Below are positions 1 to 64,000 of a stretch of 64,000 bases of DNA, one piece after another. The stretch's first letter is position 1. The number at the start of each line of letters is the position of its first letter. Below the pieces are notes generated by a model. The model was not told where the DNA came from and did no database searches. It worked only from the letters and a program-made list of their open reading frames with translations. The translations under genes and the position numbers were made by a program. Source of the stretch: Ruegeria sp. R13_0 (GTDB lineage Bacteria > Pseudomonadota > Alphaproteobacteria > Rhodobacterales > Rhodobacteraceae); the NCBI RefSeq assembly GCF_017743995.1, contig NZ_JAGHRB010000011.1, forward strand, positions 62,001 through 126,000. Reading direction: 5' to 3'.

Positions 1-508
1 CTATGACAGTCAGGACAGTTTGGACAGGCTGGCTAAAGATCTGGAGCATACGCGCGCTGCAACCGTGGTCTGTCTAGGAGACAGCTTTGATGATCTTGAC
101 GCCTCCCTGTCCCTGCCCGGCGCCGAGAGGCTGCGTATTGCAACCCTGCAAGCCGGGCGTCGCTGGATCTGGATCGAAGGCAATCACGACCCCGGCCCGG
201 TAGAACTCGGCGGTACGCATCTGGCCGAGTGGACTTGCGACACGCTCTCCTTTCGCCATATCGCGCAGCCAGGGGCGCAAGGCGAAATTTCGGGTCACTA
301 TCATCCAAAGGCCACGCTACGCGCGGGTGGCCGCAGCATCACGCGCCCGGCCTTTCTGTTCGATTCAAATCGTCTGATCCTGCCCGCCTTTGGCACCTAT
401 ACCGGCGGGTTGCGCAGCTCGGATCAGGTTTTGACTGGTCTGATGGGACCGAAGGCATTGGCAATCCTGACGGGCCCTAAACCGCAGATGATCCCAATGC
501 CTCGCTGA
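1..508 (+). CDS. PdeM-like ligase-associated metallophosphoesterase, 5' end missing
   Basis: The reading frame is open from the first bases of the window, so the gene begins upstream; about 168 codons are visible. It looks like the C-terminal three quarters of a calcineurin-like phosphoesterase of the ligase-associated DNA damage response type (PdeM). Visible metal-binding motifs are GDSFDD, GNHD and a late GHYHPK; the usual first Asp-x-His motif must lie outside the window. In many bacteria PdeM sits beside a Lhr-type helicase, an exonuclease-like protein and an ATP-dependent DNA ligase. Those partners would be to the left and cannot be checked here. A TTG near position 20 is an internal codon, not a start. 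Confidence 0.75.
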   Translation, partial: YDSQDSLDRLAKDLEHTRAATVVCLGDSFDDLDASLSLPGAERLRIATLQAGRRWIWIEGNHDPGPVELGGTHLAEWTCDTLSFRHIAQPGAQGEISGHYHPKATLRAGGRSITRPAFLFDSNRLILPAFGTYTGGLRSSDQVLTGLMGPKALAILTGPKPQMIPMPR

Positions 509-532
509 GACGAAAGGACGTCGTGCAGCGCC

Positions 533-1285
533 TCAGATCAGGCCGTCCTCTTCCAGCATCGGCCGGTACTTACGGCTGACCGGAACAAGATCGCCATTGA
601 CCAGACTCAGGAAGATCTTGCCCTCGGACCGTTCAACACCCGTAACGGCCTCATCGCACACCCAATGCGACCGGTGCGAGCAATGGCCCGCAACAGGCTC
701 CATCTCGTCTATGGCATCGGTAAAGCGTGAGCGGATCGTAAAGGTCCCCTCAGACGTTACGACGTCCACATTGTGGTCGCGCACGGTCAGGCGGTAGAAC
801 TCACCCTGAAAACTCTCGGGCAGACGGCGCGCAAGCCGTGGCATCGGCTTTAGCTCAGGTTCGGCTTCGACCTTCCCATCGCGCCATTCGGCCCGACGCA
901 CCAGCAACAGGCCTGTGGCAAACAATATGCCGTAGCTGGCAACAGTCGTCATCTCAGGCGCCATATGACCACCCCAGGTGAACAGCAACCACGCCAAAAG
1001 CCAGAGGGTCGGAGTGAACATCGCAAGAATCACAACCGCATAGGCCAGATCGCGCGCGGGCAGTTGCTCCAAAACCTGATGTCGTTCAATCACGTTCCGA
1101 GCAGCCCAAATGGCGGCCAAAGCCAACACCATAACGCCAGCCCAGAACAGCAAACGCAGGGAAAAAGACAGCTCTGCGGCCAGAAAAGGGGGGAATACGT
1201 AGGCAAGCAAGGGTAGGAAAACAACGCCTGCGACCACCCGCTGTGGGGTACAAAGAGAACGCAATAGCCCGATGTTTAACGTCAT
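533..1285 (-). CDS. membrane-anchored LytTR-domain transcriptional regulator
   Basis: The protein has about 250 residues: four predicted membrane segments in the first 140 or so, then a LytTR DNA-binding domain in the last 90. The domain shows the family pattern of a basic RDHNVDV strand, an FTIRSRF stretch and an HRSHWV recognition motif. LytTR proteins bind DNA through a beta-strand domain; membrane-anchored forms are thought to sense an envelope or diffusible signal. The ATG at 1285 starts a protein that goes directly into the hydrophobic region. A TTG start at 1351 would add 22 charged residues and cannot be excluded, as neither has a strong ribosome site. A 9-bp-arm palindrome lies about 90 bp upstream of the ATG. 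The target genes are unknown. Confidence 0.75.
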   Translation of the reverse strand: MTLNIGLLRSLCTPQRVVAGVVFLPLLAYVFPPFLAAELSFSLRLLFWAGVMVLALAAIWAARNVIERHQVLEQLPARDLAYAVVILAMFTPTLWLLAWLLFTWGGHMAPEMTTVASYGILFATGLLLVRRAEWRDGKVEAEPELKPMPRLARRLPESFQGEFYRLTVRDHNVDVVTSEGTFTIRSRFTDAIDEMEPVAGHCSHRSHWVCDEAVTGVERSEGKIFLSLVNGDLVPVSRKYRPMLEEDGLI

Positions 1286-1373
1286 ACTTACAGAACAACG
1301 GCCCAAGACCCAGTCAGGACATCTTGGACGGTCACGATGTTTACTCGGCAACTGACTGGGAAATAACGGTTAT

Positions 1374-1406
1374 CATGAATTGAGGTCCTGTAAAACACAA
1401 TTCATG
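1374..1406. promoter_or_regulatory. palindrome upstream of the LytTR gene
   Basis: CATGAATTG at 1374-1382 and its exact reverse complement CAATTCATG at 1398-1406 are separated by 15 bp. The pair lies in the non-coding stretch before the LytTR regulator gene. It could be an operator for autoregulation or part of the 5' leader. No promoter hexamers were convincingly recognised. The function is inferred from position only. Confidence 0.4.
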
Positions 1407-1419
1407 CATAGGTTTGGGC

Positions 1420-1478
1420 GCAGGCCGCTGACCCGGCCTGCGTCACGTTAGACTCGGACCGCACAGCGCGGTCCGACG
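1420..1478. terminator. two tandem hairpins beyond folD
   Basis: Two strong inverted repeats lie one after the other: GCGCAGGCCG with CGGCCTGCG at about 1420-1445, and TCGGACCGC with GCGGTCCGA at about 1455-1477. They follow the 3' end of folD (minus strand) and also lie between folD and the LytTR gene. Neither has a clear U tract, so they may be factor-dependent terminators or mRNA 3'-end stabilisers rather than classical terminators. Confidence 0.45.
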
Positions 1479-1488
1479 AAGTCGTGGA

Positions 1489-2379
1489 TCAGGCTGTGAG
1501 GCCTTCGGGCTCTGGCAGGCCGTTGGCGCGGCAGCACGCGGTCAGAGTGTTGGCCAGAAGGCAGGCGATGGTCATCGGACCCACACCACCCGGAACCGGA
1601 GTGATCGCGCCCGCACGCTCAGCGGCGCTGGCGTAGTCGACATCACCGACCAGCTTGTTTTTGCCGTCGCGCTCAATGCGGTTGATGCCCACGTCGATCA
1701 CGGTCGCGCCTTCTTTGATCCAATCGCCCGGAACCATCTCGGGGCGGCCTACAGCGGCGACAACGATGTCGGCGCGGCGCACGACGTCCGGCAGGTCCTT
1801 GGTGCGAGAATGCGCGATGGTCACGGTGCAGCTGTCACCCAGAAGCAGTTGCGCCATCGGCTTGCCCACGATGTTCGAGCGGCCAATCACAACCGCATCC
1901 ATACCCGACAGTGAGCCGTGGTAGTCGCGCAGCATCATCAGGCAGCCCAGAGGGGTACAAGGCACCATCGATTTCTGACCGGTGCCCAGCAGGCCAACAT
2001 TCGAGATGTGGAAGCCATCGACGTCCTTGGCCGGATCGATCGAGTTGATCACCAGGTCTTCGTTCAGGTGCTTGGGCAGAGGCAGCTGCACCAGAATACC
2101 GTGAACCGCAGGATCGTTGTTCAGCTTGTCGATCAGCGCCAGAAGGTCCTCTTCCGAGGTGTCGGCGTCCAGCTTGTGCTCATACGAGTTCATGCCGACT
2201 TCGACGGTCTGCTTACCTTTTGAGCGCACATAGACCTGGCTTGCCGGGTCTTCGCCCACCAGAACCACGGCCAGACCGGGCGTGATGCCGTTTTCTTCTT
2301 TCAGCTTTGCAACCTGATCGGCCACTTGCGCGCGCACTTTCGCCGCAAAGGCTTTGCCGTCGATAACCTGGGCTACCAT
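1489..2379 (-). CDS. folD: bifunctional methylenetetrahydrofolate dehydrogenase/cyclohydrolase
   Basis: FolD interconverts 5,10-methylene-, 5,10-methenyl- and 10-formyl-tetrahydrofolate with NADP in the cytoplasm. The 296-residue length is normal. Visible signatures are the catalytic Tyr50 and Lys54 in a YVRSK motif, the QLPLPKH segment, the GRSNIVGKP nucleotide-binding loop and the C-terminal [11 protein letters not shown] motif. The start at 2379 is preceded by an AAGAAGGGA ribosome site; a slightly longer reading frame is less likely. It is the last gene of a minus-strand group fhs - chorismate mutase - folD with gaps of 51-60 bp, so it is probably co-transcribed. With Fhs it forms the formate entry to one-carbon metabolism. 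Confidence 0.96.
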
Positions 2380-2430
2380 CCTGTGATCCCTTCTTTCCAA
2401 AAACGGATCGGGCGCAAAGCGCCCGGGTGT

Positions 2431-2736
2431 TCAGTCAGGGCCAATCACGCGCTCTTCACGGGCAATCGACCAGTCAATCAAAATGCGCCACAGCTTTTCG
2501 GCCAGATCCGGGTCCATCCCCAGTTGATCCGAGCTTGCGCGCACACGTTGCACCACCTCTTCGACACGGTCCGGGATTCGGGCCGGAAGGCCTTCGCCTG
2601 GTTTCAGCTGCGAGGCGCGGTCGATGTAACCTGCGCGCGTCACCAACATCTCGATCAGTTGGCGGTCCAGCTTGTCGATCTGAACGCGCAAGTCCTGCAT
2701 CGTCTCACAGTCTTGCGGCGGTGTCAGAGTGGGCAT
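2431..2736 (-). CDS. chorismate mutase, AroQ (helical) type
   Basis: The 101-residue protein matches monofunctional AroQ-class chorismate mutases, which turn chorismate into prephenate for phenylalanine and tyrosine synthesis. The family pattern is visible: an LRVQIDKLDRQLIEML first helix with its Arg, a KPGEG/R stretch, an arginine-rich VEEVVQRVRAS segment and the C-terminal RILIDWSIARE helix. A GGAG site lies 8 bp before the ATG. The gene sits between fhs and folD. Some AroQ-like proteins are isochorismate-pyruvate lyases, but nothing here suggests that pathway. Placing an aromatic amino acid gene inside a one-carbon operon is unusual but appears stable. Confidence 0.85.
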   Translation of the reverse strand: MPTLTPPQDCETMQDLRVQIDKLDRQLIEMLVTRAGYIDRASQLKPGEGLPARIPDRVEEVVQRVRASSDQLGMDPDLAEKLWRILIDWSIAREERVIGPD

Positions 2737-2796
2737 CGTGATCTCCTCATGGCCCGGGGTGCAATCCCCGGACCACGAGATGGTTCAAAAACCGGC

Positions 2797-4473
2797 TTAG
2801 AACAAGCCCTCAATCTGACCTTCTTCGTTGAGACGGATTGTCTCAGCGGCAGGTTTGCGCGGCAGACCCGGCATGGTCATGATCTCACCACACACGACCA
2901 CGATGAAACCAGCACCTGCGGACAGGCGAACCTCACGCACAGGAACCGAGTGGCCGGTGGGCGCGCCGCGCAGGGACGGGTCGGTCGAGAACGAGTATTG
3001 GGTTTTCGCCATGCAGACCGGCAGGTTACCATAGCCCGCTTCCTCCCACTCGCGCAGTTGGTTGCGGATCTTGTTGTCGGCCAGAACCTCGTCGGCGCGG
3101 TAGATGCGCTTGGCGATGGTTTCGATCTTCTCGAACAGAGGCATCTCGTCGGGGTAGATCGGCGCGAAATTCGCGGTGCCACCTTCAACGATTTCAACAA
3201 CTTTCTCAGCCAGAGGCGCCGAGCCTTCCGAGCCCAGTTCCCAGTGACGCGACAGAACCGCCTCAACACCGTGCTCGGCGCAGTAGCTCTTGACCGCATC
3301 AACTTCGGCATCAGTATCGGTGACGAAGTGGTTGATGGCGACAACAACCGGCACACCGAAGGATTTCACGTTTTCGATGTGACGGCCCAGGTTGGCGCAG
3401 CCATTGGTCACGGCGTCGACATTCTCGGCACCCAGATCGGCTTTGGCAACGCCGCCGTTCATCTTCATCGCGCGCACGGTGGCGACCAGCACCACAGCCG
3501 ACGGAGCGATGCCCGCCTTGCGGCACTTGATGTTCATGAACTTCTCGGCACCCAGATCGGCACCAAAGCCCGCCTCGGTCACGACATAGTCAGCAACTTT
3601 CAGAGCGGTCTTGGTCGCGATGACCGAGTTACAGCCGTGCGCGATATTCGCGAACGGGCCACCGTGGACGAAGGCCGGGTTGTTTTCCAGCGTCTGCACC
3701 AGGTTCGGCTGCATCGCGTCTTTCAGCAGAACGGTCATTGCGCCTTCTGCCTTGATGTCGCGGCAGTAAACCGGGGTCTTGTCGCGGCGGTAGGCAACGA
3801 TGATGTCGCCCAGACGCTTTTCCAGGTCTTTCAAGTCGTTTGCCAGGCACAGGATCGCCATGACTTCGGACGCAACGGTGATGTCAAAGCCTGCTTCACG
3901 CGGGAAGCCGTTCGACACGCCACCCAGCGAGGCCGTGATCTGACGCAGAGCGCGGTCGTTCATGTCGACCACACGACGCCATGCAACGCGGCGCACGTCG
4001 ATTTCAGCTTCGTTGCCCCAGTAGATGTGGTTGTCGATCATCGCCGACAGCAGCGAGTGCGCCGAGGTGATCGCGTGGAAGTCACCTGTGAAGTGCAGGT
4101 TCATCTCTTCCATCGGAACAACCTGCGCGTAACCGCCACCTGCAGCGCCGCCCTTCATGCCGAAGTTCGGGCCAAGTGACGCTTCGCGGATACAGATCAT
4201 CGCGTTTTTGCCGATGCGGTTCAGGCCATCGCCCAGACCCACGGTGGTGGTGGTCTTGCCTTCACCCGCAGGGGTCGGGTTGATCGCGGTGACGAGGATC
4301 AGCTTACCATCTTCACGGCCTTGAACCGAGTTGATGAAGTCTTGGCTGACCTTCGCTTTGTCGTGGCCGTAAGGCAGCAGATCGGCCGATTCGATACCGA
4401 TCTTTGCGCCGATTTCCTGAATCGGCTTCTTGTTCGCTTCGCGAGCGATTTCGATGTCAGATTTGTAGCTCAT
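2797..4473 (-). CDS. fhs: formate--tetrahydrofolate ligase
   Basis: Fhs uses ATP to join formate to tetrahydrofolate, giving 10-formyl-THF. The 558-residue product is the usual length. The P-loop-like [11 protein letters not shown] motif is at about residues 67-76, followed by the [15 protein letters not shown] and MDMN/NDRALR segments typical of the family. The start [10 protein letters not shown] at 4473 has an AGGGA site upstream; the open frame continues 46 codons further, but that part resembles no Fhs. It is the first gene of the fhs - chorismate mutase - folD group. In marine Roseobacters the Fhs-FolD route handles methyl-derived carbon and formate; the fds genes at 49-53 kb oxidise formate instead. 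Confidence 0.97.
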
Positions 4474-4506
4474 TGGGCAGGGTCCCTGATTGAATGCCGT
4501 GCAAAA

Positions 4507-4629
4507 CCGACGCGGCGCGTCGGTGCTGTCAAACCCATACAGTTGCATACACAGGCATTGGCTAAGGATTCCGACATATTCGTGCCGCGAAACGGCGTCG
4601 CCCAATTTCAAGCGTTTCCAATCGGAAAC
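4507..4629. other. fhs leader with two hairpins
   Basis: The stretch between the MOSC gene and fhs holds two inverted repeats: ACCGACGC/GCGTCGGT at 4507-4525 and CGTTTCC/GGAAACG at about 4612-4629. The second is just past the MOSC stop codon and could be a weak terminator without a U tract. The first would fold in an fhs leader transcript. No known riboswitch was recognised. Confidence 0.35.
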
Positions 4630-4638
4630 GAATGAGTG

Positions 4639-5214
4639 CTATGGCTGCCAGAGCGGCTGATCGGGAACAAACAGCTGCAAACGATCGCCGATATGCAGAG
4701 CTCCGGGCCGTTCGACCCATCCCGTGATCCCCCGCCGCCCCTGTGCAGCCGGTTTGAAGGCAGCGCCGTAGCCGCTGTGATCCGCTTCGATCTCGCGTCC
4801 GGGCAGGACACAAGGTGCGTTTTCCATATCGACTGTGATCGTCAAACCCGCCTCGGCGCGTAAGCGCGAAGACGGTGGGATATGGGAAAAATCCGGGATA
4901 CCCTTCAGTACGATCGAAGCTCCAAGATAGGACGGATCAAGCTTGTCCATCTCCATCGCGGCGGCAATCTCGGACAGCTCCTCGGCTGACAGAATCGACA
5001 CCTGACGGACATTCCGAATCTCGGTGCCTTTCGGGTAGACATTGCTGACTCGCACGCATGATGCACGGTTGAGACCCTCGTGCCGTTCACCCTGCACCCC
5101 GTCAAAGCCAAATTCCAACGTCTCAACGGGCTGGGCACGAAGCGACTGACCGGCCGGGACGCGCCCTAACCAGACGACCTCGGCAGAGTATTCGGTTTCA
5201 CGCAGGAACGGCAT
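4639..5214 (-). CDS. MOSC domain-containing protein
   Basis: The 191-residue protein is a single MOSC domain (molybdenum cofactor sulfurase C-terminal). These domains are thought to bind or carry sulfur through a conserved cysteine and act in molybdenum-cofactor-linked or metal-sulfur chemistry. A candidate cysteine is in the NRASCVRVSN segment, and the RQVSILSAEEL and PGREIEADHSGYG segments fit the fold. The start at 5214 is preceded by GAAGGA; an ATG six codons earlier overlaps that ribosome site, so it is less likely. The gene is upstream of fhs with a 165-bp gap containing hairpins, so it may be a separate unit. The exact substrate is unknown. Confidence 0.8.
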   Translation of the reverse strand: MPFLRETEYSAEVVWLGRVPAGQSLRAQPVETLEFGFDGVQGERHEGLNRASCVRVSNVYPKGTEIRNVRQVSILSAEELSEIAAAMEMDKLDPSYLGASIVLKGIPDFSHIPPSSRLRAEAGLTITVDMENAPCVLPGREIEADHSGYGAAFKPAAQGRRGITGWVERPGALHIGDRLQLFVPDQPLWQP

Positions 5215-5276
5215 GGGGTTTTCCTTCTTCATCCATTTGCCCGCATAATGACCAGCAGTTGGCGGATGAAAAGATA

Positions 5277-5302
5277 AAACCCGAGGTCTGGACCTCGGGT
5301 TT
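5277..5302 (-). terminator. intrinsic terminator of ftsH
   Basis: AAACCCGAGGTC and its exact complement GACCTCGGGTTT form a 12-bp stem with a two-base centre. On the minus strand it starts just after the ftsH stop codon (5310) and is followed by TTTTATCTTTTC, a good U tract. The plus-strand side is also T-rich, but no plus-strand gene ends here. Confidence 0.85.
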
Positions 5303-5309
5303 CTCTTGT

Positions 5310-7226
5310 TTATGCGGTTGGTTCTGGCTCCATCCCACCTTCGGGCGGAGATTTCTTGGGCTTGGTCTTGGGAATAGCCGTGACGCTGGGCGCGCTGCCC
5401 TGATCCGGGCTGTCGCCCTCGTCATCGCCCTCGGTCGGCGCATCGCCATTCATGACCCGCTTGATCTCGTCACCGGTGAGGGTTTCGTATTCCAACAGGC
5501 CCTGCGCCAGACGCTCCCATTCCTCACTCTTGTCGGTCAGGATCTGGTGGGCGCGCTCATAGCCCTGTTGGATCAGGCGCTTCACCTCTTCCTCGATCAG
5601 CTCTTTGGTATGGGCCGAGACCGAGAACCCAGCGGTGTTGCCCGAGTAGCCTTCATGGGCTTCAGCGTAGTCGATATTGCCGACCTTGTCCGACATACCC
5701 CAGCGCATCACCATCGCCCGCGCCAGTTGGCTGGCCTGCATGATGTCACCCGCCGGGCCGTTCGAGACATGGTCTTCGCCGTATTTGATGACTTCAGCCG
5801 CCTTGCCCGCCATGGTCATGGCCAGCTTTTGCTCACACTCATCACGGTGATAGTTCAGGCGATCCATCTCGGGCAGCGAGACAACCATACCCAGCGCGCC
5901 ACCACGCGGGATAATCGTCGCCTTATAGACCGGGTCGCACATCGGCAGTTCCAGACCTACAACAGCGTGACCAGCCTCGTGATACGCGGTCTTTTCCTTC
6001 TGATCCTGGGTCAGCACCATCGAGCGGCGCTCAGCCCCCATCATCACCTTGTCCTTGGCGTTCTCGAAGTCCTCCATGGTGACAAAGCGGCGGCCCACAC
6101 GGGCGGCCATCAGCGCGGCCTCGTTTACGAGGTTCGCCAGATCCGCACCCGAGAAACCGGGCGTACCACGCGCGATGATGCGCAGGTCAACATCAGGGCC
6201 CAAAGGCGTCTTACGCGCGTGGACGCCCAAGATCTTCTCACGGCCTTTGATGTCCGGGTTCCCGACAGTCACGTTGCGGTCAAAGCGGCCCGGACGCAGC
6301 AGCGCAGGATCCAGAACGTCTTTACGGTTGGTCGCGGCCAGAATGATCACACCTTCGTTGGCCTCGAACCCGTCCATCTCGACCAGCAATTGGTTGAGGG
6401 TCTGTTCGCGTTCATCATTACCACCGCCATAGCCGGCACCACGATGGCGACCCACGGCGTCAATCTCGTCGATAAACACGATACAAGGCGCGTTCTTCTT
6501 GGCTTGCTCGAACATGTCACGGACACGGCTCGCACCGACACCCACGAACATCTCAACGAAGTCGGAGCCCGAGATGGTGAAGAACGGCACACCCGCCTCA
6601 CCCGCAATCGCACGGGCCAGCAGCGTTTTACCGGTACCCGGAGGGCCAACCAGCAGTGCGCCCTTGGGGATTTTGCCGCCGAGGCGCGAGAACTTCTGCG
6701 GGTTGCGCAGGAATTCAACGATCTCTTCCAGCTCTTCCTTGGCCTCGTCGATGCCAGCAACGTCATCAAAGGTCACGCGGCCGTGCTTTTCGGTCAGCAT
6801 CTTGGCCTTGGACTTGCCAAAGCCCATCGCGCCGCCTTTGCCACCACCCTGCATCCGGTTCATGAAGTAGACCCAAACGCCGATCAGCAACAGGAAGGGC
6901 AACAGAGTGATCAGGAACGACTGGAAGCCTGATTGCTGCTGCTTGACCGCTTCGACCGGGATCTGTTCATCGATCAACAGTTTCGTCACCTCGGCATCAC
7001 CGGGTTTGATCGTGGTGTAATTCGCGCCGCTTTGCGTGGTGTAGCGAATTTGCTCACCATCCAGCGTGACGTTCTTGACCTCACCGCTTTGAACGGCGCT
7101 GACAAAGTCGGAATAGGTGCGTTCATTGCCCTGAAGTGTCCCGCCCGGTCCGCTGAACAGGTTGAACAGTGCAAGGATCAGCAGGAACAGAACGACCCAG
7201 AAGGCGATATTACGAGCGTTGCCCAA
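5310..7226 (-). CDS. ftsH: ATP-dependent zinc metalloprotease FtsH
   Basis: FtsH is a membrane-bound AAA+ protease that degrades damaged membrane proteins and regulators such as RpoH and LpxC. The product is 638 residues: two membrane segments (about 7-24 and 100-122), Walker A GPPGTGKT at 194-201, the SRH region [20 protein letters not shown], and the zinc-protease motif HEAGH at 416-420. I chose the TTG at 7226 because it sits right after AGGAGAATTTCC and gives the usual [10 protein letters not shown] beginning; the longer upstream frame has no ribosome site. The C-terminal tail is acidic then proline/lysine-rich. It follows tilS by 76 bp and ends in a strong terminator. Confidence 0.97.
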
Positions 7227-7302
7227 GGAAATTCTCCTAAAAGATTTCGGCAGACAAGGACCTGCCGGGTTGCCTCTTAAAATAGAGAGGATTGGCTGAG
7301 GT

Positions 7303-8562
7303 TCAATGCGATAAAAAAGATGCGTGAAACTCGGGCCAATCGGGGGCCAATTCAGCGCGCCAGCCATTGGCGAATCCGGCCAAGGGTGCGGCCTTTAGGG
7401 TGTCGCCCCTCCAAACCGCCGGAGACGCTTGCAAAGCAAGCCGGGGACGCCCCGTGGCACGCCAGTCGGGCAGCATCTGCAGGCCGTTTCCACCCAAGGC
7501 CCGAATCTCCGTCCCTGGAATATCGGGGCCGGACAGCACCCAGCGCGCGTCCCATGTGCCCGCGATTTTCGCGGTCAGGCCGTCAACCGCGTTGAATTCT
7601 CTGCAGATCCACTGTTTTTCTGCCTTTGAAAACAGCAAACAGCCCCCAATTGCGGCGGGACCCCCGTTCAAAATGGCCTGCAACGCCTGATCCACAGTCG
7701 ATTGGCGCGGCGGGTAGCCGGGGCCTGCGATCCATGAAACAGCGCCAACCAGAACCCTACGCCGGATTTCTTCAGGCAGCGCGGCGAAGCCCTCGCGATC
7801 CAGCACAACGGACCCGGCATCGACGGTGGCAACCCGTTGGGCGGAGTCCTGCGCATAGCGTTCCAGCGCCTCACGCGCTTGTGTAAGGTTGTCGGCGACC
7901 CGCGTCAGGGTTTCGGCGGAAATACCAAACGGCTTTAAATCAGACACGACTTGCCGCGCCTTGATCCGGTCAAAGCGTGTATCCTGATTCGAGGGGTCCT
8001 CGGCCCACTGCGCGCCGATCTCGGTCAAATAGGCCCGCAGCCTGTCTCGAGTGATCCCTAGCATAGGGCGCAACAGGTCGATCCCATCGTGGGTTCGACT
8101 GCTTGGCATACCCGACAGTCCCGTCACCCCGGCCGAACGGGCCAGTCGCATAAGAAGTGTTTCGGCCTGATCATCCGCCGTATGACCCAACGCAATCGCG
8201 CTGATGTCGTTGCGCTTTGCCCACTCAGTCAGCAAGGCATACCGCGCCTGCCGGGCGTGATCTTGCAGATTGCCTGCACCGTCCCACCCCTGCCAATGCA
8301 AGGTATCATGAGGCATACCCAGCGTGGCGGCCTGTTTTGCAACCGTTCGGGCCTCATCCGCCGACTCGGCGCGCAAACCGTGGTCAACCGTGGCGGCGAA
8401 CAGTTCCACCCCCTCATCCGACGCAATGCGGTGCAAAAGGTGCATAAGGGCAACCGAGTCCCCTCCGCCGGAGACCGCTATGCCCAGACGCTCCGGCAGC
8501 CGTTCAGGCAACCGGGCGCGCAGATGGGTTTTCAGTGTGTCGAACTTCGGGGTCAAGAACAC
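7303..8562 (-). CDS. tilS: tRNA(Ile)-lysidine synthetase
   Basis: TilS modifies the wobble cytidine of tRNA-Ile(CAU) to lysidine so that it reads AUA codons. The PP-loop SGGGDS is at residues 31-36, followed by [18 protein letters not shown] and the RIKARQ stretch, all typical. The length (419 residues) is within the family range. The start is GTG at 8562, overlapping the end of cpoB by 10 bp; a TTG two codons later is possible. The C-terminal part is poorly conserved, as usual for the family. The gene is between the tol cluster and ftsH, an order found in many alphaproteobacteria. Confidence 0.93.
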
Positions 8563-9377
8563 CCCAAAGAGGCCATTTCCTGCACCGCACTGGTGGCTTG
8601 CCCCGAGGCCGGGAAACGCACGCCAACCTCGGACAAGGTAATGCAGGCTTGATCAGTCTGTCCCAAACGACCCAAAGCAGCGCCAAGTTCGAACAGAGCC
8701 TCGGGCGCCATGGCACCTTCGGAATCTCCGGTGAAGCTGGCGAGGAATGCACGCGCCGCCTCGCGCGTATCCCCGAGCCCTTCGAGCGCTTTGCCGCGGT
8801 TCAAATGCGCCTCGGGCGCAAGCGGGCTGCCGGGATAGGAAGTGTCGAATTGCGCGAACATCGTGGCAGCTGTCTGGAAATCACCATCAGCCAATGCTTG
8901 CGACGCATCATCAAAATCCGCTCGTTCGCCGACGGCCAGCTCGCCCTGCTCCGAGGCGTTCGGTTCCGTCGGCGCGGGTGTGATGGCGGCTGTGGAGTCC
9001 CCTTCGCCACCCAAAGTGGAGGTCTCACCCAGTGTCGACAGATCACCGCCTTCCAGCTCAACCAGTCGGAATTCAAGATCGCCGATCCGGTTGGTGCCGT
9101 CGGTCACGATGTTTTGGACGCGCTGGTTCAGCTGCTCAGTCTGACGGGTCAGGCGCTGCAGCTCGGCCTCAATCGCATCGACACGTTCAAGGATCGAGCT
9201 ACCAGACAAGTTCGGCGCGGGAGAGCCGGTGGTCGAGAACTCACGCTTCAGGCGCTGTATCTCGACATGCAGCACGGTCAGCTCCTGACGGATATCCGCC
9301 AGGGTCTGCTGATCCTGCGCTTGCGCCACGCCCGCTGTTGCCACAATTGCGGCCAGAACCCATCCTGCAACTCTCAT
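8553..9377 (-). CDS. cpoB: Tol-Pal system periplasmic protein CpoB/YbgF
   Basis: CpoB (YbgF) is a periplasmic partner of TolA and coordinates peptidoglycan synthesis with outer-membrane constriction in E. coli. The 274-residue protein has a signal peptide ending near VAQAQ (residue 20), an N-terminal coiled coil (about 25-100, ELTVLHVEIQRLKREF and QRLTRQTEQLNQRVQ) and C-terminal TPR repeats starting near DFDDASQALADGDFQTA. This is the normal domain order. It is followed by tilS with an overlap and preceded by pal with a 4-bp gap, so it is the last tol gene of the cluster. Confidence 0.93.
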   Translation of the reverse strand: MRVAGWVLAAIVATAGVAQAQDQQTLADIRQELTVLHVEIQRLKREFSTTGSPAPNLSGSSILERVDAIEAELQRLTRQTEQLNQRVQNIVTDGTNRIGDLEFRLVELEGGDLSTLGETSTLGGEGDSTAAITPAPTEPNASEQGELAVGERADFDDASQALADGDFQTAATMFAQFDTSYPGSPLAPEAHLNRGKALEGLGDTREAARAFLASFTGDSEGAMAPEALFELGAALGRLGQTDQACITLSEVGVRFPASGQATSAVQEMASLGCS

Positions 9378-9381
9378 CGTC

Positions 9382-9888
9382 TTACCCCAAGGTTGAACCG
9401 GTCAACACCGTCACCGCGCGGCGGTTTTTGGAATAGCAATCCTCGGTGCTGCAAATCTCGATCGGGCGTTCTTTTCCGAAGCTGACCGTCGTCAGACGAT
9501 TGCCTGCGACCCCACGCGAAATCAGGTATTCACGCGCCGCATTGGCCCGACGTGCGCCCAGCGCAAGGTTGTATTCCCGCGTGCCCTGCTCATCCGCGTG
9601 ACCTTCTATGGTTGCCACGTAGTCCGGGTTGGCCAGCAGCCATTCCGCCTGCCCTTGCAAAACGGTCTGCGCCTGCGGCGACAGGGTGGACTGATCAACC
9701 GCGAACAGAACACGATCCCCGACTGTCTGCTGGAAATACGCAGGCGAGCGCGGATCACTAGGTGAGCCAGCGACAATCGAGCCGCTACCACCAGCGCCGC
9801 TGCCACCCAAAGCCGAAGGATCATTGTTGGTACAAGCCGCGACCACGCTCAGCGCGCCCAAGGCCAAGATTTTGCCCAATACGTTCAT
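9382..9888 (-). CDS. pal: peptidoglycan-associated lipoprotein Pal
   Basis: Pal is an outer-membrane lipoprotein that binds peptidoglycan and TolB. The 168-residue protein has a lipoprotein signal with the lipobox VVAAC, giving Cys19 as the lipidated residue. An OmpA-like peptidoglycan-binding domain follows (about 60-165), with the EGHADEQGTREYNLALGARR signature. The C-terminal CSTEDCYSKNRRAVTV segment contains two cysteines, common in alphaproteobacterial Pal. It lies 84 bp downstream of tolB on the same strand. Confidence 0.96.
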   Translation of the reverse strand: MNVLGKILALGALSVVAACTNNDPSALGGSGAGGSGSIVAGSPSDPRSPAYFQQTVGDRVLFAVDQSTLSPQAQTVLQGQAEWLLANPDYVATIEGHADEQGTREYNLALGARRANAAREYLISRGVAGNRLTTVSFGKERPIEICSTEDCYSKNRRAVTVLTGSTLG

Positions 9889-9972
9889 CTCAAGTGCCTC
9901 GTTGTTTTGTTTGTTGCCGCCTGTCTATCACAGCGACTGTTTCTTGTGAACTTTGCCGCGCCATGGCGGCGA

Positions 9973-11292
9973 TCAATTCTGTAGTGGTCCCCAGGACGGG
10001 TCGCTGCCGCCATCCGGCGTCCGCACAGGACGCAGGTTCCGACCCGAGATATCCACGGAATAGAGCGTCGCCCGACCGCTTGCACCCTGTGTTTCGCGGG
10101 TGAACATGATGACGCGGCCGTTTGGCGACCAGGTCGGACCTTCGTCGAGGAAGGACGATGTCAGCAGGCGTTCCTCACTGCCATCGGTGCGCATCACTCC
10201 GATGTGGAAGCGGCCTTTGTTCTGCTTGGTGAAGGCAATCAGATCACCACGCGGCGACCAGACCGGCGTACCATACCGTCCCTGACCAAAGCTGATCCGC
10301 GTCGCTTCGCCCCCGTTTGCCGCCATCACATATAGCTGCGGCGTGCCTGAACGGTCGCTTTCAAACACGATCTGGCTGCCATCCGGCGAATAGCTGGGCG
10401 CGGTTTCGATCGCAGGCGTGTTGGTCAGGCGGGTGCTTTGGCCTGAGGCCAGATCCATCCGCCACAGATCGGTGTTTCCACCCTGAATCAGCGAATACAC
10501 AATCGACCGCCCGTCCGGCGAAAAACGCGGAGAAAAGCTCATGGTGCCGTCCTGGGTCCGCAGCTCGCGCCGCTGCACACGACCGACATCCAGAATGTAG
10601 ATCCGCGGGCTACCGCTTTCATAACTGGTATAGAGCAGTTGCTCGCCGGTCGGGGAAAAGCGCGGGGCCAGAACGATGGCCGCGCTATCCGTCATGTATT
10701 GAACATTGGCCCCGTCATAGTCCATGATTGCCAATCGCTTGAGGCGCTGATCCTTGGGGCCACTTTCTGACACGAACGCAACGCGGCTATCGAAATAGGC
10801 GCCTTCACCGGTGATCCGGCTGTAAACCTGATCGGCAACCTTATGCGCCATGCGCCGCCAGCCATCTGTGGTGCCCGCCAACTGCAGGCCGTTTCCAAGC
10901 TCTTGCCCCGAGAACACGTCCCAGACCCGGAACCGAACCGTCAGCCGCTTGCCCGAGACATTCACCGCCCCGGTCACCAAAGCCTGCGCGTTGATCGCTT
11001 TCCAATCGGCAAACTGGACCGGAGCATCAAAGCTGCTGACCCGGCTGATAAACGCGTCCGAGGAGATTTCGCGGAACAACCCCGTTCCGGTCAGATCCGC
11101 CGCAACGACACGCGAGATATCGTTGGCGAACTGCGTCGCTGCCGGGCCGTCGGGCACGAAGTTGGGAACTGCAAAGGGCATCGGCTCGATGATGCCTTCG
11201 TCGATTTCCAACCGCAGGGGGCTGTTCTGAGCGTAAACCGGGGCCGACACCAGGGTCAGCCCAAGAAAGAGGCTGGTCAGAAGTTTCATCAT
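9973..11292 (-). CDS. tolB: Tol-Pal system beta-propeller protein TolB
   Basis: TolB is a periplasmic protein that links the inner-membrane TolQRA motor to Pal. The 439-residue product has a signal peptide (cleavage near VYAQ, residue 21), an N-terminal anticodon-binding-like domain and a six-bladed WD40-like propeller visible as repeated '[12 protein letters not shown]' and '[13 protein letters not shown]' type units from about residue 195 onward. The ATG overlaps the tolA stop codon by 4 bp, indicating translational coupling. A second in-frame ATG follows directly. Confidence 0.96.
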
Positions 11293-12386
11293 TTGATCCG
11301 CATCCTCTCGGGATTGAATGTAATCTCAATATCCTGCCAGTGATCGTATTTGTCAGCAGGCAGATCATATCCACGCGCGCCACAGCGCAAAATTGCGCGC
11401 CGGGCCGCCTGATAGGCTTGATTTTCGGCTCCCGTTGCGCCGCCAGAGCTATTCAGCAAACGAATACTCTCGCTGATAATCGTGCCATCACGATTGAGCG
11501 AGAACGCAACCGTCACCACCACGTTCAGCGCATCGGTCGACAGCGATCCGACATTCCAGCACCGCGAGACCGCAACGCGCATCGCGTCTTTTTCACCGCT
11601 GGTGAGCGGTGGGCCGGAGGGTTCCGTTCCACCCGCCAATGCTTCGGACAACGCGTCATTGATGGCGTCGCTATTGTCCGGCGCAGGCGTGGGCGTTTCC
11701 GGGGCCGGTTCGGGGGTTTCTGCAACCTCAGGCGCGGGTTCAGGACGGTTGGGCCGCACACGCGGACGCGGAGAGGTCAGAGGCGCTGGCTCGTTTGTCT
11801 CTTCGGCCTCGGTCACGATCTCGGGCGCGGCTTCTTCCGGAGCCGTCTGATCCTGTTGCTCTTGCTGCGTCTCAGCGCCTTCGTCCAAGGAAACCGGGGG
11901 CGTTTCCACCTCGTCCGGTTCAGCCTCAGGCGGAGGCGGCGCGATGGCCTCGGGGGCGACACGTTCAGCCGGGCTGGGTTGCGCTTCAGGCCCCGGCGGC
12001 ACCGGCAAGGCGGCCGTTTCCGGTTCCGTCAACGTCGGAGGTTCTTCGGGCAACTCAGGCTCAGGCGGAACCTCGACCGTTTCGGGGACAGTCTCGGGCT
12101 CCGGCTCTGCGGGCGTCACGGGCTCCGGGCGCGGCTGTTCTTCCGGTGTCACCTCAGGGGTGCTGACCTCAGGTTCCGGCGCGTCGGGTTGTTCCAGAGT
12201 GCCCGGAGACTCCGGCAGCTCAGGTGCATCGCGCTGCGCCGTGAGCGCTGCGAATTGCTCAGCCGAAATCACGGAAACATCCTGCACTTGCGTCGGCAGC
12301 GGCTCGGATCGGAAGGTGCCGCCGAACAACGCCCAGCCGATCAGGCTGACATGCGCAATCGCTGAAATCTTGGTGCCGGTATCCAC
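11289..12386 (-). CDS. tolA: TolA-like envelope protein with Pro/Glu-rich linker
   Basis: TolA is the inner-membrane protein that spans the periplasm and transmits energy from TolQR. The 365-residue protein has one N-terminal membrane helix (about 7-23), a long Pro/Glu-rich linker (about 55-255, runs such as [20 protein letters not shown]) and a C-terminal globular domain with [10 protein letters not shown] and [14 protein letters not shown], as in TolA/TonB domain III. The start is GTG at 12386, 15 bp after tolR. E. coli TolA has an Ala/Lys helical linker instead; a Pro/Glu linker is common in Rhodobacterales. Identity rests on the C-terminal domain and gene order. Confidence 0.9.
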
Positions 12387-12401
12387 CGCGCGACCCCACC
12401 T

Positions 12402-12872
12402 TTACCCATCGTCCAGCGTCGGCCCGCCGGTATCCGTCACCAGACCCACATTCGAAAACCCGCCCGCATTCAACGCGCCCATCACCTGCATCACCTGGGC
12501 GTAGGGGATCGCCCCATCCGCCCGCAGGAAGACACGGTCACTGCTGCGCTCTGCCGCGATGGCGCGCAAGCGTCCAATCAGCTCGTCGCGCGCGATATCC
12601 GTAGTCTGGATCTGAACACGGCCATCGGCGGTCAGCGTGACGGTCAGCGGTTCCTCACTATCGCCGGGCAAAGCGCTTGCGGCAGTCTTGGGCAGATCGA
12701 CCGGCACACCAACGGTCAGCAGAGGTGCTGCGACCATGAAGATGATCAACAACACCAACATGACGTCGACAAAAGGCGTTACGTTGATCTCAGCCATCGG
12801 CTGGGCGCGACCGCGCCGCCGTCCGCGCCTGCGTCCGTTCCCGCCCGAGCTTTGCTGAACCGCTGCCCCCAT
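12402..12872 (-). CDS. tolR: biopolymer transporter TolR (ExbD family)
   Basis: TolR is part of the proton-driven TolQR motor. The 156-residue protein has a basic N-terminus (GRRRGRRRGR), then one membrane helix, VDVMLVLLIIFMVAAPLL, containing the essential proton-relay Asp36. A periplasmic domain with DGAIPYAQVMQVM at its end follows. It starts 3 bp after the tolQ stop and precedes tolA by 15 bp. The product is slightly longer than E. coli TolR (142) because of the basic extension. Confidence 0.96.
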   Translation of the reverse strand: MGAAVQQSSGGNGRRRGRRRGRAQPMAEINVTPFVDVMLVLLIIFMVAAPLLTVGVPVDLPKTAASALPGDSEEPLTVTLTADGRVQIQTTDIARDELIGRLRAIAAERSSDRVFLRADGAIPYAQVMQVMGALNAGGFSNVGLVTDTGGPTLDDG

Positions 12873-12875
12873 CGC

Positions 12876-13571
12876 TTAGCTGTCCAACTGGCGCGACAGA
12901 ATGGTGGCGAACTCATCGGCAAAGGCCTCATAGCCTCCAACGATCCGGTCACTATCCGCGCTGAGCTTATTGTAGAAAATCACTGCCGGGATCGCGGCCA
13001 GCAGGCCAAGACCAGTGGCCAACAGCGCCTCGGCAATGCCGGGCGCCACAACGGCGAGGTTCGTATTCTGCTGCTCGGCAATCTCGATAAAGGCGTTCAT
13101 GATGCCCCAGACCGTACCGAACAGACCAATGAACGGCGCGGTTGAGCCGACAGTCGCCAGGATCGGCAGACCTTTCTGCAGTGTCTCCGCCTCCTTCGCG
13201 ATGGCCACATCCATCGACCGGTCAATCCGAGCCGTCGCCCCGGCGATCAGCCCACCATCGGTGCGATGCGACCTGCGCCATTCGATCATGCCGGCCGCAA
13301 ATATCTTCTCGGAACTGCCATCGGGCTGCGAGCCGATCTGCTCGAACAACTCATCCAGAGGGTTGCCAGACCAGAAGCTCTCATCAAACTTCTGCGCTTC
13401 ACGCCGGGCGGCGCGATAGTTGATGAGTTTCTGGATGATGATGCCCCAAGACCAGATCGACGCCGCGATCAGCATCAGCATCACCAGTTTTACGATAAAG
13501 GTCGCGCGGGCATACAGCCCCCACATGGAGAAATCGATCTCCTGCGCCAGCGCCAGCGTTTCAGCTTCCAT
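12876..13571 (-). CDS. tolQ: Tol-Pal system motor protein TolQ (ExbB family)
   Basis: TolQ forms the inner-membrane channel complex with TolR. From ATG 13571 the product is 231 residues with three membrane helices; the family motif VGSTAPFIGLFGTVWGIMNAF and the later GIAEALLATGLGLLAAIPAVI are clear. A GCAGG sequence precedes this start; an open frame 17 codons longer is Lys/Gln-rich and unlike the family. It is the first gene of tolQRAB-pal-cpoB, and ybgC lies 107 bp upstream on the same strand. Confidence 0.95.
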   Translation of the reverse strand: MEAETLALAQEIDFSMWGLYARATFIVKLVMLMLIAASIWSWGIIIQKLINYRAARREAQKFDESFWSGNPLDELFEQIGSQPDGSSEKIFAAGMIEWRRSHRTDGGLIAGATARIDRSMDVAIAKEAETLQKGLPILATVGSTAPFIGLFGTVWGIMNAFIEIAEQQNTNLAVVAPGIAEALLATGLGLLAAIPAVIFYNKLSADSDRIVGGYEAFADEFATILSRQLDS

Positions 13572-13678
13572 GAACCTGCTCTTTTTTGCCTGATGGCCGT
13601 TTGTTTGGCCTTGTTTTGCCAAACGCTAACGCAGTTGGGGTTGAAAAGCCAACAGAACCACCCCGGGCTGCGAAAATG

Positions 13679-14062
13679 TTACATCAATGCGCGAATCTCT
13701 GCCGGAAGGCGGATCGGTTTGCCGTCTTTGTTGATGCACACCGCTGTAACCGAGGCACGAAAAATATCGGTCTCACCCCGTTTCACCAGTTGCGCCATGG
13801 TCAGGCGCACGCCGGAAATCTCGGTCACTTCTGTTTCGACGATCAATTCGTCATCAAACTTGGCGGGAGACAGGTAGTCCGCCTCGACCCGCCGTACGAC
13901 CCAAACGATCCCCTCATCCCGCATGGCGTTCTGGTCATTGCCCAAACGGCGCACCCAGTCCGAGCGCGCACGTTCGATGTAGCGCAGATAGTTCGCGTGA
14001 TAGACGACACCGCCCATATCGGTATCCTCATAGTAAACGCGAACCGGAAATATGTGCTTCAT
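13679..14062 (-). CDS. ybgC: Tol-Pal-associated acyl-CoA thioesterase YbgC
   Basis: This is a 127-residue hot-dog thioesterase. The catalytic motif YYEDTDMGGVVYHANYLRY is at residues 10-28 with Asp15 and His22, followed by ERARSDWVRRLG. YbgC proteins hydrolyse short- or long-chain acyl thioesters and are linked genetically to the Tol system, possibly through phospholipid metabolism. The ATG overlaps the stop codon of the upstream unknown gene by 4 bp, so the two are probably co-translated. Confidence 0.95.
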   Translation of the reverse strand: MKHIFPVRVYYEDTDMGGVVYHANYLRYIERARSDWVRRLGNDQNAMRDEGIVWVVRRVEADYLSPAKFDDELIVETEVTEISGVRLTMAQLVKRGETDIFRASVTAVCINKDGKPIRLPAEIRALM

Positions 14063-14682
14063 TGCGGCGGCTCCAACCGGGCAAACAGCCGCAACGCGTG
14101 CGAGGCATCCTGCGCCGCCCCCGGCAAGATCGGATCGTAAGCGGCCCGGATCAGGCCCGCAATATCCGGGCGCAGAATCGTCGCCTCGCCCGCCACAGCC
14201 AGAGGCGATTGTTTTCGAAACGCCTTATCCGACCAGAGCAGAATGGTCTGCACCACTTGACTGAGCGCCAGAGTCTCGGCCGGGACTTTGGATAGTTCTT
14301 TATCCATGCGCAGGAATACGAAGGCCGCGCGGATCGCGCCGTCTTCTTCGAACCGGAAGATGCGGTACTGATTGGCATCCGCCGCGACCAGACGCTCAAC
14401 CAAAGGCGCAAGATCGGGGATAAGGCGATCCAGATCCGGGACCTCCAGCAGTTCCTGCCAGTCGCGGAAGAAAAAGACCATGCAATTGGCGCCGAGTTCA
14501 GGGTCCGTTTCGGCCATCTTGTGACCGGCCAGCGTCACCACGGCCTCGAACGCGCCTTTGACGGTTGCCAGCGTCTCATCCTCGACACCGAAAACGATCG
14601 GTACGATAGGGCGACCCCACCGCGCAAACAAGAACTCTCCGCTTTCGCGCGTAAACAGCGCCTCGATCTCGTCCGGTGTCAC
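14059..14682 (-). CDS. conserved protein of unknown function between ybgC and ruvB
   Basis: I do not recognise a named family. The 207-residue protein is soluble, rich in acidic residues, without signal peptide or membrane segment. Features are an N-terminal FLFARWGRPIVPIVFGVEDE strand pattern, an MVFFFRDWQELLEVPDLD segment and a long helical C-terminal half. Coding is convincing: codon use matches its neighbours, and it overlaps ybgC by 4 bp with ATGA coupling. The location between tol and ruv genes suggests it is a standard part of this cluster in Rhodobacterales. Possible roles in the envelope or in DNA repair are both guesses. Confidence 0.75.
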   Translation of the reverse strand: MTPDEIEALFTRESGEFLFARWGRPIVPIVFGVEDETLATVKGAFEAVVTLAGHKMAETDPELGANCMVFFFRDWQELLEVPDLDRLIPDLAPLVERLVAADANQYRIFRFEEDGAIRAAFVFLRMDKELSKVPAETLALSQVVQTILLWSDKAFRKQSPLAVAGEATILRPDIAGLIRAAYDPILPGAAQDASHALRLFARLEPPQ

Positions 14683-14693
14683 GCCCAGCCTTT

Positions 14694-14732
14694 CATCTTT
14701 TCAAAAATACTCTCGCCGAAGGCATAAAATCC
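14694..14732. repeat. degenerate dispersed-repeat relative upstream of the ybgC-side gene
   Basis: The 63-bp gap between ruvB and the unknown gene contains CTTTTCAAAAATACTCTCG followed by CCGAAGGC and AAAA. It resembles the better copies at 26899-26947 and 59008-59056 in the core 'TTCAAAAATACnC', but the GCGAGGC hairpin is replaced by a weaker one. It is probably a diverged member of the same intergenic repeat family. Confidence 0.35.
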
Positions 14733-14745
14733 CTCAGCGCCAGCT

Positions 14746-15765
14746 TCAACCAAACAGATCGCTTTGACCTTTTGGTGCAGCCATCCCCAAATGCGTCCAC
14801 GCCTTTTGCGCCAGCATCCGCCCGCGTGGCGTGCGTTGGATCAATCCCTGCTGCAGCAAATATGGCTCGATCACTTCCTCAAGTGAGTCGCGACTTTCCG
14901 ACAAGGCCGCCGACATCGTCTCAATCCCAACCGGACCACCGCCATAATTCTCAGCGACCAGTTTCAGATAACGGCGGTCTGCACCGTCCAACCCGAGATG
15001 ATCCACACCCAAGCGGGTCAGCGCGCCATCGGCCAATTCGCGCGTAATCCGCCCGTCGCCTTCGACGATTGCAAAGTCCACCACGCGCCTCAGCAAACGG
15101 CCTGCGATCCGAGGCGTCCCTCGCGACCTGCGCGCAATTTCACGCGCGCCGTCGTCGTCTGCTGGCGCGCCCAGCTTGCGCGCGTTGCGGGTGACAATCT
15201 CGTGCAACTCATCGACCGTGTAGAATTGCAACCGGGTCGGGATACCAAAACGGTCGCGCAGCGGCGTGGTCAGCAGACCCATCCGCGTAGTGGCTCCGAC
15301 CAGCGTAAACGGCTGCAATTCAATCCGAACGGTTCGCGCTGCTGGACCTTCGCCAATCACCAAATCCAGCTCAAAATCTTCCATCGCAGGATAGAGAACT
15401 TCCTCGACCGCCGGGTTTAAGCGATGGATTTCGTCGATAAATAACACATCCCGCGCTTCCAGATTGGTCAGGATCGCCGCCAGGTCGCCCGCCTTGGCAA
15501 GAACCGGACCAGAGGTCATACGGAAATTCACGCCCAACTCGCGCGCCATGATCTGCGCCAACGTGGTTTTCCCCAAACCCGGAGGACCATGGAACAGCGT
15601 ATGATCCATCGCCTCGCCGCGCTGCTTGGCGGATTGGATGAAGATGCGCAGGTTTGCACGCGCCTCGGCCTGACCGATGAACTCATCCAGCCCCTGCGGG
15701 CGTAGGGCGCGGTCATTGTCCTCGGGCAGAGGGTCTGGCCGCAACGTGGGATCAGCGTCTACCAT
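14746..15765 (-). CDS. ruvB: Holliday junction branch migration helicase RuvB
   Basis: RuvB is the AAA+ motor that drives Holliday-junction branch migration with RuvA. The 339-residue product is the usual length. Walker A GPPGLGKT is at residues 60-67, Walker [10 protein letters not shown] follows near 110, then the [10 protein letters not shown] sensor region, the arginine finger region [11 protein letters not shown] and the C-terminal winged helix with TPRGRML. It lies 4 bp downstream of ruvA. Confidence 0.97.
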
Positions 15766-15769
15766 TCAA

Positions 15770-16447
15770 TCACCCTTTCGGAGCCAGCAGCTTGAGCGCC
15801 GCGCGGATCAATTCAGCCTCGCCCGCGTCGGGCAGATTGGCCGCCGCCTCCGCCACCGCCGAGGCCGCCTCGGATGGGCCATATCCCAGATTCGACAAGG
15901 CCGACAACGCCCCCGCCGAGGCCGCCGCCGACCCCGAGGCCGGTTTTGCGGTCCGTTTCGGCGCGGGCTGCGGCTCGACGGTTTCAACAACTTCCAAGGC
16001 GGGGCCGTCCATCGCCTCGGTCACGGTGCCGCCCATCGCCATAACCCCCGGTGCCTTGTCCTTAAGGTCCAGCACGATGCGCTGAGCGGTTTTCGGACCA
16101 ACCCCCTTGGCAGCCTTCACCGCGCCCCAATCGCCCAGAGCAATCGCGCGGCTTACCCCATCCGGCCCTAACGCGCTGAGAATGGCCAGCGAGACCTTGG
16201 CCCCGACGCCCTGAACAGAACACAGCAGTCGATGCCATTCCTTCTCGATCAGGGAGAGAAACCCATAGAGCTGCATCAGGTCCTCACGCACAACCATGTC
16301 AGTATAGATTGAGACCGCCTCACCCACGCCCGGCAACGCAGCCATGGTCCGGTCAGAGCAATAGACGATGTAACCCACGCCCCGCACGTCGATCAGGATG
16401 TGGTCTGCGGCGCGATAGTCCAGACGCCCTGTCAGTTTACCGATCAT
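15770..16447 (-). CDS. ruvA: Holliday junction branch migration protein RuvA
   Basis: RuvA binds the four-way junction and loads RuvB. From ATG 16447 the product has 225 residues, beginning [11 protein letters not shown], with the OB-fold domain, the helix-hairpin-helix region [13 protein letters not shown] and [18 protein letters not shown], an Ala/Pro-rich linker (about 135-175) and a C-terminal UBA-like domain [13 protein letters not shown] that contacts RuvB. Its ATG overlaps the ruvC stop by 4 bp. A longer frame upstream lies inside ruvC and is not used. Confidence 0.96.
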
Positions 16448-16941
16448 GCCCTCACCTCTTTCACACGCGGCTGTTGTGTCTTGCCGTAATACGCATGACA
16501 GATCGCGATCGCCAATGCATCCGCCGCGTCCGCGCCCTTGGGCAAACACCCTGGCAGCTGCAGCTTGACCATGTGCAGGACCTGCTCTTTCTCGGCATGC
16601 CCTACGCCAACGACGGTTTTCTTGACCCGGTTCGGAGCATATTCCCCAACCGGAAGCCCGGCCTGCGCCAGCGTCAGCAAGGCCACACCCCGCGCTTGAC
16701 CGAGTTTCAGCGTCCCGGCACCGTCCTTGTTCACGAAAGTCTGCTCAATCGCAGCTTGGTCGGGCCTATATTCGGCGATGACCTCGACGATCTGATTGTG
16801 CAGAGACAGCAGCCGCTCGCCCAGATCATCCCCGTCGGATTTGCACAAACCGTTCGAAACGTGGCTCAACCGGCTGCCATTTGATTCGATGACGCCCCAC
16901 CCCAGGGTCCTAAGCCCCGGATCAATGCCCAGAATTCGCAT
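16444..16941 (-). CDS. ruvC: crossover junction endodeoxyribonuclease RuvC
   Basis: RuvC cuts Holliday junctions resolved by RuvAB. From ATG 16941 the product has 165 residues. Catalytic acidic residues are visible: Asp7 in ILGIDPGL, the Glu of [11 protein letters not shown], the HAEKEQV segment and the C-terminal [10 protein letters not shown]. The frame is open for 81 more codons upstream, but that part crosses an AT-rich intergenic region and resembles no RuvC. It is the first gene of ruvCAB. Confidence 0.96.
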
Positions 16942-17273
16942 GCTTCGCCTCAGCCCGCTCGGGTTTTGTGATCTTTTTTCAACGGATAGCACGAAGCGTG
17001 AACATTTTCCAAGCGAATTGACCCTAAGTCTGAAAACGACACCGCCATCCTGCGCGCGACACAAAGGACGGTTTGCGACTTCGAAAAGTCTGAAATCGAC
17101 ACTTTTATGAACCGATTTTAACCATGTTTTTAAGGTGCTTACAGATTCAGAAAGCGTTGCAAAAACTGCATAGGACACATGCAAAAAATGCTATTGCGCG
17201 GGCAAATCCTCGACACTAGATGCCGCTCAGATCGCAAGATCAAATGTTCACACAAACCAGAAGGAAACAGGAT
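16942..17273. other. 332-bp intergenic region between ruvC and the DUF1127 gene
   Basis: This divergent intergenic region is AT-richer than its surroundings. It holds a 17-nt direct repeat (17026-17042 and 17086-17102), a GACTT-CGAA-AAGTC palindrome at 17077-17090, and TTAACCAT at 17118-17125, which matches the half site used by the cell-cycle regulator CtrA. A weak promoter for the plus-strand DUF1127 gene may be TTGCGC (17194) with TAGATG (17217) at 17-bp spacing. No additional gene was seen. Confidence 0.5.
17026..17102. repeat. 17-nt direct repeat, exactly 60 bp apart
   Basis: AAGTCTGAAAACGACAC at 17026-17042 and AAGTCTGAAATCGACAC at 17086-17102 differ at one base. Their starts are 60 bp apart, close to six helical turns, which fits two binding sites of one protein on the same DNA face. 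Each copy contains GTC-N7-GAC, a weak dyad. The sites lie between the divergent ruvC and DUF1127 genes. No known regulator was matched. Confidence 0.45.
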
Positions 17274-17489
17274 ATGGCTGCACTGGACTCGACCCGCATC
17301 GCCACCACTGGCTCATTCGGCCTCGTTGGCCGTATCGGCGCATTTTTCACATCGGTCGCACATGCCGCCGCCGATTGGAACGACGCCCGCGTAACACGCA
17401 ACGTGCTGACCGGTCTGAGCGACCGCGAACTGGATGATATCGGCCTGTGCCGCGGCGACATCGACGCCCTCGCCGACGGCCGCCGGTAA
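17274..17489 (+). CDS. DUF1127 small protein
   Basis: The 71-residue protein ends with the DUF1127 (YjiS-like) pattern: arginine-containing NVLTGLSDRELDDIGLCRGDID. An amphipathic N-terminal part precedes it. DUF1127 proteins are small and basic, often with stress-induced expression. In Rhodobacter sphaeroides the relative CcaF1 binds RNA and affects RNA turnover; the same role here is inference. The start at 17274 follows AAGGAAACAGGAT; an upstream frame of 18 codons is not supported. An anti-Shine-Dalgarno hairpin and a terminator follow directly, an arrangement known for alphaproteobacterial cuckoo RNAs. Confidence 0.85.
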   Translation: MAALDSTRIATTGSFGLVGRIGAFFTSVAHAAADWNDARVTRNVLTGLSDRELDDIGLCRGDIDALADGRR

Positions 17490-17490
17490 G

Positions 17491-17573
17491 ACGCCCCCCT
17501 CACTATACGCCCCTTTCTCCTCCCTGTAGGGGCGCAAAGAAACACCGCGATCCGAAAGGCCGCGGTGTTTTCT
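17491..17573 (+). ncRNA. candidate CcsR/cuckoo-like sRNA downstream of DUF1127
   Basis: Just after the DUF1127 stop a hairpin forms from CGCCCCT (17508-17514) and AGGGGCG (17528-17534). Its loop contains CTCCTCCC (17517-17524), one base short of the CCUCCUCCC loop motif of the Hfq-dependent CcsR/cuckoo sRNAs. A terminator hairpin follows at 17541-17569. In Rhodobacter such RNAs are processed from transcripts that also carry a DUF1127 gene. The gene order, loop motif and terminator are seen directly; that a stable RNA is made is inference. Only one loop is present, whereas family members often have two. Confidence 0.6.
17541..17573. terminator. bidirectional intrinsic terminator
   Basis: AACACCGCG at 17541-17549 pairs with CGCGGTGTT at 17561-17569 around an 11-base loop. 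TTTTCTGTTT follows on the plus strand, ending the DUF1127 and sRNA unit. On the minus strand the stem is followed by TCTTT, so it can also stop transcription of the small membrane-protein gene that ends at 17588. Confidence 0.85.
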
Positions 17574-17587
17574 GTTTCAGCTTGTGC

Positions 17588-17932
17588 TTAGTAAAGCACT
17601 TTGTTGAGCTGAACCGAGAGGAACTGTGAAACCGGGTCGATCTGCATGATCCAGGCGCCTGCCTGTTCGACCTGTGTGCCTTCTTTCAGGCTGTCGATGC
17701 GGTATTGATATCCAGAGGGGCCGAGGCTGGACAAAAGAAACGCTTTAAACGCGAAAACCGCCAGCAGGGTAAACAGCAGAACCTTGGCCGGAACCGCCGA
17801 GCGAACCCTTTGCGGCTTCATCACCACCAAGCCATCTTTGCGCATCGTTGCGCGATAGCCTTTGCTGAGCTTCGAGTGCTTCTTGTTCAGGCGCTGAACG
17901 CGCTGATCAAATTCCAGTTGTTTTCCCGCCAT
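17588..17932 (-). CDS. small single-pass membrane protein of unknown function
   Basis: No named family was recognised. From the ATG at 17932 (MAGKQLEFDQRV) the product has 114 residues: a basic N-terminal half (KKHSKLSKGYRATMRKDG), one strong membrane helix (VLLFTLLAVFAFKAFLLSSL, about 53-72) and a C-terminal domain of about 40 residues, probably periplasmic. An ATG ten codons upstream is possible, but adds a glycine-rich stretch. The gene stands alone between the DUF1127 unit and prmA, and ends at the shared terminator. I see nothing that points to a function. Confidence 0.65.
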   Translation of the reverse strand: MAGKQLEFDQRVQRLNKKHSKLSKGYRATMRKDGLVVMKPQRVRSAVPAKVLLFTLLAVFAFKAFLLSSLGPSGYQYRIDSLKEGTQVEQAGAWIMQIDPVSQFLSVQLNKVLY

Positions 17933-18040
17933 GGCAGCCTCCACAAAACCGCCCCCCATCAAAATGATTAAAAAAGGGTAAGCATAGATTGCGACAAAAA
18001 CGTGGCGCGACTCTAGAAAACTCCTGTAAATGGCCCCGAT

Positions 18041-18913
18041 TTAGCCCTGTTTACTTAAGATTAGCGTCGTCCATTCACCAATCTCGCCCCGACGATGCAG
18101 ATTGAAGCCATTCTGGGAATAAACATTCACCACATCATCGGCCTGTTCGTTAAGGATTCCCGACAGAATTGCATAGCCCCCAGCCCGCAGATTCGCCGAG
18201 ATTTCCGGCGACAGAGCGACCAGCGGACCCTTCAGGATGTTGGCGAAAATCAAATCATAGGGCGCGTGCGCGTTCAGGTCCGGGTGATCGAAGCCAGCGG
18301 CCTCGACACAGTGAACCTGACCGGACATGCCATTGGCCTTCAGGTTTGCCTCGGCCACATCAACGGCAACCTGATCAATATCACTGGCGATGATGTCGCC
18401 TTCCCAAACACGCGCAGCCGCCATGGCCAGCACGGCAGTCCCACACCCGATATCGGCGACTTTGCTGGCCGAGAACCCTTCGTCCAGCAACTGATCCAGC
18501 GCCTTCAGACAGCCCAGAGTGGTTCCGTGGTGGCCGGTGCCAAAGGCCATCGCGGCCTCGATCAACAGGGGGATGCAGCCTTCGGGCAGCTTGTCGGCGT
18601 CGTGGCTACCATAGACAAAGAAACGACCTGCCTCGACAGGGGCCAGCTCGCGGCGCACATGAGCGACCCAATCGGTTTCGGGCAGCTCGGACACCACAAA
18701 GGGCTTTGCCTCAAAGGCCGCGGCCAGCACGGCCAGCGCCGTCTCATCGGGGGCTTCGGTGAAATACCCGCCAACTTCCCACAGGCCCGAGCCATCTTCG
18801 ACCTCGAAAACACCGACGCCAGTGGGTTCGGGATCCAGACGCTCCATCGCTTCGCCAAGACCTTCGGCGGGTTTCTTGCCGGTCAGCGTGGTAAGAGCGG
18901 TGAATGTGGGCAT
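18041..18913 (-). CDS. prmA: ribosomal protein L11 methyltransferase
   Basis: PrmA trimethylates ribosomal protein L11 using S-adenosylmethionine. The 290-residue protein has the SAM-binding motif VADIGCGTAVLAMAAA in its C-terminal domain, preceded by MAFGTGHHGTTLGCL, the family hallmark, and followed by FANILKGPLVAL with the catalytic-loop Asn. The GTGHHGT pattern in particular separates it from other methyltransferases. It is 66 bp downstream of an MFS gene on the same strand; the link between them is not evident. Confidence 0.93.
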   Translation of the reverse strand: MPTFTALTTLTGKKPAEGLGEAMERLDPEPTGVGVFEVEDGSGLWEVGGYFTEAPDETALAVLAAAFEAKPFVVSELPETDWVAHVRRELAPVEAGRFFVYGSHDADKLPEGCIPLLIEAAMAFGTGHHGTTLGCLKALDQLLDEGFSASKVADIGCGTAVLAMAAARVWEGDIIASDIDQVAVDVAEANLKANGMSGQVHCVEAAGFDHPDLNAHAPYDLIFANILKGPLVALSPEISANLRAGGYAILSGILNEQADDVVNVYSQNGFNLHRRGEIGEWTTLILSKQG

Positions 18914-18979
18914 GGGGGCCTCCTGTCTGGGTCAGGACAGCGCCTAGGGCGTGGGCCCGCCAAGGTCAAGCTCTTGCGC

Positions 18980-20212
18980 CTATTCGGCGGGTGCCGGCGC
19001 GTATTTGGTCAGGATCGTCTCATTGCCCGGCGCAGGATGGCGCGGGATCAACAGAGACAGAGCCAGCGAGATCATCGCCATCGCCGCCGCCAGCGCAAAC
19101 ACTGCGCCGGGTGAGGCCACCCAAAGCAGCCCAAGCAGCGCGGGCAGGAACACCGCGGCGATATGGTTGATGGTAAACGCAACAGCGGCCGTCGGTGCGA
19201 TATCGGCGGGATCGGCGATTTTCTGGAAATAGGTTTTCAAGGCCAAAGCCAGTGCGAACAGCACATGGTCGATCACATAGAGGGTCGCCGCCAGAACCAC
19301 GCCCCACCCAAACCAGTAGATGCCACCATAGGCCGCGAAAACAATCGCCAGCCCGGCATATTCAAAGATCAATGTCCGGCGTTCGCCAAATTTGGACACC
19401 GCTTTGCCCAGCATCGGAGCCGCAGCCATGTTGATCACGAGGTTGATCAGATACAGGCTGGTCAGCTCGTGGACCTCGAACCCAAATTTCTCAACCATCA
19501 TAAAGCCCGCGAACACCACAAAGATCTGGCGGCGCGCGCCCGCCATGAATTGCAGCGCGTAATACAGCCAGTAGCGTTTGCGCAGGATCAACTTTTTGGT
19601 CTGCGGCGTCGGCGCGTCGAATTGCGGATAGGCTAGCAGACAAAACAGAGCCAGCAGCGCCGTCGCACCGCCCGCCATCATGAAGACGAAGTTATAGGAC
19701 AGGTCGAAACGGTCCCATGTCAGGACGATCAGCCCATAGACCACTGCCGTGGCCGCCGAGCCCATTGCCACAAGCCATCCCAGAATCTGCGGCGCGCGGT
19801 CCTTTGGCAGCCATTGTAACTGTAGCGACTGATTGACCGTCTCGTAGTAATGAAAGCCGATTGAGCTAAAAAGCGTTACGAACAACAGCCCGCCAAGGCT
19901 TGGGAACCATGCAGTCACCGCCGTCGCCACACCCAGCATCATCAGCGAGATCATGGCCAGCACCTGTTCCCGCACAAAGATGATCACAGCGATCACGCCG
20001 ACGGCCAGAAAACCCGGTATTTCCCGCACCGTGTGCAGCAAACCGATATCTGCGCCATCGAAATTCGCCACTTCGATGACGAAGTTGTTCAACAGCGCGC
20101 TCCACCCATTGAAGGCAATGGGCATGGTCAGCGCCATCATGAACAGCAACGTGATCGGGCGCCGCCAGAACGGCAAGCTTTGCGCCTCGGAAAGTGGCAT
20201 GGGTTTCAACAT
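18980..20212 (-). CDS. MFS transporter
   Basis: The 410-residue protein has about twelve hydrophobic segments and fits the major facilitator superfamily. An intracellular-loop-like RKRYWLYYALQFMAGARRQIF segment precedes the second half, and a C-terminal AAMAMISLALSLLIPRH helix ends the fold. The substrate cannot be told from the sequence. A nearby efflux or drug function is not indicated by any regulator. The ATG at 20212 begins MLKPMPLSEAQSL, a short cytoplasmic tail before the first helix. It is 80 bp downstream of priA and 66 bp upstream of prmA. Confidence 0.8.
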   Translation of the reverse strand: MLKPMPLSEAQSLPFWRRPITLLFMMALTMPIAFNGWSALLNNFVIEVANFDGADIGLLHTVREIPGFLAVGVIAVIIFVREQVLAMISLMMLGVATAVTAWFPSLGGLLFVTLFSSIGFHYYETVNQSLQLQWLPKDRAPQILGWLVAMGSAATAVVYGLIVLTWDRFDLSYNFVFMMAGGATALLALFCLLAYPQFDAPTPQTKKLILRKRYWLYYALQFMAGARRQIFVVFAGFMMVEKFGFEVHELTSLYLINLVINMAAAPMLGKAVSKFGERRTLIFEYAGLAIVFAAYGGIYWFGWGVVLAATLYVIDHVLFALALALKTYFQKIADPADIAPTAAVAFTINHIAAVFLPALLGLLWVASPGAVFALAAAMAMISLALSLLIPRHPAPGNETILTKYAPAPAE

Positions 20213-20292
20213 GCGACTCCCTCTACGCCGATTTTTGCGCTTTGGCGAGAGGAGAGATCCCGGCGCACATCCGCTCTGCGCCTGTGCAGAGG

Positions 20293-22488
20293 TCAGTAGA
20301 AGTTCTGCGGGTCGATATCGACGGTCAGGCGGATATCCCCTTTAAGACGCAGCGGCGCGATCCATCGGGCGATGGCGTCCTGAATGCGCGCGCCCTTGGG
20401 GGCCTTGACCAAAAGGCGCACGCGATGCCTGCCTCGAATGCGGGCAATCGGCGCGGGGGCCGGACCAAAGACCTGAGCACCAATCTCGCGCAACGGCGCA
20501 TCATTTCGCGCCATCGCGTTGCCGATATCAAAGACCGGAGCGACCTCGGGCCCGGACAGCACAATCCCCGCCATACGCCCATAGGGCGGCACACCAGCGG
20601 CTTGGCGACCGGCGGCCTCGGCTTTCCAGAAGCCTTCCTCATCACCCGACAGAATGGCGCGGATCACCGGATGCTCGGGCTGAAACGTCTGCAACAGCGC
20701 CTGCCCCGGCTTATCCGCGCGCCCAGCACGTCCCGCCACCTGCCGCATCAATTGAAACGTCCGCTCTGCCGCGCGCAAATCCGCGCCATGCAGGCTGAGA
20801 TCGGCATCAATGACCCCAACCAGCGTCAGCTTGGGAAAGTTATGCCCCTTGGCCACCAGCTGCGTGCCGATGACGATATCGGCGTCGCCCTCAGCGATCT
20901 CTTCAATCTTGGCCTTCAACGCGCGGGCAGACCCGAACAGGTCAGAACTGAGCATCGCGATCTTGGCCTCGGGGAAGGTCGCCTCGGCCTCTTCCGCCAA
21001 CCGTTCGATCCCTGGCCCGACCGGGGCCAGTTTCCCTTCGACCCCGCAAGAGGGGCATGCCTCGGGCATTGGTTTGGTCTCGCCGCATTGATGGCACATC
21101 AGGCGCTTGAGGAATCGGTGCTCGACCATCCGCGCGTCGCAGTGATCACAGGCGATCTGCTCTCCACAGGCCCGGCACAAAGTCACTGGCGCATAGCCCC
21201 GGCGATTGATGAACAGCAGCGACTGTTCACCCATTTCGATGCGCTGCCGCACCGCCTGCCGCAAGGACGGAGAAATCCACGTCCCCGTTTGCATTTGCTC
21301 GACGCGCATGTCGATGGGCTTCATCTCGGGCAGAACCGCCGCCCCGAAGCGCGAGGTCAGGTCCAGCCGCTCATACTTGCCAGCCTCGGCATTGGCCCAG
21401 CTTTCCAACGAGGGGGTCGCGCTGGCCAGAATCACCCGCCCGCCGCAAATGGCAGAGCGCAGAACCGCCATGTCCCGCGCACTGTAATGCACGCCGTCTT
21501 CCTGTTTGTACGAGGTGTCGTGTTCCTCATCGACCACAACCAGACCCAAATCGCGAAACGGCAGAAACAGGGCCGAGCGCGCACCCACGACAAGTTGCGC
21601 ATCGCCCTGCCCGACCATCCGCCAGACCCGGCGGCGTTCAGTCATCGTAGCCCCCGAGTGCCACTCGGCCGGGCGGGCCCCAAACCGGGCCTCGACACGG
21701 GTCAGGAATTCGGCCGTCAGCGCGATCTCGGGCAGCAGAACCAGCGCCTGGCGTCCCATGCGCAGTGCTTCGGCGACGGCCTCCAGATAGACCTCGGTCT
21801 TGCCGGAACCCGTCACACCTTTCAGCAGCGTTGTGCCATAGGTGCCCGTCCGCTGGCCCGCCTGCAGACGCGCCACGGCTGCCGCCTGATCCTCGGTCAG
21901 GTCTTTGCCGGGCAACTCGGGATCGAGATGAGGATAGGGTAGATCGCGTGGACTGTCCTCTTCCCGAACCGCGCCCAGTTTGACCAACCCTTTGACGACA
22001 GAGGTGGTTACCCCGGCCTGCTCGGCCAGTTCCTTCAAGGTGAAGGCCAGCCCGCCATATTCCTTCAACACCTCTAGCACCCGGGTGCGGGCATCGGTCA
22101 TCCGATCTGGTTCAGACGTACCCAACCGGTAAACCTTGCGCATCGAGGGCGGATCCCCCAAGCCCGGCGCGCGGGTCGCTAGGCGCAGCATCGCAGGCAT
22201 CGGTGTAAGCGTATAGTCCGCCACTTTCCCTAGAAACACCCGCATCTCTTCGCGCATGGGCGCAACCTCAAGCACGCGGATCACGGACCGCGCCTTGGCC
22301 AGATCGAACCCGCCTTGCCCCGGCCCCCAAACCACGCCCAGCACCTTGCGCGGCCCCAATGGCACCTCGACAAAGGCACCCAGAAAGCACCCGCCCTCGG
22401 GCGCTTTGTAGTCCAACGTCCGGTCCAGAGGCTGCGTGGTCAACACCGCAACCAGCTCTCCTTCGTCGAAAAATCCGTTAGCGCTCAC
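20293..22488 (-). CDS. priA: primosomal replication-restart helicase PriA
   Basis: PriA recognises stalled replication forks and reloads the replicative helicase. The 731-residue length is typical. Motifs: GVTGSGKTEVY (Walker A), VVDEEHDTSYKQ (DEEH box), LASATPS, and two zinc-binding clusters with eight cysteines in the CRACG...CDHC...CHQCG...CPSCG region, followed by GTQLVAKGHNFP and the RAERTFQLMRQVAGRAGR motif VI. It is the first gene of a minus-strand stretch and is divergent from the aldolase gene across 88 bp. Confidence 0.97.
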   Translation of the reverse strand: MSANGFFDEGELVAVLTTQPLDRTLDYKAPEGGCFLGAFVEVPLGPRKVLGVVWGPGQGGFDLAKARSVIRVLEVAPMREEMRVFLGKVADYTLTPMPAMLRLATRAPGLGDPPSMRKVYRLGTSEPDRMTDARTRVLEVLKEYGGLAFTLKELAEQAGVTTSVVKGLVKLGAVREEDSPRDLPYPHLDPELPGKDLTEDQAAAVARLQAGQRTGTYGTTLLKGVTGSGKTEVYLEAVAEALRMGRQALVLLPEIALTAEFLTRVEARFGARPAEWHSGATMTERRRVWRMVGQGDAQLVVGARSALFLPFRDLGLVVVDEEHDTSYKQEDGVHYSARDMAVLRSAICGGRVILASATPSLESWANAEAGKYERLDLTSRFGAAVLPEMKPIDMRVEQMQTGTWISPSLRQAVRQRIEMGEQSLLFINRRGYAPVTLCRACGEQIACDHCDARMVEHRFLKRLMCHQCGETKPMPEACPSCGVEGKLAPVGPGIERLAEEAEATFPEAKIAMLSSDLFGSARALKAKIEEIAEGDADIVIGTQLVAKGHNFPKLTLVGVIDADLSLHGADLRAAERTFQLMRQVAGRAGRADKPGQALLQTFQPEHPVIRAILSGDEEGFWKAEAAGRQAAGVPPYGRMAGIVLSGPEVAPVFDIGNAMARNDAPLREIGAQVFGPAPAPIARIRGRHRVRLLVKAPKGARIQDAIARWIAPLRLKGDIRLTVDIDPQNFY

Positions 22489-22576
22489 AGCATATCCTAT
22501 GCAGGGGGTTCCAGCAGGGGTCTCTTTGAGGTAAAGCCATCCGCGACCAAGGCCAACCCATCAAAGGACTGCCCGC

Positions 22577-23230
22577 ATGAAATTCTTCGTAGACACCGCC
22601 GAGATCGACGCCATTGCCGAACTGAACGACCTGGGCATGGTGGATGGCGTCACCACCAACCCTTCGCTGATTCTGAAATCAGGCCGCGACATTCTGGAAG
22701 TCACCAAAGAGATCTGTGATCTGGTCGACGGCCCCGTCTCCGCCGAAGTTGTCGCCACCGAGGCCGACGACATGATCGCCGAAGGCCGCAAGCTGGCCAA
22801 GATCGCGCCGAACATCGCGGTCAAAGTACCGTTGACATGGGCCGGTCTGAAAACCTGCAAAACCCTCAGCGACGAAGGCCAGATGGTCAATGTGACGCTG
22901 TGCTTCTCGGCCAATCAGGCGCTTTTGGCAGCCAAGGCAGGCGCAACCTTCATCTCGCCCTTCATTGGCCGTCTCGACGACATCAATCTCGACGGCATGG
23001 ATCTGATCGCCGATATCCGTCAGGTCTATGACAACTACGGGTTCGAGACCGAAATCCTCGCCGCCTCGATCCGTACCGTGAACCACGTGACCGACAGCGC
23101 GCGCATCGGTGCCGACGTGATCACCGCACCGCCCGCCGTCATCAAGAAACTGGCCGACCACCCGCTGACGGACAAAGGCCTGGAAACCTTCCTGGCAGAC
23201 TGGGCCAAAACAGGTCAGAAAATCCTCTGA
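22577..23230 (+). CDS. fsa: fructose-6-phosphate aldolase / transaldolase-like
   Basis: The 217-residue protein belongs to the short (TalC/Fsa) transaldolase family that acts on fructose-6-phosphate or sedoheptulose-7-phosphate. The Schiff-base Lys83 is in [19 protein letters not shown] near residue 24 and [10 protein letters not shown] are conserved. Short members may be true transaldolases or aldolases; sequence alone does not decide, and automated annotation often says 'transaldolase'. A GGACTGCCCGC precedes the ATG with no strong ribosome site. A structured element follows the stop codon at 23245-23321. Confidence 0.9.
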
Positions 23231-23244
23231 CCCTTTGCACGACC

Positions 23245-23321
23245 GCGCGGTGCCGTCAGGCACCGCGCCCGGCCCAACTGTGCGGGGCTGATCTCTGATC
23301 AGCGCCAAACAGGCGGGAGCG
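23245..23321. repeat. structured element copy 1, downstream of fsa
   Basis: The element starts with a perfect 10-bp hairpin (GCGCGGTGCC at 23245-23254 with GGCACCGCGC at 23259-23268), then the linear motif CCGGCCCAAC (23269-23278), a second hairpin GCTGATC-TCT-GATCAGC (23287-23303), and CCAAAC followed by AGGCGGGAGC (23305-23320). A second copy with the same order of parts lies after gap. The stems differ in sequence while the single-stranded motifs are kept, so it looks like an RNA structure. No Rfam family was recognised with confidence. Confidence 0.5.
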
Positions 23322-23428
23322 CGCCGGACACAGCGCAACACGAAATCCACCCTGACGTGCATTTTTCCCAAGGTAATTCCGGTTGGCCGTGCTATAAGCC
23401 GCCAAAACAAAAAACGACCGGACGGGAC

Positions 23429-24136
23429 ATGAGCAGCAACCCAAAACTCGAGGACAACCTCCGAGCCGCGATTCTGGCCAAGCCTGATGCTTTGCTGGAT
23501 GACAAAGATCTGATGCAGGCACTGGTGAATGCCAATGAACAGGCCCGAGGCGACAACGTCATCGACCTGCGCGGCATCGCCATGCAACGGCTTGAGGCCA
23601 GACTGGACCGCCTGGAAGACACGCACCGGTCCGTCATCGCCGCAGCCTACGAAAACCTGGCCGGGACCAATCAGGTCCACCGCGCCATTCTGCGTCTTCT
23701 GGAACCGGTTGAATTCGAAGATTTCCTGCGCGTCCTCGGCCAGGATGTCGCCGAAATCCTGCGGGTCCAACGCATCACACTGGTTTTGGAAACCACCGCC
23801 CTTATGGACGATCCCGCGATCGACAAGCTGGGCGGCACGTTGACCGTTGTCGAACCGGGCTTCGTCGACCAATACCTCACCTATGATCGCGGCGGTCCTG
23901 CCCGCGGCGTCATCTTGCGCGAAATTCAGAAGCCCAACCAACGGGTATTCGGCAATCTTGCCGCTCAACTCAGATCCGAGGCCTGCCTGAAACTGGATCT
24001 CGGCCCCGGTCGCCTGCCCGGTCTGATTGTCATGGGGGCCTCGGACCCTAGGCATTTCACGCCGCAACTTGGCACCGATTTGCTGTCGTTCTTTGCTGGC
24101 GTGTTCGAACGCTCGATGCGCCACTGGCTGTCGTGA
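23429..24136 (+). CDS. DUF484 family protein
   Basis: This 235-residue protein is of the DUF484 family, which has a GAF-like fold. The start at 23429 (MSSNPKLEDNL) has GGACGGGAC upstream. Features are a coiled N-terminal region (about 40-75, RLEARLDRLEDTHRSV) and a GAF-like C-terminal half ending in FFAGVFERSMRHWL. Its biochemical role is not established. The gene overlaps xerC by 4 bp (GTGA), and DUF484 next to xerC is a widespread arrangement, suggesting a link to chromosome dimer resolution. A TATAAG at 23393 is a possible promoter -10 box. Confidence 0.88.
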   Translation: MSSNPKLEDNLRAAILAKPDALLDDKDLMQALVNANEQARGDNVIDLRGIAMQRLEARLDRLEDTHRSVIAAAYENLAGTNQVHRAILRLLEPVEFEDFLRVLGQDVAEILRVQRITLVLETTALMDDPAIDKLGGTLTVVEPGFVDQYLTYDRGGPARGVILREIQKPNQRVFGNLAAQLRSEACLKLDLGPGRLPGLIVMGASDPRHFTPQLGTDLLSFFAGVFERSMRHWLS

Positions 24137-25053
24137 GCCTGATTTCGCCAGCTTGCCGAGACGCCCTCCAACACTGGTTGGAGAGCCTGGGCGCGCTGGC
24201 AGGCCGGTCTCAAAACACCCAAAACGCCTATCGCGGGGATGTCACTGATTTCCTGTCCTTTATGACTCTCCACCACGGAGACCGCCAGGGCATCGCCGCG
24301 CTCGAACGCATCACCGTTTCGGACATGCGTGCCTGGATGGCCGATCAACGCCAAAGCGGCGTGGGCGCGCGATCGCTGGCCCGGAAACTATCCGCCGTTA
24401 AAAGCTTCTACCGCTGGCTGGCCGAGCGTGAAGGGTTCGAGCCAACTGCCGTCCTTTCGACCCGCGCGCCGAAATTCACCAAAAAGCTGCCCCGCCCTCT
24501 GGCCGAGGACGCAGCCCGCGCCATGATCGAAACGGTCGAGCTGCAATCCAGCAATGACTGGGTCTCGGCCCGTGATGTGGCTGTTGTGACGCTGCTCTAC
24601 GGCTGCGGATTGCGCATCTCCGAGGCGCTGTCTCTGACCGGTGCAGATGCCCCCCTGCCAGCAACCTTGCGCATTACAGGCAAAGGCGACAAAGAGAGGA
24701 TCGTCCCTGTCCTTCCTGCCGCCCGCGACGCGGTGGACCACTATCTTCGACTCTGCCCGCACCCGAAATCGGACAACCTTGCCCTGTTTCGCGGTGTCCG
24801 GGGCGGCGCGCTCAATCCCCGCGCGATCCAAGAGGTCATGTCCAAGGCCCGCATGCAGCTCGGCCTGCCCGCGACCGCAACACCCCACGCCATGCGGCAC
24901 AGTTTTGCTACGCATCTGCTCTCAGCCGGTGGGGACCTGCGCGCGATTCAAGAGCTTCTGGGCCACGCCTCGCTCTCCACCACCCAGACCTATACGGCCG
25001 TCGATACCGCCCGCCTGATGGAGGTCTACAACCGCGCCCACCCAAAGGCCTGA
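24133..25053 (+). CDS. xerC: tyrosine recombinase XerC
   Basis: XerC with XerD resolves chromosome dimers at dif during cell division. The 306-residue protein has the SAM-like N-terminal DNA-binding domain (about 5-105) and the catalytic domain with GCGLRISEAL (first Arg), GKGDKERIVP, HAMRHSFATHLL (His and second Arg), LGHASLSTTQTYT (His and Tyr nucleophile). It starts with GTG overlapping the DUF484 stop. Length and context fit XerC; it is not part of an integron or phage, since no attachment site or phage genes are nearby. Confidence 0.93.
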   Translation: MSLISPACRDALQHWLESLGALAGRSQNTQNAYRGDVTDFLSFMTLHHGDRQGIAALERITVSDMRAWMADQRQSGVGARSLARKLSAVKSFYRWLAEREGFEPTAVLSTRAPKFTKKLPRPLAEDAARAMIETVELQSSNDWVSARDVAVVTLLYGCGLRISEALSLTGADAPLPATLRITGKGDKERIVPVLPAARDAVDHYLRLCPHPKSDNLALFRGVRGGALNPRAIQEVMSKARMQLGLPATATPHAMRHSFATHLLSAGGDLRAIQELLGHASLSTTQTYTAVDTARLMEVYNRAHPKA

Positions 25054-25141
25054 GGTCCAAAAGCACGGCATCCTCAATGTCCTTGCAACCAAACTGTCTT
25101 TTTGCTTTGCATCTGCCCCCCACATCCTTCATGACACGGGC

Positions 25142-25855
25142 ATGACACTTAGATTCAAAGCGCTTGCCGTTCATCTTTTCACCGCAACCGGAGCCGTTTT
25201 CGCAATGCTCGCCATGCTGGCGGCCGTGGATGAAAAATGGAGCCTAATGTATCTGTGGCTAGTGGTGTCCTTCATCGTCGACGGCATCGACGGCCCCCTG
25301 GCCCGCCACTATCACGTCAAGAAAAACGCGCCCGAGTTTGATGGTGTCCTGTTGGATCTCATCATCGACTACCTGACCTATGTGTTCATACCGGCTTATG
25401 CATTGTTCAAATCCGGCTTGATGGATGGCTGGACCGGCTGGTTTGCGATCATCGTCATCACTTTTGCCAGCGCCATGTACTTTGCCGACACGCGGATGAA
25501 GACCAAGGATAACTCGTTCTCCGGCTTTCCCGGATGCTGGAACATGTTTGTCATCGTGATCTTCGCGCTCGAACCGAACTTTTGGGTCAGCCTTGTCCTG
25601 GTAACTCTTCTGGCCGTCGCTATGTTCCTACCGTTAAAATTCGTCCACCCCGTCCGCACTGAGCGTTGGCGGAGCGTGACCCTGCCGATGGCACTGGCCT
25701 GGACCTTCTTTGCCGGTTGGGCAGCCTGGGTAGACTTCCACCCGGAAAGCTGGGCGCATTGGGGTTTGGTGGTGACCAGTCTTTATCTGGTCTTCGCAGG
25801 CATCGCGCAGCAGATCATTCCGCAACGCAAAAGCGCCGATTACAAAACGTCCTGA
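25142..25855 (+). CDS. pcs: phosphatidylcholine synthase
   Basis: Pcs condenses CDP-diacylglycerol with choline to give phosphatidylcholine in the inner membrane. The 237-residue protein has several membrane segments and a CDP-alcohol phosphotransferase signature DGIDGPLAR...FDGVLLDLIIDY (about residues 40-68), in which the spacing between AR and G is longer than in the classical motif, as known for Pcs. Phosphatidylcholine is common in alphaproteobacteria, and choline is available to marine bacteria. The 3' end overlaps the convergent Gre-like gene by 16 bp. A methylation pathway enzyme is not visible here. Confidence 0.9.
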   Translation: MTLRFKALAVHLFTATGAVFAMLAMLAAVDEKWSLMYLWLVVSFIVDGIDGPLARHYHVKKNAPEFDGVLLDLIIDYLTYVFIPAYALFKSGLMDGWTGWFAIIVITFASAMYFADTRMKTKDNSFSGFPGCWNMFVIVIFALEPNFWVSLVLVTLLAVAMFLPLKFVHPVRTERWRSVTLPMALAWTFFAGWAAWVDFHPESWAHWGLVVTSLYLVFAGIAQQIIPQRKSADYKTS

Positions 25856-26307
25856 ACCTCAAACTCGATCCCGTTATGGGTGAAGATGTCGCCCGCCTGC
25901 AAGCCAATCATGGCCAGATAAATCGGGCTCTGGGTTGAGATACCCATATAGGTCTTGCCGTCCACATCGAAACGAGTGGTCGAGACGCAGACAACAAAAC
26001 GGCGATTGTTGAACTTGATGACCGCGCCGGGCTGAACCGTATCGGTGATACCGAAATTGGTGTTCTCGATCACGTCGATCTTGGCGTGATGCGCGTGTAC
26101 CGGTGCGTCGAACGCCGCAGCAAGGTCCGCATTCTCACGCGAGGCAGCGATATCATCCTTGTCATGCCCTTCCCGGTCATCCAGTTGGGCATCTTTCAAA
26201 AAGGCGTCGTAATGCGCCTGAGCCGTGGCCAGTTCCTGCGCCTCCAGCGACATCAGACGGTCAATGATGGCTTTCTTTTCTGCGGCGCGTTCTGCTTGGT
26301 CGGTCAT
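25840..26307 (-). CDS. Gre-factor-like protein (GreA/GreB C-terminal fold)
   Basis: The 155-residue protein resembles GreA/GreB: a helical hairpin N-terminus (about 3-75) with an acidic loop near LDDREGHDKDD, then a C-terminal FKBP-like domain ending MIGLQAGDIFTHNGIEFEVQDVL. Gre factors rescue backtracked RNA polymerase by inserting an acidic coiled-coil tip. This protein is clearly diverged, and whether it keeps transcript-cleavage activity is uncertain; it may be a specialised relative. It converges with pcs (16-bp overlap). The gene is conserved in Rhodobacterales from memory, not checked. Confidence 0.7.
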   Translation of the reverse strand: MTDQAERAAEKKAIIDRLMSLEAQELATAQAHYDAFLKDAQLDDREGHDKDDIAASRENADLAAAFDAPVHAHHAKIDVIENTNFGITDTVQPGAVIKFNNRRFVVCVSTTRFDVDGKTYMGISTQSPIYLAMIGLQAGDIFTHNGIEFEVQDVL

Positions 26308-26383
26308 TCAATAGGATCCTTCGAACTCTCCTTTTGAAACAAGGTGAGGCTCGAGACGTTGGAATGCAACAGGTTTTCACCGA

Positions 26384-26839
26384 TCAGATCAACAGACCCG
26401 CCGCCTTTTCGTGTAGCAACAGGGCCACTTTGGTCTCAACTCCGCCGTCGCCTGAGAACCCGCCCAACCCATTGGCCGCAAGAACACGATGGCACGGAAT
26501 GATGACAGGGATCGGGTTCGCCCCACAGGCCTGCCCCACCGGCTGAGGCGGCTGACCCAGTTCCCTTGCGATATCCCCATAAGTGCGAGTCTCGCCGAGC
26601 GGGATCGCGTACATCAAATCACAGACTTGACGCTGAAAATCGGACCCTGAAACATGATAAGGCAGATCGAACCGCTCAAGCCGCCCGTCATCATAGGCCG
26701 TCAGCTGCGCCGCCGCTTCACGCAACAACGGTGTCTCGGGCCCGTCGCTCACGCCGTCCCAGACAAGACGCGTAATCGCCCCGTCCTGTTCCTCAACCCC
26801 AAGACACCCGAACTGGGTCTGTACTGCAATCATCGGCAT
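26384..26839 (-). CDS. ogt: methylated-DNA--protein-cysteine methyltransferase (Ogt type)
   Basis: This repairs O6-alkylguanine by irreversible transfer to its own cysteine. The active-site motif IIPCHRVLAA is near residue 118, with helix-turn-helix context FQRQVCDLMYAIPLGETRTYGDIA before it. From ATG 26839 the product is 151 residues. A longer frame reaching 26896 starts inside the dispersed repeat and is not convincing. There is no Ada N-terminal domain, so this is the stand-alone form. Confidence 0.92.
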   Translation of the reverse strand: MPMIAVQTQFGCLGVEEQDGAITRLVWDGVSDGPETPLLREAAAQLTAYDDGRLERFDLPYHVSGSDFQRQVCDLMYAIPLGETRTYGDIARELGQPPQPVGQACGANPIPVIIPCHRVLAANGLGGFSGDGGVETKVALLLHEKAAGLLI

Positions 26840-26898
26840 GAGCGAAGGCTGCCAGCCTTTGCAGGCAAAGCGCAACCCATAACGCGCCGCGCCCACCT

Positions 26899-26947
26899 CT
26901 TCTTCTGTTCAAAAATACCTCGGAGCGCGAGGCAGAGCCTCGCAAAA
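26899..26947. repeat. dispersed hairpin repeat between ogt and ileS
   Basis: A 49-nt block contains CTTCTTCTGTT, AAAATACCTCGG and a hairpin GCGAGGC-AGA-GCCTCGC (26927-26943) ending in AAAA. It matches 59008-59056 with only two differences. It lies after the ileS stop (minus strand), where the hairpin with TTTT could act as a terminator. It is also just in front of ogt. Confidence 0.6.
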
Positions 26948-26976
26948 GACTCAGCCCACCGCACTCAAGAGGCACT

Positions 26977-29958
26977 TCAGCTCAGTGCTTCATCACAGCG
27001 CCCACAGACGCCCGCATGACTATGCCGTCCCACGTCGGGCAGAATCTTCCAGCAGCGTTGGCATTTGTCGCCTTCCGCCTTCTCAAAAACCACACCAACG
27101 CCTTCAATCTCGGGCACGCGGAAGGCTTCGGCCGGGGCCGGGTCCTTGGAGACAGTCAGGCCCGAAGTGATGCACAGATCGTCCACATCAAACGTCGCCA
27201 ACAGCGCAACAGTGTCCTGATCTTCGACATGCACGATCGGAGCAGCCTCGAGGCTTGAGCCGATCACCTTGTCCTGACGCTGAACCTCTAATGCGGCGGT
27301 CACGGCGCGGCGTACACGGCGGACCTTGGCAACGGCCTCTTCCAACGCGGCATCATGCCAATCGGCCGGTGTCTCCGGGAAGTCCACCAGATGGACCGAG
27401 CTGTCGTCGTCGGGGAACCGCTCCAGCCAAACCTCTTCCATGGTGAAGACCAGAACCGGAGCCAGCCATGTGGTCAAACGGTGGAACAGGATATCCAGCA
27501 CAGTGCAGGCCGCGCGGCGACGCAGGCTGTCGCCGTCGCAGTAGAGCGCGTCCTTACGGACGTCGAAGTAGAAGGACGACAGATCTACCGTGGCAAAGGT
27601 GAAGACCGCGCTGAACACGCCCTGGAAATCGAACTCTGCGTAGCCTTTGCGGACCTGCTCATCCAGGTCGGCCAGACGGCTGAGCACCCAGCGTTCCAGA
27701 CGCGGCATATCCTCGGGCGCGACGCGGTCCGCCTCAGTGAAGTCGGCCAAAGATCCCAGCATGAACCGCATCGTGTTGCGCAGACGGCGATAGCTGTCGG
27801 CGGTGCCTTTCAGGATTTCCGGCCCGATCCGCTGATCGGCGGTATAGTCGGTCTGAGCCACCCACAGACGCAGGATATCAGCGCCGTATTGCTTGACGAC
27901 CTCCTCCGGCACGATGGTGTTGCCAAGCGATTTGGACATCTTGTTGCCCTTGGCATCCAGCGTGAAACCATGGGTCACCACGTTGCGGTAGGGCGCGCGG
28001 CCTTTGGTGCCGCAGGCCTGCAGCATCGACGAATGGAACCAACCGCGGTGCTGGTCGGTGCCTTCCATATAGACATCGGCGATGCCGTCCTCAGTGCCGT
28101 CCTCACGGTCACGCAGAACGAAGGCATGGGTCGAGCCTGAGTCGAACCACACATCCAGCACGTCAAACACCTGATCGTAGTCATCCGGATTGGCGATGCC
28201 ATCCAGCACCTGCTCTTTGAAGCCTTCAGTGTACCAGATATCCGCGCCGTCCTTCTCAAACGCCGCCTTGATACGCGCGTTGAGGTCCGCGTTACGCAGC
28301 AGGTAATCTGCGTCGGTGGGCAGAGCGCCTTTCTTGGTAAAGCAGGTCAGCGGCACACCCCAAGCGCGCTGGCGCGACAGAACCCAATCAGGGCGCGCCT
28401 CGATCATGGAATAAAGGCGGTTTCGGCCGGTCTGCGGCGTCCATTTCACCAATTCGTCGATCGAGCGCAGGGCGCGTTCACGGATAGTGTCCCCCATCTC
28501 ACCCATGCCGTCGTCCAGCTTGCGGTCAACGGATGCAAACCACTGCGGCGTGTTGCGGTAGATGATCGGAGCTTTTGAGCGCCACGAATGCGGATAGCTG
28601 TGCTTGATCTTACCACGTGCCAGCAGCCCGCCGACCTCGGCCAGCTTATCGATGACGGCTTTGTTCGCGTCACCTTCGCCGCCCTTGCGGGACAGGATGA
28701 ACTTGCCGCCAAAGAACGGCAGATCGACACGGAACGAACCATCGTCCATCACGTTATAGGTGATGACCTCTTCCAGCATGCCTTTGTCCCGGAACAGTTC
28801 GAATTCCTCCATCCCGTGCGAGGGCGCACAATGGACGAAACCGGTGCCTTCGGTATCTGTAACAAAATCACCAACCACCATGGGGACCTCGTAGTCCCAG
28901 TGTCCGGCACTGGCTTCCTTGCTTTCGTCGTCCAAGTTATCGCTGTGAAGAGGGTGTTTGAGTACAACTCGCTCAAAGCCTGAAGCAGTGGCCAGTCGCT
29001 CGGCTTTGCAACGCGCTTTGATGAATACATTTTCCGCCAAATTGTCAGCGATAAAGTAAGTGTCTCCGACCTGTGCCCAATTGTCTTCGTCTGCTTCCAC
29101 AACCTCGTAGAGGCCGTAGGAAATCGAGTCGCTGAAGGCAACGGCTTTGTTGGAAGGCATTGTCCAAGGAGTTGTTGTCCAGATTACAACACGAGCTTTG
29201 GCCGCTTTGCGCCCCATCTCCATTTCATTTTCAATAGAGTAGTTCTCGGAGTTCCGGACCAAAACAGGACGTGCCCCGGAAGCCATTGAGAAGCTTACCC
29301 AGATGGTGAAGCTTTCCTTGTCGTGATACTCAACCTCAGCCTCGGCCAAGGCGGTCTTCTCGATGGGCGACCACATCACGGGCTTTGAGCCTTGGTAAAG
29401 TGTGCCGTTCATCAGGAACTTCATGAACTCGTCCGCGATCACCGCCTCCGCGTGGTAGTCCATGGTTATGTAGGGATCGGGCCAGTTGCCGGTGATGCCC
29501 AGGCGCTTGAACTCTTCGCGCTGGATGTCGATCCAGCCTTCTGCGAACTTGCGGCATTCCTGACGGAAGTCGACGATGTTCACCTCGTCCTTGTTCTTGC
29601 CCTTCTTGCGATACTGTTCCTCGATCTTCCACTCGATGGGCAGACCGTGACAGTCCCAGCCGGGCACGTAGCGCGCATCAAAGCCCATCATCTGATGACT
29701 GCGCACGATCATGTCCTTGATCGTTTTGTTCAGCGCGTGGCCGATATGCAGGTGACCGTTGGCGTAGGGGGGACCATCGTGCAGGGTGAAGGGCGTGCGG
29801 CCCTGTTTCTCGCGCAGGCGGTCGTAGACGCCAATCTTTTCCCAACGCTCTAGCCATGCGGGTTCGCGCTTGGGCAATCCGGCGCGCATGGGGAATTCGG
29901 TCTTGGGCAGGTTCAGCGTGTCTTTGTAGTCAGGTGTCTGGATCGTGTCGGCGCACAT
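26977..29958 (-). CDS. ileS: isoleucyl-tRNA synthetase
   Basis: IleRS charges tRNA-Ile and edits mischarged valine. The 993-residue protein has HIGH at 71-74, the CP1 editing domain (about 200-400; TTPWTMPSNKAV), KMSKS at 673-677 and a C-terminal zinc-binding motif CQRCWKILPD...CGRCDEAL. It therefore looks like a normal eubacterial type enzyme. The middle of the editing domain, roughly residues 223-367 (about 28860-29290), is AT-richer by eye than the rest, which may reflect recombination. A likely promoter is at 30105-30133. Confidence 0.97.
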   Translation of the reverse strand: MCADTIQTPDYKDTLNLPKTEFPMRAGLPKREPAWLERWEKIGVYDRLREKQGRTPFTLHDGPPYANGHLHIGHALNKTIKDMIVRSHQMMGFDARYVPGWDCHGLPIEWKIEEQYRKKGKNKDEVNIVDFRQECRKFAEGWIDIQREEFKRLGITGNWPDPYITMDYHAEAVIADEFMKFLMNGTLYQGSKPVMWSPIEKTALAEAEVEYHDKESFTIWVSFSMASGARPVLVRNSENYSIENEMEMGRKAAKARVVIWTTTPWTMPSNKAVAFSDSISYGLYEVVEADEDNWAQVGDTYFIADNLAENVFIKARCKAERLATASGFERVVLKHPLHSDNLDDESKEASAGHWDYEVPMVVGDFVTDTEGTGFVHCAPSHGMEEFELFRDKGMLEEVITYNVMDDGSFRVDLPFFGGKFILSRKGGEGDANKAVIDKLAEVGGLLARGKIKHSYPHSWRSKAPIIYRNTPQWFASVDRKLDDGMGEMGDTIRERALRSIDELVKWTPQTGRNRLYSMIEARPDWVLSRQRAWGVPLTCFTKKGALPTDADYLLRNADLNARIKAAFEKDGADIWYTEGFKEQVLDGIANPDDYDQVFDVLDVWFDSGSTHAFVLRDREDGTEDGIADVYMEGTDQHRGWFHSSMLQACGTKGRAPYRNVVTHGFTLDAKGNKMSKSLGNTIVPEEVVKQYGADILRLWVAQTDYTADQRIGPEILKGTADSYRRLRNTMRFMLGSLADFTEADRVAPEDMPRLERWVLSRLADLDEQVRKGYAEFDFQGVFSAVFTFATVDLSSFYFDVRKDALYCDGDSLRRRAACTVLDILFHRLTTWLAPVLVFTMEEVWLERFPDDDSSVHLVDFPETPADWHDAALEEAVAKVRRVRRAVTAALEVQRQDKVIGSSLEAAPIVHVEDQDTVALLATFDVDDLCITSGLTVSKDPAPAEAFRVPEIEGVGVVFEKAEGDKCQRCWKILPDVGRHSHAGVCGRCDEALS

Positions 29959-30174
29959 TGGGGGCGTCCTTTGGATGATCTGGTCGTACTAGGATCGAAG
30001 CGGTCGGTGCGAAGTCTCAAACACCTTTGCCCGGCGTCTCAGAGGGTCAGAGCGCCGGGGATATAATTCGAATAATGATGGCCATCCGGTCATACATGGG
30101 GGCGCTTATAAGCCGCCCATGCCCGATGGTCCAGAGGCTCCGCCCCATGCGACGAATAGCGCTACATCATTGGG
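29959..30174. other. ileS leader and upstream region
   Basis: The region between ileS and the VIT-family gene carries a hairpin CCCGGCG/CGCCGGG (30030-30059) in the ileS leader and, further out, the promoter-like sequence. The leader would be about 140 nt long. No T-box-like or other known riboswitch was recognised. Near 30095-30121 a partly palindromic sequence is centred on CTTATAAG. Confidence 0.5.
30105..30133 (-). promoter_or_regulatory. candidate ileS promoter
   Basis: On the minus strand TGGACC (30133-30128) and TATAAG (30110-30105) are spaced 17 bp apart and fit sigma70-type -35 and -10 boxes of this group. The predicted start is about 140 nt before the ileS ATG. This is based on consensus match only. 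Confidence 0.4.
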
Positions 30175-30885
30175 CTAAGGGTGAAACAACGACCCCACGA
30201 AATAGGCAATCATAGCCGCCGCGCCACCGATTGCGAACGTCTCAAGCCCCGAGCGCCACCACGGGGTCAGCGACCATCGGCTTTTCAGCGCTCCGATGGC
30301 GAAAAACACTCCCATCGTCATGCAGACGGAGACAGTGAAAGCGTTGTCCAGAGCCAGCAGAAACGGCAGCAGAGGCACCATCCCGGCCACCAGAAAGGCA
30401 AGAAACGTGGCCATCGCAGCCTTCACGGGATGCGGATCGACACTGCCAAGCCCGTATTCGCCCTCGATCATCAGGTTGATCCAGTTTTCGCGGTCCGCGG
30501 TGATAGCTTCTGTCGCATCCTCCAACACCTGCCCGGACAAACCCTTCTGCGCAAGGATCTCGCGCACCTCATCGCGTTCGCCATCTGGGTAGAGCGCGAT
30601 GTGACGCTGTTCGATGGCTCGAATGCGTTTGATATTGTCCAATTCGGCCTTGGTGCCTGAATAGTTGCCAACGGCCATCGAAAACCCGTCAGCCAGTACA
30701 TTCGCCAAGCCCAGAGCGACAATCACGAACGAGGACAACCCGGCGCCCGCAACACCAGCAACGATCGCGAATGTGGTGACCGACCCGTCTATGCCCCCAT
30801 ACACGATGTCACGCAAAACGCCCCGCCCGGGCGGGTCACTTATTCTCTGTTCGATTTCCTGCTGGCTGTGACCGTGATCTGTCAT
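30175..30885 (-). CDS. VIT1/CCC1 family metal transporter
   Basis: The 236-residue protein is of the VIT1/CCC1 family, membrane proteins that move iron or manganese, often out of the cytoplasm or into compartments. An N-terminal [20 protein letters not shown] motif (about 28-47) is typical, followed by [16 protein letters not shown], a charged cytoplasmic domain (about 75-150, [20 protein letters not shown]) and C-terminal helices. The metal specificity cannot be told from the sequence. It is a single gene, with no metal-regulator box recognised. Confidence 0.88.
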
Positions 30886-30944
30886 GGCTCGCTTTCTGTC
30901 ACATTCACTGTGACGAATGGCATGCCATCCCGCCTTGCGTCAGA

Positions 30945-31934
30945 TCAAGTCTTGCTGAACAGCCCCTGCAACGCCCTTTTGATCATCGTGCGGACCGACG
31001 GTTTGTGACGATCTGAGAAGGGCAAGGGTCGACACACTTCCATCGCGGCCACCCCGACGCGGGCGCTAAGGGCACCGTTCACCAACCCTTCGCCAAAACG
31101 GCGCGACAATTTGCTGAGGACCGAGCCGCCCAGAACAGGCTCCAGCAGATCGTCGCCGACAGCCACCGCGCCGGTCGCCACCAGATGCACGAAAACCGCG
31201 CGTGTCAGTCGCCAGCTGCCCAGAAACCCGGCCCGACCGCCATAGATCTCGGCCACCCTCCGGATCATTCGAAGTGATGCCGCAAGGGCCGTGACCACAT
31301 CCGCAAGGGCCAGAGGCACCAAGGCCGTGACCGTGGCGACCTGACGGGCTGCCGCCTCAACCTCGCGACTGGCGGCGGCGTCCAAGGGGGCCAGCAGTTC
31401 ATCCTCGGCCAAAGCCAACAGGCCAGAGGCGTCGAATTGTTCTGACATACGTTCGGACAGCCGATCACGGCCCCATTTGGTCTCATCCCGGCCTTTGTAG
31501 AAGGCAATCAGGCGGGTCGTGACCTCGCGCGCCTTGGTCAGGTCGGCATCCGCCAAGGCCTCATCCGCCGCACGGCGCAATCCGTCGACGCGAGACAGGC
31601 GACCAATTGCGGCCAGTTCCCGTATAGCGATGATCAGTGCGACAAGGACCAACGCTGCGATCAAACCGGTGACACCCCAGCCCAGAATGGGCGCGCGTGC
31701 GATCAGCGAGGTCGCGAAATCCCATGCGGCGACCGAAATCGCAGCCCCGACAACTGCCAGCGCCAACCCCCAGAACCATCGCGCCAAGGCTGAGGGTTTG
31801 CGGGCGGCAAATCGCGCCGCGCTTTGCATGGCCTGCCCTTGCGGCGGCACCAGATCGGGTACCGGAGGGGCCTTGGCCACGTCAGCGGCAGGCTCATCTG
31901 TTTCGAGGTCGATCAGGACCGGACCTTTAGCCAT
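30945..31934 (-). CDS. DUF697 family membrane protein (YcjF-like, TIGR01620)
   Basis: The 329-residue protein has a Pro-rich cytoplasmic N-terminus, a pair of membrane helices (about 65-115, GLALAVVGAAISVAAWDFAT and GVTGLIAALVLVALI) and a C-terminal DUF697 domain. The family is the partner of the YcjX GTPase-like protein in many proteobacteria; the function is unknown, with stress-related expression in E. coli. The start at 31934 (MAKGPVLIDLE) overlaps the GNAT gene by 8 bp. The ORF extends much further, but through the GNAT gene. Confidence 0.85.
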   Translation of the reverse strand: MAKGPVLIDLETDEPAADVAKAPPVPDLVPPQGQAMQSAARFAARKPSALARWFWGLALAVVGAAISVAAWDFATSLIARAPILGWGVTGLIAALVLVALIIAIRELAAIGRLSRVDGLRRAADEALADADLTKAREVTTRLIAFYKGRDETKWGRDRLSERMSEQFDASGLLALAEDELLAPLDAAASREVEAAARQVATVTALVPLALADVVTALAASLRMIRRVAEIYGGRAGFLGSWRLTRAVFVHLVATGAVAVGDDLLEPVLGGSVLSKLSRRFGEGLVNGALSARVGVAAMEVCRPLPFSDRHKPSVRTMIKRALQGLFSKT

Positions 31935-32382
31935 TCTCTGCCCCTTCACTGCGCCAGACATATTTGATGTCAGGCAGGTTTTCATCGTTGTCCGCCCCTT
32001 CGCTTCGGGCGACCTCGGCAAAGCCGTTGCGTTCATAGAACCTGCACGCGCCGGCGTTGGCCTGAAATGCAAACAGCGTCAGCCGCGAGTGCTTCGTTTT
32101 AGCATGATCAAGCAACCGCTTGCCGATCCCCTGCCCGCGCACCGCAGGCGTCAGATACAGGGAATGCACATCCGTTCCGTTCAGGGCCAGAAATCCAACC
32201 ACTGTGTCCGAGACCTCGGCAACGGTGACCCAGCCCTGATCAATCATACGGCCGCAAAAGGCGATTGTTTCAGCGCAGCTGTGGAGGTCGGGCATCCAGT
32301 CATTCTCGCGCGAAAACCCGTGCAGGATTTCCCCGGTCGCACCGGCATCGGTGCTGCGGGCGGGGCGGAGCGTAACCGTCAC
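31927..32382 (-). CDS. GNAT family N-acetyltransferase
   Basis: The 151-residue protein has the GNAT fold with acetyl-CoA-binding motif LTPAVRGQGIGKRLLDHAK (about 77-95) and the C-terminal NAGACRFYERNGFAEV. The substrate is unknown. It is translationally coupled to both neighbours (overlaps of 4 and 8 bp), placed between ycjX and the DUF697 gene. Confidence 0.9.
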   Translation of the reverse strand: MTVTLRPARSTDAGATGEILHGFSRENDWMPDLHSCAETIAFCGRMIDQGWVTVAEVSDTVVGFLALNGTDVHSLYLTPAVRGQGIGKRLLDHAKTKHSRLTLFAFQANAGACRFYERNGFAEVARSEGADNDENLPDIKYVWRSEGAENG

Positions 32383-33848
32383 AGCCGATCTCCGATCAGG
32401 AACTGCGCGGCCCGATCCAACCGGATATGCGGCGGGCCGTCGCCGGGGCGCAGCGTCAACTGGGCCGGAGCGAAGGACATGAAACCATAGTCATCGCCAA
32501 GCCACACCTCGGCCCCGTTTCGGGCCGGGCCAAGCAGATGGGATGGATCATCCGGCAGCTCTCCGGGGTAGAACGCGGCTTGTTTGCCACTGTCCAGCAA
32601 GGTGCCCCGAATGCAGGGCAGCTCGGTCCCGTTGTGGCTGCGCATCTCTTCGGTCGTGGCACGCAGCGAGGCCAGTGACAGGGCCGCCGTTTCAGCACCG
32701 GCGAAGCTCGCCCGATCCCGCGCCTCACGCGTCAGGGCCTCCATGATCGCGGTCAGGCGGGGGTGTTGCGTGTGGTGCAGGTGGTCGGCCTTGGTGGCCG
32801 CAAACAGAATGCGTTCAACCCGTTTGCCCAGCAGCAACTGACTGAGCCACGCGTTGCGCCCCGGACGAAAGGCCGAAAGGATATCGCCCATGGCGCGGCG
32901 CATATCCTCGACCGCCTGCGGGCCTTTGTGGATTGCGCCCAGCGCATCGACCAGCACAACCTGACGGTCGATCCGTGAGAAATGATCGCGAAAAAACGGC
33001 TTCACCACTTGGGATTTATAAGCCTCGTAGCGCCGCTCCATCTCGCGCTGCAGGGTGCGACGGCGCGAGGGGTCGGAGACTGGCAAAGGCGCAAAGGTCA
33101 GAACCGGAGAGCCTGCTAGATCGCCCGGCAACAGAAAACGACCCGGCGTGCAATCATAGAAACCAGCGTCCCGCGCGGTGTTCAGATAGGTCGTGAACGC
33201 AGCGGCCAGAGCCTGCGCGGTGGGCTCACCATGCTCCGCTGTCAAATCGGTGCCACGGGCCTGCGCCAGAAACTCGGCTGCCTCGGGGCGGTTTTCGATG
33301 CGCGACAGCGTCTCCTGCGACCAGTCCGCGTAGGTTTTGTCCAGCAGCGCGAGGTCCAGAAGCCACTCGCCGGGATAGTCCACGATGTCCAGATGAACGG
33401 TGCGCGGTCCCTGAAGCCCTGCCAGCAACCCGGCCGGTCGGGCTTTGAAGGACAGGCGAAGTTCGGACACCGCGCGTGTGCTTTCGGGCCAGTGCGGCTT
33501 TGGGCCAGTCAGGTCGGAGAGGTGAGATTCGTAGTCGAACCGCGGGACCGTGTCGTCTGGCTGCGGTTGCAGGTAGGCCGCGTTGATCCGCCCCTCTTGC
33601 TGCGCAACCAGGCCGCTCATGCGGCCCCGGTCCAGCAGGTTTGCCACCAGCGACGTGATGAAAACCGTCTTGCCGGAGCGTGCCAGACCGGTGACGCCCA
33701 GACGGATGACAGGCTCGAAAAACGTCTCGGACACGCTGTCGCCGATGGATTCGACGCCGCGCACAAGACTGTCTGCCAGGGATGAGATGACCAAATTGTC
33801 GCCCCGCAATAATCGTTTCGCCCAAGATAGGTAGCCGCTGCCGGACAT
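32379..33848 (-). CDS. YcjX-like P-loop protein (DUF463)
   Basis: The 489-residue protein contains Walker A GLARSGKT at about residues 54-61 and belongs to DUF463, the YcjX GTPase-like family. An [14 protein letters not shown] segment is Walker B-like. In E. coli ycjX and ycjF are next to each other and respond to heat stress; here an acetyltransferase gene lies between them. The function in any bacterium is not firmly known. It is divergent from truA (53-bp gap). Confidence 0.88.
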
Positions 33849-33901
33849 GCCAGCGCTTTCGCCCCCTTGCCCGTTTGCGCGTCGCGCGCTACCAGCGGCC
33901 C

Positions 33902-34666
33902 ATGCCCAGATATGCTTTGAAAGTCGAATACCAAGGGGAGCCGTTTGCCGGATGGCAACGCCAGAAAGAGCTGCCCTCAGTTCAAGGGGCCATTGAGCAC
34001 GCCCTGTCCCGCATCCAGCCGGGCGATCACACCATTGCCGCCGCCGGGCGCACCGATGCGGGTGTGCATGCGCTGGGGCAAGTGGCGCATTGTGATCTGG
34101 TCAAGGAATGGGACCCCTTCCGCCTGTCCGAGGCGTTGAACTATCACCTCAAGCCGCATCCGGTGGCGATTGTTCAGGCTGCGCGGGTCGCTGATGACTG
34201 GCACGCGCGCTTTACGGCGGTTGAACGTCAATACCTGTTCCGCATTCTCATGCGCCGCGCGCCTGCGACCCACGACAAGGGGCAGGTTTGGCAGATCAAC
34301 CATCAACTGGACGTCGAGGCCATGCAGGCGGGCGCGGATATGTTGATCGGGCAGCATGATTTCACCACCTTCCGATCCTCAATATGTCAGGCGGCAAGTC
34401 CGGTGAAAACTCTGGATGAGTTGCGGGTGGAACAAGTGCAGGGCTTTTCCGGCCCCGAGGTGCATTTTCACGTGCGGGCGCGGTCGTTCCTGCACAATCA
34501 GGTGCGCAGCTTTGTGGGAACGCTGGAACGCGTTGGCGCGGGAACGCGGTCACCCGAGGATGTGCGCGACGCGCTGGAGGCCAAAGATCGCGCCGCCTGC
34601 GGGCCGGTTTGCCCGCCGCAAGGGCTGTATCTGGCACGGGTCGGTTACCCTGATCCGGTTTTCTAG
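33902..34666 (+). CDS. truA: tRNA pseudouridine(38-40) synthase TruA
   Basis: TruA makes pseudouridine at positions 38-40 of tRNA anticodon arms. The 254-residue product starts at 33902 with [19 protein letters not shown]. The catalytic Asp52 is in [15 protein letters not shown], and the C-terminal [21 protein letters not shown] is conserved. It converges with the NicO gene (6-bp gap). Confidence 0.95.
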
Positions 34667-34672
34667 ATCGCT

Positions 34673-35635
34673 TTAAATCGCGCGCAACAACAGGCCGCTG
34701 GCAATCACGACAATCATTAGCCCTGCCACCAGTTCGATGGTCGGGGCCAGTATCGACGCAAATCGCGTGGCCGAGGCAGAGGCAAGCAACCCGCCGCGCA
34801 GGCCAAAGGACGTCCAGCCGACCAGCGTTGTGACAGTCGCGGTGCCCAGCGCCATCGCGAAAGCTCCGGCAACTCCGACCATGGCGATTCCCATCTGCCA
34901 GGTCAGGATCAGCACGAACAATGCCCCGGTACAGGGGCGCGCGGCGATGCCCGCGATCAGCACGAGCGCCTCACGCAGTGACCCGACATTGGCGACCTCT
35001 TCCGCGCTGGGACCGTGGCGATGGCCGCAATCCGAGCAGACCTCATCATGGTGATGATGATGGTGATGGTCGTGCTCATCATGGTGGTGGTCGTGGTGAT
35101 GCTCATGGTCGTGAGAATGCCCATGCGCCGCATCGCTGCGGGACCGTCGCGCAAAACTACGCATCCCGCGAAAAACCAGCCACAAACCAATGGCCGCGAT
35201 GGCCGCATAACTGATTGGAGCCATAACCTGCTCGGTCGTGCCCACAAGCGTCTCACGTGACAACTGGAAAATCAGAACCCCGGCATAGACCAAAACAACC
35301 GCCGTCACGGCCTGCCCGAGGCTCGACAATACGCTGATAGCGGAAAGTCGCCAGAAGGCGACCTGACGACCCAAACCGTAGCCTCCGATCAGGACCTTAC
35401 CGTGCCCCGGACCGATGGCGTGAAAGAACCCGTAGGCGAAACAAACGGTCAGCAGAGTTGCCACCGCCTGAGGTTGTTCGGCGCGGGCCGCCCGAAGGGC
35501 ACGCGCGATCTGGTTCTGGAATTCGCGTTGTTCGCCAGCCGCCCAAGCAGCTAGGCTGTCAAACCCACCACTGCCCCAGAACCACAAAAGCAGGCCACAG
35601 GCGATGGCGACGGGAACAATCAGGTATTTGGACAT
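34673..35635 (-). CDS. NicO-family nickel/cobalt-type transporter with His-rich loop
   Basis: The 320-residue protein has about six membrane helices and the NicO/RcnA signature HAIGPGHGK (72-80). A cytoplasmic or periplasmic loop at 171-207 has 20 histidines in 37 residues with CSDCGHRHG, clearly a metal-binding segment. The family exports or imports Ni or Co; with DUF1007 partners a zinc role has been proposed by comparative genomics. The start overlaps the DUF1007 gene by 16 bp, so the two are translated together. Confidence 0.88.
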   Translation of the reverse strand: MSKYLIVPVAIACGLLLWFWGSGGFDSLAAWAAGEQREFQNQIARALRAARAEQPQAVATLLTVCFAYGFFHAIGPGHGKVLIGGYGLGRQVAFWRLSAISVLSSLGQAVTAVVLVYAGVLIFQLSRETLVGTTEQVMAPISYAAIAAIGLWLVFRGMRSFARRSRSDAAHGHSHDHEHHHDHHHDEHDHHHHHHHDEVCSDCGHRHGPSAEEVANVGSLREALVLIAGIAARPCTGALFVLILTWQMGIAMVGVAGAFAMALGTATVTTLVGWTSFGLRGGLLASASATRFASILAPTIELVAGLMIVVIASGLLLRAI

Positions 35636-36267
35636 GAAATCAAAATCTCGGTCGCAAAGCTTTCGCCGACAAGCGGGATATCGTTTTCCTCAAGGTCGTA
35701 TTCTGCATCCAAGGTCAGCAGAAAGGCCTGCATCTGCGCCAATTGGCCCTCGATATCCGGCTCGATCCGTTCGAGCAGACAGGTCGCGGGGCCGGACACG
35801 GTGACCGGGCGGGTGACGTCGTAGGCGGTGTAATAAGTTTCATCGAAGGCTTTTGCCGAAATCGCTTCGGCCGGGACAGATCCGCCTTCGATAGCGCGTA
35901 GATGAGTTGTGACGATGCGACCATCTTCGGTCGTGGCGTGCGGCTCCAACGGGCCAGACAAGGCAATCGGGGCACCGCCGGCGGTCACCACCAGATCACC
36001 GTTATAGCCTTCCATCCATTGCGCATCGAACCCGGTCAGGAACTGCTGCTCACTTTCGGTCAGCGCGCCGTCTCCATCCTGATCCAACCGCATGTCTTCC
36101 AACTGCAGCAGCGAGAACAGCTCGTCATAGGCCCAGGTCACGCGGACATGGGTCAACTGTCCGGCCTCGTCCACAATGAACTCCAGCCCGGTGTCGATGA
36201 AGACATGCGGGTGGGCCAACGCCGGGATCGGCAGGCAGCAAGTCAGGAATGGGATCAACCAACGCAT
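35620..36267 (-). CDS. DUF1007 periplasmic protein
   Basis: The 215-residue product starts at 36267 (MRWLIPFLTCC) with a signal peptide cleaved near ALAHPH. DUF1007 proteins are the usual partners of NicO-family transporters and probably bind metal in the periplasm; the mature N-terminus begins with His residues (HPHVF), a possible ligand. The internal DQDGDGALTESEQQF segment is EF-hand-like. A longer frame is open upstream, but it does not contain a better signal. Confidence 0.85.
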   Translation of the reverse strand: MRWLIPFLTCCLPIPALAHPHVFIDTGLEFIVDEAGQLTHVRVTWAYDELFSLLQLEDMRLDQDGDGALTESEQQFLTGFDAQWMEGYNGDLVVTAGGAPIALSGPLEPHATTEDGRIVTTHLRAIEGGSVPAEAISAKAFDETYYTAYDVTRPVTVSGPATCLLERIEPDIEGQLAQMQAFLLTLDAEYDLEENDIPLVGESFATEILISCPNT

Positions 36268-36340
36268 AGGGGCAAGATAGGTGTCGGGATGGGCATCGGC
36301 AATGCGATTTCCGGTCACGATGCAGAAACTGGCCGACCGG

Positions 36341-37144
36341 TCACTTGGGCGGGAACAGAACAATCGTTTGCAGGGCCGTTCCGACAGGCCCCTGCCTGTC
36401 ATGCAGCACCGACTGAGACATTCCGATTCCTGAGGGTTGCCAATGCGAAATGGATTGGGAGGCCAACCAGTCCGAGGTGGGCTCCCGGTGGATGTTGATG
36501 GTCAGATCGGTGTTCATGAACCCCATCTCGGCGGTTGGGGCATTCCATGAGATTCCATTGCCGCAATCCCCCAAGGCGCAGAGCGATTGGATCGGAGACT
36601 GCACCTCACCCTCCAACAGGTTCGGGGTCCGCATCCACACGGTTTTCGGCCCTACGCCCTGCTTGTCCCCCGCCCCGTATCTGATATCGCTAAAATGTGC
36701 GAAACCGGGCAGGTCATGGCGCACCTCTCCGATCGGGAAAGGGCCTTCGGCCGCATCTTCGAACCGCAATGGCCGCGTTTCGACATTGGGCACATCGCCC
36801 AAGTCCCGGCGCACCACATGCATCGTGGTTGCTGTCGCACACAGGGTGTCGTCCAGATCATGCACCGTCACTCGTGTGGTCCCGAGCGTTCTGGTATGGC
36901 GCATGGTCTCAGCCGCAACGCGCAGCCCAGCAAGAGGCAAAGGGCGCAGCAGATCAACGGTCAGGCGAGTCAGCATCTTCTCGGGCCCGACCTCGGTTTC
37001 TGCCGCGCGCACGATTAGGCCGCTCACTGGCCCTGCGTGACAATGCTCCGCCGACCAGGGACCGCGCGCCGGGTCATTGCCGACAAAAGCCCCGTCCTCT
37101 CGCTGATGAAAATAGGAGAGATCTTCGAAATCATAGGTAGCCAT
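36341..37144 (-). CDS. acyl-CoA thioesterase-like double hot-dog protein
   Basis: The 267-residue protein fits the thioesterase-like superfamily (TesB/double hot-dog type), with DLLRPLPLAGLRV in the first and STNTDLTINIHREPTSDWLA-like segments in the second half. Substrate chain length is unknown. It is 8 bp after the acyl-CoA dehydrogenase gene, suggesting a shared fatty-acid or organic-acid pathway. Start: ATG at 37144; RBS not strong. Confidence 0.82.
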   Translation of the reverse strand: MATYDFEDLSYFHQREDGAFVGNDPARGPWSAEHCHAGPVSGLIVRAAETEVGPEKMLTRLTVDLLRPLPLAGLRVAAETMRHTRTLGTTRVTVHDLDDTLCATATTMHVVRRDLGDVPNVETRPLRFEDAAEGPFPIGEVRHDLPGFAHFSDIRYGAGDKQGVGPKTVWMRTPNLLEGEVQSPIQSLCALGDCGNGISWNAPTAEMGFMNTDLTINIHREPTSDWLASQSISHWQPSGIGMSQSVLHDRQGPVGTALQTIVLFPPK

Positions 37145-37152
37145 CCGGGGCG

Positions 37153-38388
37153 TCAGACCTTTTCCTGTGTGTATTTCCTAAGCTCCGCACGCGCGACCTG
37201 ACGGCGATGCACCGCATCCGGCCCATCGGCGAGGCGCAATGTGCGGACATGAGTCCAGGCATTGGCCAGCGGGGTATCCTGACTGATCCCCTGCGCCCCA
37301 AACATCTGCACCGCCTCGTCAATCACTTTCAGCGCGACCTGAGGCGCAATCACCTTGATCTGGCTGATCCAAGGTGCCGCCGCCCGCGCATTGCCCTGAT
37401 CCATGTACCACGCTGCTTTCAGGCATAGCAGACGGGCCATTTCAATCTCCATACGGCATTCGGCGATGATGTCGTAGTTAGCCCCAAGCTGCGCCAGCTT
37501 CTTGCCGAACGCCTCGCGCTGCAGCGACCGTTTGCACATCTGCTCAAGTGCGCTTTCGGCCTGCCCGATGGCGCGCATGCAGTGGTGAATGCGGCCCGGC
37601 CCCAACCGGCCTTGCGCGATTTCGAACCCACGACCTTCACCAAGCAGGATGTTTTCCGCGGGGACGCGAACATTGGTGAACCGGATGTGCATATGTCCGT
37701 GGGGTGCATCGTCGTGGCCATAGACCTCCATGGGCCGCAGGATCTCGATCCCCGGCGCGTCAACCGGCACCACGATCATGGACTGGCGCTGATGCTTCGG
37801 CTGATCTTCGCCCCCCGTTTTGACCATCACGATGTAAACCTTGCAGCGTGGATCGCCCGCACCCGAGGACCACCATTTCTCACCATTGAGAACATAGTTA
37901 TCCCCGTCCCGCACACACGACATCGACACATTTGTCGCGTCAGATGAGGCCACGTCCGGCTCGGTCATCAAATAGGCCGAGCGAATCTGACCTTCGAGCA
38001 GAGGCTTCAGCCACTGCTCTTTCATCTTCTCGGTGCCGTAACGCTCGAACACCTCCATGTTTCCGGTGTCGGGGGCCGAGCAGTTGAATACCTCGGCCCC
38101 AAGAGGCGTCTTGCCCATCTCTTCGGCGAAATAGGCGTATTCGACCGTTGTCAGACCAAAGCCCTTTTCGCTGTCGGTCAGCCAAATATTCCAAAGCCCG
38201 GCGGCCTTGGCCTTGGCTTTCAACCCCTCAAGAATTTCCGCCTGACGGTCGGTATACTGCCAACGGTCGCCCTTGCCGATTTCGGCCTGATATTCCTCTT
38301 CCAGCGGCATGATCTCGTCACGGATCATATCTGCGACGCGCTGCAAAAGGGCGCGGTTTTCCTCGCGCAGACCGAATGACATGTTCAT
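37153..38388 (-). CDS. acyl-CoA dehydrogenase family protein
   Basis: The 411-residue protein is a FAD flavoprotein of the acyl-CoA dehydrogenase superfamily. Segments YLMTEPDVASSDATN and NGEKWWSSGAGD line the flavin site, and the C-terminal GAQGISQDTPLANAWTHVRTLRLADGPDAVHRR is typical of the ACAD10/11-like group. The start at 38388 has a perfect GGAGGA site. The acyl substrate is unknown. The downstream thioesterase gene suggests turnover of an acyl-CoA. Confidence 0.92.
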   Translation of the reverse strand: MNMSFGLREENRALLQRVADMIRDEIMPLEEEYQAEIGKGDRWQYTDRQAEILEGLKAKAKAAGLWNIWLTDSEKGFGLTTVEYAYFAEEMGKTPLGAEVFNCSAPDTGNMEVFERYGTEKMKEQWLKPLLEGQIRSAYLMTEPDVASSDATNVSMSCVRDGDNYVLNGEKWWSSGAGDPRCKVYIVMVKTGGEDQPKHQRQSMIVVPVDAPGIEILRPMEVYGHDDAPHGHMHIRFTNVRVPAENILLGEGRGFEIAQGRLGPGRIHHCMRAIGQAESALEQMCKRSLQREAFGKKLAQLGANYDIIAECRMEIEMARLLCLKAAWYMDQGNARAAAPWISQIKVIAPQVALKVIDEAVQMFGAQGISQDTPLANAWTHVRTLRLADGPDAVHRRQVARAELRKYTQEKV

Positions 38389-38514
38389 GAACGCTCCTCC
38401 GTTGCCCATCGGTTCGGGCTTTACCTTCGCTTGAAGAATGGCTTAGCTGCCCGGACCCTGTCCAGTTCCATGACGGGACGTCACCTTCATCTATTTCCAA
38501 TACATGAGGCATCC

Positions 38515-39450
38515 ATGGCACTTTTGATCGAAACCGGCCTGTCCAACTGGATCAGCGATGCGGATTTGGCCAAAGAGGTCCTGCACCAGTCGCCCGGCGC
38601 TGATGTCCGCACCCCGGACACGATCGGAGATCCGGCTGAGATCACCATGGTGGCGGTCAGCACGCTGCAGGATGCGCATATTGAGCGCCTCCCCAACCTC
38701 AAACTGGTACAGAAACTGGGCGCTGGCGTGGAAACCATCGTCGGCAACCCCAATTTGCCCGATCATATCCGCGTCGCACGCCTGAGGCCGGACGCCCCGG
38801 CACAAGAAATCGCCGAGTGGTTTCTGGCCCATATCCTCCGCGCCCAGCGCCATTTGGGAGACTACGAAGCCGCCCAGCGCCGGTCCGAATGGTCCCCCAA
38901 AGCGCCGCGCATCACGTCAGAGACAAAGGTCGGTGTACTGGGGCTTGGCACGATCGGCACGCGCACGGCCCTCATGCTGAAGGGCCTTGGCTTTCAGGTC
39001 ATGGGTTGGAGCCGGTCACCCAAGCAAATCGACAGCGTAACCTGCCTGCACGGCCAGAATGTCCTGCCCGAACTGCTTGGTCAGTGCGACTACGTCTGCG
39101 CCATCTTACCCTCGACCCTGCAAACCGTTGGACTGTTTGATGCCGACATACTCGCCGCGATGAAGCCCGGCAGCCATCTGCTGAACGCAGGGCGCGGCGA
39201 TCTGATTGACGAGACCGCATTGATCGCGGCATTGGACGCAGGCACGCCCGGCCATGCCGTTCTGGATGTCACCTCTCAAGAGCCTCTGCCGCTAGACAGC
39301 CCTCTTTGGCAGCATCCCGGCGTGACGATCACGCCGCATGTCTCGGGCTGGCATCTGGGGGATGCGCTTGCGGACGTGGCCAGGAATTTCGAACGGCTAT
39401 CCTCGGGCCAGCCGCTGCTGCATGAAATCGACCGAGGCAGAGGCTACTGA
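38515..39450 (+). CDS. D-2-hydroxyacid dehydrogenase (GhrA-like)
   Basis: The 311-residue protein is NAD(P)-dependent; VGVLGLGTIGTRTALMLKGLG is the dinucleotide-binding loop (about 143-163), followed by SRSPKQ suggesting NADP preference, LLNAGRGDLID and the catalytic TPHVSGWHLG with His near 278. It is most like glyoxylate/hydroxypyruvate reductase A. The start at 38515 (MALLIETGLSN) was chosen because the frame upstream is not family-like. It is divergent from the acyl-CoA dehydrogenase gene. Confidence 0.85.
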   Translation: MALLIETGLSNWISDADLAKEVLHQSPGADVRTPDTIGDPAEITMVAVSTLQDAHIERLPNLKLVQKLGAGVETIVGNPNLPDHIRVARLRPDAPAQEIAEWFLAHILRAQRHLGDYEAAQRRSEWSPKAPRITSETKVGVLGLGTIGTRTALMLKGLGFQVMGWSRSPKQIDSVTCLHGQNVLPELLGQCDYVCAILPSTLQTVGLFDADILAAMKPGSHLLNAGRGDLIDETALIAALDAGTPGHAVLDVTSQEPLPLDSPLWQHPGVTITPHVSGWHLGDALADVARNFERLSSGQPLLHEIDRGRGY

Positions 39451-39456
39451 AGCGAA

Positions 39457-39807
39457 TCAGGGCGTCAGCAACCAGTTCCCGTTGGCGTCCTTGCACCTGC
39501 GCGTTCGAACCTGACGGGCCTGCTCATCTCCGCCGGGTTCAACAGAATGCTCTAACGAGACACAATTCCCCTGAACCGCGCCGATCCGCACCGTGCCTTT
39601 CGAACCGGTCGCATCATTGGTCCATGCGCGTTCTTGTCCAACGGACGGAGCACCGCTGGTCAACAACGCGGTGGAGGCCGCGCTCAGCACTTCGAAATCC
39701 TGCGGGCTGAGGCCCATTTCCGCAATAATTCGTGACAGAGGTTTGGCCTGAACCGCCCCAACCGTCAGAACTACAGCTGCCAAAACCAAAGAAATCCGGG
39801 CTTTCAT
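39457..39807 (-). CDS. small secreted protein, surface-antigen-like C-terminus
   Basis: The 116-residue protein has a signal peptide (cleavage near VQAKP). The C-terminal part, CVSLEHSVEPGGDEQARQVRTRRCKDANGNW, has two cysteines and resembles the end of 17-kDa surface antigen family proteins. Function unknown. It converges with the hydroxyacid dehydrogenase gene 6 bp away. Confidence 0.65.
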   Translation of the reverse strand: MKARISLVLAAVVLTVGAVQAKPLSRIIAEMGLSPQDFEVLSAASTALLTSGAPSVGQERAWTNDATGSKGTVRIGAVQGNCVSLEHSVEPGGDEQARQVRTRRCKDANGNWLLTP

Positions 39808-40017
39808 ATGTGCCTCACATGACTGAAATCAATTTGTCCTCAAGGATATACCCCAGCGCGGGCCGGGCCAAGCCCCGAGCGGTTGCACCTTCAGAAAATC
39901 CAAATTGAGCGTCTTTAACGCGCAAAGGTAATGCGAATTTGACCCGAAAGGGTTCACAGCAGCGCCTAAATCTGGTGAAATCAGGGAAATTCTCATTTGA
40001 ATGTAGGAGTTTGCATT

Positions 40018-40341
40018 ATGACCCTGCGCCTGCCCCTTCTGGCTCTGGCCGCGGTTGCCACTTTGACCGTCGCGCCAAGCGCCCCTGCCATCGCCAAGGA
40101 AGAGACCAAGTCCGTCGTGGTCCTCAGCCGCACATGGGCGGTGACCCAAGTCGCTGAAGAGCCGGTGATCTACCGCGCCACGCGTGACAACAACAATCTC
40201 AACCCGTTCGGCCCGCCACCGCGCCTGCGAACACTGCAGGCGATTTCTGCAATTCAGCAGGCCACTGGCTGCAGACCCATCGTGGCAAGCATGTATCAGA
40301 ACATCTCGGGCCAGTTTTTCTCGCAGGTTAGCTGCAACTGA
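40018..40341 (+). CDS. small secreted protein of unknown function
   Basis: The 107-residue protein has a signal peptide (cleavage near AIAKEE). The mature part has two cysteines (ATGCRP and the C-terminal VSCN). The start at 40018 has GTAGGAG upstream. It resembles no family I can name. It lies 54 bp before gap on the same strand, but probably as a separate gene. Confidence 0.6.
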   Translation: MTLRLPLLALAAVATLTVAPSAPAIAKEETKSVVVLSRTWAVTQVAEEPVIYRATRDNNNLNPFGPPPRLRTLQAISAIQQATGCRPIVASMYQNISGQFFSQVSCN

Positions 40342-40395
40342 AATTGGTACAATACTTTCATTGAGGTCGCCTGAGACGCCTGCCATAGCTTGCGC

Positions 40396-41382
40396 ATGAA
40401 ACTCGCGATCAATGGATTCGGCCGAATTGGCCGCACGATCCTGCGGCAGGTTCTGGCCATGCCGCAAGGATCGGATATCGAGCTGGTGCTGATCAACGAC
40501 ATCGCACCGCTGGCAACCTGCGCCTACCTGTTCAAATACGACAGCACCTTCGGCCCCTATGCCGGAAAGGTTTCTGAGGGAAACAACGCGCTGGTCGTGG
40601 ATGGGCAGTCCATCCCCATGACCCACAGCTCTGATCTTGCAAATATCGACCTGTCTGGCGTGGATGTCCTGTTGGACTGCACCGGCATCGCCCGAACTTC
40701 CGACGTGGCGCGGCGCGGATTGGCCGCGGGCGCGCGCAAAGTGCTGATCTCCGGCCCCTCTCCCGCCGCCGAGGTGACCGTGGTCCTTGGCGCCAATGAG
40801 GATCAACTGGGCGGCGCTCATGTCGTCTCGAACGCCTCCTGCACCACGAACGGGCTGGCGCCTCTGGTCCGGGTTCTGGATGACATCGGCGGGATTACCA
40901 CGGGCCACATGACGACCATCCACTGCTATACTAACAGCCAACCGATGGTGGATGCCCCGCGCGGCGATCTTGCCCGCTCGCGCGCAGGCGCGCTGTCGAT
41001 GGTCCCAACGACGTCGAGCGCGATCCACTTGATCGATGTCGTACTACCGCATTTGGCCGGGCGCATCTCAGGCGCGGCGGTACGGGTGCCAACGGCCAGT
41101 GTTTCGGCCATCGATCTGATTGTCACGCTTGACCGCAGCCTTGACGCAGAGACCTTCGACAAGGCCCTACGCGATCAGGTCAGCGCGTCGCCGGTTCTGG
41201 GGTGGACCGATATGCCGCTGGTCTCCTCCGATCTGCGCGCCCGCCCCGAGTCGTTGGTCATCGCTGGACCAGAGACCCGCATGGTCGGCGCGAACCAGGT
41301 CCGCGTCTTTGGCTGGTACGACAATGAATGGGGCTTCTCCGCGCGTATGCTGGACGTCGCCCGCCTCATGACCGCCGCCTGA
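40396..41382 (+). CDS. gap: glyceraldehyde-3-phosphate dehydrogenase
   Basis: The 328-residue protein has the NAD-binding start KLAINGFGRIGR, the catalytic SNASCTTNG with Cys149 and His176 in TTIHCYTNSQ, and the C-terminal WYDNEWGFSARM. A NDI at positions 34-36 fits NAD rather than NADP use. It is somewhat diverged from the usual gap, e.g. fewer conserved residues near 80-120, so it could be a second GAPDH with a special role (Roseobacters often have two). A TTG two codons earlier is possible as a start. A structured element follows directly. Confidence 0.88.
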   Translation: MKLAINGFGRIGRTILRQVLAMPQGSDIELVLINDIAPLATCAYLFKYDSTFGPYAGKVSEGNNALVVDGQSIPMTHSSDLANIDLSGVDVLLDCTGIARTSDVARRGLAAGARKVLISGPSPAAEVTVVLGANEDQLGGAHVVSNASCTTNGLAPLVRVLDDIGGITTGHMTTIHCYTNSQPMVDAPRGDLARSRAGALSMVPTTSSAIHLIDVVLPHLAGRISGAAVRVPTASVSAIDLIVTLDRSLDAETFDKALRDQVSASPVLGWTDMPLVSSDLRARPESLVIAGPETRMVGANQVRVFGWYDNEWGFSARMLDVARLMTAA

Positions 41383-41396
41383 CCCGTCGCAACCGC

Positions 41397-41467
41397 AGCG
41401 CGCACCGCGCGCTGCCCGGCCCAACCAGGTTGGGTTCATCTACGATGCGACCAAACCGGGCGGGAGC
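41397..41467. repeat. structured element copy 2, downstream of gap
   Basis: The order is as in copy 1 at 23245: hairpin AGCGCGC/GCGCGCT (41397-41413), CCGGCCCAAC (41416-41425), hairpin with CATC-TAC-GATG core and GG/CC base (41433-41452), and CCAAAC plus CGGGCGGGAGC (41451-41467). The stems differ from copy 1, but the linear motifs match. It is located between gap and tamA. Confidence 0.5.
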
Positions 41468-41575
41468 CGCCTCAAGCCGTCGACCCCGAATGCAACACAA
41501 CTGCTGACCTTATTCACTCGCCACACATCAAAAGCCTTTTCCTGAACGGCCTCAAATGCTCTAACATGAATTTAA

Positions 41576-41602
41576 TCGACCGCGATCCGACAGCGCGGTC
41601 GA
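41576..41602 (+). other. hairpin in the tamA 5' leader
   Basis: TCGACCGCG (41576-41584) pairs with CGCGGTCGA (41594-41602) about 34 nt before the tamA ATG. It may be a leader structure or a terminator of the upstream region without U tract. The function is not known. Confidence 0.35.
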
Positions 41603-41636
41603 ATAGTATTCGAGTTGAGGCAGTTGGAGCCGTTTT

Positions 41637-43442
41637 ATGCAGGGCAGCAGACCGCAACGCCGTCTGACGGGTTGGCTTTTGGCCGCAATGACAGCTTTGG
41701 CCCCAACCGGACTGTTGGCCCTTGAAACCAGTCTCGTCGCTCCAGGGGCCTCAAAAGAGTTAAGAGAACGCATCGAGGAAACCTCGTCCGTCACGACCGC
41801 TGACTCCCGTGGTCTGGACACACCTCTGGAAATCCTCTCGGCCGCCCTGTCCGATTATCGCACCATTGTTCAGATTCTGTACGACGAGGGCTATTTCAGC
41901 CCCGTGGTCAGCATCAAACTCGACGGCAAAGAGGCAGCAGACCTCAGCACCCTGAGCGTTCCCGCACAAATTAACCGCGCTGTGATCACCGTCGAAACCG
42001 GTCCAAGCTTCCGGTTCGGCAAAGCAATCGTACAGCCCGTTGCACCGGACACGGTCCTGCCGGAAGAGTTCGCGCCGGGCAAACTGGCCACTACAGGGGC
42101 GATCCAACAGGCAACCTCGGCCGGGGTGCAGGGCTGGAGAGATGCCGGTCACGCAAAGGCCGAACTTGCGAACCAAACCATCATCGCCCGCCATGCGCAG
42201 GCTCAACTGGACGCACAGATTGATCTGGACCCAGGGCGTCGCCTGACCTTTGGCAGAATGTTCATCAACGGCGACACTGACGTCAAACACCGCTCCATCG
42301 AAAAGATAGCGGGCTTCCCAAGCGGCGAGGTCTATTCTCCGGCCCAAATCCAGAAAGTCGGCACGCGCCTACGCCGGACCGGCACGTTCAGCGTTGTCTC
42401 GATCACAGAACGCGAAACACCCAACCCCGATGGCACACTGGATTTCGATGCCACCTTCGAAGACCTGCCCAAACGCCGCCTGACCTTCGGGATCGAGCTG
42501 GCCTCGCGCGATGGGCTGGATGTGACGGCCACATGGACCCACCGCAACGTCTTTCGCCGCGCCGAACGGCTAAGGTTCGAGGCCGCCCTGCGCAATATAG
42601 GCGGGGCCGAGGAACTTGACGGGCGGATCGGACTAAGACTGGACCAACCCGACCGTTTGGGGCCCGATGACAACACGTTCTGGAACGCTCTGTTGGAACG
42701 ACGCAACACGGAAAACTACAACGTCACCGTCGCATCCTTGGCCTATGGTGCGCGACGCACGTTTTCAGACCGGCTCTATGCCGAAGCGTCTGTCGGTTTT
42801 CAGTGGTCGGATGCCGATGACGCCTACGGGGATGGGCGAAAATTCCGATACTTCATCATCCCCCTTCGGTCAGAATGGGACGAGCGCGATAGCAAGATCA
42901 GCGCGACACGCGGGTTTTATCTGGACGCGCAGGCCACACCCTTCGCCGGGCTGTCCGGAACCGAAAGTGGCATTCGCCTCTTCGGAGACGGACGGGCCTA
43001 CACCAGTCTGGGTACTGGCGGAAAACTGGTTCTGGCCGGGCGCGTTCAAATCGGGTCAGTCATCGGCCCATCAGCGGATGGGGTAACGCCGGACTTCCTG
43101 TTCTTCTCGGGCGGCGCGGGCACCGTACGCGGCCAACCGTTTGAAAGTCTCGGTATTCCGGTGGGAACCGGCATCGCGGGCGGCAAATCGTTTCTGGGCT
43201 TTTCCGGAGAGGTTCGGGGCAAAGTCACCGAAAGCCTGTCTTTGGTCGGGTTTTATGACTACGGTATCGTGGACACCTCGTCCTTCGTAGGCAGCGGCGC
43301 CGAGGACCACGCCGGTGCCGGTTTGGGTGTGCGCTATGATCTGGGCGGGTTCGGCCCGCTACGCTTTGATCTGGCCTACCCGGTTCAGGGCGACACCGGC
43401 AGCGGCATACAATTCTATATCGGGATTGGACAGGCATTTTGA
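41637..43442 (+). CDS. tamA: translocation and assembly module protein TamA
   Basis: TamA is an outer-membrane Omp85 protein that with TamB helps insert outer-membrane proteins or move lipids. The 601-residue product has a signal peptide (cleavage near LLALE), POTRA domains (about 30-270) and a C-terminal 16-strand barrel domain with FFSGGAGTVRGQPFESLG, the lid-lock motif region of Omp85 proteins, and the final aromatic residue Phe. The ATG at 41637 has TTGGAG 8 nt upstream. It overlaps tamB by 4 bp. Confidence 0.93.
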   Translation: MQGSRPQRRLTGWLLAAMTALAPTGLLALETSLVAPGASKELRERIEETSSVTTADSRGLDTPLEILSAALSDYRTIVQILYDEGYFSPVVSIKLDGKEAADLSTLSVPAQINRAVITVETGPSFRFGKAIVQPVAPDTVLPEEFAPGKLATTGAIQQATSAGVQGWRDAGHAKAELANQTIIARHAQAQLDAQIDLDPGRRLTFGRMFINGDTDVKHRSIEKIAGFPSGEVYSPAQIQKVGTRLRRTGTFSVVSITERETPNPDGTLDFDATFEDLPKRRLTFGIELASRDGLDVTATWTHRNVFRRAERLRFEAALRNIGGAEELDGRIGLRLDQPDRLGPDDNTFWNALLERRNTENYNVTVASLAYGARRTFSDRLYAEASVGFQWSDADDAYGDGRKFRYFIIPLRSEWDERDSKISATRGFYLDAQATPFAGLSGTESGIRLFGDGRAYTSLGTGGKLVLAGRVQIGSVIGPSADGVTPDFLFFSGGAGTVRGQPFESLGIPVGTGIAGGKSFLGFSGEVRGKVTESLSLVGFYDYGIVDTSSFVGSGAEDHAGAGLGVRYDLGGFGPLRFDLAYPVQGDTGSGIQFYIGIGQAF

Positions 43443-46400
43443 AACGCTACCTCGCATATCCACTGCTGATCGGTACGCTGACCTGCATACCCCCGGCGCT
43501 GCACGCCCAAGAGGACGAAGGCGGCAGCATGATCGAGCGGTTCCTGCAGGATACACTGTCAGGGGATGACCAGAACGTCACCGTCAAAGGCCTTCAAGGC
43601 GCACTGAGTTCCCGCGCCACCATCGCCGAGATCACCGTCGCCGATGATGAAGGCGTCTGGCTGACCATCAAGGATGCCGAACTTGACTGGAACCGTCTGG
43701 CGCTGATCCGGGGGAGGTTCTCGGTCAACGCGTTGACCGCACAGGAAATCGACATCGCCCGTGCCCCTGGCACCACCACCAAGGAGGCCCCGCCTCCCTC
43801 GGCCGAGACCACCCCGTTTCAACTGCCCGACCTACCCGTCGCGATCGAAATCGGAGAGCTTCGGATTGATGAGTTGTCCTTGGGCGAGCCCTTGATCGGC
43901 GTCGCCGCTGACCTGAACGTCACCGGCAACCTGTCGCTGGCCGATGGCACGCTGGATACCAGCCTCGACATCACCCGCCTTGACCGCGCCGGAGACGAAA
44001 TCACCCTCAAAGCCGGTTTCCAGAACGCCAGTAGCCAAATTGATCTGGACCTGAGCGTTGTCGAGGCCTCGGGCGGCCTCATCTCAACCGCGCTGAAAAT
44101 CCCCGACAGCCCTCCTATTGGTTTGACGGCCAAAGGCTCTGGCCCAGTGACGGACTTCACCGCCGATATCAGCCTGAGCAGTGACAGCCAGCCGCGCGTG
44201 ACAGGTCAGGTGCGCCTGCGCGCCGCGGAAAGCGGCGCAGCGGATGGGATTGCGTTCACCGCCGATTTGGGCGGTGACCTTACGCCCTTTGTCGCCAGCG
44301 AAATGGATGTATTCTTTGGCACCGAAACGCGACTGTTTGTCGATGGCCAGACCCAGCCGGAAGGCGCGCTGAACATCAGTGATCTGGAATTTACGTCTCA
44401 GGCGCTCAAACTGGAAGGCCAGTTGGAACTTGCCTCGGGCGGCACATTGCAACTGGCCGCTCTGCAGGGTCGCATCACCCCGCCTGAGGGCGACAAGGTG
44501 GTTCTGCCCGTCTCGGGCGGGGGGACGTCGATCGAGGCCGCGCAAATCTCCGCCCTGTTCGACCAGCAGAACGGCAATCTGTGGGACCTGAGCCTGACGG
44601 CCAATGGGCTGACCACTGACCAGATCAGCCTGCGGCGCGTGCAAATTGCGGCGCAGGGGAGCTTGGAACAGGGGGATGCCCTCAGCGTGGATGGTGACCT
44701 GCAAGCCGCGCTTGACGGTTTAGATCTGGCTGATCCGGCCCTGAACACCGCGATTGGCGACCGGATTACGCTGGACGGCGTGTTCGAATATGGCAGCGAC
44801 CAAACGCTGAACCTATCCGGGTTCGAGTTGATCGGGGCGGACTACACGCTTGATCTCGACGCGCTGATCAGCGGGCTGACCAGCGGCCTGAACATCGACG
44901 GGTCGGCGAAGCTTGACGCCTCCGATCTTTCGCGGTTCTCGGATCTGGCCAAGCTTGACCTCGGAGGAGAGGTCACGGCCACCGTCGAAGGCAGCGGGTC
45001 GCCGCTGGAGCGCAGTTTTGACGGGAAAGTCACCGTCAAAGGCCGCGATCTGTCCACGGGGAGAGACGACATCGATCCGGTGATCAAGGGCGAGACCACG
45101 ATCACGCTGGATGCAAAACGCGGCTCGGACGGCGTGACAATCCGGGACTTCACATTGATCGCAGATGCCGCGCGGGCACAGGCTGCAGGAACCGTGACCA
45201 CGCCCGATGGGAACCTGTCCATTGACGGGCAAGCCACGGTCAGCGCGCGGGACTTGTCGGTTTTCTCGGGCCTCGCCAAGCGTGATCTGGGCGGTTCGGT
45301 ACAGGCCAGTCTGAACGGCAAAGGCACAGTCCAGACGCTGGAGTTTGACGGTACGGCCAGCGTGAACGCGCGGGGTATCAAGACCGGGATGGATGATCTG
45401 GACCCACTTCTGGCCGGGCAGACCTCAATCGAGTTCGATGGTGCACTGTCGCAAGAGCAGATCGAGATTCGTCAGGCTACGATCAACGGGCGCGCTCTGA
45501 CGGCCGAGGCCGCCGCGACGATCACCGATCCCACGGGCGATCTGGCCGTCGACGGGCAGGCCAAGGCGAACGTGCCGGACCTATCGCTGTTCTCGGGCCT
45601 TGCCGGGCGTGATCTGGCCGGGTCCGTGAAGGCCGATATGCAGGGCAAAGGCGCAATGGGCAGCAAGCTATTCGATGTGCAAGGCACGGCCGAGGCCAAT
45701 GACATCCGCACCGGGATCGACCAGTTGGATGCACTGATCTCGGGTCGCACGACTCTGAATGTGGATGCTGAAAACACCGACGCAGGCATGAACATCCGCA
45801 CGTTCCGGCTGAACGGGACGGCGCTGACGGCAAATGCCTCGGGCCAGCTTGATCGTGAATCAGGCGGGCTGAACTTTTCGGCGATGTTGGATGACCTCAG
45901 CCGCCTGTCCGATACAGTGTCTGGTCCTTTGAAACTGGATGGCAACGTTGCGCCTACGCGGACAGGGTTGGAAGGCACCGCGCGCCTGCAAGGACCTGAC
46001 AGCTCGTATGTAAACGTTGTCGGAACGGTTGAGACGGATGGCTCGGCAGATCTGGACTACGACGCCAAGTTCAACCGGATCGAACGCTTTGTACCGGACT
46101 TCCCCGGCACAGTGACGGCCGAAGGCACTGCGAAACGCGACAATGGAGTCTGGACGATTTCGTCAAACGCGACAGGGCCCGCGGATCTCAGCACCGAGCT
46201 GTCCGGCACGTTTGATGAGGGTACGGGCCTGGCTGATGTAACCGCCCAGGGCGGGATCAATCTGGGTATCGCCAATGCTTTCATCACTCCCAACAAGATC
46301 GAAGGCTCCGCCCGTTACAATCTGGCGCTCAAGGGCCAACCCGGGCTGGAGGCACTGTCGGGGACGATTACAACCTCGGGCACGTCTTTTGCGATCCCGA

Positions 46401-47518
46401 CTGCAGGACAAACGATCACTGGGATTGGCGGGTCGGTCGATCTGGCCCAAGGCCGCGCCACGATATCGATGAACGGGGCTATGCGCGCGGGTGGCGGGTT
46501 CACCGTCAGCGGACCCGTCGACCTGACCCCGCCGTTTAACGCGCAGATCACAACGACGCTGAACAATCTCGTGCTGACCGACCAGCTGCTCTACGAGACC
46601 ACGCTGAACGGTCAGATCGTGCTGGCGGGCGCTCTGACAGGCAATAGCAGCCTGGCGGGGCAGATCACATTTGGTGAAACCAACATCAACCTCGCCGCCG
46701 CATCGGGTGCAGTCGGCGCAGCACCGATCCCCGAAATACAGCATATAAATGAAAGCCGCCTGGGCTATGTCACCCGTGAACGGGCGCAACTGATCCCCAA
46801 GGAAGAGCAAAGCAAAAGCAACTCGCGCATTGCGCTGGATATCAGTCTGCTGGCCCCCAAAGCCGTTTTTGTAAGGGGGCGCGGCGTAAACGCGGAACTG
46901 GGTGGGAACATCTCCATCGGTGGCACAACGACATCGGTTGTCCCTTCGGGCCAGATCGAACTGCTGCGCGGTAATCTGGACATTCTGGGGCGCAGGCTGA
47001 CCCTGACCAAAGGGATCGTCACGCTGCAAGGGGACCTGACGCCCTATATCGAGTTCGAATCCTCGAGCAGCACATCGGACGGAACCGCCACGATCGAGAT
47101 CGCCGGGCCTCTGGATTCGCCCGAAGTCAATGTTTTCTCAGACCCCGAACGCCCGACCGAAGAGGCGCTGGCCATGCTGTTGTTTGGCAACCGGTTCTCG
47201 GAACTCTCACCTTTTGTCATCGCACAGATGGCGGCCTCTCTGGCACAACTCAGCGGGGCCGGCGGCGATGCGACCAAGGGCCTACGAGACTCGACAGGTG
47301 TTGACACAGTGGATATCGGTGCGACCGAAGGCGGCGCGGGCCGCTTTGGCGCAGGAGCATATCTTGGGGACAATCTTTACACGGATTTCACCGTCAACAC
47401 AGACGGCGACACCGAGGTTAACCTGAACCTGGACGTTACGGACAGCTTCACTGTTCGGGGCACTGTTGACGGGCGCGGAGAAACCGGGATCGGGCTGTTT
47501 TTCGAGCGCGACTACTAA
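43439..47518 (+). CDS. tamB: translocation and assembly module protein TamB
   Basis: TamB spans the periplasm as a beta-taco structure and works with TamA. The 1359-residue product begins with TTG at 43439 overlapping the tamA stop, has a signal or anchor segment (YLAYPLLIGTLTCIPPALHA), a long repetitive beta region and the conserved C-terminal DUF490 domain (about 1000-1359), ending NLDVTDSFTVRGTVDGRGETGIGLFFERDY. Three related units of about 105-110 residues occur at roughly 484-800. It converges with a thioesterase gene (4-bp overlap). Confidence 0.93.
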   Translation: MKRYLAYPLLIGTLTCIPPALHAQEDEGGSMIERFLQDTLSGDDQNVTVKGLQGALSSRATIAEITVADDEGVWLTIKDAELDWNRLALIRGRFSVNALTAQEIDIARAPGTTTKEAPPPSAETTPFQLPDLPVAIEIGELRIDELSLGEPLIGVAADLNVTGNLSLADGTLDTSLDITRLDRAGDEITLKAGFQNASSQIDLDLSVVEASGGLISTALKIPDSPPIGLTAKGSGPVTDFTADISLSSDSQPRVTGQVRLRAAESGAADGIAFTADLGGDLTPFVASEMDVFFGTETRLFVDGQTQPEGALNISDLEFTSQALKLEGQLELASGGTLQLAALQGRITPPEGDKVVLPVSGGGTSIEAAQISALFDQQNGNLWDLSLTANGLTTDQISLRRVQIAAQGSLEQGDALSVDGDLQAALDGLDLADPALNTAIGDRITLDGVFEYGSDQTLNLSGFELIGADYTLDLDALISGLTSGLNIDGSAKLDASDLSRFSDLAKLDLGGEVTATVEGSGSPLERSFDGKVTVKGRDLSTGRDDIDPVIKGETTITLDAKRGSDGVTIRDFTLIADAARAQAAGTVTTPDGNLSIDGQATVSARDLSVFSGLAKRDLGGSVQASLNGKGTVQTLEFDGTASVNARGIKTGMDDLDPLLAGQTSIEFDGALSQEQIEIRQATINGRALTAEAAATITDPTGDLAVDGQAKANVPDLSLFSGLAGRDLAGSVKADMQGKGAMGSKLFDVQGTAEANDIRTGIDQLDALISGRTTLNVDAENTDAGMNIRTFRLNGTALTANASGQLDRESGGLNFSAMLDDLSRLSDTVSGPLKLDGNVAPTRTGLEGTARLQGPDSSYVNVVGTVETDGSADLDYDAKFNRIERFVPDFPGTVTAEGTAKRDNGVWTISSNATGPADLSTELSGTFDEGTGLADVTAQGGINLGIANAFITPNKIEGSARYNLALKGQPGLEALSGTITTSGTSFAIPTAGQTITGIGGSVDLAQGRATISMNGAMRAGGGFTVSGPVDLTPPFNAQITTTLNNLVLTDQLLYETTLNGQIVLAGALTGNSSLAGQITFGETNINLAAASGAVGAAPIPEIQHINESRLGYVTRERAQLIPKEEQSKSNSRIALDISLLAPKAVFVRGRGVNAELGGNISIGGTTTSVVPSGQIELLRGNLDILGRRLTLTKGIVTLQGDLTPYIEFESSSSTSDGTATIEIAGPLDSPEVNVFSDPERPTEEALAMLLFGNRFSELSPFVIAQMAASLAQLSGAGGDATKGLRDSTGVDTVDIGATEGGAGRFGAGAYLGDNLYTDFTVNTDGDTEVNLNLDVTDSFTVRGTVDGRGETGIGLFFERDY

Positions 47519-48045
47519 CCAGACTCCTTCCGGCGAATACCAATCGATTGGCCGATTTCCGGAGCCAGAGGAAGCGCCTTGTGATCGGCGACCATCCGCG
47601 CCAGCCGCCTGACAGCCCAATCCGGGTAAGGCGCAGACCGCCCCGTAGCGTGGCTAACATTTATAAACAGCACCTCTTGCGTGGCACACACCGTTTCATC
47701 CGGCATTGAGACCATCTGCCCGAAATAGTGCCCTCGTTTCTGATCTGCATCCAGCAGCCGAAACCGAAAGTGGATCACCATGTCCGAAGTGACCTCACGC
47801 AGGAACTGCATATGCGACTGCAGCACATAAGGCCCCTGCCCCATCGCGGCGACCTGTGGCTCACCCAGACCCAGATGATCGACCAGCAAACGTTCAAAGG
47901 CCATGTCGAACGCAACGCCATAGTAGCCGACGTTCATATGCCCGTTGTAGTCGATCCAGCCCGGCTGCAAGGCAAAGCCGAGGATTTCGATCGGTGCATC
48001 ATACGGGCCATCATGGCCGCCAAGGGGTTGTGTATCTTGCGACAT
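47515..48045 (-). CDS. thioesterase family protein
   Basis: The 176-residue protein is a hot-dog thioesterase; the motif PGWIDYNGHMNVGYYGVAFD has the Asp and His typical of 4HBT-like enzymes. Relatives include betainyl-CoA thioesterase from carnitine breakdown, but that identity is not proven. The start is uncertain: ATG 48045, or GTG 48060 which overlaps the upstream stop by 4 bp. It is coupled to a cyclase gene. Confidence 0.8.
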   Translation of the reverse strand: MSQDTQPLGGHDGPYDAPIEILGFALQPGWIDYNGHMNVGYYGVAFDMAFERLLVDHLGLGEPQVAAMGQGPYVLQSHMQFLREVTSDMVIHFRFRLLDADQKRGHYFGQMVSMPDETVCATQEVLFINVSHATGRSAPYPDWAVRRLARMVADHKALPLAPEIGQSIGIRRKESG

Positions 48046-48056
48046 GTTGGTGATTT

Positions 48057-48839
48057 TCACTCCTCGGGGTCCTCAAAGATCGCGACAGCGCGGATGAATC
48101 CGGCTGACGCGCCTTTGATCTTGAAGGGAAAACAAGAAATCTCAAACCCCGTCGCGGGCAAAATTTCGAGATTGGTTAGCTTCTCCATGTGGCAATAGCC
48201 GATCTCCATCGAGGCGCGGTGCCCCTCCCAGATGATAGAGGCATCTTTGGTTTCCGCATATTCCTGCGCGGTCAACGGGAAGGGCGCGTCCCAACTCCAG
48301 GCATCCGTGCCTGTGACGCGCACGCCGCGTTCTGTCAGATAAAGGGTTGCTTCGCGCCCCATACCGCAGCCCTTCATCAGATAGTCGGGCTGGCCATATT
48401 GCGTCCCGGCAGAGGTGTTGACGACCACGATATCCAACGGTTTCAGCGTATGGCCGATCCGTTTCAGCTCGGCCTCGACATCCGCTGCTGTGACCACATA
48501 ACCATCCTCGAAATCGCGAAAATCCAGTTTAACGCCGGGATTCATGCACCACTCCAGCGGCACCTCATCGATGGTGATCGCCCGCTCACCTTTGTCCATT
48601 GTGGAATGATGATAGGGCGCGTCCAGATGTGTCCCGTTATGGGTCGCGATTTGCAATCGCTCGATAGCCCAACCCTCTCCGCCAGGTAGGTCATCCTTTT
48701 GCAGGCCGGGAAAGAACGACATGACCTGCTCGGCCGTTTGATCGTGGGTCATGTACTCGATCTCAGGCAGCATGATCGGCGGGTCTGACACGATCCCGGT
48801 TTCCAGCGGAACGGACAAATCGACGAAACGGCGGGGCAT
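48057..48839 (-). CDS. cyclase family protein (kynurenine formamidase-like)
   Basis: The 260-residue protein is of the metal-dependent cyclase/KynB superfamily. The motif HNGTHLDAPYHH binds the metal; FRDFEDGYVVTAADVEAEL follows. The start at 48839 (MPRRFVDLSVPLETG) follows TGGAG. Kynurenine formamidase, isatin hydrolase or other cyclic amide or lactone hydrolases are possible; I cannot choose. It is upstream of the thioesterase gene on the same strand. Confidence 0.82.
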   Translation of the reverse strand: MPRRFVDLSVPLETGIVSDPPIMLPEIEYMTHDQTAEQVMSFFPGLQKDDLPGGEGWAIERLQIATHNGTHLDAPYHHSTMDKGERAITIDEVPLEWCMNPGVKLDFRDFEDGYVVTAADVEAELKRIGHTLKPLDIVVVNTSAGTQYGQPDYLMKGCGMGREATLYLTERGVRVTGTDAWSWDAPFPLTAQEYAETKDASIIWEGHRASMEIGYCHMEKLTNLEILPATGFEISCFPFKIKGASAGFIRAVAIFEDPEE

Positions 48840-48902
48840 CGGCAACTCCATCATGAATGACGGTGACAGGGTTGGCCGCGTGTAAGCCGCTGTCAAGACG
48901 CG

Positions 48903-48930
48903 AAAAAGGCGACCCAATGGGCCGCCTTTT
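48903..48930 (-). terminator. intrinsic terminator of fdsA
   Basis: AAAAGGCG (48904-48911) pairs with CGCCTTTT (48923-48930), with an inner CCC/GGG. Read on the minus strand after the fdsA stop codon (48951) it ends in a T tract. It separates fdsA from the cyclase gene. Confidence 0.8.
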
Positions 48931-48950
48931 CCGAGTGTCTGGAGTGGAGT

Positions 48951-51737
48951 TTACTCCGCCGCGATGGCGTCTTCGATCTTTTCGACACGGATCGCCGAGA
49001 ACTTGAACTCAGGGATTTTGCCATAGGGGTCGATGGCCGAGTTGGTCAGGATGTTCGCCGCTGCCTCGACATAGGCAAACGGGATGAACACCATATCTTC
49101 GGCAATCGCACGGTCGGCACGAACCATGATCTCGATCGAGCCACGACGCGTAGTCAGGCAGATCATCTCGCCCGGTTCAATCCCCATCAGCTTGAGGGTC
49201 CGCGGGTTCATTGAGCAGTTTGCCTCTGGCTCAACCGCGTCCAATACCTTGGCGCGACGAGTCATCGAACCAGTGTGCCAGTGTTCCAGCTGACGGCCAG
49301 TGGTGGCGATCATCGGGTATTCGTCATCCGGGGCCTCATCCGGCGGGATGACGCTGGCCGGAGTAAACCGGGCTTTGCCGTCCGCACGTGGGAAACCGTC
49401 ACCGAACACAATCGCCTGACCCGGGTCTGTCTCGGACAGAGACGGATAGGTGATGGTCTCGGTCTCCAGACGCTCCCACGTGATGTTGTCGAGCGAGTTC
49501 ATCGTCAACTTCATCTCGTTGAACACCTGAGACACATCGGTGTAGTCCCAGTTCAGCCCGATGCGTTGCCCAAGCTCGACTGTGATCTTCCAATCCTCAC
49601 GCGCTTCACCCGGAGGGGTCACGGCCGGACGTACGCGCTGCACCTGACGGTTGGTGTTCGACACGGTGCCGTTCTTCTCATACAGCGCCGAGGCAGGCAG
49701 GATGATATCGGCATAGTTTGCCGTTTCCGTCAGGAAGATATCCTGCACGATCATCAGCTCCAGCTTGGCCAGAGCGTCGCGGGCGTGGCCAACATCGGGG
49801 TCGGACATGGCCGGGTTTTCACCCTGGATATACATCCCCTTGATGTTGCCCGCATAGGCCTGATCAATGATCTCGGTTACGGTCAGGCCCTTCTCGTTCG
49901 AGAAGTCACGCTCGTCATTCCAAACACTGTTGAACTTGGCTCGGATGTCATCATCCATAACCGACTGATAGTCCGGCAGGAACATCGGGATCAGACCAGC
50001 GTCTGAGGCCCCCTGCACGTTGTTCTGACCCCGCAAAGGGTGCAGACCAGCGCCAGGTTTGCCCACATTGCCGGTCATCAGCGCAAGGCTGATCAGGCAG
50101 CGAGAGTTGTCAGTGCCGTGGATGTGCTGGCTGACGCCCATACCCCAGAAGATCAGACCGGCCTTGGCCTGTGCAAAAGTGCGTGCGACGCGGCGCAGCT
50201 GCTCAGGTTCGATGCCACAGATCGGCGACATCGCCTCGGGCGTGAACTGGCGCAGATGCTCTTTCTCAGCTTCCCAGTTCTCTGTCCAGCGGTGGATATA
50301 CTGGCTGTCATACAGCTCTTCCTCGACGATCACGTTCATGATCGCGTTGAGCATCGAGACATCGGCGCCTGGACGGAACTGCAGCATTTCGTCGGCGAAT
50401 TTGCGCATTCCGACGCCGCGCGGGTCCATCACGATCAGCTTGCCGCCGCGTTTGGCGAACTGCTTGAAGTAGGTCGCTGCAACGGGGTGGTTCTCGATCG
50501 GGTTTGAGCCGATGATGATCGCCACGTCCGCGTTTTCGATCTCGTTGAAAGTCGCGGTCACGGCGCCCGAACCCACGTTCTCGATCAAAGCCGCAACCGA
50601 CGAGGCGTGGCACAGACGGGTGCAGTGGTCGACGTTGTTGTGGCGGAAGCCCTGACGGATGAACTTCTGGAACAGATAGGCTTCTTCATTGGTGCATTTG
50701 GCCGAGCCAAAGCCCGCAACGCTGCGCGGGTCTTCTTCGCGCAGGGCCATCAGCTTGGTGGCGGCCAGATCCATCGCCTCTTCCCAGGTCGCTTCGCGGA
50801 AATGGGTCGACAGGTTGCCCGGATCGACATTCAGACCCTTTTCAGGTGCGTCCTCACGCCGGATCAGCGGCGTGGTCAGGCGGTGCGGGTGGTGGATATA
50901 GTCGAAACCAAAGCGGCCTTTGACACACAGACGGCCTTCGTTTGCGGGGCCGTTGATGCCCTCGACATATTTGACCTTGCCGTCCTTGACCTTCAGCGAG
51001 ACCTTGCAGCCCACACCGCAGAACGGGCAGACGCTTTCGGTTTCAGAATCGTAGTCCTTGCTGTTACCCTTCTGCTGGTCGTCCAGCACGGTGGCGGGCA
51101 TCAGCGCACCGGTGGGGCAAGCCTGAACGCATTCACCACAGGCCACACAGGTTGAATCGCCCATAGGGTCGTTCTGGTCGAACACAACCTGCGCCGTATG
51201 GCCGCGACCGGCCATGCCGATCACGTCATTCACTTGAACTTCACGGCAGGCTCGGACGCAGAGGTTGCAGTTGATGCAGGCGTCCAGATTGACGCGCATC
51301 GCAACGTGGCTGTCATCCAACAGCGGGATCTTTTCGGCCTCTTTCGCCGGGAAACGGCTGTCGCTGACATCGTTCAGCTTGGCCATATCCCAGAAGTGGC
51401 TGGAGGTGTCGTGCGCCTCTTCGGGCTGATCGGCAACCAGCAGTTCCATGACCATGGCGCGCGATTTCTCAGCCCGGTCGCTGTCGGTCTTCACCACCAT
51501 ACCGCCTGCGGCGGGGCGAATACACGAGGCGACCAGCGTGCGCTCGCCTTCCACCTCGACCATACAGGCGCGGCAGTTGCCGTCCGGACGATAACCCGGC
51601 TGCGGTTTGTGGCACAGATGCGGGATGGTGAACCCTTGGCCCTTGGCGGCTTCCCAGATTGTCCAGCCCTCAGGCACGGTGACATCTTCGCCGTTCAGGT
51701 TGAAGGTGACGGTCTTGGTTGGGCTTGCGTCTAGCAT
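48951..51737 (-). CDS. fdsA: NAD-dependent formate dehydrogenase, catalytic alpha subunit
   Basis: FdsA oxidises formate to CO2 at a bis-molybdopterin centre. The 928-residue protein has an N-terminal [2Fe-2S] ferredoxin domain (CHKPQPGYRPDGNCRAC), a His/Cys cluster and two [4Fe-4S] motifs CINCNLCVRACREV and CVACGECVQACPTGAL, then the CPFCGVGC motif and the molybdopterin domain, with the metal-ligand cysteine near residue 376 followed by His in DHCTRLCHASSV. No selenocysteine is needed. It lies 14 bp after fdsB. A formate-transport or FdhD gene is not nearby. Confidence 0.95.
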   Translation of the reverse strand: MLDASPTKTVTFNLNGEDVTVPEGWTIWEAAKGQGFTIPHLCHKPQPGYRPDGNCRACMVEVEGERTLVASCIRPAAGGMVVKTDSDRAEKSRAMVMELLVADQPEEAHDTSSHFWDMAKLNDVSDSRFPAKEAEKIPLLDDSHVAMRVNLDACINCNLCVRACREVQVNDVIGMAGRGHTAQVVFDQNDPMGDSTCVACGECVQACPTGALMPATVLDDQQKGNSKDYDSETESVCPFCGVGCKVSLKVKDGKVKYVEGINGPANEGRLCVKGRFGFDYIHHPHRLTTPLIRREDAPEKGLNVDPGNLSTHFREATWEEAMDLAATKLMALREEDPRSVAGFGSAKCTNEEAYLFQKFIRQGFRHNNVDHCTRLCHASSVAALIENVGSGAVTATFNEIENADVAIIIGSNPIENHPVAATYFKQFAKRGGKLIVMDPRGVGMRKFADEMLQFRPGADVSMLNAIMNVIVEEELYDSQYIHRWTENWEAEKEHLRQFTPEAMSPICGIEPEQLRRVARTFAQAKAGLIFWGMGVSQHIHGTDNSRCLISLALMTGNVGKPGAGLHPLRGQNNVQGASDAGLIPMFLPDYQSVMDDDIRAKFNSVWNDERDFSNEKGLTVTEIIDQAYAGNIKGMYIQGENPAMSDPDVGHARDALAKLELMIVQDIFLTETANYADIILPASALYEKNGTVSNTNRQVQRVRPAVTPPGEAREDWKITVELGQRIGLNWDYTDVSQVFNEMKLTMNSLDNITWERLETETITYPSLSETDPGQAIVFGDGFPRADGKARFTPASVIPPDEAPDDEYPMIATTGRQLEHWHTGSMTRRAKVLDAVEPEANCSMNPRTLKLMGIEPGEMICLTTRRGSIEIMVRADRAIAEDMVFIPFAYVEAAANILTNSAIDPYGKIPEFKFSAIRVEKIEDAIAAE

Positions 51738-51751
51738 GGCTCTGTCTCCCC

Positions 51752-53455
51752 TCAGATTTCGTCAGCGAAATGTTTCATGACAAGGCGGATCGGGTTCGGG
51801 GCCGCCTGCCCCAGACCGCAGATCGAGGCGTCGCCCATGACCTGGCACAGATCTTCCAGCAAATCGGTGTCCCACTTGTCGGCTTGCATCAGTTTCACCG
51901 CCTTTTCGCAGCCAGCACGACAGGGCGTACACTGGCCGCAGCTTTCGTCTTCGAAGAAGCGCAGCATGTTCAACGCCGCGTCGCGGGCGGTGTCCTGATC
52001 GGACAGAACCACCACAGCGGCCGAGCCGATGAAGGTGCCATGCGGTTGCAGCGTGTCGAAATCCAGCGGGATATCATCCATCGACGCGGGCAGCAGGCCC
52101 GAGGACGGACCACCCGGCTGATACGCCTTGAAGGTCTGACCTTCGGCCATACCACCAGCAGCCTCGATCACGTCCAAAATGGTCGAACCGGCAGGCAGCA
52201 GGTACACACCCGGCTTCGCCACACGACCCGAGATCGAGTAGCTGCGCAGTCCCTTGCGGCCATTCTTTTCAACCGAGCTCAGGATTTGCGGCCCTTCGCG
52301 GCAGATTTTCGAGACCCAATACAGCGTCTCAACGTTGTGAACCAAGGTTGGGCGGTTAAAGACCCCAACCTGCGCCACGAACGGAGGACGGTGGCGCGGC
52401 AGGCCCTTCTTGCCTTCGATTGACTCGATCATCGCGGATTCTTCGCCGCAGATATAGGCACCAGCACCCCGGCGCAGGTCGATGTAACCTTCTTCGACAA
52501 TCCCTGCCTGCTCCAACGCGACGATTTCACGGCGCAGGATTTCCAGCACGGCTGGGTATTCGTCACGCATGTAGATAAAGCAGGTCTCGGCCTCGACCGC
52601 CCATGCGGCGATCAGCATGCCTTCCAGGAAGACATGCGGCGTGCGCTCAAGATAGTAGCGATCTTTGAACGTGCCGGGCTCGCCCTCATCGCCGTTCACG
52701 GCCAGATAGCGCGGGCCTTCATTCATGCGAACAAAGCCCCATTTCTTGCCCGACGGGAAGCCAGCGCCGCCCAGACCGCGCAGGCCCGAGGACAGAACGT
52801 CCTCCTGCACCTTTTCCCAATCGCCGCCTTCGCGCAGCTCTTTCAGCTTGGCGTATCCACCTTCGGCCTCATAGGTCGCGAAGGTTTCATAGTCAGGCAG
52901 ATGCGCATGGGTGTCACCCGCTGCAATTGCGGCCTGCACCTTTTCGGGGGTCGCATAGTCGATGTGGTTGTGACCGATCTCAAGCACCGGAGCGGTATCG
53001 CAGCGGCCCATGCAAGGGGCGCGGACAACACGAACCTCGGACGGGTCCAGACCGTCCTCAAGCGCTTTTTGCAATTGCTGCGCACCGACCATCTCGCAGG
53101 ACAGGGAATCACAGACGCGGATCGTCAACGCCGGAGGAGGCGTCTCACCCTCTTTCACCACATCGAAATGAGCATAGAAGGTCGCGGTTTCATAAATCTC
53201 GGCCTGACCGATGCGCATTTCAACCGCCAAAGCGGCGATGTGGTCGGCGCTGATATGGCCGTGCGCGTCCTGAATTAAATGCAGAAATTCAATCAGCAGA
53301 TCGCGGCGACGGGGGCGATCCCCCAACAGGCGCGCAATCTCCGCCTGCGCCTCATCCGTGAACTGACGGCCTTTGGGCGTGTGCCGCCCTTTGCCTTTAC
53401 CTGACTTCCAAACGCCCTTAGGTGCGCCTGATGGCTTGGTATCTAATGGTGCCAT
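51752..53455 (-). CDS. fdsB: formate dehydrogenase fused gamma-beta (FdsG-FdsB) diaphorase subunit
   Basis: The 567-residue protein combines a NuoE/FdsG-like thioredoxin-fold [2Fe-2S] domain (about 30-175; CDSLSCEMVGA, APCMGRCDTAP) with a NuoF/FdsB-like domain that binds FMN and NADH (YLAVNGDEGEPGTFKDR, GAGAYICGEESAMIESIEGK) and the C-terminal cluster motif CGQCTPCRAGC. In Rhodobacter capsulatus these are separate genes fdsG and fdsB; here they are one reading frame. It transfers electrons from FdsA to NAD. Confidence 0.94.
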   Translation of the reverse strand: MAPLDTKPSGAPKGVWKSGKGKGRHTPKGRQFTDEAQAEIARLLGDRPRRRDLLIEFLHLIQDAHGHISADHIAALAVEMRIGQAEIYETATFYAHFDVVKEGETPPPALTIRVCDSLSCEMVGAQQLQKALEDGLDPSEVRVVRAPCMGRCDTAPVLEIGHNHIDYATPEKVQAAIAAGDTHAHLPDYETFATYEAEGGYAKLKELREGGDWEKVQEDVLSSGLRGLGGAGFPSGKKWGFVRMNEGPRYLAVNGDEGEPGTFKDRYYLERTPHVFLEGMLIAAWAVEAETCFIYMRDEYPAVLEILRREIVALEQAGIVEEGYIDLRRGAGAYICGEESAMIESIEGKKGLPRHRPPFVAQVGVFNRPTLVHNVETLYWVSKICREGPQILSSVEKNGRKGLRSYSISGRVAKPGVYLLPAGSTILDVIEAAGGMAEGQTFKAYQPGGPSSGLLPASMDDIPLDFDTLQPHGTFIGSAAVVVLSDQDTARDAALNMLRFFEDESCGQCTPCRAGCEKAVKLMQADKWDTDLLEDLCQVMGDASICGLGQAAPNPIRLVMKHFADEI

Positions 53456-53497
53456 GATGCCCTCCGATTGAGGCTCCGTGTCTCATCAGAGGAGGAT

Positions 53498-53528
53498 ATC
53501 GTCAAATCGTCTTACACAATCGCACGAT
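53498..53528. promoter_or_regulatory. candidate LysR-type binding region upstream of fdsB
   Basis: ATCGT at 53498-53502 and again at 53506-53510, with ACGAT at 53524-53528, gives a dyad ATCGT-N13-ACGAT. It lies in the 85-bp gap between the LysR gene and fdsB. The pattern resembles a LysR-type site, but this is weak evidence. Confidence 0.3.
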
Positions 53529-53540
53529 AACGACACCTTA

Positions 53541-54422
53541 TCACCGCAAAGACGTCACAACCGCCCTCAGGGCCTCGACCGTTGGCAATTCCGGATCTCG
53601 GGTCAGGGTCGCCAGACAGATCGGTTTGCTGACCACAGGGTCAACCAAGGGCAGCACTTTGGTCCCCTTCAGATCGCCCAGAGATCGCAGCAGAACACGT
53701 GGAACCACAGTGGCCGCCAACCCTTCACGCGCCATCACCATCGATGCGGTAAAGCCACTAGTTTCGGCCACCACATCCGGGTGCAGCCCCTGATCCAGAA
53801 AGATCCGATCCAGAATACGCCGGTTTTGCATCTGCGGCACCAGCAGGCTGAGGGGGAAATCAGCGACCTTGGCCCAAGGGATCGGACCGGTATCCTCGAC
53901 CATATGCGCAGGGGCGAGGAGGACATAGGTTTCTTCGTAGAGAGGCTGCACCTGCCGCAGATCGGTGCCGATACTGTCGCCGTAAGTCACGCCCGCATCC
54001 AGGCTGCCTTCGTCCAACCGATGCTGAATGGCCGAGGCCGACATGGTCTCGATCCGGGTCACGATCCGCGGATGCGCCTTACGCAAATGTTTCGTCAGTC
54101 GTCCGGTAAAGGCGATGGCGGTAGGGATCACGCCCAGCATCAACGTTCCGGTGATCTCACCCTTTGCGGCCTGCACCTGCTGCTCCAGCGCCTTGGCATC
54201 ATCGAGAATGCGCCGCGCCCGTAGGACGATCATCTCACCCTCTTCGGTCAGACCCTGAAACCGGTTGGCGCGCCGAACAATCGAAACGCCTAACCGGTCT
54301 TCAAGATTGCGGATGCGCATCGAGAAGGCGGGCTGAGAAATCCCGCATTCCTCAGCCGCTTTGGCAAAATGTCGATGCCGTGCGAGGGCGCTGAGGAGTT
54401 GGAGGTCTCGGATTTCGATCAT
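53541..54422 (-). CDS. LysR family transcriptional regulator
   Basis: The 293-residue protein has the LysR N-terminal winged helix (about 1-60, FAKAAEECGISQPAFSMRIRNLEDRLG) and an effector domain. The start at 54422 (MIEIRDLQLLSA) is the family-like one. It lies directly upstream of fdsB on the same strand, so regulation of formate dehydrogenase is likely (as for FdsR in other bacteria), but not shown. Confidence 0.92.
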   Translation of the reverse strand: MIEIRDLQLLSALARHRHFAKAAEECGISQPAFSMRIRNLEDRLGVSIVRRANRFQGLTEEGEMIVLRARRILDDAKALEQQVQAAKGEITGTLMLGVIPTAIAFTGRLTKHLRKAHPRIVTRIETMSASAIQHRLDEGSLDAGVTYGDSIGTDLRQVQPLYEETYVLLAPAHMVEDTGPIPWAKVADFPLSLLVPQMQNRRILDRIFLDQGLHPDVVAETSGFTASMVMAREGLAATVVPRVLLRSLGDLKGTKVLPLVDPVVSKPICLATLTRDPELPTVEALRAVVTSLR

Positions 54423-54581
54423 GCGCTGGTCGTCCACTTTGAGGCTCAAGGTCGCTCAACCCGTTGTAGCCTAAAGAAAGAGCGCCGTCTGCTCGTCCGT
54501 CGATGGGACGGAATTGCGTTGTTGTCGCGCAGGTTCACGGAGACTTATATTGAAAAGGATTGCAAATTGGCGAGGTTCAAA

Positions 54582-54938
54582 ATGGAAGCCAAAGACCATT
54601 TTCAACAGGTGTTTGACGGATACGTTCAAAGTTACCGGTCGAAGGATGCAGCAGGATGTGCGTCGTACTTTACGGACAATGCGGAACTCTATTCGCCTTA
54701 TGGCCCGGCAGCCATTGGTCGGCCGGCAATCGAGACGACGCATAAGGAGTGGGTTGAAGAAGAAGGCGAGGACAAAGCAATCGAGGTCTTGCACGCGGAT
54801 GCTGAAGGCCGCTTTGGCTGGTGTCTCGCTCGCTTTAGTGAAGGAAGTGCCGCCAGCGGCACATCCCTAAACGTTTTGTATCAACAGGCAGATGGCAAGT
54901 GGTTGATCGCCCAGTGCAGCTTGAACGAAGCGCTTTGA
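54582..54938 (+). CDS. SnoaL-like/NTF2-fold small protein
   Basis: The 118-residue protein has an NTF2-like fold pattern: helix MEAKDHFQQVFDGYVQSYRSKDAAGCASYF, then AELYSPYGPAAIGRPAIE. The start at 54582 has GAGG 8 nt upstream; the upstream frame runs into the LysR gene region on the other strand. Function not known: such proteins may be isomerases, lyases or binding proteins. It converges with ychF. Confidence 0.75.
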   Translation: MEAKDHFQQVFDGYVQSYRSKDAAGCASYFTDNAELYSPYGPAAIGRPAIETTHKEWVEEEGEDKAIEVLHADAEGRFGWCLARFSEGSAASGTSLNVLYQQADGKWLIAQCSLNEAL

Positions 54939-54960
54939 AAACCTACCGTGACCTAGTGAC

Positions 54961-56058
54961 TCACGTGTTGAAAAGGAAGTGCATGACATCGCCGTCCTTG
55001 ACGATGTAGCCCTTGCCCTCAGCCCGCATCTTGCCTGCCTCTTTTGCGCCCTGCTCGCCATTGGCAGCAATGTAGTCGTCATAGGCGATGGTCTCGGCGC
55101 GGATGAAGCCCTTTTCGAAATCCCCATGGATCACACCAGCGGCCTGCGGTGCGGCGGTGCCGGTGCGGATGGTCCAGGCGCGGGCCTCTTTTGGGCCGAC
55201 GGTGAAATAGGTCTCCAGCTTGAGCAGATCGTAACCGGCGCGGATCAGACGGTCGAGGCCGGGTTCTTCCAGACCCATTTCGCTTAAGAACATCTCAGCC
55301 TCGTCCTCTTCCAGCAGGCTGATCTCTTCTTCGATCTTGGCGCTGATGATGACGTGGGAATTGCCCTGCGCCGCGGCCATTTCGGCCACCTTGGCGGAGT
55401 ACTCGTTGCCCTCAGCCGCTTCTTCCTCGGACACGTTGCAGACGTAAAGCACAGGCTTTGTTGTCAGAAGCTGTAGCATCTTCCAGGCCTTGGCGTCTTC
55501 GTCCGAGACCTCAACCAGACGCGCGGGCTTGCCGTTCTCCAGCATTTCCTGCGCAGTGGCCAGCAGGCGGTCCTGCTGTTGCGCCTCTTTGTCGTTACCT
55601 TTCAACTTGCGCACCAGATTGGCGCGGCGCTTTTCGATGCTTTCCAGATCGGCCAGCATCAGTTCGGTCTCGATCGTGTCGGCATCGGCAACCGGGTCAA
55701 CGCGACCATCCACATGGGTCACATCGCCGTCTTCGAAACAGCGCAGCACATGGGCGATAGCGTCAGTCTCGCGGATATTGGCCAGAAACTGGTTGCCCAG
55801 CCCTTCACCTTTCGAGGCCCCCTTCACCAGACCGGCGATATCCACAAAGGTCATCCGCGTCGGGATGATTTGCTTCGAGGCCGCAATCGCCGCCAGTTTG
55901 TCCAAGCGGTCATCAGGGACAGCCACGTCGCCCACATTGGGCTCGATGGTGCAGAACGGGAAATTCGCGGCCTGAGCGGCTGCGGTTTTGGTCAGCGCGT
56001 TGAAGAGGGTCGACTTGCCCACATTCGGCAAACCCACGATTCCCATTTTAAAGCCCAT
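54961..56058 (-). CDS. ychF: redox-responsive ATPase YchF
   Basis: YchF (OLA1 family) is a ribosome-associated ATPase of the Obg-like P-loop group. The 365-residue protein has GLPNVGKS (9-16), a central coiled-coil domain and a C-terminal TGS-like domain ending VKDGDVMHFLFN. The start at 56058 has AGGAG six nt upstream. The related G4 motif is NVSEE rather than NKxD, the usual reason for ATP preference. Confidence 0.95.
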   Translation of the reverse strand: MGFKMGIVGLPNVGKSTLFNALTKTAAAQAANFPFCTIEPNVGDVAVPDDRLDKLAAIAASKQIIPTRMTFVDIAGLVKGASKGEGLGNQFLANIRETDAIAHVLRCFEDGDVTHVDGRVDPVADADTIETELMLADLESIEKRRANLVRKLKGNDKEAQQQDRLLATAQEMLENGKPARLVEVSDEDAKAWKMLQLLTTKPVLYVCNVSEEEAAEGNEYSAKVAEMAAAQGNSHVIISAKIEEEISLLEEDEAEMFLSEMGLEEPGLDRLIRAGYDLLKLETYFTVGPKEARAWTIRTGTAAPQAAGVIHGDFEKGFIRAETIAYDDYIAANGEQGAKEAGKMRAEGKGYIVKDGDVMHFLFNT

Positions 56059-56257
56059 GACGGTCTCCTGATGCTTTTCGCGGCTGCTTCTAGGCGGGTC
56101 AGGGTGAATGCGCAAGCCAATGTGGGTGAAGGGCACCTTTCGCCCTCACGCTGTGTTCACAATTTTGTTCCCCCATCGTGTCCTCAGGTGCATTGAAAAG
56201 AGGCCTCTGGAATAAACACCTGAAAAGGAACATCAAAGACCAAGCGGAAATGCTCCC

Positions 56258-56746
56258 ATGAAGAAAATCCTCGCTCTATCGGCTGCTCTGGCCTTAAGCG
56301 CCGGAATGGCGCATGCCCAATCCATTATTCTTGGGGCTGGATTCGCAGACTTCTCGGACAGCGATGCGGATGATCATGCATTGATCGCGCTGGAGTATCA
56401 GCACCGCCCGTTTCATCAGGCCACCCGGTTTAGCGTTGGGTGGGGGGCAGCCCTGTCGATCGACGAAGCGGGCGATACCCATATCGGCGCGGGTCTGGTT
56501 GGTCTCTATTCTCTGAACGACCGCTGGTTTCTGGAAGGCAGCGTTATGCCCGGCTACTTTTCCGAAGCCGATGAGCTGAACGATCTGGGCGGCAGCTTTC
56601 AGATCCGAAGTCTTCTTGGGGTAGGTTACACGCTGGACAACGGCAACAAGGTGTCGCTGGCCATCACCCACAAATCCAACGCCAGCACGCAAGAGGATAA
56701 TCCGGGCGTCAACGCCCTGCTTTTCCGCTATCACTTCGCGTTCTGA
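56258..56746 (+). CDS. acyloxyacyl hydrolase, PagL-like lipid A deacylase
   Basis: The 162-residue outer-membrane protein has a signal peptide (cleavage at AHAQS) and a beta-barrel pattern. The ITHKSNAST segment near residue 137 contains His and Ser of the PagL catalytic site, and it ends with aromatic residue Phe. PagL removes the 3-O acyl chain of lipid A. The identity is by motif; the family is very variable. Confidence 0.8.
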   Translation: MKKILALSAALALSAGMAHAQSIILGAGFADFSDSDADDHALIALEYQHRPFHQATRFSVGWGAALSIDEAGDTHIGAGLVGLYSLNDRWFLEGSVMPGYFSEADELNDLGGSFQIRSLLGVGYTLDNGNKVSLAITHKSNASTQEDNPGVNALLFRYHFAF

Positions 56747-56825
56747 GAGTTTGCGGCCGCGGCGGGATTGATTTTCGGCAAAACTTTCTGCACATCAGGT
56801 CCGAACCTGACTGCAAGGACATGCC

Positions 56826-57617
56826 ATGACCCGTATCGACGCCAAGTTTGCCGCTCTGAAAGCCGAGGGGAAAAAGGCCTTTGTCGCCTATGTGATGGCA
56901 GGCGACCCAGACTATGAAACCTCGCTTGAGGTTGTCAAAGGGCTGCCGGGTGCGGGCGTGGACGTGATTGAGCTTGGCCTGCCCTTTACCGACCCGATGG
57001 CGGATGGACCGACGATCCAGCTTGCAGGTCAGCGCGCCTTGGATGGCGGTATGACTCTGCAGCGCACGCTGGATCTGGCGCGCACGTTCCGGGAAACCGA
57101 TGACACGACGCCGATTGTCCTGATGGGCTACTACAATCCGATCTACAACCGCGGCGTCGAAACGTTTCTGGAAGATGCCAAAGCTGCAGGCATAGACGGG
57201 CTGATCGTCGTCGACCTGCCCCCGGAAGAAGACGAGGAGCTTTGCCTGCCAGCCCAAGCCGCCGGTCTGAACTTCATCCGCCTCGCGACACCAACCACCG
57301 ACGACAAACGCCTGCCGCGCGTGCTGCAGAACACCTCGGGCTTTGTTTACTACGTCTCGATCACCGGAATCACCGGAGCGGCTGAGGCGCAGGCCACCAA
57401 TGTTGGCCCCGAGGTTGCCCGGATCAAATCTGCTACCGATCTGCCTGTCATTGTCGGCTTTGGCATCAACACACCCGAGAAATCGCAAGCCATCGCCTCG
57501 GTCGCGGATGGCGCGGTTGTTGGCTCGGCTATCGTCAGCCAGATCGGCGCGGGCAAGCCAGTGGCCGAGGTGCTGGATTTCGTGAAGTCCCTCGCGGATG
57601 GTGCACATTCCGCATAA
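56826..57617 (+). CDS. trpA: tryptophan synthase alpha chain
   Basis: TrpA splits indole-3-glycerol phosphate to indole. The 263-residue product has catalytic Glu49 and Asp60 in [19 protein letters not shown], then MGYYNPIYN and the C-terminal [11 protein letters not shown]. It is not adjacent to trpB, which is about 5 kb away on the opposite strand. A strong terminator follows. Confidence 0.96.
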
Positions 57618-57643
57618 GCCCTGACGATCAGGTTGCTTTTGAG

Positions 57644-57675
57644 ACGCGGCTGACCTGGAACAGCCGCGTTTTTTT
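57644..57675 (+). terminator. intrinsic terminator of trpA
   Basis: ACGCGGCTG (57644-57652) pairs with CAGCCGCGT (57661-57669) with an 8-base loop and a run of seven T. A textbook terminator. Confidence 0.9.
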
Positions 57676-57720
57676 GATCTCGCGATAGCGTTGCGAAACA
57701 GCCCTCTGGCCGGTTACACA

Positions 57721-57751
57721 GTTCGGGACAACTCAAGGAAGGTTCCCGAAC
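57721..57751 (+). promoter_or_regulatory. inverted repeat around the lldD ribosome-binding site
   Basis: GTTCGGGA (57721-57728) and TCCCGAAC (57744-57751) are exact complements, 15 bp apart. The ribosome site AAGGAAGG (57735-57742) lies in the loop, and the ATG follows directly at 57752. The hairpin in the mRNA could affect translation initiation, or the DNA palindrome could be an operator. Confidence 0.45.
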
Positions 57752-58918
57752 ATGCCCGTGATTACGACGATTGAAGACCTGCGCCGGATCTACGAACGCC
57801 GTGTGCCGCGCATGTTCTATGACTATGCGGAAAGCGGTAGCTGGACCGAGCAAACCTTCCGCGAAAACAGTTCGGATTTCGAGAAAATCCGCCTGCGCCA
57901 AAGGGTGGCCGTAGATATGGCAGGCCGGTCGACCGCGTCGCAGATGATTGGAGAAGACGTGGCGCTTCCGGTTGCGCTTGCCCCTGTCGGCTTGACCGGC
58001 ATGCAACACGCGGACGGGGAAATGAAGGCCGCCAAGGCAGCCGAGGAATTCGGCGTTCCTTTCACTCTTTCCACAATGTCGATCAACTCAATCGAAGATG
58101 TAGCGGAATACACTACCAAGCCGTTCTGGTTCCAGCTCTACACAATGAAGGACGAAGACTATGTCAGCCGCCTGATCCAGCGGGCCAAGGATGCCAAATG
58201 CTCCGCACTGGTGATTACGCTGGATCTGCAGATTCTGGGTCAACGCCACAAAGACCTGAAGAACGGCCTTTCAGCCCCGCCGAAACTCACACCCAAAACC
58301 ATCGCCAACCTGATGACAAAATGGTCGTGGGGAATCGAGATGCTGCAAGCCAAACGGCGTGAGTTTGGCAACATCGTCGGCCATGTCGAAGGTATCTCCG
58401 ACGCCTCATCCTTAGGCGCGTGGACGGCTGAGCAATTCGACCCCAGCCTCGACTGGAAAAAGGTCGAAAAGTTGATGGAGCAATGGGGCGGCAAAGTGAT
58501 TCTGAAAGGCATACTCGACGCCGAAGACGCCAAGATGGCCGCCAAACTCGGCGCGGACGCCATCATTGTGTCGAATCACGGGGGCCGCCAATTGGACGGT
58601 GCGCTGAGTTCAATCCGCATGCTGCCCGAGATCATGGACGCTGTCGGCGGCGATGTCGAAGTGCACCTGGACAGCGGCATCCGTTCAGGTCAGGACGTCC
58701 TCAAGGCTTTGGCACTGGGGGCAAAGGGCACCTATATCGGCCGCGCTTTCGTCTATGGGCTAGGCGCGATGGGTCAATCCGGCGTGACGACCGCCTTGGA
58801 CGTCATTCAGAAGGAGCTTGATACCACGATGGCCCTGTGCGGCGAGCGCAATGTCGCAGATCTGGGTCGCCATAACCTGCTTGTGCCCGATGATTTCGGC
58901 GGGCGCTGGCAAAGCTGA
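57752..58918 (+). CDS. lldD: alpha-hydroxy-acid oxidising FMN enzyme (L-lactate dehydrogenase family)
   Basis: The 388-residue protein is FMN-dependent and typical of LldD: the N-terminal RRVPRMFYDYAESGSWTE, a PVALAPVGLTGMQHADGE loop, LDLQILGQRHKDLKNG and SNHGGRQLDGA with the catalytic His, then DSGIRSGQDVLKALALGAKG. Oxidation of L-lactate to pyruvate is most likely; mandelate or glycolate relatives cannot be excluded. The gene is preceded by a hairpin-embedded ribosome site. Confidence 0.9.
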   Translation: MPVITTIEDLRRIYERRVPRMFYDYAESGSWTEQTFRENSSDFEKIRLRQRVAVDMAGRSTASQMIGEDVALPVALAPVGLTGMQHADGEMKAAKAAEEFGVPFTLSTMSINSIEDVAEYTTKPFWFQLYTMKDEDYVSRLIQRAKDAKCSALVITLDLQILGQRHKDLKNGLSAPPKLTPKTIANLMTKWSWGIEMLQAKRREFGNIVGHVEGISDASSLGAWTAEQFDPSLDWKKVEKLMEQWGGKVILKGILDAEDAKMAAKLGADAIIVSNHGGRQLDGALSSIRMLPEIMDAVGGDVEVHLDSGIRSGQDVLKALALGAKGTYIGRAFVYGLGAMGQSGVTTALDVIQKELDTTMALCGERNVADLGRHNLLVPDDFGGRWQS

Positions 58919-58925
58919 GCCGTCC

Positions 58926-59056
58926 AGGGGGCGCTGCCCCCGCCGCCCCTGAAGGGGCGACTCCCCCGAGGTATTTTTGAACAGAAGAAGCAACGGGGGC
59001 TTCGCATCTTCTTCTGTTTGAAAATACCTCGGAGCGCGAGGCAGAGCCTCGCAAAA
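58926..59056. repeat. composite hairpin repeat between lldD and L25
   Basis: It consists of GGGGGC-GCT-GCCCCC (58927-58941), GCCCCT-GA-AGGGGC (58945-58958), a 23-bp inverted repeat (58968-58990 with 59008-59030, two mismatches; arms GAGGTATTTTT... and ...AAAATACCTC) and GCGAGGC-AGA-GCCTCGC (59036-59052). The last 49 nt match 26899-26947 at 47 of 49 positions. It is likely a Roseobacter-type dispersed intergenic repeat that can act as a terminator on either strand. Confidence 0.65.
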
Positions 59057-59152
59057 TACTGCTTTCCAAACCGTAAGAAACAAGCTAAGGACGCGGCTTC
59101 ACGCGGGCATACAGCCTTGGAGGATGCCCGCCCTAACATTGGAGAATATATC

Positions 59153-59806
59153 ATGGCTGGAGAGATTCCTGATCTCGTAGCTCTGGAACGGACGGGGACA
59201 GGCAAGGGCGCCGCTCGTCAGACCCGCCGCGAAGGCATGGTTCCGGGCGTTGTGTTTGGTGGCGACAAAGATCCGCTGGCGATCAAAATCCCGTTCAACG
59301 AACTGTTCAAGCGCCTGAAAGCAGGCCGGTTCAAGTCGACCCTGTGGAACCTGAAGGTTGAGGGCCACGAGGACGTCCGCGTCATCTGCCGCGACGTTCA
59401 GCGTGACGTCGTCAAAGACCTGCCGACCCACCTGGACCTGATGCGCCTGCGTCGGACCACCAAGATCGCGCTGTTCATCCCGGTTGAGTTCGTCAACGAA
59501 GAAGCGGCCCCCGGCATCAAGAAGGGCGGCGTTCTGACTGTTGTCCGCCCTGAGGTCGAACTGGTCTGCACCGCCGGTGATATCCCTGAGAAGATCACCA
59601 TCGACCTGACCGGTCTGAACATCAACGACGTTGTCACCATCTCGTCGGTCGACCTGCCTGCCGGTACCAAGCCAACCATCGACCGTGACTTCGTGATCGC
59701 CAACATCTCGGCTCCGACCGGTCTGTCGGCCAGCGACGACGAAGACGGCGAAGAAGTGGCCGCAGACGAAGTTGAAGTCGTCGGCCAGGAAGAAGCTGAA
59801 GAATAA
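59153..59806 (+). CDS. rplY: 50S ribosomal protein L25/general stress protein Ctc
   Basis: The 217-residue L25 of the TL5/Ctc long type binds 5S rRNA through its N-terminal domain ([13 protein letters not shown]) and has a C-terminal beta domain followed by an acidic tail ([23 protein letters not shown]). The start at 59153 has GGAG 8 nt upstream; an earlier frame runs through the repeat. It is followed by a strong terminator. Confidence 0.95.
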
Positions 59807-59835
59807 ATCCGAACTCGAATTGTCGGATTGTGAAG

Positions 59836-59866
59836 CGGGGCCTAATATCGGGCCCCGTTTTCTTTT
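59836..59866 (+). terminator. intrinsic terminator of rplY
   Basis: CGGGGCC (59836-59842) pairs with GGCCCCG (59851-59857), with TTTTCTTTT after it. Confidence 0.88.
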
Positions 59867-59943
59867 GGCACCGGGCTGGAAAACGGATGCCATTTCATGC
59901 CATCACCCCTCTGCGCTGAAGGCATGCGAAAGAGGATTGAGGC

Positions 59944-60627
59944 ATGAAGCTATTTGTCGGATTGGGGAACCCGGGATCGAAATATGCCCGCAACCGGCAC
60001 AATATCGGCTTCATGGCGCTTGACCGGATTGCCGATGATCACGGTTTCTCCCCTTGGAAATCCAAGTTTCAGGCCGAGATTGCTGAAGGGCGTCTTGGGC
60101 ACGAAAAGGTGCTTCTGATCAAGCCGCAGACTTACATGAATCGCTCGGGTCAATCCGTGGGCGAGGCGATGCGGTTCTACAAGCTCGACTCAACCGACGT
60201 GACCGTTTTCCATGACGAGTTGGACCTTGCGCCCGGCAAGGTGCGGGTCAAGGCGGGCGGTGGTCATGCCGGGCACAACGGGCTGCGATCCATTCATGAA
60301 CATATCAGCCCGGCCTATGATCGGGTGCGTTTGGGCATCGGGCATCCCGGACGGAAAGAGATGGTCTCGCCCTATGTTCTGGGTGATTTTGCCAAAGCCG
60401 ATGGGGACTGGCTGGAGGACGTGTTGCGCGGCGTTGCAGATGGCGCGGGCCATCTTGCGGATGGTGACGGCGGCAAGTTCATGAATGCGGTGGCTTTGCA
60501 TACTGCGCCGCCCCGCTCTTCCACCTCGCCAAAGCCCGAAAAATCGGCCCCAAAACCCGAGGCGAAGCCTGTGCCCGAAGACGATAACCGCTCGGCCATG
60601 CAAAAGCTGTTGGACAAGTTCAAATAG
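59944..60627 (+). CDS. pth: peptidyl-tRNA hydrolase
   Basis: Pth releases tRNA from prematurely ended peptidyl-tRNA. The 227-residue product has Asn10 and catalytic His19 in [16 protein letters not shown], the FHDELDL motif and [13 protein letters not shown]. The C-terminal Lys/Pro-rich tail is an extension common in alphaproteobacteria. rplY and pth are neighbours in many bacteria. Confidence 0.96.
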
Positions 60628-60708
60628 CCTGCGCCCTTGGTGCCGTAAGGTCTTGATTGCGGAATGCGGCGTCTCGCGCTCCTATACCAACGGAGAGGGA
60701 GGCATTTC

Positions 60709-61872
60709 ATGAAAGCTCTGTTCAAATGGGTGTTGCGGATTACTCTGGCACTGGTGCTGGCCGCAGTGGTTGTCGGCGTCTGGAAACGCGAAGAAATTCA
60801 GCGCCTCTTGGCCGTGAACTCTTTGTTTTCCGAAGAGAAGATCGTCCAGAATTTCTCTCATATGGATGAGGCTTTCCTGACCGCCAATCTGCCCCGAGGC
60901 AATGGCCCAACGTGGGAGCTGCCCTACGGCCCCGGCTTTGACCTTCCCGAAGGGACCGATGACTGGATCGAGGATCGCGCGGTGACCTCGCTTCTGGTGA
61001 TGCAGGACGGTCAGATCAGGTTCGAAGAATATTATCTGGGGACAGGTCCCGACGACCGCCGGATCTCCTGGTCGGTCGCCAAAAGCTATCTTTCGGCGCT
61101 TCTGGGGATTCTGCTGGACGAAGGCGCGATCACATCGCTGGACGACCCGGTGGTGAAATACGCGCCCTACCTGACCGACAGTGCCTATGAGACAGCCTCG
61201 ATCCGCAATGTGCTGAACATGGCCAGCGGGGTAGTCTTTGATGAGGACTATTTTGACCCGAACTCCGACATCAATCGGATGGGCCGCGTTTTGGCGCTCG
61301 GCGGTGAGTTGGATGATTTTACCATAGCGCTAAAGGACAGCTTCGCCGAACCCGGAGAGCGCTGGCAATATGTGTCGATCGACACCCATGTCATCGGCAT
61401 GGTGATCCGGGGGGCCACCGGGCGCAGCGTCACGGAGCTGATGACCGAGAAGATCGTCCAGCCCTTGGGGCTGGAACGTGACGGTTACTATGTCACCGAC
61501 GGGGCTGGCGTGGCTTTTGTACTGGGTGGTCTGAACTTCACCACGCGCGACTTCGCGCGGTTCGGCCAGGTGATCCTGCAAGGCGGAGAGCATGACGGCG
61601 AGCAGCTGGTGCCCGCGGAATGGATCAAGGAATCGACCTGGCCCAGCGCCCCAACCGAGCCGGGAAAAATCGGTTACGGCTATCAGTGGTGGATTCCCGT
61701 TGGCGCGCATGAAGGAGAATTTCTAGCCCGCGGGGTCTATGGGCAATATATGTATTTCGACCAGCCTCGTGGCGTTCTGATCATGACAACCGGCGCGGAT
61801 CGCAAATTCCGTGATCCAGGCGTCAACGAACAGAATGTCGAAATGTTCCGCAGTATTGCGCAAAGCCTGTAA
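60709..61872 (+). CDS. serine hydrolase (beta-lactamase/esterase fold)
   Basis: The 387-residue protein has an N-terminal membrane anchor or signal helix (FKWVLRITLALVLAAVVVGV) and a class C beta-lactamase-like domain with SVAK at about 122-125 as the SxxK active site, the YVSIDTH segment as the likely YxN-equivalent, and a late GYGYQWWIP. Such proteins are esterases, peptidases or penicillin-binding relatives; a true antibiotic-resistance role is not indicated. The start at 60709 follows GGGAGG. Confidence 0.85.
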   Translation: MKALFKWVLRITLALVLAAVVVGVWKREEIQRLLAVNSLFSEEKIVQNFSHMDEAFLTANLPRGNGPTWELPYGPGFDLPEGTDDWIEDRAVTSLLVMQDGQIRFEEYYLGTGPDDRRISWSVAKSYLSALLGILLDEGAITSLDDPVVKYAPYLTDSAYETASIRNVLNMASGVVFDEDYFDPNSDINRMGRVLALGGELDDFTIALKDSFAEPGERWQYVSIDTHVIGMVIRGATGRSVTELMTEKIVQPLGLERDGYYVTDGAGVAFVLGGLNFTTRDFARFGQVILQGGEHDGEQLVPAEWIKESTWPSAPTEPGKIGYGYQWWIPVGAHEGEFLARGVYGQYMYFDQPRGVLIMTTGADRKFRDPGVNEQNVEMFRSIAQSL

Positions 61873-61882
61873 GGTGAGCCTT

Positions 61883-62260
61883 ATGGAGAAAGAAGACAGC
61901 ATCAATGTTCTCGGCGGGGTTCTAGCCGATTGCTCGAAAGACCCGTTAACTGGGTTCTTCCGGGACGGCGCCTGCAACACCTGCATCGAGGATCAGGGCA
62001 GCCACACTGTCTGCGCCGTCATGACGGCTGAGTTTCTGGCTTATTCGAAATACGTTGGCAACGACCTCAGCACCCCTCGACCCGAGTTCAACTTTCCGGG
62101 CCTCAACCCCGGGGACAGCTGGTGTCTTTGCGCCGGTCGCTTCCTTCAGGCGCATGACGAAGGCTGTGCGCCCAAGGTCCATCTTGAGGCCACGCATCAG
62201 CGCGCACTTGAGATCGTGCCGCTGGACATCCTGCGTCAACACGCAGCGCGCGCCAATTAA
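61883..62260 (+). CDS. DUF2237 family protein
   Basis: The 125-residue protein fits DUF2237: NVLGGVLADCSKDPLTGFFRDGACNTC, GSHTVCAVMTAEFL, GDSWCLCAGRFLQA, with several conserved cysteines. The function is unknown. The start at 61883 has AAGGTGAG upstream. It is 10 bp downstream of the serine hydrolase gene, so the two are probably co-transcribed. Confidence 0.88.
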   Translation: MEKEDSINVLGGVLADCSKDPLTGFFRDGACNTCIEDQGSHTVCAVMTAEFLAYSKYVGNDLSTPRPEFNFPGLNPGDSWCLCAGRFLQAHDEGCAPKVHLEATHQRALEIVPLDILRQHAARAN

Positions 62261-62353
62261 GGGCGGAAGGGGACCACGAAGACATCATACGAGCGGGATG
62301 GCACCGCCGCAGATCGAGCGGTTCAAAACCGTCCTGCAAGAGGGCTAAAGAAA

Positions 62354-62378
62354 AACCGGCCCCTTCTCGGGGCCGGTT
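62354..62378. terminator. bidirectional terminator between DUF2237 gene and trpB
   Basis: AACCGGCCCC (62354-62363) pairs with GGGGCCGGTT (62369-62378) around TTCTC. On the minus strand TTTTTCTTT follows, so it ends trpB; on the plus strand the T tract is weaker. Confidence 0.85.
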
Positions 62379-62397
62379 CCATTCTGTTGATCGAAGA

Positions 62398-63645
62398 CTA
62401 GTCTGCCGTGCGGCCTTCGGTGTCCGACATGTCGAAGTTCAGGTATTTGGCGACGGTCTGCACATCCTTGTCGCCACGTCCGCACATATTCATGCAGATC
62501 AGGTGATCCTTCGGCAGATCCGGTGCGATCTTCATCACATGGGCCAGCGCGTGGCTGGGCTCCAGCGCCGGGATGATGCCTTCGGTGGCACAGCAGAGCT
62601 GGAACGCCTCAAGGGCTTCTTTGTCGGTAATGGCGACATAGTTCGCGCGACCGATATCGTTCAACCATGAATGCTCGGGCCCGATGCCCGGATAATCCAG
62701 ACCGGCCGAGATCGAATAGCCTTCTAGGATCTGGCCGTCATCGTCCTGCAACAGATAGGTCCGGTTGCCATGCAGCACGCCCGGACGACCACCAGTCAAT
62801 GAGGCGCAATGCTCCATCTTCTCGTTCACGCCTTTGCCACCGGCTTCGACGCCGATGATGTTGACCTCTTTGTCGTCGAGGAACGGGTAGAACAGGCCCA
62901 TCGCGTTCGAGCCTCCGCCGATGGCAGCGATGATCGTGTCGGGCAGACGGCCTTCGGCCTTCATCATCTGCTCTTTGGCTTCCTTGCCAATGATCGACTG
63001 GAAGTCGCGAACCATAGCCGGGTACGGGTGCGGACCGGCCACTGTGCCGATGCAGTAGAACGTATCGCGCACATTCGTCACCCAGTCGCGCAGCGCGTCG
63101 TTCATCGCGTCCTTCAGCGTCCCACGGCCTGAGGTCACCGGAATCACCTCGGCCCCCAGCAGACGCATGCGGAATACGTTGGGCGCCTGGCGCTGCACGT
63201 CATGAGCACCCATGTAGACGATACATTTCAGGCCAAACTTGGCGCAGACGGTGGCCGTGGCCACACCATGCTGCCCTGCCCCGGTTTCCGCGATGATCCG
63301 GGTCTTGCCCATGCGGCGCGCCAGAATGATCTGGCCCAGCACGTTGTTGATCTTATGCGCGCCCGTGTGGTTCAGCTCATCACGTTTGAGGTAAATCTTC
63401 GCCCCACCCAGATGCTCGGTAAGGCGCTCGGCGTAGTACAGAGGCGACGGGCGGCCCACATAGTTTGCCCACAGATCGTCCATCTCGGCCCAGAACGTCG
63501 GATCATCCTTGGCTTTGTCATATTCCTCTTCCAGCGACAGGATCAGCGGCATCAGCGTCTCGCTGACAAAACGCCCGCCGAAAATGCCAAAACGCCCCTG
63601 TTCGTCAGGGCCGGACATGAAGGAATTGAAAAGATCGTTGGCCAT
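62398..63645 (-). CDS. trpB: tryptophan synthase beta chain
   Basis: TrpB joins indole and serine to tryptophan with pyridoxal phosphate. The 415-residue protein has the PLP lysine Lys98 in [10 protein letters not shown], the phosphate-binding GGGSNAMG loop and [11 protein letters not shown] near 65. It starts at 63645, [12 protein letters not shown]. trpA is about 5 kb away on the opposite strand; no trpF is adjacent in the window. Confidence 0.97.
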
Positions 63646-63691
63646 GGAAGTCTCCCGCGTCGTATCCGTTGTTCATAGGAGGTAGCGGCAG

Positions 63692-63710
63692 GTTTTGCCA
63701 TGGGCAAAAC
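63692..63710 (-). terminator. possible terminator of the right-edge gene
   Basis: GTTTTGCC (63692-63699) and GGCAAAAC (63703-63710) form an 8-bp stem with a 3-base loop. It lies 3' of the truncated minus-strand gene and upstream of trpB. No clear T tract, so confidence is low. Confidence 0.4.
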
Positions 63711-63713
63711 GCC

Positions 63714-64000
63714 TCATTCAGCAGCCAGGGTATGATGCCGCCAAAGTTCAAGCGCTTGCTCAGTCGTTGGGACCCCTATGCAAGGGAAATGGTGGAACTG
63801 GTTCACATCCGCCAAGCGGTTCGCCTCCTGCATCAGGCGACGGTATGGGCCTGATTGGGCGAAGGTCAGCATCGCCTCGATATCGTGCCAAACGCTAAGC
63901 GAGAAATAGAGACCGTCTTGACGGAAAGTTGCCGCGTGCAAGCATAGCGGATCGCCCCGCGCTTGCCGCAAGGCCTGCCCTGCTCGCCAGAAAAATTCTG
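63714..64000 (-). CDS. unknown protein, truncated by the window edge
   Basis: The minus-strand frame is open to the window end, so the N-terminus is outside. About 95 residues are visible: FFWRAGQALRQARGDP, LYFSLSVWHDIEAMLTFAQSG, and NQFHHFPCIGVPTTEQAL. The SLSVWHD pattern resembles small monooxygenase-like (dimeric alpha-beta barrel) proteins, for example DUF3291 types, but I am not certain. It is upstream of trpB on the same strand, separated by 68 bp. Confidence 0.5.
   Translation of the reverse strand, partial: EFFWRAGQALRQARGDPLCLHAATFRQDGLYFSLSVWHDIEAMLTFAQSGPYRRLMQEANRLADVNQFHHFPCIGVPTTEQALELWRHHTLAAE

Follow-up and report, generated by a model that had tools for sequence, protein, structure and literature searches.

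A candidate anti-Shine-Dalgarno RNA with a single hairpin in a Ruegeria DUF1127 3' UTR, probably a reduced relative of the cuckoo/CcsR RNAs

In the marine bacterium Ruegeria sp. R13_0 a small DUF1127 gene, of a family known from stress responses, is followed by a conserved hairpin with an anti-Shine-Dalgarno (aSD) motif in its loop. With a probability of roughly 0.55 we read this hairpin as a predicted single-hairpin aSD RNA module carried by the 3' UTR and related to the cuckoo/CcsR RNAs, reduced and in part eroding. The hairpin is probably a reduced relative of a known stress-RNA family rather than something wholly new and the locus probably works like a cuckoo RNA whilst failing both the strict cuckoo definition and the Rfam thresholds. 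The window, by which is meant the whole 64,000 nt stretch of DNA that was analysed, lies in G000:C2, and the host genome is 4.68 Mb in 56 contigs.

Layout and folding of the locus

The DUF1127 gene (17274-17489, forward strand, as are the features that follow it) encodes a protein of 71 aa with a net charge of -2, which matches PF06568 with an E-value of 3.6e-14 and whose nearest named relatives, among the best 80 of at least 285, are from Ruegeria with no more than 83% identity. It is transcribed away from ruvC, and 3' of it come the aSD hairpin (17508-17534), which folds with a stem of 17508-17514 and 17528-17534 around a 13-nt loop (17515-17527), and then an intrinsic terminator (17542-17577), which folds with a stem of 17542-17549 and 17561-17568 and has a U-rich tail. 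The aSD motif of the loop, CUCCUCCC, occupies 17517-17524 and is defined by its sequence, its orthologs and the rate of change of the loop core; 5' of the hairpin, site rates mark out a further element (17501-17506) with the genus consensus CACTCA, which reads CACTAT in the window. The original prediction placed gene, CUCCUCCC loop and terminator within 85 nt of one another and its coordinates are right, the distance from the DUF1127 stop codon to the end of the terminator being ~84 nt. A small convergent gene, for which no Pfam family match was found, ends at 17588 with prmA beyond it, and the terminator is probably common to the DUF1127 gene and this convergent gene.

The hairpin has 7 bp and folds at -13.3 kcal/mol (z -3.4), with none of 200 shuffles as good, and hairpin and terminator together fold at -32.3 kcal/mol (z -3.6 against shuffles). 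In folds of the mRNA from either 17225 or 17274 to 17577 the stem of the hairpin is paired with a probability of at least 0.92 and 7 of the 8 bases of CUCCUCCC are unpaired. The terminator at 17542-17577 is absent from the list of a simple terminator scan because its loop is longer than the scan's loop limit of 8. One pair of the terminator stem is A-U in 28 and G-C in 26 of the 54 genomes of the genus, with zero mismatches. Hardly any covariation is seen across those genomes in the hairpin stem, GCCCC/GGGGC, where the same pair is found in 35-46 of the 54 at each of five positions; the stem is conserved as sequence, so that its structure is not proven by compensation.

The aSD hairpins of the genome

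A classic CIN1 operon is present elsewhere in the host genome (locus L001, contig C11), consisting of a DUF1127 gene followed within ~310 nt by six CCUCCUCCC hairpins, the sixth of which is the terminator. The operon matches Rfam CcsR1 with an E-value of 4.2e-11 and 51.8 bits, the gathering score being 65.3, and ar14 with an E-value of 4.7e-8, also below the gathering score. All 54 genomes of the genus have a CIN1-type DUF1127 homologue, and the 50 CIN1 loci that could be parsed (those of G005, G016, G030 and G047 could not) have 2-8 CCUCCYCCC motifs within 480 nt. As this operon is also in the genome, the window locus is an addition to CIN1 and not a minimal substitute for it; the earlier description of the locus as a minimal form is fair, yet a partly eroding second locus fits better.

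There are seven DUF1127 genes in the host genome in total, and no CCUCC or CUCCU was found in the 250 nt downstream of the five that belong neither to the window locus nor to CIN1. A hairpin model derived from CIN1 detects the CIN1 array and two further loci, whilst the window hairpin scores only 13.9 bits with it (E 0.28 in 64 kb), a chance match scoring 15.4 bits. A MAFFT alignment of the hairpin and terminator was also tried as a model seed and dropped, the 5' arm of the stem having been misplaced. The aSD-hairpin sites of the genome include two different DUF1127 genes, an hsp20 gene and a free-standing pair on a 97-kb contig. The hsp20 gene (PF00011; L227:1018-1532, which is G000:C44:44203-44717) is followed by a cuckoo hairpin, CTCCTCCTCCC, and then by a terminator with the loop UUCCUCCAG. 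Across the hsp20 3' UTRs of 30 of the 54 genomes (L260-L289), CCUCC lies within 70 nt of the stop codon in 27, mostly in the terminator loop, which is nearly constant, and CCUCCUCCC is found in 4. The free-standing cuckoo pair (L224, about 1500-1600; G000:C6:3820-3893, on the 97-kb contig C6) has the loops UCUCCUCCUCCCU and ACCUCCUCCC, the second hairpin being a terminator, and upstream of it are TGCATTGCTGCATTGCAG and a promoter-like TTG...CTATGT, both CIN1-like.

Conservation within the genus

An ortholog of the window's DUF1127 gene, with ruvC divergent upstream, occurs in 54 of 54 genomes, and in 53 of them the stretch from stop codon to terminator folds into a hairpin with 5 or more pairs, the hairpins of a few genomes (e.g. 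G038, G046 and G052) looking unlike the others. According to the fold of each, the loop contains or adjoins CCUCC or CUCCC in 39 of the 54. When motifs are counted over the whole stretch from stop codon to terminator, beyond the loop alone, exact CUCCUCCC is found in 17 of the 54, CCUCC in 33 and CUCC in 43, and the longest form present is CCUCCUCCC in 9, CUCCUCCC in 8, CCUCCC in 15, CCUCC in 1 and CUCCC in 9, the remaining 12 having neither CCUCC nor CUCCC. Relatives with the gene but without the loop had been put forward as evidence against the original prediction, and such cases are in part observed, exact CUCCUCCC being absent from 37 of the 54 and CCUCC from 21. The forms are scattered across the tree of the 54 genomes, the orthologs with the full CCUCCUCCC falling in several clades, and with midpoint rooting the deepest side clade, of three members, has CUCCUCCC throughout, and the motif occurs on the other side as well.

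Rates of change were taken on a tree of the 54 genomes made from upstream and coding sequence with the UTR excluded; columns with fewer than 40 letters were omitted and the columns were put into classes by hand. The eight loop-core columns have 6.6 changes per site and the stem 5.9, against 16.7 for the linkers and terminator loop, and a one-sided rank test of loop core against free columns gives p 1.5e-4, for columns picked after the per-site values had been seen and a free set that omits the CACTCA columns and column 18. Sites of the CACTCA element change 2-9 times each, where most of the linker sites on its flanks change 11-19 times. Thirteen four-fold codon sites have 5.8 changes per site, about the loop-core rate; they are few and probably codon-biased, and give no support to a rate contrast. 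In loops 2-6 of CIN1 most sites have 0-1 changes (53 of 54 loci aligned, G029 left out), and judged by these alignments the window loop is under moderate selection, much weaker than that on most CIN1 loops. The loop of CIN1 hairpin 1, with up to 9 changes per site, stands far above loops 2-6. Taken alone, the 8-mer CUCCUCCC means nothing against chance (1 in the window, 2.4 expected from shuffled windows); it is conservation, with the hairpin kept in 53 of 54 genomes and a loop that is slow compared with the terminator loop, that lifts the hairpin above chance.

It is possible, if not the likeliest outcome, that the locus is a relic, a two-hairpin cuckoo locus decaying under relaxed selection since CIN1 supplies the same activity. 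The CIN1 gene is indeed in every genome, with CIN1 hairpins in the 50 that were parsed, and the picture at the orthologous loci is in part one of decay, with the 12 of 54 lacking CCUCC and CUCCC before the terminator, with intermediate forms common, and with CCUCC in the terminator of G016 and G024 alone within the genus. However what remains of the loop is still constrained in comparison with the linker sites, and among the near relatives of the window genome G025, G026, G029, G042 and G045 keep 8 or 9 of the 9 motif bases, even though G001 and G044 have lost the motif.

An unlikely alternative is that the hairpin forms a structural 3' end only, which stabilises the mRNA or aids termination, and that its C/U-rich loop has no role in pairing. 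The position next to the terminator and before a convergent gene agrees with this, as do the 14 of 53 genomes with a hairpin whose loop neither contains nor adjoins CCUCC or CUCCC, but the loop core changes at about the rate of the stem, 2.5 times more slowly than free sites including the terminator loop, and the full CCUCCUCCC is retained in 9 orthologs over several clades. A loop core as slow as the stem argues that the hairpin is not kept for stability alone.

The DUF1127 protein

The 54 DUF1127 proteins beside ruvC have net charges of -4 to +1 (median -2), whereas the CIN1 proteins, parsed for 19 of the 54 genomes, range from +3 to +6; in the host genome the two values are -2 and +5. In the available part of PMC12501420, CcaF1 is described as binding RNA and other DUF1127 proteins as having reported protein partners, and whether such proteins bind RNA or protein is treated as unsettled; the portion of PMC10253847 available reports that CcaF1 influences the maturation of the RNAs downstream of its own gene. 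A CcaF1-like RNA-binding role for the window protein would appear doubtful from its sequence, because it is acidic, unlike the DUF1127 protein of CIN1.

This charge difference also bears on a very improbable reading in which the hairpin is a cis element, bound in its own mRNA by the DUF1127 protein for self-regulation. A DUF1127 gene is joined to aSD hairpins at two places in the genome, and the effect of CcaF1 on RNAs behind its own gene would be a precedent (PMC10253847, as far as available), but the proteins beside ruvC are mostly acidic where those of CIN1 are basic, and orthologous DUF1127 genes without the hairpin exist. About as improbable is a rut-like Rho loading region, in which pyrimidine content from CACTCA to the loop and not aSD pairing would be conserved. 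To the eye most orthologs have much C and little G between stop codon and loop, and those that have lost the motif often still have a C/U-rich loop, but the conserved GGGGC arm keeps the C-run paired, which would hinder Rho, and a strong intrinsic terminator lies directly 3'.

Beyond the genus

The outgroup consisted of 60 named loci past the 20 closest (L058-L117), drawn from the best 80 of at least 285 relatives. The gene is next to ruvC in 57 of the 60, the exceptions being L090 and L091, and L059, whose sequence is too short. A hairpin was found in only 1 of these 60 loci, L059 from a MAG; in eight others CCUCC or CUCCC occurs no more than 130 nt past the stop codon, by eye not in such a hairpin. 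The DUF1127 gene therefore does not need the hairpin. L059 has UCCUCCUCCCU in its first loop and CCUCCC in its terminator; the protein of this locus lies closest to those of the genus, a placement that is not strongly supported. With CCUCC in the terminator of L059 and, within the genus, in the terminator loop of G016 and G024 alone, and with CUCCUCCC on both sides of the tree, these sequences point to an ancestral two-hairpin form; an ancestral hairpin and terminator that both had aSD loops and later eroded would be the simplest account.

Upstream region and promoter

Two conserved blocks lie between ruvC and the DUF1127 gene. The first, TTGCAAAAACTGCATAGGACACATGCAA (17157-17184, no strand assigned), contains a GCAT...ATGC inverted repeat and from its conservation in the genus may be a regulator site; it belongs to an upstream element, TTGCAaAAA..GCATAGGACACATGCAA, in which most sites of TTGCA and GCATAGGACACATGCAA changed 0-4 times over the 54 genomes. 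The second is promoter-like (17194-17221, forward strand), with TTG at 17194-17196, a spacer of 19 nt and CTAGAT at 17216-17221. Its genus consensus is CTTG-N19-CTANAT, most genomes having CTTG and the window ATTG, and over the 54 genomes TTG has 0 changes and the constant CTA-AT positions 0-3, the spacer being variable. A scan with the sigma-70 consensus gave no match at the window locus; the block may be of RpoH type, a sigma-70 promoter being possible too. The CIN1 operon of R. sphaeroides is transcribed from an RpoHI/RpoHII promoter (PMC10253847, available part). The corresponding block upstream of CIN1 in 30 genomes of the genus is ATTGTGCA...CTATtTT, 3' of TTGCTGCATAGCAGCA, and that upstream of hsp20, again in 30 genomes, is TTGAAC...CCCAT. 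Further from the gene the intergenic region has two near-identical repeats, GTCTGAAAACGACAC and GTCTGAAATCGACAC (17028-17042 and 17088-17102), which are partly kept in the genus.

Predicted mechanism and targets

If the locus does encode a single-hairpin aSD RNA, the putative conserved promoter, 53-80 nt 5' of the start codon and presumed active, would give rise to one short mRNA that ends at the terminator. Its 3' part of ~65-75 nt would persist as hairpin plus terminator, as do CcsR and other 3'-UTR sRNAs of R. sphaeroides, and would by the same analogy probably be set free where RNase E cuts the single-stranded, CAC-rich linker; the CcsR RNAs are themselves cut from the ccaF1 3' UTR with RNase E and CcaF1 (PMC8307010 and PMC8625941, in the parts available). 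The open CUCCUCCC loop is then predicted to pair with GGGAGGAG ribosome-binding sites and so block translation, on the model of AbcR1/2 and NfeR1. In AbcR1/2 a single hairpin loop with CUCCUCCC suffices: according to the accessible text of PMC8844928, repression is lost when two bases are changed in either the loop or the target and returns with matching changes. The CCUCCUCCC loops of NfeR1 silence the start region of ntrB (PMC10746234, likewise in part).

The genome of the window has 27 sites with GGGAGGAG 3-9 nt 5' of an ATG, and 2 when the pattern is reversed. ORFs of less than 60 aa were dropped before the Pfam search (8 of the 27 GGGAGGAG sites, 3 of 26 control sites), and some of the ATGs retained at GGGAGGAG sites, e.g. 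L298, are possibly internal. ABC-transporter parts account for 6 of the 19 GGGAGGAG ORFs (five binding proteins and one ATPase) and acyl-CoA synthetase-like proteins for 3, whilst behind a different strong SD used as control, AAGGAGAA, only 1 of 23 ORFs is an ABC-transporter part, an NMT1-type binding protein. The difference in ABC-transporter share has a Fisher p of 0.034, at a Pfam cut-off of 1e-5 for the 19 ORFs and the last three controls and of 1e-10 for the other 20 controls; the enrichment agrees with published aSD targets and does not discriminate between the RNA of the window locus and those of CIN1. The predicted targets are likely to be shared in part with the CIN1 RNAs, genes for ABC transporters and acyl-CoA synthetases standing out, and what would distinguish the window RNA is its promoter, and hence its timing, rather than its binding partners.

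Duplexes of the loop with the seven GGGAGGAG start regions tried have energies of -18 to -24 kcal/mol, and that with the start of the convergent gene -12.2 kcal/mol. The best of the seven belongs to the gene for a DUF2189 membrane protein (L290, G000:C1:48282-48298), whose start region pairs with all 13 loop bases at -24 kcal/mol. Auto-regulation by pairing with the start region of the DUF1127 gene itself, at only -6.9 kcal/mol, was rejected.

A wider reading

The hairpins behind hsp20 make a wider 3'-UTR module worth testing. Tentatively, and with rather long odds for the proposal as a whole, the aSD hairpins might be a portable 3'-UTR module of Ruegeria, the genes that carry it shedding aSD RNAs that jointly set a shared repressor of GGGAGGAG mRNAs; the ruvC locus would then be a capture nearly confined to the genus, with its loop eroding under the cover of CIN1. 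Were this so, every such gene would yield an aSD RNA under the control of its promoter and unrelated stress genes would be linked; several stress genes would contribute aSD RNA from their 3' UTRs in addition to the multi-hairpin CIN1 array, and the genus would offer 54 natural variants of one locus, in some of which the gene is followed by the loop and in others not. The locus unites a mostly acidic DUF1127 protein with an aSD hairpin in one genus and almost nowhere else among the best 80 of at least 285 relatives. As the hairpin behind the gene is nearly genus-confined, the two can be separated by comparison or deletion, and the locus is a handle on whether DUF1127 proteins act via RNA or via proteins, a question raised in the available part of PMC12501420.

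Comparison with known systems

No paper combining any two of ruvC, DUF1127 and 3' UTR was found in a literature search, and the main text of a paper on the sRNAs of R. pomeroyi (PMC4809877) makes no mention of CcsR, DUF1127 or ruvC. A search with the Rfam families, to which the original prediction had looked for support, found nothing at gathering score in the window and no CcsR1 or ar14 match up to an E-value of 10 in 17000-17900, where anti-hemB was the sole family matched. The anti-hemB RNA of Burkholderia (RF02837) is like the window locus in having one hairpin, with the loop UCUCCUCCCUG, followed by a terminator hairpin; it comes from another bacterial class, and the match (25.4 bits, E 0.0015 in 901 bases) has about half of the gathering score of 49.5. 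Membership of this family was dropped, matches of ~25 bits lying at many unrelated places in the 54 genomes: weak matches occur in at least 9 of 14 control genomes, eight unrelated places that were folded have no such loop, and no match at threshold was found in the window or the 54 genomes. At the orthologous 3' UTR G013 and G024 score 23.1 and 24.6 bits, the window locus not being among the matches listed.

The double-hairpin RNAs (RF02278) of Burkholderia cenocepacia, e.g. ncS27, share with the window locus two hairpins and CU-rich unpaired stretches complementary to ribosome-binding sites, and one of these very short RNAs can be processed from a longer form; there is no Rfam match to them at the window locus, and the available part of PMC5688073, from which this is taken, links none of them to DUF1127. 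NfeR1, or alpha-r14 (RF02344), resembles the locus in its aSD loops that silence start regions and in the ABC-transporter mRNAs among its targets, and differs in having three hairpins, each with CCUCCUCCC, and its own promoter (PMC10746234, available part). AbcR1 and AbcR2 of Sinorhizobium meliloti have in their aSD1 the identical CUCCUCCC in one hairpin loop, a trait of the alpha-r15 family that the window hairpin has as well. According to the accessible text of PMC8844928, they bind Hfq, are 114-121 nt long and come from independent genes, not from a 3' UTR, and they have other hairpins as well as a second aSD; the SuhB-like three stems and second aSD UUCCCCUC of the family are absent from the window locus, which has two stems and no UUCCCCUC.

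Cuckoo RNAs are defined, in the available parts of PMC4504443 and PMC10746234, by 2-4 adjacent hairpins with CCUCCUCCC loops and by stems without sequence conservation. The window locus has a single motif hairpin and no motif in its terminator loop, G016, G024 and the MAG locus L059 coming nearer through CCUCC in the terminator; its loop is UCUCCUCCC, with the full motif in 9 of the 54 orthologs; and its stem is conserved within the one genus compared, for which a wider set might differ. The original prediction had seen in the locus the layout of the CcsR/cuckoo RNAs, and whilst membership of the family fails on the one hairpin, the 8 of 9 motif bases in the loop and the Rfam result, the order of DUF1127 gene, aSD hairpin and terminator is real. 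A further comparison is with ccaF1-CcsR1-4 (CIN1) of Rhodobacter sphaeroides (RF02791). That operon has four sRNAs, and the CIN1 of the host genome six hairpins, where the window locus has one, and the window locus differs further in its 8/9 loop, its acidic protein, its place beside ruvC and the lack of a CcsR1 match in Rfam; the two are alike in that a 71-aa DUF1127 gene stands directly upstream and that gene, hairpins with aSD loops and a Rho-independent terminator make up one unit.
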